This document shows positions 1 to 41,302 of a stretch of 41,302 nt of DNA, piece by piece. The notes under the pieces were generated by a model. The model was not told where the DNA came from. It worked only from the letters and a program-made list of their open reading frames with translations, and did not search any database. The translations under genes were made by a program, and so were the position numbers. The DNA comes from Vulcanimicrobiota bacterium. Lineage in GTDB: Bacteria > Vulcanimicrobiota > Vulcanimicrobiia > Eremiobacterales > Eremiobacteraceae. The DNA is taken from NCBI GenBank assembly GCA_019235715.1, contig JAFAKE010000045.1, positions 1 to 41,302 on the forward strand. The letters are read 5' to 3'. Positions within the stretch are counted from its first letter, which is position 1. Each line of letters starts with the position of its first letter.

Positions 1-1022
1 AAACCGAAAATGACCGCTTGGGGAGGCATCGGGCGCGGATCGAGGATCCACGTCTGCGGAAAAATCGCGCTAAGCCGAGCGTACGGCTCGTCGCCCATTT
101 CGCGCCGCCATACCTGCTCCAGCGCCGGGTGGTGGAGCAGTGCGAAGGTGAGCTTCTCTTCGAAAAACGACTTCGGCGGCGGGGTGACCTTGACGCGCTT
201 GTGGCGCGCGGCGTAGAAGAATAGCTCTTGCTTTGGGATGTTGAGCAGATCGAAGAGTTCGAAGAAGCGGTAGAGCAGATCGACTTTGCGCCGGCCGCCG
301 GCGGTGTCGACGACCAACGCCTCTTCGGTGAAGACGACCTCCTCGGGTTTGACGGCAACCGCTTCGGCGAGTCCTGCGCGCTCGAGCGCAGCCGCGAGCC
401 AGACCATCTCACCGCGATAGTCGTCCGATTCCTTGGAGATCACGATGGCGATCACCGGCTTCTCTTTGCCCGTGGTCGAGCGCGCCATCGCCGCAAATCC
501 CTTGACGATGCCGTCAAATTCCCCGACCTGATCGAAACCGAGCTCGCAGTACGTCTCGCCCATCGCGCCGACAAAGCCCATGCCGCCCGGCACCGCATCG
601 AGTTCGGCAGCGATCATACCGCCGTCGTTGACCGCATCTGTCAAGATGATGTCCGGCCGCATGACTCCCGGCGTGTCTTGCTTGAAGCGGTTCTGGCGCT
701 GCAGGCGGACGATTTGCTCCGGCTTGCCGATCTCAAGGTATTCGTGGATGAACGCCGGCGCTGCGCCGCGCAGGCTTTGGAAATACACGCGATTCAGCGC
801 GCGATAGAAGCGCAGCAGATCCGAGCCAAGGACGCGGAGCCGTTCGACCGTGTTTGCGGATAGAGGAAAGGGCTCGGGGGTGATGCGCCAGGCGACTTGT
901 GCGGCTTCCGGCGCCGCCTCTCCAGCGACGGCACGGAACAGATGAGGAGAGAGATGCTCGCTGACATATTTGGCTCGCTCGAGCGGCGACGCAGGAGCGA
1001 GCACATTGGCGCTACAGGGCAT
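1..1022 (-). CDS. ATP-grasp-like protein, 3' end missing
   Basis: At least 340 codons are open on the minus strand and run off the left edge, so the C-terminus is missing. The frame reads as a normal protein. It has an N-terminal segment PLERAKYVSEHLSPHLFRAV, then RPDIILTDAVNDGGMIAAEL followed by DAVPGGMGF, then VDLLYRFFELFD, TPPPKSFFEEKLTFALLHH and FPQTWILD. The acidic residues before PGG and the later charged strand pairs resemble circularly permuted ATP-grasp and glutathionylspermidine-synthase-like enzymes, which join an amine to a carboxylate using ATP. That family call comes from pattern memory and is weak; the coding call is firm. The ATG at 1022 is the first in frame; a GTG at 1004 is an alternative. 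Neither has a clear ribosome site. The gene is divergent from the ABC exporter, and 1023-1183 between them shows no convincing promoter. Confidence 0.75.
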   Translation of the reverse strand, partial: MPCSANVLAPASPLERAKYVSEHLSPHLFRAVAGEAAPEAAQVAWRITPEPFPLSANTVERLRVLGSDLLRFYRALNRVYFQSLRGAAPAFIHEYLEIGKPEQIVRLQRQNRFKQDTPGVMRPDIILTDAVNDGGMIAAELDAVPGGMGFVGAMGETYCELGFDQVGEFDGIVKGFAAMARSTTGKEKPVIAIVISKESDDYRGEMVWLAAALERAGLAEAVAVKPEEVVFTEEALVVDTAGGRRKVDLLYRFFELFDLLNIPKQELFFYAARHKRVKVTPPPKSFFEEKLTFALLHHPALEQVWRREMGDEPYARLSAIFPQTWILDPRPMPPQAVIFG

Positions 1023-1183
1023 CAACAGTACAGGGCGGCGCGGTACACGCCGGCGGAATCTTAGGTTGACGCAGATAGCGGAAGAGATGTCGGGCCATGA
1101 ATTACAGGCGGCCAGTTTTGCATCGGCTGTCGCGCCACTCCTGCCAGGGCCGGCCCGCACGGCGCCGCGAAGAGGCTCCGGCT

Positions 1184-2113
1184 ATGCCGACCCACGCAGC
1201 GCCCGCGGTCGAGGCGCGTGGACTGACAAAGCGCTACGGCGATTTCGAAGCCGTGCGCGCTATCGATTTCAGCATCGCGCGCCAAGAATGCTTCGGCTTT
1301 CTCGGCGTCAACGGCGCGGGCAAGACAAGCACGATGAAGATGATCTATTGCCGCACGACCAAGACGTCGGGAAGGCTGGACGTCTTCGGCATGGACGCGG
1401 CGGCACACCCGCGCGAGATCAAAGCGCGCATCGGCGTCGTCACGCAAGACAACGCGCTCGATCCCGAGTTGACCGCCGCGGAGAACGTCATGGTCTATGC
1501 GTCGTTCTTCGGCATCACCGGGGCGACGGCGCGCGCCAAGACCGCGGCCCTGTTGCGCACGATGAATCTCGAGGGCAAGGAACGCGCGCGCATCGCCGAG
1601 CTCTCGGGCGGCATGAAGCGGCGCGTCGCGATCGCACGCGCGCTGGTCAACGATCCGGAGATGCTGGTTCTGGACGAGCCCACGACCGGGCTGGACCCGC
1701 AAGCGCGCCTGGCGGTGTGGCAGCAACTCCTGGATTTTCGCGCGCGCGGCATCACGCTCGTGATGACATCGCATTATATGGAAGAAGCAGCGCGCCTGTG
1801 CGATCGACTCGTGATCATGGACGATGGGCGCATCTTGGCAGAAGGCACACCGCGGTCGTTGATCGAGCAGTTCGCCGCACCCGAGGTGCTCGAGTTGATC
1901 GGCATTGACCTTGGCGCACTGCGCGTGCCCCTCGACGGACTCGTCCGCCGCCAAGAACGCCATGGCGAGATCACATATTTGTACACGGATGACAATGCCG
2001 CGCTGCTCGCGCACCTCGCCTCATCGGGCATCAGCGCGCCACAGCACGTCGCCCGCCCCGCGACGCTCGAAGACGTCTTCTTGAATCTCACCGGCCGCGA
2101 GCTCGCCGAATGA
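1184..2113 (+). CDS. ABC-2 exporter ATP-binding protein (NodI/DrrA type)
   Basis: This 309-residue ATPase should power export by the membrane protein encoded just downstream. The motifs are complete and in order: Walker A GVNGAGKTS at about 41-49, Q-loop Gln 88, ABC signature LSGGM at 140-144, Walker B LVLDEP at 161-166 and switch His 197 in TSHYMEEA. A C-terminal extension of about 80 residues is usual for the DrrA/NodI branch, which exports drugs, polysaccharide or lipid-linked compounds. The frame is open further upstream to 1097, but the ATG at 1184 has AGAGG eight bases before it, and the extra 29 residues look non-coding. The stop overlaps the permease start by four bases. The substrate cannot be read from the sequence. 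Confidence 0.93.
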   Translation: MPTHAAPAVEARGLTKRYGDFEAVRAIDFSIARQECFGFLGVNGAGKTSTMKMIYCRTTKTSGRLDVFGMDAAAHPREIKARIGVVTQDNALDPELTAAENVMVYASFFGITGATARAKTAALLRTMNLEGKERARIAELSGGMKRRVAIARALVNDPEMLVLDEPTTGLDPQARLAVWQQLLDFRARGITLVMTSHYMEEAARLCDRLVIMDDGRILAEGTPRSLIEQFAAPEVLELIGIDLGALRVPLDGLVRRQERHGEITYLYTDDNAALLAHLASSGISAPQHVARPATLEDVFLNLTGRELAE

Positions 2114-2883
2114 ATCCGCTGGCGGCGATTTTCCATCGCAATGCGTGGAATGTATTCCGGCGCGATTTCATGGCATGGCAGAAATACGCGTTCTCGAGCG
2201 TCGCGATCAACATCTTCGAGCCGATGGCCTGGTTCTTGGCCATCGGGTTCGGCCTGGGCGCGTATCTGACGCTTGGCAAAAGCTCGCTCGTCCAGTTCAT
2301 CGCGCCGGGAATGCTGGGCCTGGCCGCGCTCAACGCGGCGACGTTCGATGCGTGTTGGGGAGCGTACGAACGCTTGAACTTCAACGGCGTCTACGAGTCG
2401 ATGGTCACCGCACCGGTCGATCCGCTCGAGATCGCAGCAGGCGAATATCTGTGGCAGGCGTTTCGCGCGACGCTGTACGGCGCGATCTTTCTGGTCGTGA
2501 TCGCCGGCTTCGGCCTCGTGCACTCCTGGTGGTGCTTGCTCAGCCTGCCGCTGTTGGCGCTGTGCGGCATTCTGTTCGCGATGCCGGGCCTTGCAGTCGC
2601 CTTCCTGGTGAAAACACAAGAGCATCTGTTCTACTATTTTTCGTTCGTCACGACGCCCATGGCGATGATCGGCGGCGTGTTCTTCCCGCTCGACAAGCTG
2701 CCGCACTGGCTTCAAAACATAGCTTGGTGTACGCCGCTCTACCATAGCGTGCAGATCTTCCGCGCGCTCATATCGGGCGCACTGACGCCGAATCTGCTGT
2801 GGGATCTGCTGTGGCTGATCGTCGCAATAGCGCTGCTGGCCTACGTCCCGGTGCCTTTCCTGCGCAACAAACTCGCGCGCTAG
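2110..2883 (+). CDS. ABC-2 type exporter permease (NodJ/DrrB type)
   Basis: This 257-residue membrane protein is the partner of the preceding ATPase; the two genes share an ATGA junction, so translation is probably coupled. About six hydrophobic segments can be seen, starting near residues 30-50 (INIFEPMAWFLAIGFGLGAY) and ending with LLWLIVAIALLAYVPVPFL. The stretch FFPLDKLPHWLQNIAWCTPL, with the PL..H pattern after it, is typical of ABC-2 permeases of the NodJ group. One ATPase and one permease would assemble as a 2+2 exporter. The stop codon lies in a short inverted repeat (GTGAC-CTCC-GTCAC, 2883-2896) without a T-tract, which is too weak to call a terminator. Confidence 0.9.
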   Translation: MNPLAAIFHRNAWNVFRRDFMAWQKYAFSSVAINIFEPMAWFLAIGFGLGAYLTLGKSSLVQFIAPGMLGLAALNAATFDACWGAYERLNFNGVYESMVTAPVDPLEIAAGEYLWQAFRATLYGAIFLVVIAGFGLVHSWWCLLSLPLLALCGILFAMPGLAVAFLVKTQEHLFYYFSFVTTPMAMIGGVFFPLDKLPHWLQNIAWCTPLYHSVQIFRALISGALTPNLLWDLLWLIVAIALLAYVPVPFLRNKLAR

Positions 2884-2988
2884 TGACCTCCGTCACAGAA
2901 TCGCACGCGCCCCTGCACAACGCCGGTCGCGCGCGGTCTTATGGGCAGCACGTATGCACATGCGCGTGCCTGACGTTGAGAGGTCCGT

Positions 2989-3444
2989 ATGAAGAAGATT
3001 CGTTTTGCGCTACCGCTCGCCGCAATCGCGCTCTTGGCAGTCATGGTCGTCCATCCCGCACCGGCCGGCGCTTCGTTTCGCGTCTGCAACCAGACCACGC
3101 AAGGAAGGCTGTGGGTGGCAGACGCTGTGACCTGGGAGCGCAACGGCGACTCCTACGGTGAAAGCCAAGGCTGGTGGGGCATCGACCAGGGCGGCTGCAA
3201 GACGCTGATCAGCAACGATATCGGCTCGTACCGCATCTACATCTACGCCTACGCTGAAGGCGACACGAGCGCGACGTGGTCGGGCGCCAAGAACGATGAG
3301 AACAATTATTTCTGTCTCGATACCGTGAAGTTCATGTATAAGGGCGACGACATGGACACGCCTTGCTCTACCGGCTCTTCACGCAACTTCCGCTACGTCG
3401 ACACGAGCTCGTACGGCGACTATACGTACACGCTCTACGACTGA
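2989..3444 (+). CDS. Secreted DUF1036-family protein
   Basis: This 151-residue protein has an N-terminal signal peptide (MKKIRFALPLAAIALLAVMV followed by AGA, with cleavage probably near residue 28). The mature part begins FRVCNQTTQGRLWVADA and contains GWWGIDQGGCKTL, YIYAYAEGD and FCLDTVKF. This is the DUF1036 pattern: a Cys-containing beta-rich domain with a Gly-Trp-Trp turn. Four cysteines in the mature part could form two disulfides after export. The biochemical role of DUF1036 is not established, so none is claimed. AGAGG lies six bases before the ATG. The gene is separated from the exporter by 105 bases and probably has its own promoter. An imperfect dyad (GCACG...CGTGC, about 2947-2968) lies upstream and could be an operator. 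Confidence 0.85.
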   Translation: MKKIRFALPLAAIALLAVMVVHPAPAGASFRVCNQTTQGRLWVADAVTWERNGDSYGESQGWWGIDQGGCKTLISNDIGSYRIYIYAYAEGDTSATWSGAKNDENNYFCLDTVKFMYKGDDMDTPCSTGSSRNFRYVDTSSYGDYTYTLYD

Positions 3445-3481
3445 CGGCGAAACAAGACGCCAAGCAAACGAATCATACAGC

Positions 3482-3517
3482 ATGCCGGCCGGACTGGGCC
3501 CCCCAGCAGGCCGGCAT
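3482..3517. terminator. Hairpin between convergent genes
   Basis: A perfect 9-bp inverted repeat, ATGCCGGCC at 3482-3490 and GGCCGGCAT at 3509-3517, surrounds an 18-base loop. It lies between the DUF1036 gene and the acyl-CoA ligase gene, which end toward each other. On the plus strand it is followed by ATCTTTATAG, a weak T-rich tail, so it may act as an intrinsic terminator for the DUF1036 gene. The minus-strand side has no T-tract. The rest of 3445-3552 shows nothing else. Confidence 0.55.
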
Positions 3518-3552
3518 ATCTTTATAGCTGGATCACAGGAAGCGCACGGTCT

Positions 3553-5148
3553 TTAGCGCGCGGTCGCCGTCTGCAAGTCCTTCTTGTACGACTCGCGCAG
3601 TTCGCGCTTTAGGATTTTGCCCGTACCGCCTTTGGGCAGCACCTCGACGAATTTCACGTGTTTAGGCACCTTGAAGTGGGCGAGCTTGCCGCGCGCGTGC
3701 TCGATCAGCTCGGCGACGTCCAGCGTCGCGCCGGGCTTGAGCACGATGATCGCAGCCGGCGCCTCCCCCCACTTGTCGTCAGGCACGCCGATCACGGCGC
3801 ACTCCAGCACCGACGGGTGGTCGTAGATCGCTTTTTCGATCTCGATCGATGCGACGTTCTCGCCGCCGGTGATGATGATATCTTTCTTGCGGTCGACGAT
3901 CGAGACGTATCCTTGATCGTCGATCGATCCCATGTCGCCGGTGTGGAACCAGCCGTCGACGATGTAGCGCGACGTCTCTTCGGGCTGCTTCCAATAGCCG
4001 GCGAACACCGTGTTGCCGCGCGCGCAGATCTCGCCGACGCTCACGCCGTCGTGCGGCAGCGGTTGGCCGGATTCGTCCATGATTTCGACTTCAACGCCGG
4101 GTAACGGCACGCCGGCGGTGAGCCGCGATGAGAATGACGAGCTGCGGTCTTTGTGCACGCTTGCTTTCGGCATCGCCGTCGTGAGGATCGGCGAGGTTTC
4201 TGATAAGCCGTAACCGCAGTGGATCAACGCATGCGGCAGGCGCTCGTCGAGCGCGCGCACGAGCGCTGGCGGCGTCGCCGCGCCGCCGAACATCACTTTG
4301 GTCAAGGCGCTCAGATCGCGCGCCTTCCATGATGGGGAGTTCACGAGCGCGACGGCCATCGTCGGCACCATGAATATCTTGGTGACGCCCTCGCGCTCCA
4401 CGATCTCGAGCACGTGCTCGGGATCGAAGCGCGGCACCATCACGTGTTTGCCGCCGACCATCGTCAGCGTGTGCGGCGTGCCCCAGCCGTTGACGTGGAA
4501 CAATGGGATGCTGTGCAAAATGACGTCGGTATCGCCGACGTGCGCGCATGCGATCGACGAATACGCGTGCGTCACGAGATTGCGATGCGTGAGCATGACG
4601 CCCTTCGGACGCGCGGTCGTGCCGCTGGTGTAGAAGAGCTCGGCGACGTCGTCCTCGTCGATGGCGGGCGGTGCGAACTGCGCGGGCGCTTCTTTGACGA
4701 GCGTTTCGTAGTCATGACCGCTAAAGGGCAGGTCTGCTTTCGGATCGCCCCCCATGAAGACGACATTTTTCACCTTCGGCAGAGAGCTGGCGATCGGCGC
4801 ATAGAGCGCGACGAGCTGGCGGTCGATGACGACGGTTGACGCAGCGGAGTCGTTCAGGATATAGGCGATGTCGGGCGGCGTCAGGCGGATATTGATCGGA
4901 AGCAGGATCGCGCCGAGCTGCGGCACCGCGTAATACGCCTCAAGCAAACGATGACAGTTGAAAGACAGATACGCCACGACGTCGCCGTGACCGACGCCGA
5001 GCGCGCGCAGCGCATTGGAGAAGCGGTCGACGCGATCCGCTACTTGGCCGTAGGTCAAGCGTTCGGAGCCGCAGACGACCGCCGGCGCATCGCGATAGAC
5101 GGTTCGTCCGCGTCGTAGAAAATCGGAGACGAGCAGCGGCGTTTTCAT
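3553..5148 (-). CDS. Medium/long-chain acyl-CoA ligase
   Basis: This 531-residue AMP-forming ligase activates a fatty acid to acyl-AMP and then to acyl-CoA. All adenylation motifs are present: YTSGTTARPKG at 173-183 (phosphate loop), YGLSETSP at 313-320, WFHTGD at about 400-405, DRKKDIIITGGENV at 419-432, and the catalytic Lys 511 in GGTGKILKREL near the C-terminus. Length is typical of the FadD/FadK group, and chain length cannot be set from sequence. The same frame is open upstream to 5547, but that part is Arg-rich and lies inside the next gene, so the ATG at 5148 is chosen. AGGAGA sits nine bases before it, within the end of the upstream gene, from which it is separated by only two bases. 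Confidence 0.93.
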   Translation of the reverse strand: MKTPLLVSDFLRRGRTVYRDAPAVVCGSERLTYGQVADRVDRFSNALRALGVGHGDVVAYLSFNCHRLLEAYYAVPQLGAILLPINIRLTPPDIAYILNDSAASTVVIDRQLVALYAPIASSLPKVKNVVFMGGDPKADLPFSGHDYETLVKEAPAQFAPPAIDEDDVAELFYTSGTTARPKGVMLTHRNLVTHAYSSIACAHVGDTDVILHSIPLFHVNGWGTPHTLTMVGGKHVMVPRFDPEHVLEIVEREGVTKIFMVPTMAVALVNSPSWKARDLSALTKVMFGGAATPPALVRALDERLPHALIHCGYGLSETSPILTTAMPKASVHKDRSSSFSSRLTAGVPLPGVEVEIMDESGQPLPHDGVSVGEICARGNTVFAGYWKQPEETSRYIVDGWFHTGDMGSIDDQGYVSIVDRKKDIIITGGENVASIEIEKAIYDHPSVLECAVIGVPDDKWGEAPAAIIVLKPGATLDVAELIEHARGKLAHFKVPKHVKFVEVLPKGGTGKILKRELRESYKKDLQTATAR

Positions 5149-5150
5149 TG

Positions 5151-5870
5151 TCAGGTCTCTCCTAGCAGACCGCGCAGCGTTGAGAGAAGGTTGACGGCTG
5201 CGGCGTCGCGATCGCGCTCGAGATCGACCGCTGCAGGCGCGCCGAGGACCGCGTTCCACGCGTGGATCAGAGCGGCGTGCCGGTACGCGGCAAGAGCCGG
5301 TGCGGCGAGACCGGCTGATGCCGGCTCTGCGCCTGCGATGCCGGTCGGAAGCGCCGCGGCCCGCACGAGACGCAAGCCAGACGCGCGCGACGCGCGCCGC
5401 ATTCCGTGCTCGACCGCGGCGATATCGTCCGCACTGAGTGTGACGTGCAGCGTCGCCACGCCTCCAGGCTGCGCCGCCAGCGCCATCGGCACGACTGCGA
5501 TGAGGCTTTGTTCGAACGGACTCGTGGCAGCAGCGCTGACCGGACAACAGACGATGGCGGACTGAAGCGCTTCGTGGTCGACCGACGAGCTCCAGTGCTG
5601 CGCAGCTAAGCTCACTTGCGCGAGCGGACGGAAGAGCGTGAGGGCGGGCTGCAGCTCAGACTGCTGGGCCGGCGTTTCGGCGATCAGCGCATCTTCGAAA
5701 AAGTCATCGGGTCCCGCGCTCGGTTGCGGCGCGACATCTGCTACGGGCGGTTCTTCGATGGGCGCAGGCGCAGCGGCGCCCATACGCCGGCGCCGCTCGG
5801 CGATCAAAAGCATGTCTGCCGGAATGCGGCGCGTGTCGCTCAACGCGCTGTTCCCCACAGATGCCACCAC
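5151..5870 (-). CDS. Unknown Ala-rich protein in ExeA-ATPase operon
   Basis: I do not recognise this 239-residue protein. It is Ala/Pro-rich, has no signal peptide or membrane segment, and starts with a basic segment (LLIAERRRRM) followed by an acidic-proline linker (about residues 36-70). A globular-looking part follows with LHVTLSADDIAAVEHGMRRA and a final helix with DAAAVNLLSTLRGLLGE. It overlaps the 3' end of the ATPase gene by 31 bases and sits two bases before the acyl-CoA ligase, so it is co-transcribed with both. The GTG at 5870 gives the longest reading; the ATG at 5813 (MLLIAERRR) is a reasonable alternative that would remove the overlap. By position it might be a partner of the ATPase; this is inference only. 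Confidence 0.65.
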   Translation of the reverse strand: MVASVGNSALSDTRRIPADMLLIAERRRRMGAAAPAPIEEPPVADVAPQPSAGPDDFFEDALIAETPAQQSELQPALTLFRPLAQVSLAAQHWSSSVDHEALQSAIVCCPVSAAATSPFEQSLIAVVPMALAAQPGGVATLHVTLSADDIAAVEHGMRRASRASGLRLVRAAALPTGIAGAEPASAGLAAPALAAYRHAALIHAWNAVLGAPAAVDLERDRDAAAVNLLSTLRGLLGET

Positions 5871-6775
5871 GCGCGGCGCGAGCTGCGCGGCGCGCGAGCT
5901 TCATCGAGGCCCTCGACGACCGGGAGCGTGTATCCACGTACCGGCTCGGGCGCCGTCGGCGGAAGCCGGCGCGCCGCATCGCGCACGTCGTCGATCTCCA
6001 CCTCGCGCGCGCCGCGCTCTGCCGCCACCTCCAACGATTCGCGCGCGAGGGCGCCAAGGCGGCGCGGCAATCCGCCCGATCGTTTCCATATCTCTGCAAC
6101 TGCGTGCTCGTTGAACGGCGAACGATCGCCCGAAAAACCTGCGCGCCGCAAGCGGTGGTCGATGAGTCCGGCCGCTTCGCTTTCGGTGAGCGGACCGATG
6201 TCGAGCCAGGTCGCCACGCGATCGCTCAGATTTGGGCGGTGCAGGATCGCGGCTGCGATCTCCGCTTGTCCGGCGAAGCCGATCGAGAGCAGTTTGCGCT
6301 CGTCGAGCTGGAAGTTCAGCAGCACGCGCAAGCTCTCGAGCAAACGCTCGTCGAGCAACTGCGCTTCGTCGATGAGCAGCACCGCCTGGCGCTGCTGCTC
6401 GACCGTCATCTCGAACAGGTTGCGTTTGAGGTGCTCGCGCAGCTCGCGCGGCTGTGAGTCCGTCATTGCAAGCGCAGGAAAACCAAGCGCTGCGATCGCG
6501 GCGCGCAGCAAATCCGCCTCGTCCGAAAATGTCGGGTCGAGGATAAGGCCGACCAGGTAACGCGGATCGTCGAGCAGCCGTGCGGTCACCGCGTTGAAGA
6601 GCGAGGTCTTGCCGGCGCCGACCGGGCCGAGCACGACCGCCAGACCGCGGCCGGTCGCGAGGCATTCGAACAACCGTCGCCGGTTACTCGCGTTGGCGAT
6701 CGTCTCGTAGTAGAACGCCGGATCGGCGGTGTCTGCAAATGGGTCGCGCTGCAGCCCGAACGCCTGAAGCAGCAT
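5840..6775 (-). CDS. ExeA/GspA-type AAA ATPase
   Basis: This 311-residue P-loop ATPase begins LQAFGLQRDPFADTADPAFY, the N-terminal signature of the ExeA family (FGL...PF....P.FY). Walker A is GPVGAGKTS at 50-58, Walker B AVLLIDEAQ at 131-139, followed by a sensor region with LSIGFAGQAE and an arginine-containing DRVATWLDIGPL segment. ExeA proteins help place secretin rings or pili across the peptidoglycan, and related proteins also appear in transposon and competence systems. No ExeB partner, secretin or LysM domain is visible next to it, although pilus genes lie about 31 kb away. The ATG at 6775 is the natural start. It is the second gene of the minus-strand cluster, 24 bases after the small upstream gene. 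Confidence 0.85.
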   Translation of the reverse strand: MLLQAFGLQRDPFADTADPAFYYETIANASNRRRLFECLATGRGLAVVLGPVGAGKTSLFNAVTARLLDDPRYLVGLILDPTFSDEADLLRAAIAALGFPALAMTDSQPRELREHLKRNLFEMTVEQQRQAVLLIDEAQLLDERLLESLRVLLNFQLDERKLLSIGFAGQAEIAAAILHRPNLSDRVATWLDIGPLTESEAAGLIDHRLRRAGFSGDRSPFNEHAVAEIWKRSGGLPRRLGALARESLEVAAERGAREVEIDDVRDAARRLPPTAPEPVRGYTLPVVEGLDEARAPRSSRRAWWHLWGTAR

Positions 6776-6799
6776 AGCGAGAAGTTCGCGCGCGCGCGC

Positions 6800-7195
6800 T
6801 TACGAGCCTGGCGTCGGATCGAGAGGTGATCGCTCTTCATGCGCGGTCGTGAGCTGCGCGCGCGCCTGTTGCGCATCAAAAGCGCGTATCTGCGCCTGTA
6901 TCTGGAGCGCGGCGTTGAGATGGGCGCCGGCACGCGCAAGCCAGAGCGCGGACTGCGCGTTGGGCGCCCAGCGGCGCGTGATCACGTACTGGATCCCGTC
7001 TGATCCGAGCGTCGCCGCCCACTGCTCCGCGTAGCCGTGCGGGTGGACGAACGGATGCGCCAAGAACTCGTTTTCGTTTCCATTGTATGGCGGCGCCAAG
7101 ATGTGCTGCGTCGCGTTGATGTCGAGCGCTTGTGCGGAAAGCACCGCGACGGCCAAAAGGATCTTGTTCCACAACGTGATTCCTGCGAGGGTCAT
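6800..7195 (-). CDS. Small membrane-anchored or secreted protein
   Basis: This 131-residue protein has one hydrophobic N-terminal segment (LWNKILLAVAVLSAQALD, about residues 8-25) and a soluble remainder with NENEFLAHPFVHPHGYAEQW, ITRRWAPNAQSALWLARAGA and an Ala/Gln-rich helix. The segment AQALD, then ATQ, then E..L..P vaguely recalls small membrane proteins in which an Asp-containing helix is followed by an acidic Pro motif, but I cannot name a family. The open frame extends to 7345, but residues before the ATG at 7195 lie in the rpsB promoter region and look non-coding. It is the first gene of the minus-strand cluster with the ExeA-type ATPase, unknown protein and acyl-CoA ligase. Confidence 0.65.
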   Translation of the reverse strand: MTLAGITLWNKILLAVAVLSAQALDINATQHILAPPYNGNENEFLAHPFVHPHGYAEQWAATLGSDGIQYVITRRWAPNAQSALWLARAGAHLNAALQIQAQIRAFDAQQARAQLTTAHEERSPLDPTPGS

Positions 7196-7269
7196 TAGGC
7201 GGGCTGCTCCGGCTCTCGTTCGCTGCGCACTACGACGTACAAATCCGTCAATGCCCCGCGCGTTCGCCG

Positions 7270-7299
7270 TTGCCTCGTGCCGTGCTTGTATGGTAGAAT
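7270..7299 (+). promoter_or_regulatory. Candidate rpsB promoter
   Basis: TTGCCT at 7270-7275 and TAGAAT at 7294-7299, separated by 18 bases, resemble -35 and -10 boxes of a housekeeping sigma factor. Transcription would start near 7306, giving a leader of about 185 bases before rpsB. It is the best promoter-like sequence in the 295-base gap between the divergent genes at 7195 and 7491. Confidence 0.55.
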
Positions 7300-7315
7300 G
7301 ACCGAGCGCAAATTT

Positions 7316-7395
7316 AGGATCGGGATGCGCCATAAAGCCCGGCACCGCAAAGCTGCGGCTGGGCGGCGGAGTCCTCCTGGACCCGCCGCGATCCT
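7316..7395 (+). promoter_or_regulatory. Three-way-junction leader RNA upstream of rpsB
   Basis: The leader folds by eye into a compact three-way junction. The closing stem AGGATCG/CGATCCT (7316-7322 with 7389-7395) is perfect over 7 bp. Inside it, hairpin one pairs GCCCGGC (7337-7343) with GCTGGGC (7358-7364) and continues after an AC bulge as CGCA/TGCG with loop AAGC. Hairpin two pairs 7365-7369 plus GTCC (7371-7374) with GGAC (7379-7382) plus 7383-7387, with a bulged A. The two hairpins and the closing stem abut almost without spacers, while a 14-base single strand (7323-7336) is left on the 5' side. Such architecture suits an S2-binding autoregulatory element or another regulatory RNA. No known riboswitch core is recognised. 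Confidence 0.5.
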
Positions 7396-7473
7396 AGCGA
7401 ACGGCCGCCAGTCGGCTGTTGTGGTCCCCCGAAGCGAGCGGTCGAGCGTGGTCGACCTGCAGCGGGGCGCCTA

Positions 7474-7493
7474 GAAAGAAGGTCTTTCCTTTG
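7474..7493 (+). promoter_or_regulatory. rpsB ribosome site displayed in a hairpin loop
   Basis: AGAAGG at 7477-7482 lies eight bases before the TTG at 7491 and decides that start. GAAAG (7474-7478) can pair with CTTTC (7484-7488), which leaves AAGGT in the loop and so presents the core of the ribosome site. Two further small hairpins lie upstream (7402-7407 with 7413-7418, and 7440-7445 with 7452-7457). Confidence 0.55.
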
Positions 7494-8282
7494 TCGTCCA
7501 TCATCTCGATGAAAGAGCTGCTCGAAGCGGGCGTGCATTTCGGGCATCAGACGCGCCGTTGGAATCCAAAGATGGCCAAGTACATCTTCCAAGAGCGCAA
7601 CGGCATCTATATCATCGATCTGCAAAAGACCGTGCTGAAGCTGCGCGAAGTCTACGGTGTCGTCAGGGAGATGTCGCGCCAGGGCAAAGTGTTCTTGTTC
7701 GTCGGCACCAAGAAGCAAGCGCAAGAAGCGGTCAAAGAGGAAGCCGAGCGTTCCGGCATGTTCTATGTCAATCAACGCTGGCTCGGCGGTACGCTGACGA
7801 ATTTCCAGACGATCCAAAAGCGCATTCAGCGTTTGCGCGAGTTGGAGCGTCAGCGCGACACCGGCGTCTTCGAGGTCCTGCCCAAGAAAGAAGTCGGTCT
7901 GCTTGAGGATGAGCTGCGCAAGCTCGATCGCTTCTTGGCCGGCATCAAGGACATGCCGAAACTGCCCGACGCCGTGTTCGTGGTTGATCCGCGCAAAGAG
8001 CGTATCGCAGTGCTGGAAGCAAGAAAGCTCAAGATCCCTATCATCGCCGTGATCGACACGAATTGCGATCCGGACGAGATCGATTACGCGATTCCAGGCA
8101 ACGATGATGCCATTCGCGCGGTGAAGTTGATGACGCGCAAGATCGCGGACGCCATTATCGAGGGCAAGACCGAAGCCGAGTCAGCGGCGTACATGGGCGA
8201 CGCGGCGGATGCGACAACGGGCGCACCCGCGGCGAGCGCGCCGGCGCCGACGGCGGAGGCGCCTTCGGCAACGCACGCATAA
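7491..8282 (+). CDS. rpsB: 30S ribosomal protein S2
   Basis: This 263-residue S2 protein binds the small subunit near S1 and S3. Family-defining segments are [62 protein letters not shown] and PDAVFVVDP, followed by [11 protein letters not shown]. The C-terminus carries an Ala/Pro/Thr-rich tail of about 40 residues, longer than in many S2 proteins. TTG at 7491 is chosen because it gives the standard S2 N-terminus ([14 protein letters not shown]) and has AGAAGG at the right distance. An earlier GTG-type extension to 7419 would place the structured leader inside the gene. It is the first gene of the rpsB-tsf-pyrH-frr order. Confidence 0.97.
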
Positions 8283-8300
8283 ACGCGCGAACCCACTTCG

Positions 8301-8322
8301 CGGTCGCGTGATTGCGACCGCT
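8301..8322 (+). promoter_or_regulatory. rpsB-tsf intercistronic hairpin
   Basis: GCGGTCGC (8301-8308) and GCGACCGC (8315-8322) form a perfect 8-bp stem with a 6-base loop, followed by TTGATTCA. The T-tract is poor, so this is more likely a partial terminator or RNA-processing/stability hairpin that lowers tsf relative to rpsB than a full stop. The remainder of the 106-base gap holds no gene. Confidence 0.5.
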
Positions 8323-8388
8323 TGATTCAACGCGCCCTCACTGCGTCGCACAGAGAGGGAACGACTTCAGTACGAGGAAACGGGACAC

Positions 8389-10252
<1,864 letters not shown>

Positions 10253-10256
<4 letters not shown>

Positions 10257-10501
10257 TCGCCGGCGTGCCACAGGCGGCCGGTTCGTCCGCGCCGTTCCAT
10301 GAAGAGTTGATCAATCTGCCGTACGCGCAGGCACGCGAGCGCCTGCTCGACGCCGGCCAGCACAGCGGCGATTTATTCGTGCGCGTGCTCGCGCCGCCGC
10401 AGCCGAGCATCGGCGTCGGCGAATTGCGCGTCGCGCGCGCCACACCCGTCGAGGGCGGTCTCGAATTGCTCCTCACATATTCGGATTTCATCCGGCCATG
10501 A
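10253..10501 (+). CDS. Small PASTA-like protein between frr and cdsA
   Basis: This 82-residue protein is linked on both sides by 4-base overlaps (GTGA with frr, ATGA with cdsA), and GGAGG lies just before the GTG. It has no signal peptide or membrane segment. The segment LINLPYAQARERLLDAGQHS, then VRVLAPP, then GELRVARATPVEGGLELLLT follows the helix-strand-strand pattern of a PASTA domain (LxxAxxxLxxxG followed by VxxxxPxxG). Direct family assignment is uncertain. PASTA domains bind muropeptides or beta-lactams when exported, yet this one seems cytoplasmic unless it is carried by another route. In many bacteria uppS occupies this exact position, so the gene may have replaced it. Function is unknown. 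Confidence 0.75.
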
Positions 10502-11352
10502 ACGCGACGGTCGCGACCGGCGCCCGGGCAGCCGGCGAGCGCCTGCGTCAGGAGCTGTCGCTCAAGCGCGTGGGCATCGGCCTGCTCGTGGCGGCGATCG
10601 GCATCGGCTGTGTCTTCGCGCGTCCGCTGTTCGGCCTCTTGATCCTGGTGATCGCGCTGTTGAGCGTGGTCGAATTCGCGCGGCTTACGCAGCGCGCCGG
10701 CGCCGCGGCGTCGTTGTGGGTCGCGATTCCCGCGGTCGCGGGCTACATCATCGAGACGTACTTCAACTTGCGCTTCGAGCCCGGAATGGTCGTCGTCATC
10801 GTCATCGCTGCGATGATCGCCGCGCTTGCCGGCGGCGTCGACCGCTTTGCGTTCCGCTGGGGCATGACAGTCATCGCGGCGCTCTATCTCGGCAAGATCG
10901 CATCCTATCTGGTCGCCTTGCGCGGCATCAGCCACGGCGGGGGTGCCTACACGCTGTGGCTCATCATCATCGTGGCGCTGACCGACATCGCGGGCATGAT
11001 CGTCGGGTTGCAGTTCGGGCGCACGCCGCTCGCGCCGCGCATCTCACCGGGCAAGACTTGGGAAGGCGCGATCGCGGCGTTCCTCGTCGCCACTGGTGCG
11101 GGCACGCTGCTCGGGCTCATTCCGGCGGTCGGAGCGCCCTGGTATCTCGGCATGACCTTCGCCGGCAGCATATCGATCGCGGCGCAGCTCGGCGATCTCG
11201 TCGAGTCCGCGCTCAAGCGCAACGCCCAGGTCAAGGACTCCGGCGGCCTCATCATCGGCCACGGCGGCGTCTTCGATCGGTTCGATTCGTATTTCTTGGC
11301 CGGCGTCGTCGGCTACGCTATCCTGCTATGGTTCGGCCGCGTCGCGGCCTGA
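10498..11352 (+). CDS. cdsA: Phosphatidate cytidylyltransferase
   Basis: This 284-residue integral membrane enzyme makes CDP-diacylglycerol from phosphatidic acid and CTP, the branch point for phospholipids. Seven to eight hydrophobic segments are visible. The diagnostic C-terminal signature is intact: VKDSGGLIIGHGGVFDRFDS, preceded by GDLVESALKRNAQ and by the SPGKTWEGAIAAF loop. A cytosolic N-terminal stretch of about 25 residues precedes the first segment. The ATG at 10498 overlaps the upstream stop. The following dxr starts four bases after this stop. Confidence 0.96.
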   Translation: MNATVATGARAAGERLRQELSLKRVGIGLLVAAIGIGCVFARPLFGLLILVIALLSVVEFARLTQRAGAAASLWVAIPAVAGYIIETYFNLRFEPGMVVVIVIAAMIAALAGGVDRFAFRWGMTVIAALYLGKIASYLVALRGISHGGGAYTLWLIIIVALTDIAGMIVGLQFGRTPLAPRISPGKTWEGAIAAFLVATGAGTLLGLIPAVGAPWYLGMTFAGSISIAAQLGDLVESALKRNAQVKDSGGLIIGHGGVFDRFDSYFLAGVVGYAILLWFGRVAA

Positions 11353-11356
11353 TCAG

Positions 11357-12544
11357 ATGAAGCGCGTTTCCATACTCGGCTCGACCGGCTCGATCGGCAC
11401 GCAAGCGCTCGACGTCGTCAGTGCACATCCGGGCGAATTCCAAGTCACCGCGCTGGCCGCGCGCGCGAACGTCGCGCGCCTCGCCGAACAGGCGAACCGC
11501 TTCAAACCATCGGTCTTATCGATCGGGTCGCCGGAGCTGATGGAACCGCTGTTCGCAGCGTTGCGGTACGAGCCGCGCTCCATCGGCCATGGGATCGCAG
11601 GATTGCGCCAAGCCGCTGGGCCGCCGGCCGACGTCGTGCTCGCGGCGACTGACGGCATGGCCGCGCTTGAAGCCGTCACCGATGCGATCGACCGCGGCAT
11701 CACGGTCGCGCTCGCCAACAAAGAGCTCGCCGTGGCAGCGGGCGAAGCGCTGTTCGCACGCGCGCATGCGTCGGGAGCGCGCATCATGCCGGTGGACTCA
11801 GAGCACAGCGCCGTGTTCCAGTGCTTGCTCGGCGAACGCAAAATCGACATCGCGCGGATCGTGCTCACCGCCAGCGGGGGACCCTTGGCCGATCTGGCCC
11901 TCGAACAGATGCGCGACGTGACGCCTGCGCAGGCGCTCGCGCATCCGACCTGGGCGATGGGCGCGAAGAATTCGCTCGACTCAGCCACGATGATGAACAA
12001 AGGCCTCGAGGCGATCGAAGCGAGCCGCTTTTTCGATCTTGCGCCCGAACAGATCGAGATCGTGATCCATCGCCAGAGCGTCGCGCACGCATTCGTCATC
12101 TTCCGCGACGGCAGCGTCAAGGCGCAACTCGCCGCGCCCGATATGCGTCTGCCCATCGGCTATGCGTTGTCATATCCGCAACGTTTGGGCGGCGCCGACA
12201 CCGCTGCGACGCGGGCTGCGCTCGCACTCGACGGCGCACCCGCACGCTTGACGTTTGAACCTGTTGACGAGCGCCGTTTTCCGGCGGTCGCGTTGTGCTA
12301 TCGCGCACTGCGCGCAGGCGGGACGCATCCGGCCGTGCTGTCGGCCGCGAACGAAGAGGCAGGACGCGCCTTTTTGCAAGGGAAAATCAAGTACCCGGAC
12401 ATCAGCGCCCTTGTCGAGCGCGCGCTTGAGGCCCACGCGCCAAATCCCGCGACGCTGGACGCCGTTCGCATCGCCGACGCGTGGGCGCGCGCGACGACGC
12501 TCGCAGCCATAGATAAAGGAAAGAACGCGTTATCTACGCCCTGA
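11357..12544 (+). CDS. dxr: 1-deoxy-D-xylulose 5-phosphate reductoisomerase
   Basis: This 395-residue NADPH enzyme turns DXP into MEP, the first committed step of the MEP isoprenoid route. The nucleotide loop GSTGSIG lies at 8-14 and NKE at 121-123. The metal ligands Asp 147 and Glu 149 are in VDSEHSA and Glu 218 in MNKGLEAIEA. The substrate loop ASGGPLAD is at 172-179, and HPTWAMG follows. All catalytic residues expected for the family are present. ispG, two genes further on, serves the same pathway, so precursor supply for undecaprenyl phosphate is grouped with cdsA and rseP. Confidence 0.97.
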   Translation: MKRVSILGSTGSIGTQALDVVSAHPGEFQVTALAARANVARLAEQANRFKPSVLSIGSPELMEPLFAALRYEPRSIGHGIAGLRQAAGPPADVVLAATDGMAALEAVTDAIDRGITVALANKELAVAAGEALFARAHASGARIMPVDSEHSAVFQCLLGERKIDIARIVLTASGGPLADLALEQMRDVTPAQALAHPTWAMGAKNSLDSATMMNKGLEAIEASRFFDLAPEQIEIVIHRQSVAHAFVIFRDGSVKAQLAAPDMRLPIGYALSYPQRLGGADTAATRAALALDGAPARLTFEPVDERRFPAVALCYRALRAGGTHPAVLSAANEEAGRAFLQGKIKYPDISALVERALEAHAPNPATLDAVRIADAWARATTLAAIDKGKNALSTP

Positions 12545-12576
12545 TCTCACTTCCGACGCCCGCGACGCTCGGCCAG

Positions 12577-13620
12577 GTGGCGCTCTTCCTGGTCGTCCTC
12601 GGCGTCCTGATCATCTTCCACGAGTTCGGCCACTTCATTTTCGCCAAGCGCTTCGGCGTGCGCGTGAGCAATTTCGCCGTCGGCTTCGGTCCGACGATCG
12701 CGAAATGGACGCGCGGTGAGACGACCTATCGCCTGAACCTGTTGCCGCTTGGCGGCTATTGCCAGATGGTGGGTGAGGATCAGGCGGACGACGGCAGCGC
12801 CGATCCCGGCAACTTCCAGCACCATCCACTGTGGCAGCGGTTCATCATCATCCTCGCGGGACCGGTGTTCAACCTCGTGCTGGCGGTGGCCATCGCAGCG
12901 GGCATCGCCTCATCGGTCGGTATCGCAGTGGGTCCGACGAACGTCGTCGAGATCGTGGAAAGCGGTTCGCCCGCCGCCCTCGCGCAGTTGCAGCCCGGCG
13001 ACGAGATCGAAACCGTGAACGGCGTCGCCTTTAAGAGCGGGCAGGAGCTGGTCGACTATATCCATGCACGTCCCGAGCAAGTGCTCGACGTCGGCATCAA
13101 ACGCGGCGGACAAGTCGTCACGCAGCGTATCCGCACCGAGAAGAAGTCTGCTCCCGACGGCACGACGTACGGCGCGCTCGGTTTTCTCCCGCGGCAAGAG
13201 ATGCAGCGCCGCGCGCTCGGCCCTGCCCTCGTCTGGGGAGTGACGAGCACGGCGACGTTCCTGTGGATCAACGCCACCGGCTTGATCACCGTGTTCAGCC
13301 ATCACGACATATCGGGCTTGACGGGACCGGTCGGCATCTACCGGGTGTTCACGCAAGCAGAGCAAGTCGGCTGGGTGCAAGCGCTCACGCTCGTCGGCGA
13401 GATCTCAGCGCTGCTCGGGTTCTTCAATCTGCTGCCGGTGCCGGCGCTCGACGGCGGCCGCCTGATATTCCTGTTCGTCGAGTTCGTGCGCGGCAGGCCG
13501 GTCGATCCGGAAAAAGAGGGCCTCGTGCATCTCACGGGTTTTGCGCTGCTGATGATGCTGGTGCTTTTCGTCACCTATCACGACATCGCGATGTGGGTCA
13601 GCGGCAAAGGAGGCCTATGA
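12577..13620 (+). CDS. rseP: Site-2 zinc metalloprotease RseP
   Basis: This intramembrane protease cleaves anti-sigma factors and leftover signal peptides. The zinc motif HEFGH is at 15-19 in the first membrane helix, one PDZ domain covers about 117-185 (VVEIVESGSPAALAQLQPGD), and the second active-site motif LDGGR is at 291-295. A last membrane helix follows. The GTG at 12577 gives 347 residues, but it lacks a ribosome site and leaves the first helix short. The frame is open back to 12517, and AAAGGAAAG (12515-12523) overlaps the end of dxr; a start near ATC 12532 or CTG 12541 would give a more normal N-terminus. The 3' end shares ATGA with ispG. Confidence 0.93.
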   Translation: MALFLVVLGVLIIFHEFGHFIFAKRFGVRVSNFAVGFGPTIAKWTRGETTYRLNLLPLGGYCQMVGEDQADDGSADPGNFQHHPLWQRFIIILAGPVFNLVLAVAIAAGIASSVGIAVGPTNVVEIVESGSPAALAQLQPGDEIETVNGVAFKSGQELVDYIHARPEQVLDVGIKRGGQVVTQRIRTEKKSAPDGTTYGALGFLPRQEMQRRALGPALVWGVTSTATFLWINATGLITVFSHHDISGLTGPVGIYRVFTQAEQVGWVQALTLVGEISALLGFFNLLPVPALDGGRLIFLFVEFVRGRPVDPEKEGLVHLTGFALLMMLVLFVTYHDIAMWVSGKGGL

Positions 13621-14759
13621 CCGAGCTGCCTCAGGTTCCCGACTGGTCGGGCGTCACCGAACGCGTTCCCGCTCCGCCGCCTTTGCCGGCGCGGCGCACG
13701 ACGCGCGCGGTCAAAGTCGGGTCGGTGACGATCGGCGGCGGCGCTCCCATCTCCGTGCAGTCGATGACGACGACGAAGACCGATGACTGGGCTGCGACGC
13801 TGGAGCAGGTGCACCAGCTCGCCGAAGCCGGCTGCGAAATCGTGCGCATCTCGGTGCCCGACGCGAAGGCGGCTGCCGCATGCAAGAAGATCAAAGACGG
13901 GTCACCGGTGCCGCTGGTCGCCGACATCCATTTCGATCACCGTTACGCGCTTGCGGCGATCGATGCGGGCTGGGATAAGCTGCGCCTCAATCCCGGCAAC
14001 ATCCGCGACGCAGCAAAGGTGCGCGAGGTGGTGAGCGCGGCACAGGCGCGCGGCATGCCGATCCGCATCGGCGTGAACTTGGGTTCGCTCGCGCCCGACA
14101 TCATCGCGCGCTACGGGCGCACCCCCGCGGGCATGGTCGAGTCGGCGTTGCGCCATATCCGCATCCTCGAGGAGCTCGATTTTCGCGACATCGTCGTGTC
14201 GCTCAAGGCGCACGACGTGCGCGTCACCGTCGCCGCGTATCGCGAGATGGCCAAACACGTCGATTACCCGTTTCATCTCGGCATCACCGAAGCAGGCACG
14301 ACGCGCACCGGCACGGTCAAGAGCAGCGTCGGTCTGGGCATGCTGCTCGCCGAGGGCATCGGCGACACCATCCGCGTGTCGCTCGCAGCCGATCCGGTTG
14401 ACGAAGTCCCCGTGTGCTGGGAGATCCTTAAGTCCCTCGGCCTGCGCGAACGCGGCGTCGAGATCACCGCGTGTCCATCGTGCGGACGCGTGCAAGTCGA
14501 CATCTTGCGCCTCGCCGACGCTGTTGAAAAGATCACTGCGGAGTACCGCGCGCCGGTCAAGGTCGCGGTCATGGGCTGCGCGGTCAACGGGCCGGGTGAA
14601 GCGAGCATGGCCGACGTCGGCATCGCCGGCGGCAAGGGAATGGGTTTGATCTACCGCGACGGCGTCAAAGTTCGTTCGCTGCCCGAAAGCGAGTTGCTCG
14701 ACGGCCTCCGCGAAGAAATCGAAAAGGTCATCGCCGAGCGCTATCCGCAATACCGCTAG
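13617..14759 (+). CDS. ispG: 4-hydroxy-3-methylbut-2-enyl diphosphate synthase
   Basis: This 380-residue 4Fe-4S enzyme converts MEcPP into HMBPP, the penultimate step of the MEP pathway. The TIM-barrel part has VTIGGGAPISVQSMTTTKT, VADIHFDHRYAL, KLRLNPGN and HLGITEAG. The cluster cysteines are 286 and 289 (CPSCGR) and 321 (GCAVNGPGEAS), with Glu 328 completing the site. GGAGG lies directly before the ATG at 13617, which overlaps the rseP stop. The frame is open to 13263, but that part lies within rseP and is Arg-rich. The gene ends five bases before a convergent small lipoprotein gene. Confidence 0.96.
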   Translation: MTELPQVPDWSGVTERVPAPPPLPARRTTRAVKVGSVTIGGGAPISVQSMTTTKTDDWAATLEQVHQLAEAGCEIVRISVPDAKAAAACKKIKDGSPVPLVADIHFDHRYALAAIDAGWDKLRLNPGNIRDAAKVREVVSAAQARGMPIRIGVNLGSLAPDIIARYGRTPAGMVESALRHIRILEELDFRDIVVSLKAHDVRVTVAAYREMAKHVDYPFHLGITEAGTTRTGTVKSSVGLGMLLAEGIGDTIRVSLAADPVDEVPVCWEILKSLGLRERGVEITACPSCGRVQVDILRLADAVEKITAEYRAPVKVAVMGCAVNGPGEASMADVGIAGGKGMGLIYRDGVKVRSLPESELLDGLREEIEKVIAERYPQYR

Positions 14760-14764
14760 TTAGC

Positions 14765-14929
14765 CTACATCGTGCCGGTGGGGTGCGGGGTCGGCGTCGG
14801 TGCGCCCATCATGCCGCCGCCTCCGTATGAACCGCTGCCTCCGCCGCCGTAGCCGGTGCATCCGGCTGCGAGCGCGATGGCGGCTGCGAGCAGCGCCGCA
14901 GCGCCGAGTTGCAGCATCCGGGTCTTCAT
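14765..14929 (-). CDS. Small Gly-rich lipoprotein
   Basis: This is a 54-residue predicted lipoprotein. The signal sequence MKTRMLQLGAAALLAAAIAL is followed by a lipobox ending LAAGC, and the mature peptide is only about 28 residues, made of Gly/Ser repeats (GYGGGGSGSYGGGG) and a Thr/Pro/His tail. Such tiny lipoproteins have no known enzymatic role and may coat the membrane or be structural. AAAGGA lies eight bases before the ATG at 14929. The frame is open upstream to 15016, but that part overlaps the start of proS and is not used. It is an isolated gene between convergent ispG and divergent proS. Confidence 0.75.
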   Translation of the reverse strand: MKTRMLQLGAAALLAAAIALAAGCTGYGGGGSGSYGGGGMMGAPTPTPHPTGTM

Positions 14930-14962
14930 GGCTGTGTCCTTTCGCGCGCTCCTGCAAGCACG

Positions 14963-14989
14963 AGCATACCCGCGCGACGTGAGCGTCAA
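14963..14989 (-). promoter_or_regulatory. Possible promoter of the small lipoprotein gene
   Basis: On the minus strand, TTGACG (14984-14989) and TATGCT (14963-14968) resemble -35 and -10 boxes. The spacer is only 15 bases, shorter than usual, so this is a weak call. Transcription would begin about 20-25 bases before the ribosome site of the lipoprotein gene. Confidence 0.35.
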
Positions 14990-15004
14990 CTGAAAAAACG
15001 TTAG

Positions 15005-16441
15005 GTGATGGAGCAAAAGAAACAGGTCAAGAGCATTCCGCCCAAAGCGGATGATCTCTCAGAATGGTATACGCAGGTCTGTCTGCGCGCGCAGTTGGTC
15101 GACTACACGCCGGTGCGCGGCTGCATCGCGCTGCGTCCGTACGGGTTTGCGCTGTGGGAGCTGATCCAAGCGGAGTTCGACCGGCGCTTCAAGGCGACAG
15201 GCCATAGCAACGCCTATTTTCCGCTGCTCATCCCCGAGAGTCTGCTCGTCAAGGAGGCCGAACACGTCGAAGGATTCGCGCCAGAAGTGGCGTGGGTGAC
15301 GCAAGGCGGCGGCGAGGAGCTGACCGAGCGCCTCGCGATTCGCCCGACGTCAGAGGCGATCATCGGCACGATGTACTCACGCTGGATCCAATCGCATCGC
15401 GACTTGCCGGTCCTGATCAACCAGTGGTGTAACGTCATGCGCTGGGAGAAAGCGACGCGGCCCTTTCTGCGCACGCTGGAATTCCTGTGGCAGGAAGGGC
15501 ACACCGTTCATGCGAGCGAGGCCGAGGCGGCCGAAGAAGTGCAGCGCATGCTCGAGATCTATCGCGAGGTCGCCGAGGACGTGCTCGCGCTGCCGGTCAT
15601 CAAAGGCCGCAAGAGCGAGAACGAAAAATTTGCGGGAGCGGCGGCGACCTACGCGATCGAGGCGCTCATGCCCGATGGCAAGGCGCTGCAGGCCGGCACG
15701 TCGCACGAGTTCGGCCAGAATTTCTCCAAGGCATACGACATCACGTTCACCGACGTCGATGAGAAGGTGAAACACGCGTACACGACATCGTGGGGCGTTT
15801 CGTGGCGCATCATCGGCGGCCTGATCATGGCGCACGGCGACGATCGCGGGCTGGTGTTGCCACCGGCAGTCGCGCCGCACCAAGTCGTGATCGTGCCGAT
15901 CGTCAAGACGGGTGATGAAACCGTGATGCCGGCTGCGCGCCGGCTGCGCGACGAGCTTTCCGAGACCGCTCGCGTGCTGCTCGACGACCGCGAGCAAAGC
16001 CCAGGCTGGAAATACAGCGAGTGGGAGATGCGCGGCGTACCGCTGCGCATCGAAATCGGGCCACGCGACGTCGCGCAAAACAGCGTGACCGTCGTGCGCC
16101 GGGATTTGCAAAGCAAGACCGCGGTGCCGCTGGGCGAGATCGCCGCGCGCGTACCCGCGCTGCTCGAGGAGATCCGCCGATCGATGTACGAGCGCGCGTC
16201 GGCGTGGCGCGCGGCGCACACGATCGAGGCCGCCGGTCACGACGAGTTCGTCGAGGCGCTCAAACGCCAGGACGGTTTTGTGCTGGCTCCCTGGTGCGAA
16301 CGGGCGGAGTGCGAGCTGGACATCAAGGCGGAGACGAGCGCCGTCACGCGCGTCATCGCCGGCCCGGCGCAGCCTGGACAAACCTGCGCGTACTGCGGCA
16401 AACCGGCACGCGTCACAGCGTATTTTGCGCGATCCTATTAG
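15005..16441 (+). CDS. proS: Prolyl-tRNA synthetase, archaeal/eukaryotic type
   Basis: This 478-residue class II synthetase charges tRNA-Pro. It lacks the editing insertion of the E. coli-type enzyme and has the short N-terminal YTQVCLRAQLVDYTPVRGCI segment of the archaeal/eukaryotic type. Class II motifs: ERLAIRPTSEAIIG, QWCNVMRWEKATRPFLRTLE (motif 2) and SWRIIGGLIMAHGDDRGLVL (motif 3). The C-terminal zinc domain holds CERAEC and CAYC as four metal ligands, and the chain ends FARSY with the C-terminal tyrosine typical of this type. The start is GTG 15005 or ATG 15008. The last 17 bases overlap the next gene when its TTG start is used. Confidence 0.97.
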   Translation: MMEQKKQVKSIPPKADDLSEWYTQVCLRAQLVDYTPVRGCIALRPYGFALWELIQAEFDRRFKATGHSNAYFPLLIPESLLVKEAEHVEGFAPEVAWVTQGGGEELTERLAIRPTSEAIIGTMYSRWIQSHRDLPVLINQWCNVMRWEKATRPFLRTLEFLWQEGHTVHASEAEAAEEVQRMLEIYREVAEDVLALPVIKGRKSENEKFAGAAATYAIEALMPDGKALQAGTSHEFGQNFSKAYDITFTDVDEKVKHAYTTSWGVSWRIIGGLIMAHGDDRGLVLPPAVAPHQVVIVPIVKTGDETVMPAARRLRDELSETARVLLDDREQSPGWKYSEWEMRGVPLRIEIGPRDVAQNSVTVVRRDLQSKTAVPLGEIAARVPALLEEIRRSMYERASAWRAAHTIEAAGHDEFVEALKRQDGFVLAPWCERAECELDIKAETSAVTRVIAGPAQPGQTCAYCGKPARVTAYFARSY

Positions 16442-17666
16442 GCTTTTCGCGCTCGTCGGCCTGACGCTGCTCGCGTTGCCGGCAGCGACACCCGCGCCAT
16501 CTGCGACAAACCGCACGATCGCCGCGATCCTCATGTACCACCACGTGTCGGACAGCGTGCGCCCCGGCCCGTATGGCCGTGCGCTCACAGTGCCGCCGGC
16601 GGATTTCGCGCGCCAGCTCGCGCTCTTGCGGCAAAGCGGCTGCGCGACGGTCACCGTCGACACGATCGTCGCCGACGTGCGCGCGGATGACGTGCACGGC
16701 TGCGAGATCGCGATCACCTTTGACGACGGCTACGATGACGCTGTCAGCGCGCAGCGCGAACTCGAAGCACAGGCTGACACAGCGACGCTGTACGTGAGCA
16801 CGGGATTCGTCGGACAAGAGGGTCACATCAGCCGCGCACAGCTGCAGCAGCTCGTCATGGCGGGCGTGCAGATCGGAGCGCACACCATCCATCATCTCGA
16901 TCTGACCACGCTGCGCGACGCCGCTGCGCGAACGGAGATCGAAGGATCGCGCGCCGCCCTCGCGCGCTGGACTGGAGCGGAGGTGCACAGCTTCGCCTAT
17001 CCGGCTGGCCGCTCGGACACTCGCGTCGAATCGTTCGTCCGCGTTGCCGGGTTTCGCAACGCGGTGACGACGCAACCGGGCATGCTTTCAACAAGCGCTG
17101 TCAGCGCGAACGCGTATGCGCTGCCGCGCTATCGCGTCGAGCGCGCGAGCGGCGACGCGCTGCTCGCGCGCCTTGTCGCCGGCACTGGCCGCCACGGCAT
17201 GTCTGTCGACGAGCTGCGCACGATCGCACGCGAACGCAGTGAGGGGAACGACACAGCGCTTGCCGAACGCATCGGCGCCGCTCTTCTCGATGCGACATAT
17301 CCCGAACCGCTGCTGAAGGTCCGCGTGCTGCGCGTCGGCGACGCGGCGTTCGTGGGAATTACGCTGTCGGGCGTGAAGCTGCACGAGCGCGTCGATCGCG
17401 CACGTTTCACACGCGATGTCGCCGGCATGGTCGAGCGCGCGTTTGCGGCGCGTCTGGATGTCGCCGAAGTCGACGTCTGGGCCGTGAGCCCGTTGAACGC
17501 CGGGCCCCACGCGGATGTGTCGGGCGACTACGCGGTGCCGACGGCGCGTACGGTCTTTTCGGCGGCGGTCACACGCGCGCGCGCACTGGGTGCGGAGTCG
17601 CAGACGCAGATGTTGGGAACGATATACTGGGCACCTGGATTTCTGGAGGACGATCGCCGAGAATGA
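16425..17666 (+). CDS. Secreted CE4 polysaccharide deacetylase with extra C-terminal domain
   Basis: This is an exported deacetylase of the NodB/PgaB family, acting on N-acetyl groups of peptidoglycan or another envelope glycan. From the TTG at 16425 it has a signal sequence (LFALVGLTLLALPAATPAP). The catalytic motifs are TFDDGYDD (98-105), with Asp 100 and Asp 101, the metal pair His 153 and His 157 in GAHTIHH, and FAYPAGR (190-196). The domain ends near residue 275. About 130 residues remain (KVRVLRVGDAAFVGITLSGV and TRDVAGMVERAFAARLDVAE) that do not look like a CE4 fold. The frame opens earlier, inside proS; TTG 16425 is chosen because it gives a clean signal peptide, but no ribosome site is visible. 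It shares ATGA with the M16 peptidase gene. Confidence 0.88.
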   Translation: MRDPIRLFALVGLTLLALPAATPAPSATNRTIAAILMYHHVSDSVRPGPYGRALTVPPADFARQLALLRQSGCATVTVDTIVADVRADDVHGCEIAITFDDGYDDAVSAQRELEAQADTATLYVSTGFVGQEGHISRAQLQQLVMAGVQIGAHTIHHLDLTTLRDAAARTEIEGSRAALARWTGAEVHSFAYPAGRSDTRVESFVRVAGFRNAVTTQPGMLSTSAVSANAYALPRYRVERASGDALLARLVAGTGRHGMSVDELRTIARERSEGNDTALAERIGAALLDATYPEPLLKVRVLRVGDAAFVGITLSGVKLHERVDRARFTRDVAGMVERAFAARLDVAEVDVWAVSPLNAGPHADVSGDYAVPTARTVFSAAVTRARALGAESQTQMLGTIYWAPGFLEDDRRE

Positions 17667-18943
17667 GCGCCGAGCCGCACTACGCGAAGACCACACTGCC
17701 GAATGGCATTCGTGTCATCACCGAACACATGCCCCTCGTGCGCAGTGCGAGCATCGGGCTGTGGGTCGGCGTCGGCTCCTCGCACGAGGCCGCGGAGCTG
17801 CGCGGCATCAGCCACTGCATCGAGCACATGCTGTTCAAAGGGACGCGCTCGCGCTCGGCGCGCGACATCGCCGAGCTTATGGATTCGATCGGCGGCAATC
17901 TCAACGCGTTCACGGACAAAGAAACGACGTGCTATCACGCGCGCGTGGTCGATGACACCATCGAAACGACGCTGGACTTGCTCGGCGACATGTTTTTGAA
18001 TTCCGTCTTCGAACCCGCCGAGCTGCGCAAAGAGCAGGGCGTGATCCTCGAAGAGATCCGCATGTACGACGATTCCCCTGAAGAGGTCGCACACGATCTG
18101 TTCCTCCGCTCGGTCTGGGCCGGGAGCCCGCTCGGCGATCCCACGATCGGTTACGAGCAGACGGTGAGCGCGGTGACGTCGCAGGCGATCGGGACCTATA
18201 TGGGCGAGCGTTACACGCCCGATTCGATCGTGCTTACGGCTGCGGGAAACGTCGATCATGAATCGATCGTGCAGCAGACGCACGCGCTGCTGGGGGACAT
18301 GCGCGGCGAAAAGGCCGGAGGCGATCCGCCGCAACCGACATTCGTGCCGGCCAACGTGATACGGCGCAAGGACTGCGAGCAGGCATACGTGCTGTTCGGC
18401 GTGGAGGGCGCGAGCGCAAGAGACGATCGCCGCTATCAGTTGACGCTGCTCGACACGATCCTTGGCGGCGGCATGGCGTCGCGGATGTTCCATGAGATCC
18501 GCGAGAAGCGCGGGCTCGCCTACAGCGTCTATTCCTCCCACACGCCGTACCGCAACGCCGGGCTCATGACGGTCGCCGCGTCAACGTCTCCGAAACACGC
18601 GCGCGAAGTAGTGTCTTTGGTGCGCCAAGAATTGGCGCGCATGGCGGCGGACGGCGTCAGCGACGAAGAGCTCAAGCGCGCGAAACAGCATGTGAAGGGC
18701 GGCCTGCTGCTGTCACTGGAGAGCACGAGCACGCGCATGCTGCGCTTAGGACGCAGCGAGCTCAACGTCGGGCGCCACGTACCGGCCGAAGAGATCGTCG
18801 AGCGCATCGATGCGGCGACCAAAGCGCAGGTCGACCAGCTTGCGGCGTCGCTGTTCGCGCCCGAGCGCATCGCCCTTACGGTTCTCGGTCCGGTCGACGA
18901 GCGGTTGGGACACACGTCGCAAGCGTTGGAAGCGTCTGCATAG
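17663..18943 (+). CDS. M16 zinc peptidase
   Basis: This 426-residue protein belongs to the pitrilysin/mitochondrial-processing-peptidase family. The inverted zinc motif is complete: His 51, Glu 54 and His 55 in HCIEHMLFKG, with the distal Glu 131 in LEEIRMYDD, so it should be active. The second half shows the R/Y pocket segment FHEIREKRGLAYSVYSSH. No signal peptide is visible, which suits the bacterial cytoplasmic or periplasm-facing YmxG/PqqL-like members without a leader. It is coupled to the deacetylase gene by a 4-base overlap and is followed 24 bases later by the Amj-like gene. In many bacteria a ymxG-type gene lies near a deacetylase gene, as here. The substrate is unknown. Confidence 0.93.
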   Translation: MSAEPHYAKTTLPNGIRVITEHMPLVRSASIGLWVGVGSSHEAAELRGISHCIEHMLFKGTRSRSARDIAELMDSIGGNLNAFTDKETTCYHARVVDDTIETTLDLLGDMFLNSVFEPAELRKEQGVILEEIRMYDDSPEEVAHDLFLRSVWAGSPLGDPTIGYEQTVSAVTSQAIGTYMGERYTPDSIVLTAAGNVDHESIVQQTHALLGDMRGEKAGGDPPQPTFVPANVIRRKDCEQAYVLFGVEGASARDDRRYQLTLLDTILGGGMASRMFHEIREKRGLAYSVYSSHTPYRNAGLMTVAASTSPKHAREVVSLVRQELARMAADGVSDEELKRAKQHVKGGLLLSLESTSTRMLRLGRSELNVGRHVPAEEIVERIDAATKAQVDQLAASLFAPERIALTVLGPVDERLGHTSQALEASA

Positions 18944-18967
18944 CCCAGTGACCGCGAGGGCGTCGGC

Positions 18968-19792
18968 GTGAACCCGGGCATCTTCGTCATCATCACGGCG
19001 CTGCTCTACATGTTCGCGACCGCGTTGCAGATGGGCACGAACGCGGCTCGGCTGGCTGGTGTACGCACCAAGCGCGTCGCCACCGGACTCACGCTGTTCA
19101 ATCTGTTCGGCACTACCGGCCGGTTCCTCAACTTATTCTATCTGCCGCTCATCGGCAGTCTCGCCGACAAGGCGGGCGCGGCGCACGATCCGATGCAATT
19201 CGATTTCGACATGCGCTGGGTGATGGGCGCGGCAACGCTCGGCGTCGTCTTAGGCGGCATGCTCGTGCCCTGGGCGAGCCGCACGCTGGCGCGCGGCATC
19301 GGCTCGTTCGAGCGGCGCGGTTCGCTGCTCCACGCGCTCGCGCAGCTGCTGCGGCCGAGCGTGCTCGTCTCGGTGCTGCGCGATTTCGAGCTGCCGCGGA
19401 TCTCGATGTTGCGCTACAGCCCGCGCGATTTGCCGAAGGGCTTTTTGGTGTGGAACATCGTCGTCATCGCGTTTTGGGTGGCGGGGCCGCTTGCCGCGTA
19501 TTACGCCGGCGTCATCGAGCCCGACTATCGTCTGACCGCAGCATCGCTTTCCGGATTGATCACCGGCATCTCGACGTTGACGCTCACGTACATCGTCGAT
19601 CCTACTTCTGCGCTGATCACGGATCAAACCGCGCACGGCCTCCGACCCGAGTCGGACATCAAGGCGATGATCTTATGGCTTGTGGGTACGGCGCTGATCG
19701 GCACGCTTGTCGCGCAGCTGTTGCTTGTCCCGGCAGCGGACATCATCGCGCTTGCAGCGAAATTGGTGAACAATGCGCACATCCATCTCTAG
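18968..19792 (+). CDS. amj: Amj-family lipid II flippase
   Basis: This 274-residue membrane protein has about six hydrophobic segments. The N-terminal portion ARLAGVRTKRVATGLTLFNL, followed by FLNLFYLPLIGSLAD, is the signature of the Amj (formerly DUF2837, YdaH) family. In Bacillus subtilis, Amj flips lipid II across the membrane as an alternative to MurJ. Length matches the family (about 260-275). The start is GTG 18968. It overlaps the next lipoprotein gene by 20 bases. Its place after a peptidoglycan-type deacetylase fits a role in wall assembly. Whether the genome also has murJ cannot be seen here. Confidence 0.82.
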   Translation: MNPGIFVIITALLYMFATALQMGTNAARLAGVRTKRVATGLTLFNLFGTTGRFLNLFYLPLIGSLADKAGAAHDPMQFDFDMRWVMGAATLGVVLGGMLVPWASRTLARGIGSFERRGSLLHALAQLLRPSVLVSVLRDFELPRISMLRYSPRDLPKGFLVWNIVVIAFWVAGPLAAYYAGVIEPDYRLTAASLSGLITGISTLTLTYIVDPTSALITDQTAHGLRPESDIKAMILWLVGTALIGTLVAQLLLVPAADIIALAAKLVNNAHIHL

Positions 19793-20447
19793 GCGCACGG
19801 CCGCGCTTGCCCTCATACTCGCGGCCTCCACGATCGCGCTATGCGGCTGCTCGAGCCTGCTCAAAGAACGCCTCGTGGACTTGCGCAACGCGCAAGCCGA
19901 TGCGGCGCTGCAAGACGACAAGATCGTCGAAGCGGAAAAGGAATACGGGCTTGCGCTCGCGCTCGCGCCGAACGACGAACACGCGCGCGCCGGCTTCGCG
20001 CATGCGGCGTACCTTCACGCGAAGTCAGCGGTGGACGCAGGCGATATCGACACCGCCCAGATCGAGATCCAGAAATCGCTCAAGTATGCGCCCAAGGACG
20101 CCGCGGCGCTCGACCTGTCGGTGGTGATCGACCAGGCGCGCATCCGGCGCGACGTCGTCGTCGCCAATTTCCCCGCGTATCGTGCGTCGAGCGACGTCAT
20201 CCGCGATCTGCTCAAAGCCAACGAGGTGGCGAATAAGAACATCCAACAGCAGATCCATCTGTTCAACGCGGACTATGACGTCTCGCATCTGCGCAAGGCG
20301 ACCGCGCTTTCAACGGACCTCGAGGCGGAAGATCACCGCGTGACGCAGCGCCTCATCGCATTGCGCGGCGAGATCGAGGCAGTCGCACCCGGTGAGTCGC
20401 GCCCGGCGCCGGCGGAAGAAGTGCCTGGACTGCTCCCGATTCCCTAG
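19773..20447 (+). CDS. TPR-like lipoprotein
   Basis: This 224-residue predicted lipoprotein has a twin-Arg-containing basic start (RTSISRRTAALALILAASTI) and a lipobox LCGC ending at Cys 26. The mature part begins with helices LVDLRNAQADAALQDDKIVE and AEKEYGLALALAPNDEHARA, then AVDAGDIDTAQIEIQKSLKY APKD, which has the A/P pattern of tetratricopeptide repeats (at least two). A long helical C-terminal half follows with no recognisable domain. It overlaps the flippase gene by 20 bases, so the two are translated together. It could serve as an envelope scaffold for the flippase or its partners (inference). It ends 25 bases before the convergent metallothionein-like gene. Confidence 0.8.
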   Translation: MRTSISRRTAALALILAASTIALCGCSSLLKERLVDLRNAQADAALQDDKIVEAEKEYGLALALAPNDEHARAGFAHAAYLHAKSAVDAGDIDTAQIEIQKSLKYAPKDAAALDLSVVIDQARIRRDVVVANFPAYRASSDVIRDLLKANEVANKNIQQQIHLFNADYDVSHLRKATALSTDLEAEDHRVTQRLIALRGEIEAVAPGESRPAPAEEVPGLLPIP

Positions 20448-20472
20448 CGCGCCGCAGCCCTGCGCGCTTGCA

Positions 20473-20652
20473 TCAAGCGCAGCCGATGTGACCGCACTGG
20501 CACGGCCCCTCGCCGCGGCCGGCGCCTTCGCCGGCGCAATACTCGCTGCAATACATGGCGGCCGAGTCGGGCGCGAGCGCACAACCGCAGACCTCGTTGG
20601 CGCAGTCGCGCTCAGAGCCCATCTCGCGTTCTGCCTCCAAGCGCTTTTCCAT
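20473..20652 (-). CDS. Metallothionein-like Cys-rich protein (59 aa)
   Basis: This is a small gene of 59 codons at the end of the sugar-transfer operon. Its ATG shares one base with the stop of the upstream gene (TGATG), and GGGGAG lies nine bases before it. The protein has eight cysteines and a histidine: Cys 17, 22, 24, 35, 39, 51, 53, 58 and His 55. The layout C-x4-CGC, then YCSEYCA, then CQCGHIGC matches SmtA-type bacterial metallothioneins (CxC, YCSxxCA, CGHxxC), which bind Zn, Cd or Cu in a cluster. The first 16 residues are a charged helix absent from SmtA. Binding of metal is therefore expected but not shown. No metal-responsive operator is visible, because the gene has no promoter of its own here. 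Confidence 0.85.
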   Translation of the reverse strand: MEKRLEAEREMGSERDCANEVCGCALAPDSAAMYCSEYCAGEGAGRGEGPCQCGHIGCA

Positions 20653-22169
20653 CAGTGCGCGCTCCCCGGTATCGGCCGCGGCCGGCTCATGTCGTAGACC
20701 GGCCAGCCGGTGCTCGTCGGAATCTGCTGAAAGCGTTGTAGGTACGTGTACAGTTCGCGATTGGCCTTCAGCCTATCGGGCTCCACCGCGATATAATATC
20801 TCGCGCCTTTGCGCACCGCGCTCTCCATGTCGAAGGGCGTCCATACGAGCGGATCCTCTTCCCAGCCCTTGCGATCGATCAGATAGAGCACGTCAGGTCC
20901 GTAGTGGCCCATCACGACGATGCTTCCCGCGGCGAGCGTGCGGTCGAGCGATTGCGCCCACGCATAGACTTTCCGGCTCCACGTATAGTACGGGTGGATC
21001 TCCAACATGTTGGCGTACGCGGTGAAGAAGATGATGACGGCGAGCGTCGCGCACGCCCACGCCGACATACGCCGTGCGCCGAAGGCATCGAGCACTCGCT
21101 CGCCTGCGATGCCGGCGAGCAAGACGGCGGGCGGAAGCCACGGCAATAGATAGTAATCGACGCGTTCGACGTTGACGACGACGAACGCGTAGACGCAGAG
21201 CACCGCGAACCAGGAGACGAAAAGCCATGCGAGCACGTGCTGGTCCGTGCTTTCGTCCGGCGCTCGAAAAACGACGAGAACCAGAACGCTTAGCAGCACG
21301 AGCGCGAAAAGCACCGGGCCCAATATCGTGGTTGAAAGCATCGTCATGAGCTCGAACGTCGAACGGATTCCGGCAAGCAGTGCGCCCGGCGAAGACAGTT
21401 CGTGCGCCAGCGTCGGCAGCACGTGCTTTTGCGTGATGCCGCTGAACCAATGCCATTCGGCGATGGCGCGCACGTGCCGGAAGTAGAGTGCGAACGGAAG
21501 CAGCGTACCCGCGAGGAACGCATACAAGGACCAATCGGTCAACGCTGCGCGCCATCCGCGTCGCGCGAACAGCACCGCCACGACCGGCGCGAGGATCAAC
21601 AGCGCGGGCGGCTTCGCAAGCCATGCGAGCGCGCCGAAGACGAACGCGAGCATGAAGTCCGTCGTGCGGCGCTGCTCGCACCAACGCCACCAGAACAGCA
21701 GCGTGGCTACCATGAAGCACACCATCACGCTGTCGGGCGTGAACGTGCGTCCGTAATAGACCGCGCCCGGCGCGATCGCCAGAAGCAACGCGGCGATGAG
21801 ACCCGCGCGCCGCGAGGCCAGCGCCGCGCCGAGAAAATAGACGAGCACGATCGTGGCGAGGCTGAAGAGCATCACGATGAGACGGCCGGCGATCGGATGC
21901 ACGCCGACGACATGGTACAGCTGGGCGGCTGTGAACGGAACGATCTGCAGCTCGAGCTCGATGTAGTTCGGGGGAGGTCCGTCGTAATCGACCTGCGGAT
22001 AGAAGATGTTGTTTTGCAGTTGTGCGAAGTTACGCGCGATGGCGGCCTGATCGCCTTGACGCCAGCCAGGATGGTCGAGTATCGGATCGCGGATGTGATA
22101 GAGGCGCAGCGCGCAGCCGAGCACGACGATCGCGCACAGCGCGAGAGCCGTGAACCGCCGCTGCGTCAC
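20652..22169 (-). CDS. Membrane glycosyltransferase, GT39/ArnT (PMT_2) family
   Basis: This 505-residue polytopic protein has about eleven hydrophobic segments and a periplasmic C-terminal part. The first loop carries DYDGPPPNYIELELQ after the first membrane span, the position where GT39/GT83 enzymes keep catalytic acidic residues; RTFTPDSVMVCFMVATLLF follows, as in ArnT-like proteins. Such enzymes move a sugar from a polyprenyl-phosphate carrier to lipid, protein or glycan outside the membrane. It starts with GTG 22169, overlapping the GtrA gene by four bases, and ends at the metallothionein-like gene. The acceptor cannot be named. Confidence 0.88.
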   Translation of the reverse strand: MTQRRFTALALCAIVVLGCALRLYHIRDPILDHPGWRQGDQAAIARNFAQLQNNIFYPQVDYDGPPPNYIELELQIVPFTAAQLYHVVGVHPIAGRLIVMLFSLATIVLVYFLGAALASRRAGLIAALLLAIAPGAVYYGRTFTPDSVMVCFMVATLLFWWRWCEQRRTTDFMLAFVFGALAWLAKPPALLILAPVVAVLFARRGWRAALTDWSLYAFLAGTLLPFALYFRHVRAIAEWHWFSGITQKHVLPTLAHELSSPGALLAGIRSTFELMTMLSTTILGPVLFALVLLSVLVLVVFRAPDESTDQHVLAWLFVSWFAVLCVYAFVVVNVERVDYYLLPWLPPAVLLAGIAGERVLDAFGARRMSAWACATLAVIIFFTAYANMLEIHPYYTWSRKVYAWAQSLDRTLAAGSIVVMGHYGPDVLYLIDRKGWEEDPLVWTPFDMESAVRKGARYYIAVEPDRLKANRELYTYLQRFQQIPTSTGWPVYDMSRPRPIPGSAH

Positions 22170-22603
22170 GCCCGGTCTTCGGCGGGCCGATGCGTGTGGC
22201 GAAACGTCCAGTACTTATTGAAGAAGAAGTTCACGCCCATGCCGCCGACGGTGCCGCACAACCATATGAGAGAGTTGCGCAGCGGAAACGCCGCGAGGTG
22301 GCGGTCCAGCTCGCCCGTGATCAGCACGCCGAGGCCGAGGGCGATCGCGGAGACCGTGAGGAATTGTGCGAGCTCCTTGCCCATGTGCCCGGTCGAACGG
22401 AACGTCCACAAGCGGTTCCACCAGTAGTTGTTCACGCCGCCCAGGATGAAGCCGATGGAGAACGCGAGCCGCAGATCGAGGCGGAAATGCAGCAGCATGT
22501 GGAAGATCGCGAAGCTCACGACGGCGCCGGACGCGCCGACGATCGCGAACTTCACGAACTGACGCACGCCGCGACGGGCGGTCAGCTTCCCCGCGGCGCT
22601 CAC
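22166..22603 (-). CDS. GtrA-family membrane protein
   Basis: This 145-residue protein has four membrane segments, starting RQFVKFAIVGASGAVVSFAI, and carries the two GtrA marks NNYWWNRLWTFRS and FFFNKYWTF(R). GtrA proteins accompany polymer or teichoic-acid-type sugar transfer and are thought to flip polyprenyl-phosphate sugars across the membrane. Its start is GTG 22603, because the frame further upstream (to 22957) overlaps the previous gene; GTGA junctions lie at both ends. Between two membrane glycosyltransferases, it would supply their lipid-linked donor. Confidence 0.9.
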   Translation of the reverse strand: MSAAGKLTARRGVRQFVKFAIVGASGAVVSFAIFHMLLHFRLDLRLAFSIGFILGGVNNYWWNRLWTFRSTGHMGKELAQFLTVSAIALGLGVLITGELDRHLAAFPLRNSLIWLCGTVGGMGVNFFFNKYWTFRHTHRPAEDRA

Positions 22604-24135
22604 GCGAGCCAGTACCAATCGGCGAACAGAACAGTGAACAATCCTAAGAGGGGCAGGAACAGCGAGACGATCGCGGAGTTGATGACGGGCCGCCTCCCCC
22701 ACAGCGCGAGCAGCATGAACGCCGGGAAGACGACGAGCGCGAAGCGCGGCATGCTCATGAGGCTCGCGGTCGACATCGGCACGAGCAGCGATGCTGCGAA
22801 GTACAGCGAGTACGAGGGGCGCAGCACCCAGAACGAGACGATCATCAAAGCGAGAAATGCAAGCGTGAAGACCAGCTCGATGATGTGATTCACGGCCGCG
22901 GGCGAGCTCAACGGGTGGGCGACGATGAGTTTCAGCGTGTTGGCGATGCTGACCCACGGGAACGAGAGATGGCGATTCCAGTCCACTTGGATCTTTTGGA
23001 ACGCCATCGGATCGCCGACGAGCGCATAGAGGAACGTCATGTAGACGAGAAGCCCAGCCGGCACGAGCGAGAGACCGATGATGCCGCGCAGCAAAGCCGT
23101 GCTTTGACCTTCACGCCATCCGCGCCAGACCTCGTACAGCAAAGGCAACGCGACGAGCACGCCTTCGACCCGCGTCAGGGCCGCGAGCGCGCCGACAACG
23201 CCGCTGGTGATGAAGTTGCCGCGCCGCGCATAATACACCGACGCAACGGTCAGGGCGAGGAACAGCGATTCGGTGTAGACCGCTGAGAAAAAGATCGCGG
23301 TCGGAAAAATCGCGGTATAGAAGATCGCGTGGAACGCGGTGCTGTCATCGCCGAACTCTTTCTTGGTCAGCGCGTACAGATAACCGAGCGCGACGAAAAA
23401 CGCGACGTTGGAGATGATAAGTCCCGCGATCAGGTTGTCGCCGATGAGCTTGCCGAGCACGTGTATGAGCAGCGGATACAACGGGAAGAACGCGATGTCG
23501 ATCCCGTGGTACCCGAGCTGCGCGATGTCGAGGTAGTGCTGCGCATCCCAGCGGCTCCACACATCGAGCACAAGGCCGTGCTGCGGCGACCAATGATGGC
23601 CTGCGCGCTGTCCGATGACGATTGCCGCGACCGACGCGATGAGGATGAGTGGAATGCGCGTCGCGAGGAAGATGCTGCTCACCAAGCGCACGGTGCGCAC
23701 GAAATACGCGAGCACGGCAAGTTTGATCGCAAGCCATGCGACGACGACCATCGTCAGCATGAACGACGCTGATCCGATAGAGCCCGGAACTTGCAGTACG
23801 TACAGCCACAGCGCGAAGAACGGCAGGTAGCTGAGCGCGTCGACCTGCAGCATCATCTCGTGCTCGACGTCGGCCCAGCGCCCGACATACTTCGAATACA
23901 GCGCCCACACGGCCAGGGCGCCTACCCCGCCGGCGATGATGCACGCCAGCAGGCCGAGGTCGCCTGCGACCGCGTGCGCGCGCGATGCGATGACATACCA
24001 TGCGAAGAAGCCCGCACTCGCGCCGGCCGCAAACGTGACGAGCGCGGCGTAACGGGCGGCGGCAGGCAGAAAAGACAAAGGGCCTGCGAAGGTGCGCTGG
24101 CCCCGAATGGGGGGTTGTCCGGCGGCGTATTGCAC
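22600..24135 (-). CDS. PIG-V-like membrane mannosyltransferase
   Basis: This 511-residue polytopic protein has about twelve hydrophobic segments. The centre has WSRWDAQHYLDIAQLGYHGI followed by AFFPLYPLLIHVLGKLI, the pattern of the bacterial PIG-V/DUF2029 family (WDxxHYxxIAxxGY). In eukaryotes PIG-V adds the second mannose of GPI anchors; bacterial relatives use lipid-linked sugars outside the membrane. A conserved SAVYTESLFL segment follows. The first 40 residues are only weakly hydrophobic, and a later start is possible; GTG 24135 is taken. It heads the four-gene minus-strand operon with the GtrA-like gene, the GT39 gene and the metallothionein-like gene. The 45-base gap 24136-24180 to the divergent gene shows no clear promoter. 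Confidence 0.87.
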   Translation of the reverse strand: MQYAAGQPPIRGQRTFAGPLSFLPAAARYAALVTFAAGASAGFFAWYVIASRAHAVAGDLGLLACIIAGGVGALAVWALYSKYVGRWADVEHEMMLQVDALSYLPFFALWLYVLQVPGSIGSASFMLTMVVVAWLAIKLAVLAYFVRTVRLVSSIFLATRIPLILIASVAAIVIGQRAGHHWSPQHGLVLDVWSRWDAQHYLDIAQLGYHGIDIAFFPLYPLLIHVLGKLIGDNLIAGLIISNVAFFVALGYLYALTKKEFGDDSTAFHAIFYTAIFPTAIFFSAVYTESLFLALTVASVYYARRGNFITSGVVGALAALTRVEGVLVALPLLYEVWRGWREGQSTALLRGIIGLSLVPAGLLVYMTFLYALVGDPMAFQKIQVDWNRHLSFPWVSIANTLKLIVAHPLSSPAAVNHIIELVFTLAFLALMIVSFWVLRPSYSLYFAASLLVPMSTASLMSMPRFALVVFPAFMLLALWGRRPVINSAIVSLFLPLLGLFTVLFADWYWLA

Positions 24136-24180
24136 TTGCTGTTTTCGTTCGCTTTACACGCGCCGTATCCCCGGGACTAC

Positions 24181-25050
24181 ATGTGCGCCGACGCGAAATC
24201 GGCGCGCATGCCCGCTGCATGTTTCGCGCTCGCGTGGGCGCTGGCATCGTCGCTGCCCGCCCACTCGCTGCCGTCGCCGACGCCGGTCCCAAATGGGATT
24301 CATGCGACATTCGTCGCGCTCGCCGAAGAGAACGGCAATGCGTACGTGACCTTCCAGGCCGGCGGCGGTCAGACGACGCTTCCGATGGCGCGCGACGCGA
24401 TCGTGCGCGAACGCGCGCTCGGCGGCTCGTGGAAGGCGCTGCCGCCGGTTTCGCTGCGCGCCGGCGCACCGCTTGTGATCTTCGAGCACAACGGCGAAGT
24501 CGTGCAGATCGATACCCTGTACGCGCAGGTGGCGACGCGCTTCATCGTCGTCAAGAACGGGTATGGGGTGACGCCGAGCGGCGATATCTATCGGCTCACT
24601 GGGCGCGCCGCCGTGGCGGGCGCATCGCTGCCGGCCGATGCATACGTGCTGCTCCGCGTGACGCCTGGCACGGTGACGGCGTACGACCTCGAAGCGTCGA
24701 ACACGCCGTTCGCGCAGGCGGCACAGCTGCCGCGGGTCACGGTCACCGTCAAGGTGCTGGTGCCGCTCAACTCGCCGCCGACGGACATCATATATATGAG
24801 CACGGACGCGCTGAGCTGGACGCCGAACGCCGTGCGCATGTCACCGCTGCCGGGAAACCGGTGGACGGTGACGTTGTCGCTCGCGCAAGGGTCGCAATTG
24901 CAATACAAGTACACGCGCGGGTCATGGACGACGGACGAGCGCGATCTCGCAGGCAATGAGATCGCGAATCGCACGCTGACCGTGAACTCCAAGGGGACGA
25001 CGCAAACGGTGGACGACACGGTCGCACGCTGGGCGGATCGTTCAAGCTAG
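24181..25050 (+). CDS. Secreted protein with C-terminal carbohydrate-binding-like domain
   Basis: This 289-residue exported protein has a signal peptide (ACFALAWALASSLPAHSLPS). The middle (about residues 40-190) is a beta-rich region with GGGQTTLPMARDAIVRERAL that I do not recognise. The last about 95 residues (VTVTVKVLVPLNSPPTDIIY to the end) follow a starch-binding-like plan: WTPNAVRMSPLPGNRWTVTL, then QLQYKYTRGSW and NRTLTV, as in CBM20/CBM48-type domains. This is family-pattern inference. Its job may be binding polymer or a regulatory partner at the surface. The ATG at 24181 is used; ATG 24208 is a good alternative for the signal peptide. It precedes glpX by ten bases. Confidence 0.75.
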   Translation: MCADAKSARMPAACFALAWALASSLPAHSLPSPTPVPNGIHATFVALAEENGNAYVTFQAGGGQTTLPMARDAIVRERALGGSWKALPPVSLRAGAPLVIFEHNGEVVQIDTLYAQVATRFIVVKNGYGVTPSGDIYRLTGRAAVAGASLPADAYVLLRVTPGTVTAYDLEASNTPFAQAAQLPRVTVTVKVLVPLNSPPTDIIYMSTDALSWTPNAVRMSPLPGNRWTVTLSLAQGSQLQYKYTRGSWTTDERDLAGNEIANRTLTVNSKGTTQTVDDTVARWADRSS

Positions 25051-25060
25051 GAGAGCCGAC

Positions 25061-26026
25061 ATGGATTCGCTTGATTTCGTCAAGGTGACTGAAGCGGCCG
25101 CACTGGCGGCATCGCGCTGGATGGGGCGCGGCGAACGAGATCTGGCCGACGGCGCGGCGGTCGAACGCATGCGCGAGACGCTCAACGAGATGGACATCCG
25201 CGGCAAGATCGTGATCGGCGAAGGCGAGCGCGACGAAGCGCCGATGCTGTTCATCGGCGAGATGGTCGGCCGCGGCGGGTCGGAAGTCGACATCGCGGTC
25301 GATCCGGTGGAAGGCACGAACCTGGTCGCGAACGGATTGCCCAATTCTATCGCAGTGCTTGCGGTGACCGCCAAGGGCGGACTGCTCAACGCGCCCGACA
25401 CGTACATGGCAAAGCTCGCCGTCGGACCGAAGGCCGCGCCCTACGTGCACATCGACGCGAGCGTGCGCGAGAATCTCGACATGGTCGCCAGCGCGCTGGA
25501 ACGCCCCGTCAACGACGTCACCGTCGTGATCCTCGATCGGCCGCGCCACAAAGAGCTCATCGAAGAAGTGCGCGCCGCCGGCGCGAAGATCAAACTGATC
25601 TCCGACGGCGATGTCGACGCCGCGATCGCGACCGCGATCGACGGCACTGGCATCCAGGTCGCGATGGGCACGGGCGGCGCTCCCGAGGGCGTGCTCGCTG
25701 CCGCGGCGCTGCGTTGTCTGGGCGGCGGCTTCATGGGCAGGCTGCGGCCGCGTAATGAGGATGAGATAAAACGCGCGAAAGAGATGGGCTTTGACAACGT
25801 CGAGAAAGTGCTGAGGATGGACGATCTCGTCAAGACCGACGACGTCACCTTCGTCGCCACGGGCATCACCGACGGCGATCTCTGTCGCGGCGTGCGCTTC
25901 TTCGGCAACGGCGCGCGCACGCACTCGATCCTTATGAATTCACAAGCGCGCACGGTCCGTTTTATCGAGACGGTGCACCGCTTGCGAGCCGAACCGCATC
26001 ATCTGCGCGCAGAGCCGACGCGTTGA
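25061..26026 (+). CDS. glpX: Class II fructose-1,6-bisphosphatase (GlpX type)
   Basis: This 321-residue metal-dependent phosphatase hydrolyses fructose-1,6-bisphosphate in gluconeogenesis. The Li-sensitive phosphatase motifs are intact: GEGERDEAP at 53-61 and DPVEGTN at 81-87. GTGGAPEGVLAAAALRCLGG is the characteristic C-terminal motif of class II enzymes, and RNEDEIKRAKEMG follows. AGGAG lies six bases before the ATG. The stop is shared with the start of the YqeG-like gene (TTGA). Confidence 0.96.
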   Translation: MDSLDFVKVTEAAALAASRWMGRGERDLADGAAVERMRETLNEMDIRGKIVIGEGERDEAPMLFIGEMVGRGGSEVDIAVDPVEGTNLVANGLPNSIAVLAVTAKGGLLNAPDTYMAKLAVGPKAAPYVHIDASVRENLDMVASALERPVNDVTVVILDRPRHKELIEEVRAAGAKIKLISDGDVDAAIATAIDGTGIQVAMGTGGAPEGVLAAAALRCLGGGFMGRLRPRNEDEIKRAKEMGFDNVEKVLRMDDLVKTDDVTFVATGITDGDLCRGVRFFGNGARTHSILMNSQARTVRFIETVHRLRAEPHHLRAEPTR

Positions 26027-26520
26027 TACGGCTTCTGACGCCCGATTCGGTCGCCGAACGCGTCGAGAACATCTCGCTTGACAGCCTCGAGCGCGACGGC
26101 GTGACGGGCCTCGCGCTCGATCTCGACAACACGCTCGTCCCATGGCACACGGCCGACCTCAGCGTGGCAAAGCGCGCCTGGGTGAACCAAGCGCTGGAGC
26201 GCGGATTTCGCGCTTGCCTGGTGACCAATAGCTATGCGGCGTACGCGAAGAACGTGTCGCGCGAATTGGGCGTGCCGCTGGTGGGCGGAGCGCTCAAGCC
26301 GGTGCCGATCGCGTTTGCGCGCGCGCTGCATTGCCTGACGCTGCCGGCGCATCGCTGCGTGGTCATCGGAGACCAGCTCTTCACCGATGTGTTCGGCGGC
26401 AAGATGCTGGGCATGCACGCGATTCTCGTGAAGCCTATCGCCACGCGCGAGTTCTTCACCACGCGCTTCATGCGGCTGATGGAGCGGCCGCTGCTCGCGC
26501 GCATGCGGCAGACGAGCTGA
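26023..26520 (+). CDS. YqeG-family HAD phosphatase
   Basis: This 165-residue HAD-superfamily protein has motif I DLDNTLVPW (33-41), motif II VTNS near 68-71, and motif IV GDQLFTDVFGG (116-126). Length and order match the YqeG family (HAD-IIIA, about 170 residues), found in many Firmicutes and Cyanobacteria near aroE, and whose substrate is not settled. The TTG at 26023 overlaps the glpX stop. The stop is one base before the aroE start. Confidence 0.9.
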   Translation: MIRLLTPDSVAERVENISLDSLERDGVTGLALDLDNTLVPWHTADLSVAKRAWVNQALERGFRACLVTNSYAAYAKNVSRELGVPLVGGALKPVPIAFARALHCLTLPAHRCVVIGDQLFTDVFGGKMLGMHAILVKPIATREFFTTRFMRLMERPLLARMRQTS

Positions 26521-26521
26521 A

Positions 26522-27274
26522 TTGGCGCGGGCGGCGTATGCGATCATCGGCGATCCGGTCGCGCACTCGTTGTCGCCCGCCATGCATAACGCGGCGTTCG
26601 CCGCGTTGGGTATCGACGCGCATTACGAGGCCATTCACGTTCCGCTCGGCGATTTGACCGCATTTGTCGGCATGGCGCGGGCAGGCCAACTCGACGGCTT
26701 CAGCGTGACGACGCCGCTCAAGAGCGCGATCATGGGCTATCTTGACGGCTCGACCACGGACGCGCGGGAGGCGCGCTCCGTTAACACGGTGCGGCGCAAC
26801 GGTCGCACGCTGGAAGGGCATGACACGGACGGCATGGGTCTCATCGGCGCGCTCGCCGATGCATTCGACTGGCAGCCGCGCGGCGCGAGCGCGCTCGTGC
26901 TGGGCAGCGGGCCGGCTGGCCGCGCGATCGGCCGCGCGTTGCGCCGCGAGGGCGCGGTGAGCGTCGCGTGTTGGTCGCGCAACGAGCGGACCGCGCGCGA
27001 GGTCGGTCCGCCTGCGCACCGGCCTGTCGACCTCGTCGTGTCGGCGCTGCCCGCCGCCGCGGTGGTGCCGGACTCCGTGCTCGAACGGATACAGCCGCGC
27101 ACCTTCGTGTTCGACGTCAATTATGCGGCGGCGCGCTCGCCGGTGCCGCCGGGCATCGGCGGCGCGCGCAGCGACGGGCTGCCGCTGCTGTTGCATCAGG
27201 GCGCGCTCGCATTTGCGTGGTGGACGGGAAAGGATGCGCCGCTGGACGCGATGCGCCGGGCTATCGGCCTGTGA
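26522..27274 (+). CDS. aroE: Shikimate dehydrogenase
   Basis: This 250-residue NADP enzyme converts 3-dehydroshikimate into shikimate. The substrate part has DPVAHSLSPAMHNAAF, and the catalytic Lys 67 is in SVTTPLKSAI with Asp 103 in GHDTDG; Asn 88 is present too. The nucleotide loop GSGPAG lies at 129-134. It is about 20 residues shorter than the usual 270, mostly in the C-terminal domain. The start is TTG 26522. Its last base is two bases from the end of the convergent glycosyltransferase gene. In many bacteria yqeG and aroE are neighbours, supporting both calls. Confidence 0.93.
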   Translation: MARAAYAIIGDPVAHSLSPAMHNAAFAALGIDAHYEAIHVPLGDLTAFVGMARAGQLDGFSVTTPLKSAIMGYLDGSTTDAREARSVNTVRRNGRTLEGHDTDGMGLIGALADAFDWQPRGASALVLGSGPAGRAIGRALRREGAVSVACWSRNERTAREVGPPAHRPVDLVVSALPAAAVVPDSVLERIQPRTFVFDVNYAAARSPVPPGIGGARSDGLPLLLHQGALAFAWWTGKDAPLDAMRRAIGL

Positions 27275-27276
27275 GG

Positions 27277-28206
27277 TCAGACCTTCTTGTGGATGGCCGA
27301 CTTCGTGCCCGCAGCTTGTTCCCAGAGCTGGAACTGCCGCCGGCTGGGCATCGTCGCGAACTCAACGCGCGCGCGCACGCGCGCATACAGCTCGATGACA
27401 GCGGCGCCTGCGAACCAGTGCAGCCGGCGCCAATCCTGCTTGATGTATTTCGCCGTGACGCGCAGCAGCAGTCGCGTGCGCATCGTCGGAACGCGCACCC
27501 CGTAGTCGCGTTCGGCCTGCAAATTACAGACGATCCAGCGCGTGCGCTGTTTGGCGAAATCGAGCACGTTATCCGGGCCGCAATTCTCGATGAGCGCGTC
27601 GGGCGCATAGGCGGCACGATAGCCGGCGCGCTCGATCTCGCACAGAATAGTCACTTCATCCGCGAGCACGCTTGGGTCGAGCGGTTTCACGACGTTGCGG
27701 AACGCGAGCATCTCCCCCATCTTCGGGTGCATCGACGAGACCTCGTTGTGCAGCGTCCACATCAAGTTGATGGCGAAACCGGTGAAGGTATCGGGCGTAT
27801 TGACCGGTACCACGTGCGCGCCGACGACGCCGACGTGCGGATCGGCGAAGGGCGCCGTGATGCGCTCGACGGTTGTGGGATGGAAGCCGACATCCGCGCT
27901 CGTCAAGACCAGGAGCGGCGCGCTGGCGAGCGTCAAGAACTGATTGACGGCGTGCAGCTTCCCTTGGCGCTCGTCGTCGGCGACAAGCACGATGCGCGCG
28001 TCGCGCGCGGCGTAGTCCGTGACGATGTCGCAGGTGCGGTCGGTACAGCCGCTGGCGACGACGTAGATGCGCTCGATGCTCGCATCCGCGCTTTGCGCGA
28101 GCAGGCTCTCGAGCAGATGCCCGATGTTGCCTTCTTCGTTGTACGCCATCACGCCGATCGCCACCGGCGCCGGCGCCTTGGGCACGTTCGCTGTCTTGTC
28201 AGGCAT
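27277..28206 (-). CDS. Glycosyltransferase family 2
   Basis: This 309-residue GT-A enzyme shows PVAIGVMAYNEEGNIGHLLE at the N-terminus, IYVVASGCTDRT with the Ser/Asp pattern, an acidic motif TSADVGFHP in place of the usual DxD, and VLADEVTILCEI, then QRTRW, the QxxRW motif of processive GT2 enzymes. There are no clear membrane segments apart from a weak one (WFAGAAVIELYARV), so it probably acts on the cytoplasmic face. The ATG at 28206 is chosen; the frame is open to 28320 but would run into the divergent gene. It is a single-gene unit beside the deoxysugar operon and likely supplies that glycan. Confidence 0.88.
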   Translation of the reverse strand: MPDKTANVPKAPAPVAIGVMAYNEEGNIGHLLESLLAQSADASIERIYVVASGCTDRTCDIVTDYAARDARIVLVADDERQGKLHAVNQFLTLASAPLLVLTSADVGFHPTTVERITAPFADPHVGVVGAHVVPVNTPDTFTGFAINLMWTLHNEVSSMHPKMGEMLAFRNVVKPLDPSVLADEVTILCEIERAGYRAAYAPDALIENCGPDNVLDFAKQRTRWIVCNLQAERDYGVRVPTMRTRLLLRVTAKYIKQDWRRLHWFAGAAVIELYARVRARVEFATMPSRRQFQLWEQAAGTKSAIHKKV

Positions 28207-28273
28207 ATGCGCGCGAAACTTCCGCGCCGGCTGGGCCAATACATCCGCGCACGCGGCGCAAGCGGTCGTTGAA

Positions 28274-29434
28274 ATGGCGACATCGCCTGGGGCATGCCCG
28301 GTTTGCGGCTCGCCGAACACGGTGCGCGTGCTGACGTTACGGAAAGTGCCCGTGCATCAGAACTTATTGATGCTCAGTGCCGCGCGCGCGCGCGCCATCG
28401 AGCGGGGAACGATCGCACTGCGCCTGTGCGACACCTGCGGCTTCGTGTTCAACGAAGCGTTCGAAAGCGCCCGGCTCACGTATGGTACGAACTACGACAA
28501 CACGCAAGACTGTTCGCCGACATTCGCAGCGCACATGAGCGCGCTTGCGGCGGATATCGCGGCCGCTGCGCCGGCCCGCGCACACGTCGTCGAGATCGGC
28601 TGCGGCAAGGGCGCGTTCGTGCGCTCTCTGCTAGAAGCGCTGCCCGGCGCGCACGGAGAAGGGTTCGATCCCAGCTATGAAGGCGAGACGGTCGCGTCCG
28701 AGGGGCGTCTTCGTTTCGAGCGCCGTTTCTTCGACCGCGACGCGACGCTTGCCGGAGTCGACGTCGTCGTCTGCCGGCACGTGATCGAACACGTACCGGA
28801 TCCGGAGAACATGCTGCGCGCGCTGCGTGCGGCGCTGAACGCTTCGCCTCACGCGCGCCTCTATTTCGAAACGCCGTGTATCGAATGGATTTTCCGCAAT
28901 CGCGTCGTCTGGGATATCTTCTACGAGCATTGCTCGCTCTTCAGCGCGACGTCGCTCGCCTTCGCGTTCGAGCAAGCGGGATTTGACGTGACGGACGTTC
29001 GCCACGTCTTCGAGGGCCAGTACCTGTGGCTCGAAGCAAAGCCATCCACGCGCAATGCTCGGGCAACGCCGCGCACGACCTCCGCGAGCCTCGCGTTTGA
29101 GTTCGCGCGCGATTTTGAGACGGTGGTCGAACGCTGGCGCGCTGCCGCGCGCAAGGCCGCGACGCGCGGCAAGGTCGCGCTGTGGGGAGCGGGCGCAAAA
29201 GGCGTCACGCTCGGCAACCTGATCGACGCTGAAACGCGCCTGCTCGATTGCGTGATCGATCTGAATCCGCGCAAGCAGGGCCGTTTTCTGCCCGGCACCG
29301 GCCATGCGATCGTCGACCCGCTGACCGCCGCCAGCCGGGGCGTGCGGAGCGCGCTGCTGATGAATCCGAACTATCGCCACGAGAACGAAGCGCTCGTGGC
29401 AGACGCTAAGCTGGCGATCGAGCTGATCGCGTGA
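28274..29434 (+). CDS. TylCIII-like SAM-dependent sugar methyltransferase, variant
   Basis: This 386-residue protein has the three-part build of sugar C-methyltransferases. The N-terminal zinc finger has Cys 8, 11, 52 and 55 (CPVC, CDTC), the SAM motif is EIGCGKG at 107-113 with DVVVCRHVIEHVPDP, and the C-terminal Rossmann-like part is GKVALWGAGAKGVTLGNLID followed by NPRKQGRFLPG. Where the family has Y-H-E-H before SYFS, this one reads F-Y-E-H-CSLFS, so a partner of the motif is changed. It may therefore methylate another position or another sugar than the paralogue at 32135. It begins the operon; GTGA overlaps the next gene. No clear ribosome site precedes ATG 28274, and 28207-28273 shows nothing else. 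Confidence 0.85.
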   Translation: MATSPGACPVCGSPNTVRVLTLRKVPVHQNLLMLSAARARAIERGTIALRLCDTCGFVFNEAFESARLTYGTNYDNTQDCSPTFAAHMSALAADIAAAAPARAHVVEIGCGKGAFVRSLLEALPGAHGEGFDPSYEGETVASEGRLRFERRFFDRDATLAGVDVVVCRHVIEHVPDPENMLRALRAALNASPHARLYFETPCIEWIFRNRVVWDIFYEHCSLFSATSLAFAFEQAGFDVTDVRHVFEGQYLWLEAKPSTRNARATPRTTSASLAFEFARDFETVVERWRAAARKAATRGKVALWGAGAKGVTLGNLIDAETRLLDCVIDLNPRKQGRFLPGTGHAIVDPLTAASRGVRSALLMNPNYRHENEALVADAKLAIELIA

Positions 29435-30297
29435 ACGCGTTGCTGCTAACCGGACCCACGGGATTCGTCGGGCGCAATGCGCTGGCCGAACTCGCCGGCG
29501 GCACGTTTGATGTTGTGGCGGTCTGCCGCCGCCCCGATCCGGACATCGCTTCGTTCGCACGTTGGGAAGCCGCCGACCTCATGAATAGCGCGCAGGTGCG
29601 AGAGCTCGTCGCGCGCGTCAAGCCGCGGTATCTCATGCACTTAGCGTGGTGCGCAGGGGGACGCGAGTACCGCGTCGATCCCGCGAACGAGCAGTGGAGG
29701 GAGGCGAGCATCGCGCTCGCACACGAGTTCTTCGCCCATGGCGGGGTGCGCGCAGTCTTCGCGGGCACGTCGGCCGAACACGAGGCGCAGGCCAGGCCGA
29801 CGTTGTATGCGCAAAGCAAAGCGGCCGCCGCCAGCGGTATGGCCGCCGCGGCGCGCGCGCATCGCGCCGAGTTCGCATGGGGTAGAATATTCTTGCCGTA
29901 CGGTCCCTTCGACGCGCCGCACCGCTTTGTGCCGTCCGTGATCGACGCCTTGCTCGCCGGCCACATCGCGCACTGCTCGCCGGGAAGGCAGATACGCGAC
30001 TTCGTGCATGTCGCCGACGCGGGCCGCGCGCTCATCGATCTGCTCGGCTCGCAAGTCCAGGGCCCGGCGGATATTGGAACTGGCATCGGTACTAGCGTGC
30101 GCGACGCTGCCGAGCAGATCGCTGCGCACATCGGCACGCCCGATCTCTTGCGCTTCGATCGACCGGCGCCGGAGGATGAGAGCGAGAAACTAGTCGCCGC
30201 GCCGCATGAGCTTCTCGAGCTTGGCTGGCGTCCGCGCTTCCTGCAAGATGGTTTGGCGCAGACGGTCGCCTGGCACCGCGCGAGGATCGCCGCGTGA
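29431..30297 (+). CDS. NAD(P)-dependent sugar epimerase/reductase
   Basis: This 288-residue extended short-chain dehydrogenase has the GxxGxxG loop at 8-14 (GPTGFVG), an acidic segment ADLMNSAQVRELV, and the catalytic YAQSK (Tyr-x-x-x-Lys) with Ser/Thr upstream in AGTSAEHEA. Then GRIFLPYGPFDAPHRFVPSV and RDFVHVADAGRAL follow, usual for sugar epimerases and 4-reductases such as those making CDP-sugars. The GTG overlaps the upstream stop. In this operon it probably reduces or epimerises the CDP-4-keto-6-deoxy sugar (inference). The exact product is unknown. Confidence 0.9.
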   Translation: MNALLLTGPTGFVGRNALAELAGGTFDVVAVCRRPDPDIASFARWEAADLMNSAQVRELVARVKPRYLMHLAWCAGGREYRVDPANEQWREASIALAHEFFAHGGVRAVFAGTSAEHEAQARPTLYAQSKAAAASGMAAAARAHRAEFAWGRIFLPYGPFDAPHRFVPSVIDALLAGHIAHCSPGRQIRDFVHVADAGRALIDLLGSQVQGPADIGTGIGTSVRDAAEQIAAHIGTPDLLRFDRPAPEDESEKLVAAPHELLELGWRPRFLQDGLAQTVAWHRARIAA

Positions 30298-31064
30298 AAG
30301 CCGTGATCCTCGCCGGCGGCTACGGAACGCGCATCAGCGAAGAGACGCAGACAAGGCCCAAACCGATGGTCGAGATCGGCGGCAAGCCCGTGCTGTGGCA
30401 TATCATGAAATCGTATTCGCATCACGGCATCAACGACTTCATCATCTGCTGCGGTTACAAAGGCTACCTCATCAAGGAGTACTTCGCGAACTATGCGCTG
30501 CACATGTCCGATGTCACCTTCGACATGCGCACGCGCGACATGACGGTGCACCAGAGCAGTGCGGAGCCGTGGACCGTGACACTGGTTGATACCGGCGAGG
30601 ACACAGCGACCGGGGGACGTTTGCGGCGCGTCGCAGACTACATCGGCGATGGGGATTTTTGCTTCACCTACGGCGACGGCGTCAGCGACGTCGACATCGG
30701 CAGGCTCGTCGAATTCCACCAGCGCAGCGGCAGCATCGCGACCGTCACGGCGGTTCATCCGCCTGGGCGGTTCGGCGTGCTGACGATGGCGCGCGACAAG
30801 ATCGCATCGTTTGCAGAGAAGCCGCACGACGACGCGGGTTGGATCAACGGCGGCTACTTCGTGCTTTCGCCCAAGGCGATCGGCTACATCGGCGGTGACG
30901 AGACGGCATGGGAAAAGGAGCCGATGGAGCGGCTGGCGCGCGAAGGGCAGCTGTCCGCGTTCGTGCACGCCGGCTTCTGGCAACCGCTCGACACGCTGCG
31001 CGACCGCAATCAGCTCAACGAGCTGTGGAATAGCGGGAAAGCGCCCTGGAAGAAATGGTCGTAG
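30294..31064 (+). CDS. rfbF: Glucose-1-phosphate cytidylyltransferase
   Basis: This 256-residue nucleotidyltransferase makes CDP-glucose from CTP and glucose-1-phosphate, the first step of CDP-deoxysugar paths. It has LAGGYGTRISEETQTRPKPM (nucleotide loop), IGGKPVLWHIM, DFIICCGYKGY, and FCFTYGDGVSDVDI with the metal-binding Asp pair, followed by WINGGYFVLSP. Similarity to the RfbF/DdhA group is clear and length is exact. GTG 30294 overlaps the preceding stop. The next gene starts one base after the stop. Confidence 0.96.
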   Translation: MKAVILAGGYGTRISEETQTRPKPMVEIGGKPVLWHIMKSYSHHGINDFIICCGYKGYLIKEYFANYALHMSDVTFDMRTRDMTVHQSSAEPWTVTLVDTGEDTATGGRLRRVADYIGDGDFCFTYGDGVSDVDIGRLVEFHQRSGSIATVTAVHPPGRFGVLTMARDKIASFAEKPHDDAGWINGGYFVLSPKAIGYIGGDETAWEKEPMERLAREGQLSAFVHAGFWQPLDTLRDRNQLNELWNSGKAPWKKWS

Positions 31065-32138
31065 ATGGACCTGGATGCGGCGTTTTGGCGCGGACGGCAC
31101 GTACTGCTCACGGGCCACACCGGCTTCAAAGGCGCGTGGGCGGCACTCTGGCTGCAGCGCTTGGGTGCACAGATCAGCGGCTTCGCACTCGAGCCTGACA
31201 CCACGCCGTCGTTATACGAGGCGGCGCACGTCAAAGGCGAAGTTCGCGGCACGATCGGCGACATCCGCGATCGCGATGCGCTGCGCACCGCTTGCGCAGC
31301 GACCGTGCCCGAGATCGTGATGCACATGGCGGCGCAGCCGCTGGTGCGCGCCGGCTACGAGGACCCGTTGCGCACGTATTCCACCAACGTCGCCGGCACG
31401 GGGAATGTCATCGATGCGGCGCGGGCGATCGATTCTGTGCGTGCGATTGTCGTCTTGACCAGCGACAAGTGCTACGACCTGCGCGGTCCCGATGTGCCGC
31501 ACGCGGAAACCGATGCGCTGGGCGGCGCGGAACCCTATTCGGCAAGCAAGGCGAGCGCCGAATTCGTGGTCGCGGGCATGCGCCCGATGGTGCGCGCGCA
31601 GCGCGATGGCGCGATCGGATTGGCAAGCGCCCGGGCGGGCAACGTGATCGGCGGGGGAGACTGGTCGCGCGATCGCCTGATTCCCGACCTGATGGTAAGT
31701 CTTCACGCACACCGCTCCCCTTCGATTCGAAATCCGGATGCGGTGAGGCCGTGGCAGCACGTATTGGATGCGCTCGCCGGCTACTTCGCTCTGGCGCAAC
31801 GTCTCTATGAAGCACCGGCGGCGTACTCGCAACCGTGGAATTTCGGTCCGGATGCGGCAGATGCGCTGCCCGTTCGCACGATTGCGGATACTGTGTGCGC
31901 GCTCGCCGGCGATGAAACGAGTTGGACTCACGACGCGTCGGACGAACACCCGCGCGAGGCCGATGCGTTGCGGCTCGACAGCAGGAAAGCCGCAGCGCAG
32001 CTCGGCTGGAGCGCTCGATTGCACGTGCGCGACGCGCTCGCATGGACGGCGGATTGGTACAAGCAGTTCTATGCAGGCGCAGACGCGCGCACGTTGGTCG
32101 AGCGTGACATCGAGCGCTACGAGGCGTTGCCCGCATGA
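31065..32138 (+). CDS. rfbG: CDP-glucose 4,6-dehydratase
   Basis: This 357-residue NAD enzyme turns CDP-D-glucose into CDP-4-keto-6-deoxy-D-glucose. The NAD loop is GHTGFKG at 17-23, and VLTSDKCYDLRG is the family mark. PYSASKASAE contains the catalytic Tyr-x-x-x-Lys; ARAGNVIGGGDWSRDRLIPD and RPWQHVLDALAGY are typical of RfbG/DdhB. It follows rfbF directly. With it the locus has everything needed to make the keto sugar that the methyltransferases and the epimerase can use. Confidence 0.96.
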   Translation: MDLDAAFWRGRHVLLTGHTGFKGAWAALWLQRLGAQISGFALEPDTTPSLYEAAHVKGEVRGTIGDIRDRDALRTACAATVPEIVMHMAAQPLVRAGYEDPLRTYSTNVAGTGNVIDAARAIDSVRAIVVLTSDKCYDLRGPDVPHAETDALGGAEPYSASKASAEFVVAGMRPMVRAQRDGAIGLASARAGNVIGGGDWSRDRLIPDLMVSLHAHRSPSIRNPDAVRPWQHVLDALAGYFALAQRLYEAPAAYSQPWNFGPDAADALPVRTIADTVCALAGDETSWTHDASDEHPREADALRLDSRKAAAQLGWSARLHVRDALAWTADWYKQFYAGADARTLVERDIERYEALPA

Positions 32139-33361
32139 GTGCCGCGCAGTGCCGGCTTTGCGGTGCGCCGCTTGGAACGCCATTCATCGACTTGGGATCG
32201 TCACCGTTGTCGAACGCGCTCGTCGCGCAAGCCGATCTCGGGTCGCGCGATGCGATGTACCCGCTGCGCGCCTACGCCTGCGAGCGCTGCTGGCTCGTGC
32301 AAGTGCCCGAGCACGCGTCACCGGAACGCATCTTCCGCGACTACCCTTATTTCTCGTCCTATTCAACGACGTGGCTCGAGCACGTCCGCCGTTATGCGCG
32401 CGACGTGCGCGAGAGGCTGCGCTTGGACGCGCGCTCGCTCGTCGTCGAGATCGCCAGCAACGACGGGCACCTGCTTTCGGAATTCCAACACGAGGGCATC
32501 GGCGTGCTCGGCGTCGAGCCGGCGGCAAACGTCGCGCAGGTGGCGGTCGAGCGCGGTGTGCCCACGGTCGTCGAATTTCTCAACGCGGCGTCCGGACAGC
32601 GTCTGCGCGAGCGGGGGACGGCGGCGGATCTGCTGGTGGCCAATAACGTGCTTGCGCACGTCCCCGACCTTGACGGCTTCGTCGCCGGACTTGCCGCGCT
32701 GCTCAAACCGCAGGGGTTGCTTACGCTCGAGTTCCCGCACGTGGCGCGCATGCTCGAACGAGTGGAATTCGACACGATCTATCACGAGCATTTCTCATAT
32801 TTCTCGCTCGCGACGGCGCGCCGCGCACTGGCTCGTCACGGTCTCGCGGTCTTCGACGTCGAGGAACTGCCCACGCATGGCGGCTCGCTGCGCGTCTATG
32901 CTGCACTCGGTTCTCCCCGTCCGACGTCGGCCGTGGACGCGCTGCTGCGGCGCGAGATCGAAGCGGGTCTCAATCGTCTCGAGACGTACGAGACGTTCGC
33001 ACGCCGCAGCGCGCAGGCGAAGGAGCTGCTGCGCGCGTTCGTTCGCGGCGCGCGCGAAGAAGGAGCCAACGTCGCCGGCTATGGAGCTCCCGCCAAGGCG
33101 ACGACGCTGCTCAACTACTGCGGCATCGGCACGGACCTCTTAGCCTACACCGTCGACCGCAGTCCGCACAAGCAAGGCAGATTTATCCCGGGCGTGCGCA
33201 CCCCGATCTTCGCACCCGAACGCATTTTCGCGACCAAGCCGGAATTCGTGCTCATCCTGCCCTGGAACATCGCCGACGAGGTGCGGGAGCAGATGTCCGG
33301 CATCAACCGTTGGGGCGGACGTTTTGCGGTGCCGGTCCCGGCGCTCGAAGTGCTCGCGTGA
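32135..33361 (+). CDS. NDP-hexose C-methyltransferase (TylCIII-like)
   Basis: This 408-residue enzyme matches the sugar C-3-methyltransferase family throughout. It has a zinc finger with Cys 6, 9, 49 and 52 (CRLC, CERC), the family motif YPYFSSYSTTW, the SAM loop EIASNDG at 105-111, YHEHFSYFS with the conserved catalytic Tyr/His/Glu/His, and a C-terminal domain with AGYGAPAKATTLLNY and PHKQGRFIPG. Its partner substrate would be the CDP-4-keto-6-deoxyhexose from RfbG, giving a branched-chain sugar (inference from neighbours). ATGA overlaps join it to rfbG, and GTGA to the CmcI-like gene. Confidence 0.93.
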   Translation: MSAAQCRLCGAPLGTPFIDLGSSPLSNALVAQADLGSRDAMYPLRAYACERCWLVQVPEHASPERIFRDYPYFSSYSTTWLEHVRRYARDVRERLRLDARSLVVEIASNDGHLLSEFQHEGIGVLGVEPAANVAQVAVERGVPTVVEFLNAASGQRLRERGTAADLLVANNVLAHVPDLDGFVAGLAALLKPQGLLTLEFPHVARMLERVEFDTIYHEHFSYFSLATARRALARHGLAVFDVEELPTHGGSLRVYAALGSPRPTSAVDALLRREIEAGLNRLETYETFARRSAQAKELLRAFVRGAREEGANVAGYGAPAKATTLLNYCGIGTDLLAYTVDRSPHKQGRFIPGVRTPIFAPERIFATKPEFVLILPWNIADEVREQMSGINRWGGRFAVPVPALEVLA

Positions 33362-34086
33362 GCCCGTCAAATCCCTCGGACCCCGAGTCGGTGGCTGCGA
33401 TGGCGGCGGATCGCGAGCTGCGCGAACAAGCAGATGCGTTCGTGTTGCGCGCGTGCGAGCGCCGCTACCCATACAATTTCACGTGGATGGGCGTGCCCGT
33501 CATACAATTTCCGCAGGACCTCGTCGCGCTGCAGGAAGTGATCTTCCGCGTGCGCCCGCAGCTGATCGTCGAGACGGGCGTCGCGCACGGCGGCGGCACC
33601 ATCTTTCTCGCATCCATGCTCGAGCTGCTCGGAGGCGACGGCTCGGTCGTCGCGATCGATGTGGACGTGCGTGCGCACAACCGCGCTGTCATCGAAGCGC
33701 ACCCGATGAGCAAGCGCATCGCTTTGATCGAAGGATCGTCGGCCGACGCGGCCGTGATCGCCGATGTGCGCAAACGCGCGCAGGGACTGCGCACGCTCGT
33801 CGTGCTTGACTCAAACCATAGGCACGCGCACGTGCTCGCCGAACTGCGCGCGTACGCGCCGCTCGTCGGCAAAGGCGGTTACGTCGTCGTGCTCGACACA
33901 ATAGTCGAACGCATGTCGCCGGCGCAGATCGGCGACAGACCGTGGGCCCCGGGCAATAGTCCGATGACAGCCGTGCGCGAGTTTTTGGCCGAGAATCCCC
34001 GCTTTTCGATCGATCTGGATCTCGAGAACACGCTGCTCATCAGCGCCGCGCCTGGCGGTTACCTACGCGCAGACCGCGATCCGTGA
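33358..34086 (+). CDS. CmcI/RhlF-like SAM-dependent methyltransferase
   Basis: This 242-residue protein is of the cephalosporin hydroxylase (CmcI) family, many of which act as O-methyltransferases on sugars of surface glycans. The SAM loop is LIVETGVAHGGGTIFL, followed by VVAIDVDVRAHNR, then VVLDSNHRHAHVLAELRAYA, the family's DSxHxxxHVxxEL metal and substrate motif, and WAPGNSPMTAV near the end. GTG 33358 overlaps the previous stop. It would finish the sugar by O-methylation (inference). The short gap to the next gene holds a hairpin at 34085-34098. Confidence 0.9.
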   Translation: MSPSNPSDPESVAAMAADRELREQADAFVLRACERRYPYNFTWMGVPVIQFPQDLVALQEVIFRVRPQLIVETGVAHGGGTIFLASMLELLGGDGSVVAIDVDVRAHNRAVIEAHPMSKRIALIEGSSADAAVIADVRKRAQGLRTLVVLDSNHRHAHVLAELRAYAPLVGKGGYVVVLDTIVERMSPAQIGDRPWAPGNSPMTAVREFLAENPRFSIDLDLENTLLISAAPGGYLRADRDP

Positions 34087-34102
34087 AGGTACGCCTTCCT
34101 TG
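34085..34102 (+). promoter_or_regulatory. Hairpin hiding the ribosome site of the next gene
   Basis: GAAGG (34085-34089) pairs perfectly with CCTTC (34094-34098) around the loop TACG, one base before the TTG at 34100. GAAGG is the only ribosome-site-like sequence for this gene, so translation may depend on ribosomes finishing the upstream gene. Confidence 0.4.
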
Positions 34103-35155
34103 TCGCTGACCATCACGACGATCGTGCCGACATTCCGGCGCCCGGTTTCTCTGGAGCGCGCGCTGCACAGCGTGCTGTCGCAATCGTACCGCGACATCGT
34201 CGTACGCGTATACGACAACGCGTCGGGCGATGCGACGCGCGCGCTTGTCGAACGGCTCGCCGCGGCTGATTCCCGCGTTTCGTACATCGGCCGTCCCGAG
34301 AACATCGGTGCAGCAGAGAATTTCATCCGCGCATTCGATGATGTCGCGACGCCGTTGTGCTCGTTCTTGTCGGATGACGACTACCTCTTGCCTGGGTTTT
34401 TCGAGCTCGCTGCCGCCGCGTTAGACGCCGACAAAGAGGCAGGACTGTATGCCGGTTCGACGCTCGAGTTCGACGTGAACGGGGAACTGCGCTATGCGCC
34501 AGTGCTGGCGTGGCCCCGCACGGGGCGTTACCGGCCGGATGAGGCAGTGCTCAACATGCTCGATAACCGCCATCCGACCTGGACCGGCGTCGTCTTCCGA
34601 GCAGCGTCGCTGCGCGCTGCCGGTGGGCTAGACCGCGCCGCTAGCGAGGCGCTGGACTTGGATGCAGAGCTGCGCGTCGCGGCCGCAGGGCCGATCATCG
34701 TCTCATTCGAGCCGGCTGCGGTGTACACGGTGCATCCCGCGCGGGTATCCGCCGAGCAGACGGCCGCGGTGATCCCCTCCTACGAGCGCATCATCACGCA
34801 CCTCGAGGAAGCAAACGCTCTGACGCCCGCCGTGCGCCGCGAAGCCGGTTTCCGTCTGCGCCGCCAGCTGCGCATGAAGCTGCTCGAGATCAGCGTCAAG
34901 GCGCAAGTGCGCGGCGACTCGGCTGCCGCCCAGCGGGCGGCGCATTTGTTGCGCACGCGGCACGGATGGCCGTTCCTGGGCGGAGCGCTTGCATGGGGCT
35001 TGTGGGTTTGTTCGCGTTTCGCGCCCGCGCAGGCGCTCCTCGCGCGGCTCGAAACACTTCGGCTTCGGCTGCGCGCGGCAAAGGCGCGCCGGCAGGCGCA
35101 GCGTGCCGCGATGACGTCGCCCGGCAGCGCGGGAAAGCTGCCGATAACGGTATAG
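34100..35155 (+). CDS. Glycosyltransferase family 2
   Basis: This 351-residue GT-A enzyme begins TITTIVPTFRRPVSLERALH, followed by VRVYDNASGDAT, and has the metal motif SDDDYLLPGF (DxD) at about residues 92-101. A Trp-containing acceptor part follows (DNRHPTWTGVVFRAASLRAA). The C-terminal third is a helical Arg-rich domain of unknown function ending in a basic tail. It should add a sugar, probably the modified deoxysugar, to a lipid-linked chain on the inner face of the membrane. The start is TTG 34100. It follows the CmcI-like gene in the same operon. Confidence 0.9.
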   Translation: MSLTITTIVPTFRRPVSLERALHSVLSQSYRDIVVRVYDNASGDATRALVERLAAADSRVSYIGRPENIGAAENFIRAFDDVATPLCSFLSDDDYLLPGFFELAAAALDADKEAGLYAGSTLEFDVNGELRYAPVLAWPRTGRYRPDEAVLNMLDNRHPTWTGVVFRAASLRAAGGLDRAASEALDLDAELRVAAAGPIIVSFEPAAVYTVHPARVSAEQTAAVIPSYERIITHLEEANALTPAVRREAGFRLRRQLRMKLLEISVKAQVRGDSAAAQRAAHLLRTRHGWPFLGGALAWGLWVCSRFAPAQALLARLETLRLRLRAAKARRQAQRAAMTSPGSAGKLPITV

Positions 35156-35158
35156 GCG

Positions 35159-36313
35159 ATGGCAGCGAGTGGCAATCCGCTGGCGGGGCGCATCCATTAT
35201 ATGGATGGCTTGCGCGCGCTTGCCGTCCTGTCGGTGCTGCTCTACCACTGCGTCAAGTACGATCGTTTCTTCCCGGACGGCCCCCTCAAACATGCGTTCT
35301 TCGAAGGCGCGCACGGCGTCGACTTGTTCTTCGTGATCTCGGGATTCGTACTATCCTATCCAACGCTGTCGAAGCTGCGGCTCAAAGGGATCGCCGTCTT
35401 CGACATCGCGACGTATCTCGCGCACCGCTTCATCCGCATCTTGCCTCCGTACGTGGCGGCGGTCGCGTTCTGCTCGCTGGCGCTCCTCGCGATCGTGCAC
35501 TGGAATCTGCGGATCGGGGAGGGCGTCATCAATCCAGGCATCACGTGGGTCGATATCGCGAAACAGCTGGTCTTCCTCGATCAGGGTACGCGGCTCGTCA
35601 ACTTATCGTTCTGGTCGCTCTCGGTCGAATTCCGCTGGTATTTCTTGTTCCCGTTGCTTCTGCTGCTGTTCGTGCGCTCGATGCGTGCGTTCGCCTTGCT
35701 CGGTCTCGCGTTGATCGTCGCCGGCGGGTTCACGCGGTTGGGATCGCTGGATCTGCTGGAATTGCCCGCGTTCATGCTGGGCATCGCCGCCGCTCAGATC
35801 GAGATCGATAAGCCGAAATGGGCGTGGTTGGGCGGCCCGCTTGCCGTCGCAACCGGCGCCATCGCTGTGGCGATCGAGCCGGCGAACTATTGGGATCGCG
35901 TCCAGCTCAGCTGGCAGCTCACTATGTTCTGTTTCGTCGTCGCAGGCGGCGCGCTTCCATGGCTGCGCAGCGCACTCGGACTGGGGCCGCTGCGAGCGAT
36001 CGGCATCATCTCGTACAGCTTATATCTGGTGCACGCGCCGATCGTCGGAGTCCTTTTGGGGAATACGACGACGAGGTTCTACACGGCCGCGCTCGTCGCG
36101 ATCGCAGGCGGCGCACTGTTTTGGGCGGTTTTCGAGCGGCCGTTCATGGCGACTGAGCTGAAGGGCCGCCTGACTGCATCGCTTACGGCGCCGCTGCGCC
36201 GGCTGCTCGACTGGCTGCGCATTCCGCTGACGATGCAGCTATCGCCACCGGCTCTCGAGCGCGCGCCGTTAAGCGTTCCCGCTTCGGCGGTCGCTGGAGC
36301 GGACGCGGACTAG
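35159..36313 (+). CDS. Acyltransferase 3 family membrane protein
   Basis: This 384-residue polytopic O-acyltransferase has about ten membrane segments. The N-terminus IHYMDGLRALAVLSVLLYHC carries the family His (LYH), and GVDLFFVISGFVL follows with the RxxR-type RFIRILPPY after it. Such proteins acetylate sugars of O-antigen or other envelope glycans. ATG 35159 lies three bases after the upstream stop. It closes the operon and ends 18 bases before the convergent heptose-kinase-like gene. Confidence 0.93.
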   Translation: MAASGNPLAGRIHYMDGLRALAVLSVLLYHCVKYDRFFPDGPLKHAFFEGAHGVDLFFVISGFVLSYPTLSKLRLKGIAVFDIATYLAHRFIRILPPYVAAVAFCSLALLAIVHWNLRIGEGVINPGITWVDIAKQLVFLDQGTRLVNLSFWSLSVEFRWYFLFPLLLLLFVRSMRAFALLGLALIVAGGFTRLGSLDLLELPAFMLGIAAAQIEIDKPKWAWLGGPLAVATGAIAVAIEPANYWDRVQLSWQLTMFCFVVAGGALPWLRSALGLGPLRAIGIISYSLYLVHAPIVGVLLGNTTTRFYTAALVAIAGGALFWAVFERPFMATELKGRLTASLTAPLRRLLDWLRIPLTMQLSPPALERAPLSVPASAVAGADAD

Positions 36314-36331
36314 CGGCGCAGCCCGCCGGAA

Positions 36332-37375
36332 TCACGCGCGATCCGTCCACGTGTCTCCGGTGGCCAGCCACGTGCGCACGCCGCGCGGGTCGAATTGGAA
36401 ATCGACGATCTTGCCACCGGCGAATTCGAGACGTTCGCGCACGGCTTCGCGGCGCGTGAATGGTGCGAACACCAATAAGAAGCCGCCGCCCCCCGCGCCC
36501 AGCAGCTTGCCGCCGATGGCGCCGGCGCTCTTCGCGATCTCGTACAAGGCGTCGATCGGCGGTGTTGAGATGCCCGAAGCCAGGCGTTTCTTCAGATGCC
36601 ACGCGCGGTCGAGGATCTCGCCGAACTCGATGAAGCGGTTTTGCAAGAGCGCGCGCTTGAGCTCTAGGGTCAGATCTTTGAGCTCCGCTAAACTTGTCAT
36701 GACGTCCGGCACTTGGGAGACGACGTTGGCGGTCTGCTCGCGTAAGATGTTCGAGGACACCCGCGTACCGCCCGTATAGCACAGCAAAAGGTGGCAGTGC
36801 AGCTCGTTGAGCGCCTCTTCGCTGATCCGCAGAGGATTGACGAGCACGCCTTCGTTGGTGAATTCGATGAAATTGAAGCCGCCGAAGGTCGCAGCATACT
36901 GATCCTGCATCCCGCCTTGGATGTTGAGATCCGTGCGTTCGACCGCGTAGGCGAGCTCCGCCACCTCATAGTCGGACAGGTGCGTCCCTTCGCGGCGCGC
37001 GAGCGCGCCGATGAGGGCGACGATCATGGCAGAGGAAGAGCCAAGGCCGCTGCCCGGCGGAGCGTCCGAGCTCATGTAGCAGTCCAACGAGTGCGTCGCA
37101 AACCGGTTGAAAAGCGTCTGGGCCAAGTCGATGGTGCCGGCGAGCGGCCCCGAACGGCCGCTGAATTCGGCGACGCGATCGAGATCGGAGCTATGGACGT
37201 GGATGCTGTCGTCGTCGCGCGAGCGCAAGCTGACAAATGCATACTTGTCGATCGCGCACGAAAGGACGCAGCCGCCGAACAGCTCGGGATAAGGCGGCAC
37301 ATCGGTACCGCCGCCGCAGAAACTGATGCGCAGCGGTGCGCGGCTGCGGATGACGTCGAATGAGGTGGCGGGCAC
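36332..37375 (-). CDS. GHMP kinase, D-glycero-D-manno-heptose 7-phosphate kinase type
   Basis: This 347-residue GHMP kinase begins VIRSRAPLRISFCGGGTDVP and has PPGSGLGSSSAMIVALIGAL, the ATP loop, near residue 105-125, AYAVERTDLNIQGGMQDQYA, and the C-terminal GAIGGKLLGAGGGGFLLVF. This is the pattern of HddA, which phosphorylates heptose-7-phosphate at C1 on the way to GDP-heptose. Related kinases act on fucose or other sugars, so the sugar is inference. GTG 37375 gives the family-like start; GTG 37408 and TTG 37504 add a basic stretch without family likeness. None has a good ribosome site. No other heptose gene lies in the window. Confidence 0.88.
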   Translation of the reverse strand: MPATSFDVIRSRAPLRISFCGGGTDVPPYPELFGGCVLSCAIDKYAFVSLRSRDDDSIHVHSSDLDRVAEFSGRSGPLAGTIDLAQTLFNRFATHSLDCYMSSDAPPGSGLGSSSAMIVALIGALARREGTHLSDYEVAELAYAVERTDLNIQGGMQDQYAATFGGFNFIEFTNEGVLVNPLRISEEALNELHCHLLLCYTGGTRVSSNILREQTANVVSQVPDVMTSLAELKDLTLELKRALLQNRFIEFGEILDRAWHLKKRLASGISTPPIDALYEIAKSAGAIGGKLLGAGGGGFLLVFAPFTRREAVRERLEFAGGKIVDFQFDPRGVRTWLATGDTWTDRA

Positions 37376-37561
37376 CCCTTGGGCGAGGGAAACGGCTCGC
37401 TTGTGCACGCGGCGGGAGGTTTTCGGGCGCGCGCTCCGCTTCGCCTGGCGTGCGCTGCCCTCGGGCGTGCGCGAGTGTGACGTTTCAAAGGAAGGCGGCG
37501 GCAAGGCGGCTCGCGTGGCCTAGCGAACCTTGCGCGTCCTGCCGATAGTCTTAAGAGGGCA

Positions 37562-37587
37562 GGCCGTGGCCTTATTCGGCCATGGTC
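37562..37587 (+). promoter_or_regulatory. Hairpin in the pilT leader
   Basis: CCGTGGCC (37564-37571) pairs with GGCCATGG (37578-37585) through one G-T pair around loop TTATTC, and the stem extends by two pairs outward. It lies 20 bases before the pilT start, between the divergent kinase gene and pilT. The rest of 37376-37607 shows no clear promoter. The hairpin might be part of a leader or an operator for a dimeric regulator. Confidence 0.4.
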
Positions 37588-37607
37588 CGATTGGGCGGAG
37601 ACTTGAC

Positions 37608-38696
37608 ATGGCAGCCAATGTAAGCGACTTACTCGGCCTCCGGATGGACGAGTTGATGCGCGTGACGATCGAGCGCGGCGCATCGGACCTCCACCTCTCG
37701 GTCGGCTTGCCTCCGACGCTGCGGATCGACGGGCGCCTTGCGCCGACTGAGTTTCCAAAGCTCAGTCCCGAAGATACGAAACGCCTCGTCTACAGCATTC
37801 TGACCGACTCGCAAAAAGAGCGTTTCGAAAAAAATCTCGAGCTCGATTTCTCCCACGGACTGAAAGGCTTCGGACGCTTCCGCGTCAACGCGTTCAAGCA
37901 GCGCGGTGTCATCGGCGCCGCGTTCCGTGCGATTCCCTCGACCGTGCCGCCGCTGTCGACGCTCAACTTGCCGACCGTGATGTCGGATCTCACCATGCGC
38001 CCGCAAGGGCTCATCCTCGTGACGGGGCCGACGGGATCGGGCAAGTCGACGGCGCTCGCCTCGATGCTCGACGTCATCAATTCAAGCATGGCGCGGCATA
38101 TCATGACGATGGAAGATCCGATCGAGTATCTCCACTTCCATAAGATGTCGATCGTCAACCAGCGGGAAGTGGGGCAGGATACCCACTCGTTCCCGAACGC
38201 CTTGCGCGCTGCGCTGCGCGAGGATCCGGACGTCGTGCTGGTCGGCGAGATGCGCGACATGGAGACCATCGCGGTGACGTTGACGATCGCCGAAACCGGA
38301 CACTTGGTCTTTGCAACCCTGCACACGTCGGATGCCGCGCAGACGATAGACCGCGTCATCGACGTGTTTCCGGCGCATCAGCAGCAGCAGATCCGCGTGC
38401 AGCTCGCGTCCGTGATCGAAGCGGTGGTGTGCTTGCGCCTGCTGCCGCACGCGTCGGGCGTCGGCCGCGTGCCTGCCTCAGAGGTGATGATCTCCACACC
38501 GGCGATCCGCAACCTCATCCGCGAGAACAAGACGCACCAGATCCACAATTCGATCGTGACCAGCCGCGGCATGCACATGCAGACGTTCGACATGTCGCTG
38601 CGCGATTTGGTGCGCAAACACATGATCACCGCCGAAGAGGCGTTTAACGCATCGATGCACCCCGAAGAGCTGCGTAAGCTCATCGAGGGGACATAA
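37608..38696 (+). CDS. pilT: Type IV pilus retraction ATPase PilT
   Basis: This 362-residue hexameric ATPase depolymerises type IV pili, powering twitching motility. Walker A GPTGSGKST lies at 140-148, the Asp box GDPVVLVGEMRD-like segment EDPDVVLVGEMRD at 205-217, the His box THSFPNAL before it, and HLVFATLHT at 232-240. STPAIRNLIREN (about 297-307) is the PilT-specific AIRNLIRE motif that separates it from PilB. ATG 37608 has GGAG eight bases upstream. The frame is open to 37530, but that part overlaps the hairpin and is rejected. pilC follows 116 bases later. Confidence 0.96.
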   Translation: MAANVSDLLGLRMDELMRVTIERGASDLHLSVGLPPTLRIDGRLAPTEFPKLSPEDTKRLVYSILTDSQKERFEKNLELDFSHGLKGFGRFRVNAFKQRGVIGAAFRAIPSTVPPLSTLNLPTVMSDLTMRPQGLILVTGPTGSGKSTALASMLDVINSSMARHIMTMEDPIEYLHFHKMSIVNQREVGQDTHSFPNALRAALREDPDVVLVGEMRDMETIAVTLTIAETGHLVFATLHTSDAAQTIDRVIDVFPAHQQQQIRVQLASVIEAVVCLRLLPHASGVGRVPASEVMISTPAIRNLIRENKTHQIHNSIVTSRGMHMQTFDMSLRDLVRKHMITAEEAFNASMHPEELRKLIEGT

Positions 38697-38723
38697 CGAC
38701 GACCGGAGAGGGGGGAACGGATC

Positions 38724-38795
38724 GTGCAGATGTCGCTGTGGTGGCTCTTGATCTTGTTGGTCATTCTTGTCGTGGGTCAAGCAGTCAAACTCTAA
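38724..38795 (+). CDS. Candidate 23-residue membrane microprotein
   Basis: This short frame between pilT and pilC encodes 23 residues, MQMSLWWLLILLVILVVGQA ending VKL, that form a single hydrophobic helix with a basic tail. A strong ribosome site (GAGGGGGG, 38708-38715) lies eight bases before the GTG at 38724; ATG 38730 is an internal alternative. The placement in the only gap of the pilus operon, the good ribosome site and the clean membrane helix together suggest a real small protein. No homologue is known to me, and chance hydrophobic frames of this size are common, so the call is tentative. Confidence 0.5.
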   Translation: MQMSLWWLLILLVILVVGQAVKL

Positions 38796-38812
38796 AAATC
38801 AAGGAACGATAG

Positions 38813-40039
38813 ATGCCAAGCTTCGCCTATCAGGCCAAAGATTCGACCGGGAAGTCGGTGAACGGGGTCATCGAAGCGGAGAACGAGCGCGTCCTGCGCG
38901 CCAAGCTCCGCGAGATGAACTATTACGTCACCGGCATCACGCAGAAACAGACGACCGGTCTGAATGCGGACGTCGGGCAGTTCTTTCAGCGTTTCCAGGG
39001 CGTCAACGAGCAGTCCCTGGTGGTCTTCGCTCGGCAGTTCGCCACGATGATCAACGCAGGTCTCGCGATGGTTCGCTGCCTCGACGTCCTCAGCGTCCAA
39101 ACAGAAGACGGCGTTCTCAAACCGGTCATCACCGCCGTCCGACGCGAAGTTGAAGGTGGTTCGACGCTGGCCACCGCGCTTGGCAAGTTCCCAAAAGTGT
39201 TCTCACCGCTGTTCGTCAACATGGTCAGAGCCGGCGAGCTCGGTGGTATCCTCGACGACGTCCTGAATCGCCTCGCGACCTTCCTCGAAAAAGACTTCAA
39301 CCTGAAGAAGAAGGTCAAGTCGGCGATGACCTATCCGGCCGTCATCCTCGTGATGGCGGTGCTCATCGTGTTATTCCTCGTCATCTTCATCATGCCGACG
39401 TTCGTCGAACTCTTCAATGGCATGCATATGACGCTGCCCGTGCCGACGAAGATCCTCATTGCGTTTACGAATGGAGCCCGCAATCCGTACGTGATCATTC
39501 CGACGATCATCTTGCTGGTGGTCGGCTTCATCCTGTTCAACCGCTACACGAGCACGAAGGTCGGCAGGCGGCAATTCGACTCTTTTAAGCTCAAATTGCC
39601 CGTGTTCGGCATGCTTATCCGCAAGGTTGCGATATCGCGCTTCTGCCGCACGCTCGGCACCCTGCTGCAGTCGGGCGTGCCGATCATGCAGGCCCTCGAG
39701 ATCGTCGGCAAGGCTTCCGGTAACGAAGTCATCGCCGAGACAGTCAATAAGGTGAGAGAGTCCGTGCGTGAGGGCGAGTCGATCGCCGTGCCGTTGCAGC
39801 TTTCAGGCCTGTTCCCACCGCTGGTCACGCAGATGGTCGCGGTGGGCGAGGAGACCGGTAATCTCGACGGCATGCTTGCGAAGATCTCGGACTTCTACGA
39901 CACCGAGGTCGAGTACATGCTGGCATCGCTGACGTCGCTGCTCGAACCGATCCTCATCTTGATCATGGGCTTTATCGTCGGCTTCATCGTCATCTCCGTG
40001 TTCCTGCCGCTCTACCAGATCATCGGGAACATCAAGTAG
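38813..40039 (+). CDS. pilC: Type IV pilus inner-membrane platform protein PilC
   Basis: This 408-residue GspF-family protein sits in the inner membrane and lets the ATPases turn or pull the pilus. It has two T2SSF domains, the first at about 70-195 (LVVFARQFATMINAGLAMVR, VRAGELGGILDDVLNRLATF) and the second at about 275-400 (ISRFCRTLGTLLQSGVPIMQ, VAVGEETGNLDGMLAKISDF), and three membrane segments, one near 170-190, one near 215-235 and one at the C-terminus (ILILIMGFIVGFIVISVFLP). AAGGAA lies seven bases before ATG 38813. The stop is two bases before the sigma factor start. Confidence 0.97.
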   Translation: MPSFAYQAKDSTGKSVNGVIEAENERVLRAKLREMNYYVTGITQKQTTGLNADVGQFFQRFQGVNEQSLVVFARQFATMINAGLAMVRCLDVLSVQTEDGVLKPVITAVRREVEGGSTLATALGKFPKVFSPLFVNMVRAGELGGILDDVLNRLATFLEKDFNLKKKVKSAMTYPAVILVMAVLIVLFLVIFIMPTFVELFNGMHMTLPVPTKILIAFTNGARNPYVIIPTIILLVVGFILFNRYTSTKVGRRQFDSFKLKLPVFGMLIRKVAISRFCRTLGTLLQSGVPIMQALEIVGKASGNEVIAETVNKVRESVREGESIAVPLQLSGLFPPLVTQMVAVGEETGNLDGMLAKISDFYDTEVEYMLASLTSLLEPILILIMGFIVGFIVISVFLPLYQIIGNIK

Positions 40040-40041
40040 CA

Positions 40042-40797
40042 ATGAGGGCAGTCTTGGCGGCACCACTGGACGTCGCGCACAACGCCGAGTTCGTGCAGTA
40101 TCGCGAGGAGCGGTCGCTCGATCAACGCGATGCGCTTGTGCTGCGCCACATGCCGCTGGTGAAGCGCGTCGCCGGACACTACGCGCGCGACCCGGCGTCG
40201 CGCGACGACCTGACGCAAGTCGGGTACGTCGGCCTGATCAAGGCCGTCGAGAATTTCGATCCGACGATGGGCGTGCCGTTCGAAGCCTACGCGCGGCCGA
40301 TGATCGCCGGCGAGATCGCGCACTACCTGCGCGACCAAGCTCCGGTGATCAGGGTGCCGCGCTGGTACCGTGGGCTCAACGCCAAGCTCAACGCCACGCG
40401 CGACCGCCTGCACGAAAAACTGCAGCGCGAGCCCACAAGCGAAGAGCTTGCGGACGCGATGAACGTGACGCGAGAAGGCCTCGCAGAGCTGCTTAAGCTG
40501 CGCGCCTCAGGCAATCCCATCTCGCTGACGCAAGGCTCGGAAACGACCGACGGGTCAATCCGCCTCGATGCGATACGCAGCCCAAAGCTGGTCTCGTTTC
40601 AGCTGCCGATCGAGGATCGCGTCACGCTCGACATGGCGCTCGACCAGCTGGCGGCCTTCGAACGCCGTGTCGTCTATCTGTTCTTCTTTCAGGACTTGAC
40701 GCAGACGGAGATCGCGCAACAAGTCGGTTCGAGTCAAAGGCAGATCTCGCGTGTCCTCGCCAAGACTCTGCAAAAAATGCGGGCGTTTCTCGGATAA
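40042..40797 (+). CDS. Alternative sigma factor, SigB/SigF/FliA type
   Basis: This 251-residue group 3 sigma-70 factor directs RNA polymerase to a gene set. Region 2 is ASRDDLTQVGYVGLIKAVEN followed by FDPTMGVPFEAYARPMIAGE (about 53-90). Region 3 contains LQREPTSEELADAMNVTREG, and region 4 ends with the helix-turn-helix LTQTEIAQQVGSSQRQISRV. Length and layout match SigB/SigF/SigG-like and FliA-like factors for stress, development or motility. It follows pilC after two bases, so it is made with the pilus motor, and it precedes a pilin gene, which it may control. No anti-sigma gene is seen in the window. Confidence 0.93.
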   Translation: MRAVLAAPLDVAHNAEFVQYREERSLDQRDALVLRHMPLVKRVAGHYARDPASRDDLTQVGYVGLIKAVENFDPTMGVPFEAYARPMIAGEIAHYLRDQAPVIRVPRWYRGLNAKLNATRDRLHEKLQREPTSEELADAMNVTREGLAELLKLRASGNPISLTQGSETTDGSIRLDAIRSPKLVSFQLPIEDRVTLDMALDQLAAFERRVVYLFFFQDLTQTEIAQQVGSSQRQISRVLAKTLQKMRAFLG

Positions 40798-40994
40798 TCG
40801 CTGCGCTGTGACAGGGCTCACACCGGCCCAGAAGTGCCGCTCACGCTCCGATATCCCGTCTATACCGAGGTTTCGGTGGGAATTCCCTGATAGGAACGCG
40901 TCTCCGGCGTGTTTGAGCGGCCGCAAGGTTAGAGCCGCAGCGGGTCGTCGAGGATGATGATCACCGGACTACTCACCTTGTGAAAGGACAATCC
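40798..40994 (+). other. Hairpin-rich leader before the pilin gene
   Basis: This 197-base stretch has no gene. Four dyads lie in a row: TGTGA/TCACA (40807-40822), ACCGA/TCGGT with loop GGTT (40864-40877), the perfect palindrome GGGAATTCCC (40878-40887), and GCGGC/GCCGC (40917-40938). No promoter box is convincing. The stretch may be a long 5' leader, perhaps regulated. The ribosome site AAAGGA (40983-40988), six bases before the pilin ATG, is its last element. I looked for a c-di-GMP-I core and did not find one. Confidence 0.45.
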
Positions 40995-41302
40995 ATGAAA
41001 CGGTTTCAGAAAGGATTCACGCTGATCGAGCTGATGATCGTCATCGCGATCATCGCGATCTTAGCCGCCATCCTCATCCCGAACTTCCTGCACGCGCGCG
41101 CCGAGTCGCAGACCTCCGCGTGTGAAGGCAACGAGAAGCAGATCGCGACGGCACTCGAGGAGTATGCGGTCGACCACTCAGGCACGTATCCGGCATCGAA
41201 CCCGGTCAACGCCGCGCTGTTCGGCGGTGCGAATAACCCGTACATGAGCAACGCGCCGAAAGACCCCGTGACCCCCGCCGCGACGTATAATTTCGTGAAT
41301 CC
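40995..41302 (+). CDS. Type IV pilin (major-pilin-like), 3' end missing
   Basis: The first 102 codons of a pilin are visible before the window ends. The prepilin leader MKRFQKG is followed by FTLIELMIVIAIIAILAAIL, with the +5 Glu needed for assembly, so the prepilin peptidase cleaves after Gly 7. A short helix IPNFLHARAESQTSACEGNE continues, followed by a globular start with EEYAVDHSGTYPASN and APKDPVTPAA, as in class IV/GspG-like minor or major pilins. ATG 40995 has AAAGGA six bases upstream. It belongs with pilT, pilC and the sigma factor gene. Whether it is a major pilin or a pseudopilin cannot be decided from this part. Confidence 0.93.
   Translation, partial: MKRFQKGFTLIELMIVIAIIAILAAILIPNFLHARAESQTSACEGNEKQIATALEEYAVDHSGTYPASNPVNAALFGGANNPYMSNAPKDPVTPAATYNFVN

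Follow-up and report, generated by a model that had tools for sequence, protein, structure and literature searches.

Bacterial metallothioneins hold a tight zinc-finger site (PMC10612145). Those of Pseudomonas (PflQ2 MT; PDB 6GV7, 6GV6 and 6GRV) form a Zn3Cys9His cluster and are encoded in operons with unrelated genes and without metal-responsive regulators (PMC7387436). In marine Synechococcus WH8102, bmtA, encoding the zinc store BmtA, is regulated without an adjacent SmtB, being activated by Zur at a promoter of its own that carries two Zur boxes (PMC9337993). SmtA of Synechococcus elongatus PCC 7942 (PDB 1JJD) has a full ligand set of nine cysteines and two histidines, and an SmtA/SmtB-type locus is recognized by a divergent ArsR-family repressor adjoining the metallothionein gene. 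MymT, a copper metallothionein (NCBIfam NF052418), is likewise a small cysteine-rich metal binder.

Here, we analysed a gene with metallothionein-like features on a stretch of 41,302 nucleotides (the window) from a 2.5 Mb genome assembly of the phylum Eremiobacterota (107 contigs, 96% complete). The gene lies on the minus strand at 20652..20473, a strand that an earlier note on this DNA had not given, and consists of 59 codons and a stop. Its product, MEKRLEAEREMGSERDCANEVCGCALAPDSAAMYCSEYCAGEGAGRGEGPCQCGHIGCA, contains the eight cysteines (17, 22, 24, 35, 39, 51, 53 and 58) and His55 described in that note. Inspection by eye found no signal peptide in the protein, which is therefore expected to be cytosolic. 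Directly upstream on the same strand lies the gene for a PMT_2-type membrane glycosyltransferase of 505 aa (20652..22169; PF13231, 3.2e-18), preceded by the gene for a GtrA-like membrane protein (22166..22560, start approximate; PF04138, 9.1e-23), third-last of the presumed operon, and by that for a PIG-V-like mannosyltransferase (22600..24135; PF04188, 2.3e-11), its first gene. Because these same-strand genes overlap or nearly touch, they likely form a four-gene operon (mannosyltransferase-GtrA-glycosyltransferase-small gene), and the small gene would be co-transcribed as its tail. A promoter scan of the operon returned one sigma-70-like site, at chance level. The sharing of one base between the glycosyltransferase stop and the ATG of the small gene (TGATG), pointed out previously, is present in the window, but it is not a conserved trait; the distance from stop to start is -1 in the window and +9 and +32 bases in G002 and G001, so that within the genus (g1) adjacency is kept and the overlap is not. 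Past the small gene, 25 bases on, comes the end of a convergent gene that matches TPR weakly, and the same convergent group includes, at 18968-19792 on the plus strand, a gene for Amj, the alternate lipid II flippase (PF10997, 2.2e-66).

Searched as a single sequence, the window protein matched nothing in Pfam and NCBIfam, nor in the PDB with phmmer. A profile built from its relatives found bacterial metallothioneins as the best, though weak, PDB matches, namely 6GRV, 1JJD (SmtA), 6GV7 and 6GV6 (E 0.009-0.055), and hhalign of the family against SmtA gave a probability of 90.7 (E 1.3e-6). In this alignment (family/SmtA) C17/C9, C22/C14, C24/C16, C35/C32, C39/C36, C53/C47, H55/H49 and C58/C52 are paired. 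The two proteins are also alike in length, in the C-x4-C-x-C start, in the YCSxxC finger motif and in the CGHxxC end. The zinc-finger half (C-x4-C, YCSxxC) is complete, with C17, C22, C35 and C39 aligned to SmtA C9, C14, C32 and C36, which we take to be the ligands of its zinc-finger site (site A). Unlike SmtA, however, the window protein has no equivalents of C11, H40 and C54 and gains C51, two residues ahead of the CGH motif; thus the ligand order, earlier described as that of SmtA-type metallothioneins, is close to theirs without being identical. The Pseudomonas proteins share the YCSxxC finger half, yet they start with CxCxxCxC, differ in the C-terminal half, where CxCGHxxC is absent, and possess a disordered C-terminal tail that the window protein lacks. 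MymT has a different motif, and just one family relative matches NF052418 (E 0.33); its likeness to the window protein, a presumed metal binder, is one of size and cysteine content. PF02069 (Metallothio_Pro) is the sole Pfam family matched by many members, 16 of the 76 reaching E values up to 0.1 (best 3.6e-6), whereas the window protein itself gave no match at E<=10. No member was seen above the curated Pfam cut-off of 33 bits; a paralogue in the window genome, one of the members matched, scored 24.7 bits (2.7e-5). Since these matches stay under the cut-off, the window protein would best be described as a divergent protein of the metallothionein type, without formal membership in PF02069; the metallothionein-like character proposed before is nonetheless supported by the PDB, hhalign and PF02069 results together. 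The paralogue itself (L041, contig C71, 10955-11098) adjoins an aquaporin-like gene, with an NRAMP metal transporter gene one small unknown gene away.

Profile searches recovered family members from 93 of the 149 Eremiobacterota genomes and from 43 of the 70 genera, with up to seven copies per genome by a first profile and eight by a second one. The genomes G007 and G008, 2.5-2.6 Mb in size, each carry seven to eight copies, a high number for a bacterial gene of the metallothionein type. When the second profile was run over 388 genomes, about 240 of them from outside the phylum, a single match outside it was obtained (G372:C102:3723-3863, E 6.1e-8), possibly a transfer or an old relative. Searching plasmids by tblastn returned no match and hence no sign of plasmid spread. 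In the literature searched, we found no paper linking metallothioneins with Eremiobacterota. The pattern C-x4-C-x-C ... C-x3-C ... C-x-C-x-H-x2-C was present in all 104 copies examined, which are those with a fetched neighbourhood and represent 34 genera; in an alignment of 76 sequences the eight cysteines and the histidine are invariant and the glycine preceding the histidine is nearly so. The first 26 sequences were chosen from tblastn loci by their cysteine pattern and are biased toward it, while later copies came from profile matches unfiltered for that pattern.

In a tree of the 104 copies, the window gene falls into a six-member clade (support 98/90) drawn from three genera (g1, g2 and g3). 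The N-terminus is charged in all six members, runs for about 14-20 residues and ends in E-R-x-C; in the window protein it is represented by residues 1-16 (20605..20652, minus strand). In other clades mostly 4-8 residues stand ahead of the first cysteine. The extension is real and confined to this clade, and the suggestion of a separate subfamily, which carries an N-terminal extension missing from SmtA, is upheld. Its description as a helix holds less well. The AlphaFold2 model (pLDDT 78.5, pTM 0.56) makes only residues 5-9 helical, at low confidence, with a mean pLDDT of 55 over residues 1-10, so that helicity is weakly predicted. Translation may instead start at Met11. A Foldseek search of this model against the PDB gave no match, which says little for a metal-free protein of 59 residues but does not favour the metallothionein reading either.

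As for regulation, no ArsR/SmtB-type gene (PF01022) was detected in 14 genomes at a distance of 7 kb or less from a family copy, nor anywhere on the window contig. The window gene thus lacks the adjacent SmtB of the smtA locus, as the earlier note had implied, and, unlike bmtA, it has no evident promoter of its own. The accompanying premise, by which metallothionein genes are usually controlled by a repressor of their own, was too strong; given the Pseudomonas operons without regulators and the use of Zur in WH8102, a missing adjacent ArsR gene is not unusual.

Taken together, we consider it quite probable that the product of the gene is a metal-binding protein of the metallothionein type, located in the cytosol, and that the gene is expressed from the tail of the operon without serving the glycosylation pathway. 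C17, C22, C35 and C39 would form one tight structural zinc site, and C24, C51, C53, H55 and C58 would complete a small thiolate/imidazole cluster. Altogether, the eight cysteines and one histidine would hold some three Zn(II) or Cd(II) ions, for which the Pseudomonas cluster is the nearest stoichiometry model. The protein would probably act as a zinc/cadmium buffer in the cytosol, most likely buffering and storing zinc (BmtA, too, is a zinc store) and trapping toxic soft metals. Its gene would be transcribed last in the mannosyltransferase-GtrA-glycosyltransferase operon without contributing to that pathway, the family copies having ended up behind different operons from one lineage to the next.

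A short frame in G+C-rich DNA whose single product has no Pfam, NCBIfam or PDB match could be suspected of being spurious and of yielding no product. We regard the chance of this as negligible, and the comparative evidence refutes it. Two further species of g1 carry orthologues with 86% identity, dN/dS for the three pairs among the three congeneric species is 0.07, 0.07 and 0.13 (Nei-Gojobori), with the 16 N-terminal codons likewise constrained, albeit over few sites, and the ligands are invariant as described above, so the frame does not owe its existence to chance. The small frame is a real gene under purifying selection, and the absence from close relatives that was to count against it is not what we found. 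A second alternative concerns what the protein does: as an SmtA-like zinc-finger protein, it would hold one or two structural zincs and use its fold to bind a protein or nucleic acid partner, with no buffering. Such "SmtA-like zinc fingers" were reportedly noted in bacteria by Blindauer in 2002, in work that PMC10612145 and PMC10119931 cite. The full conservation of the four finger ligands agrees with this, as do the RING fingers that come next after the metallothioneins in the PDB search (E 0.14), scattered weak Pfam matches of single relatives to zinc-finger and treble-clef families, and the loss of two SmtA cluster ligands together with one histidine. On the other hand, the four further cysteines and the histidine are equally invariant and exceed what two typical finger sites would need here, no conserved basic or hydrophobic binding surface is seen in the consensus beyond the ligands, and the presence of up to seven or eight divergent copies per genome suits a buffer better. 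We therefore judge a purely structural role unlikely, and a metal-buffering metallothionein-type protein remains our preferred reading.

The earlier note had further proposed a tie to envelope assembly, in which the protein would serve the glycosyltransferase operon, or the assembly of the envelope, as its own metal donor or buffer. Adjacency and shared direction with the glycosyltransferase in three species of the genus speak for it. The decisive test was the survey of related genomes. Glycosyltransferase orthologues are found in all 14 genomes tested, sister family included, with 45-76% identity outside the window genome, but only the three g1 species, and none of the 11 other genomes, have a family member at most 1.5 kb away from them; the linkage is not kept beyond the genus and the proposed tie fails. 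In fact, even within the six-member clade the neighbours change, from the glycosyltransferase gene (the three g1 species) to a LigD primase-polymerase gene (G003), a BrkB-family gene adjoining Ku/LigD (G011) and an ABC-2 transporter with Hsp20- and BON-like genes (G013). Elsewhere, copies follow genes for lumazine synthase, a sodium:solute symporter (in a purine gene group), cytochrome b or a kbl-like protein, or lie near NRAMP, neighbours without a Pfam check being named by eye. Across the window's own taxonomic family (f1), 16 of 31 copies have a co-directional gene ending at most 150 bases upstream, and these 16 genes belong to different families. Seven of the 31 copies (L034, L035, L044, L045 and L119), which come from four genomes of three genera, have end-joining genes (Ku, LigD domains) no more than 6 kb away; this may be a neighbourhood of stress genes. 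The sister family (f2) offers the other point in favour of an envelope role. Of its 66 copies, 48, which represent 16 genera, adjoin the 3' end of the same large gene for a secreted protein and have LptF/LptG, Lnt and a lytic transglycosylase-like gene nearby (L043, L048, L049, L051, L081, L122 and others). The large neighbour looks like LptD/OstA by eye, but Pfam and a PDB profile search gave no confirmation, and we do not assign it this identity. The f2 copy is downstream of the large gene and on its strand in three genera (g10, g15 and g47) and convergent to it elsewhere, including one g15 case; its position is inherited and the shared direction is not. Moreover, the window copy stands on a different branch of the tree from these copies, most of which are convergent to the envelope gene and not co-directional with it, and the window protein has no signal peptide visible by eye. 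A dedication to glycosylation or to the envelope is, in our estimation, very improbable. Somewhat less improbable, although still unlikely, is a phylum-wide subfamily with a ligand set of its own (C-x4-C-x-C, C-x3-C and C-x-C-G-H-x2-C; eight cysteines and one histidine), whose many copies would have become dedicated metal donors or buffers of individual operons, the f2 copy kept beside LptF/LptG and Lnt through 16 genera among them.

Our analysis reveals no link between metals and glycosylation, the position behind a sugar-transfer gene being peculiar to one genus. Genes of this type are commonly found in unrelated operons without an adjoining metal-sensing repressor. To the few known bacterial metallothioneins, the family would add a large branch that escapes current Pfam and NCBIfam models, belongs to a phylum of mostly uncultured bacteria, differs in its ligand set and is present in many copies per genome.
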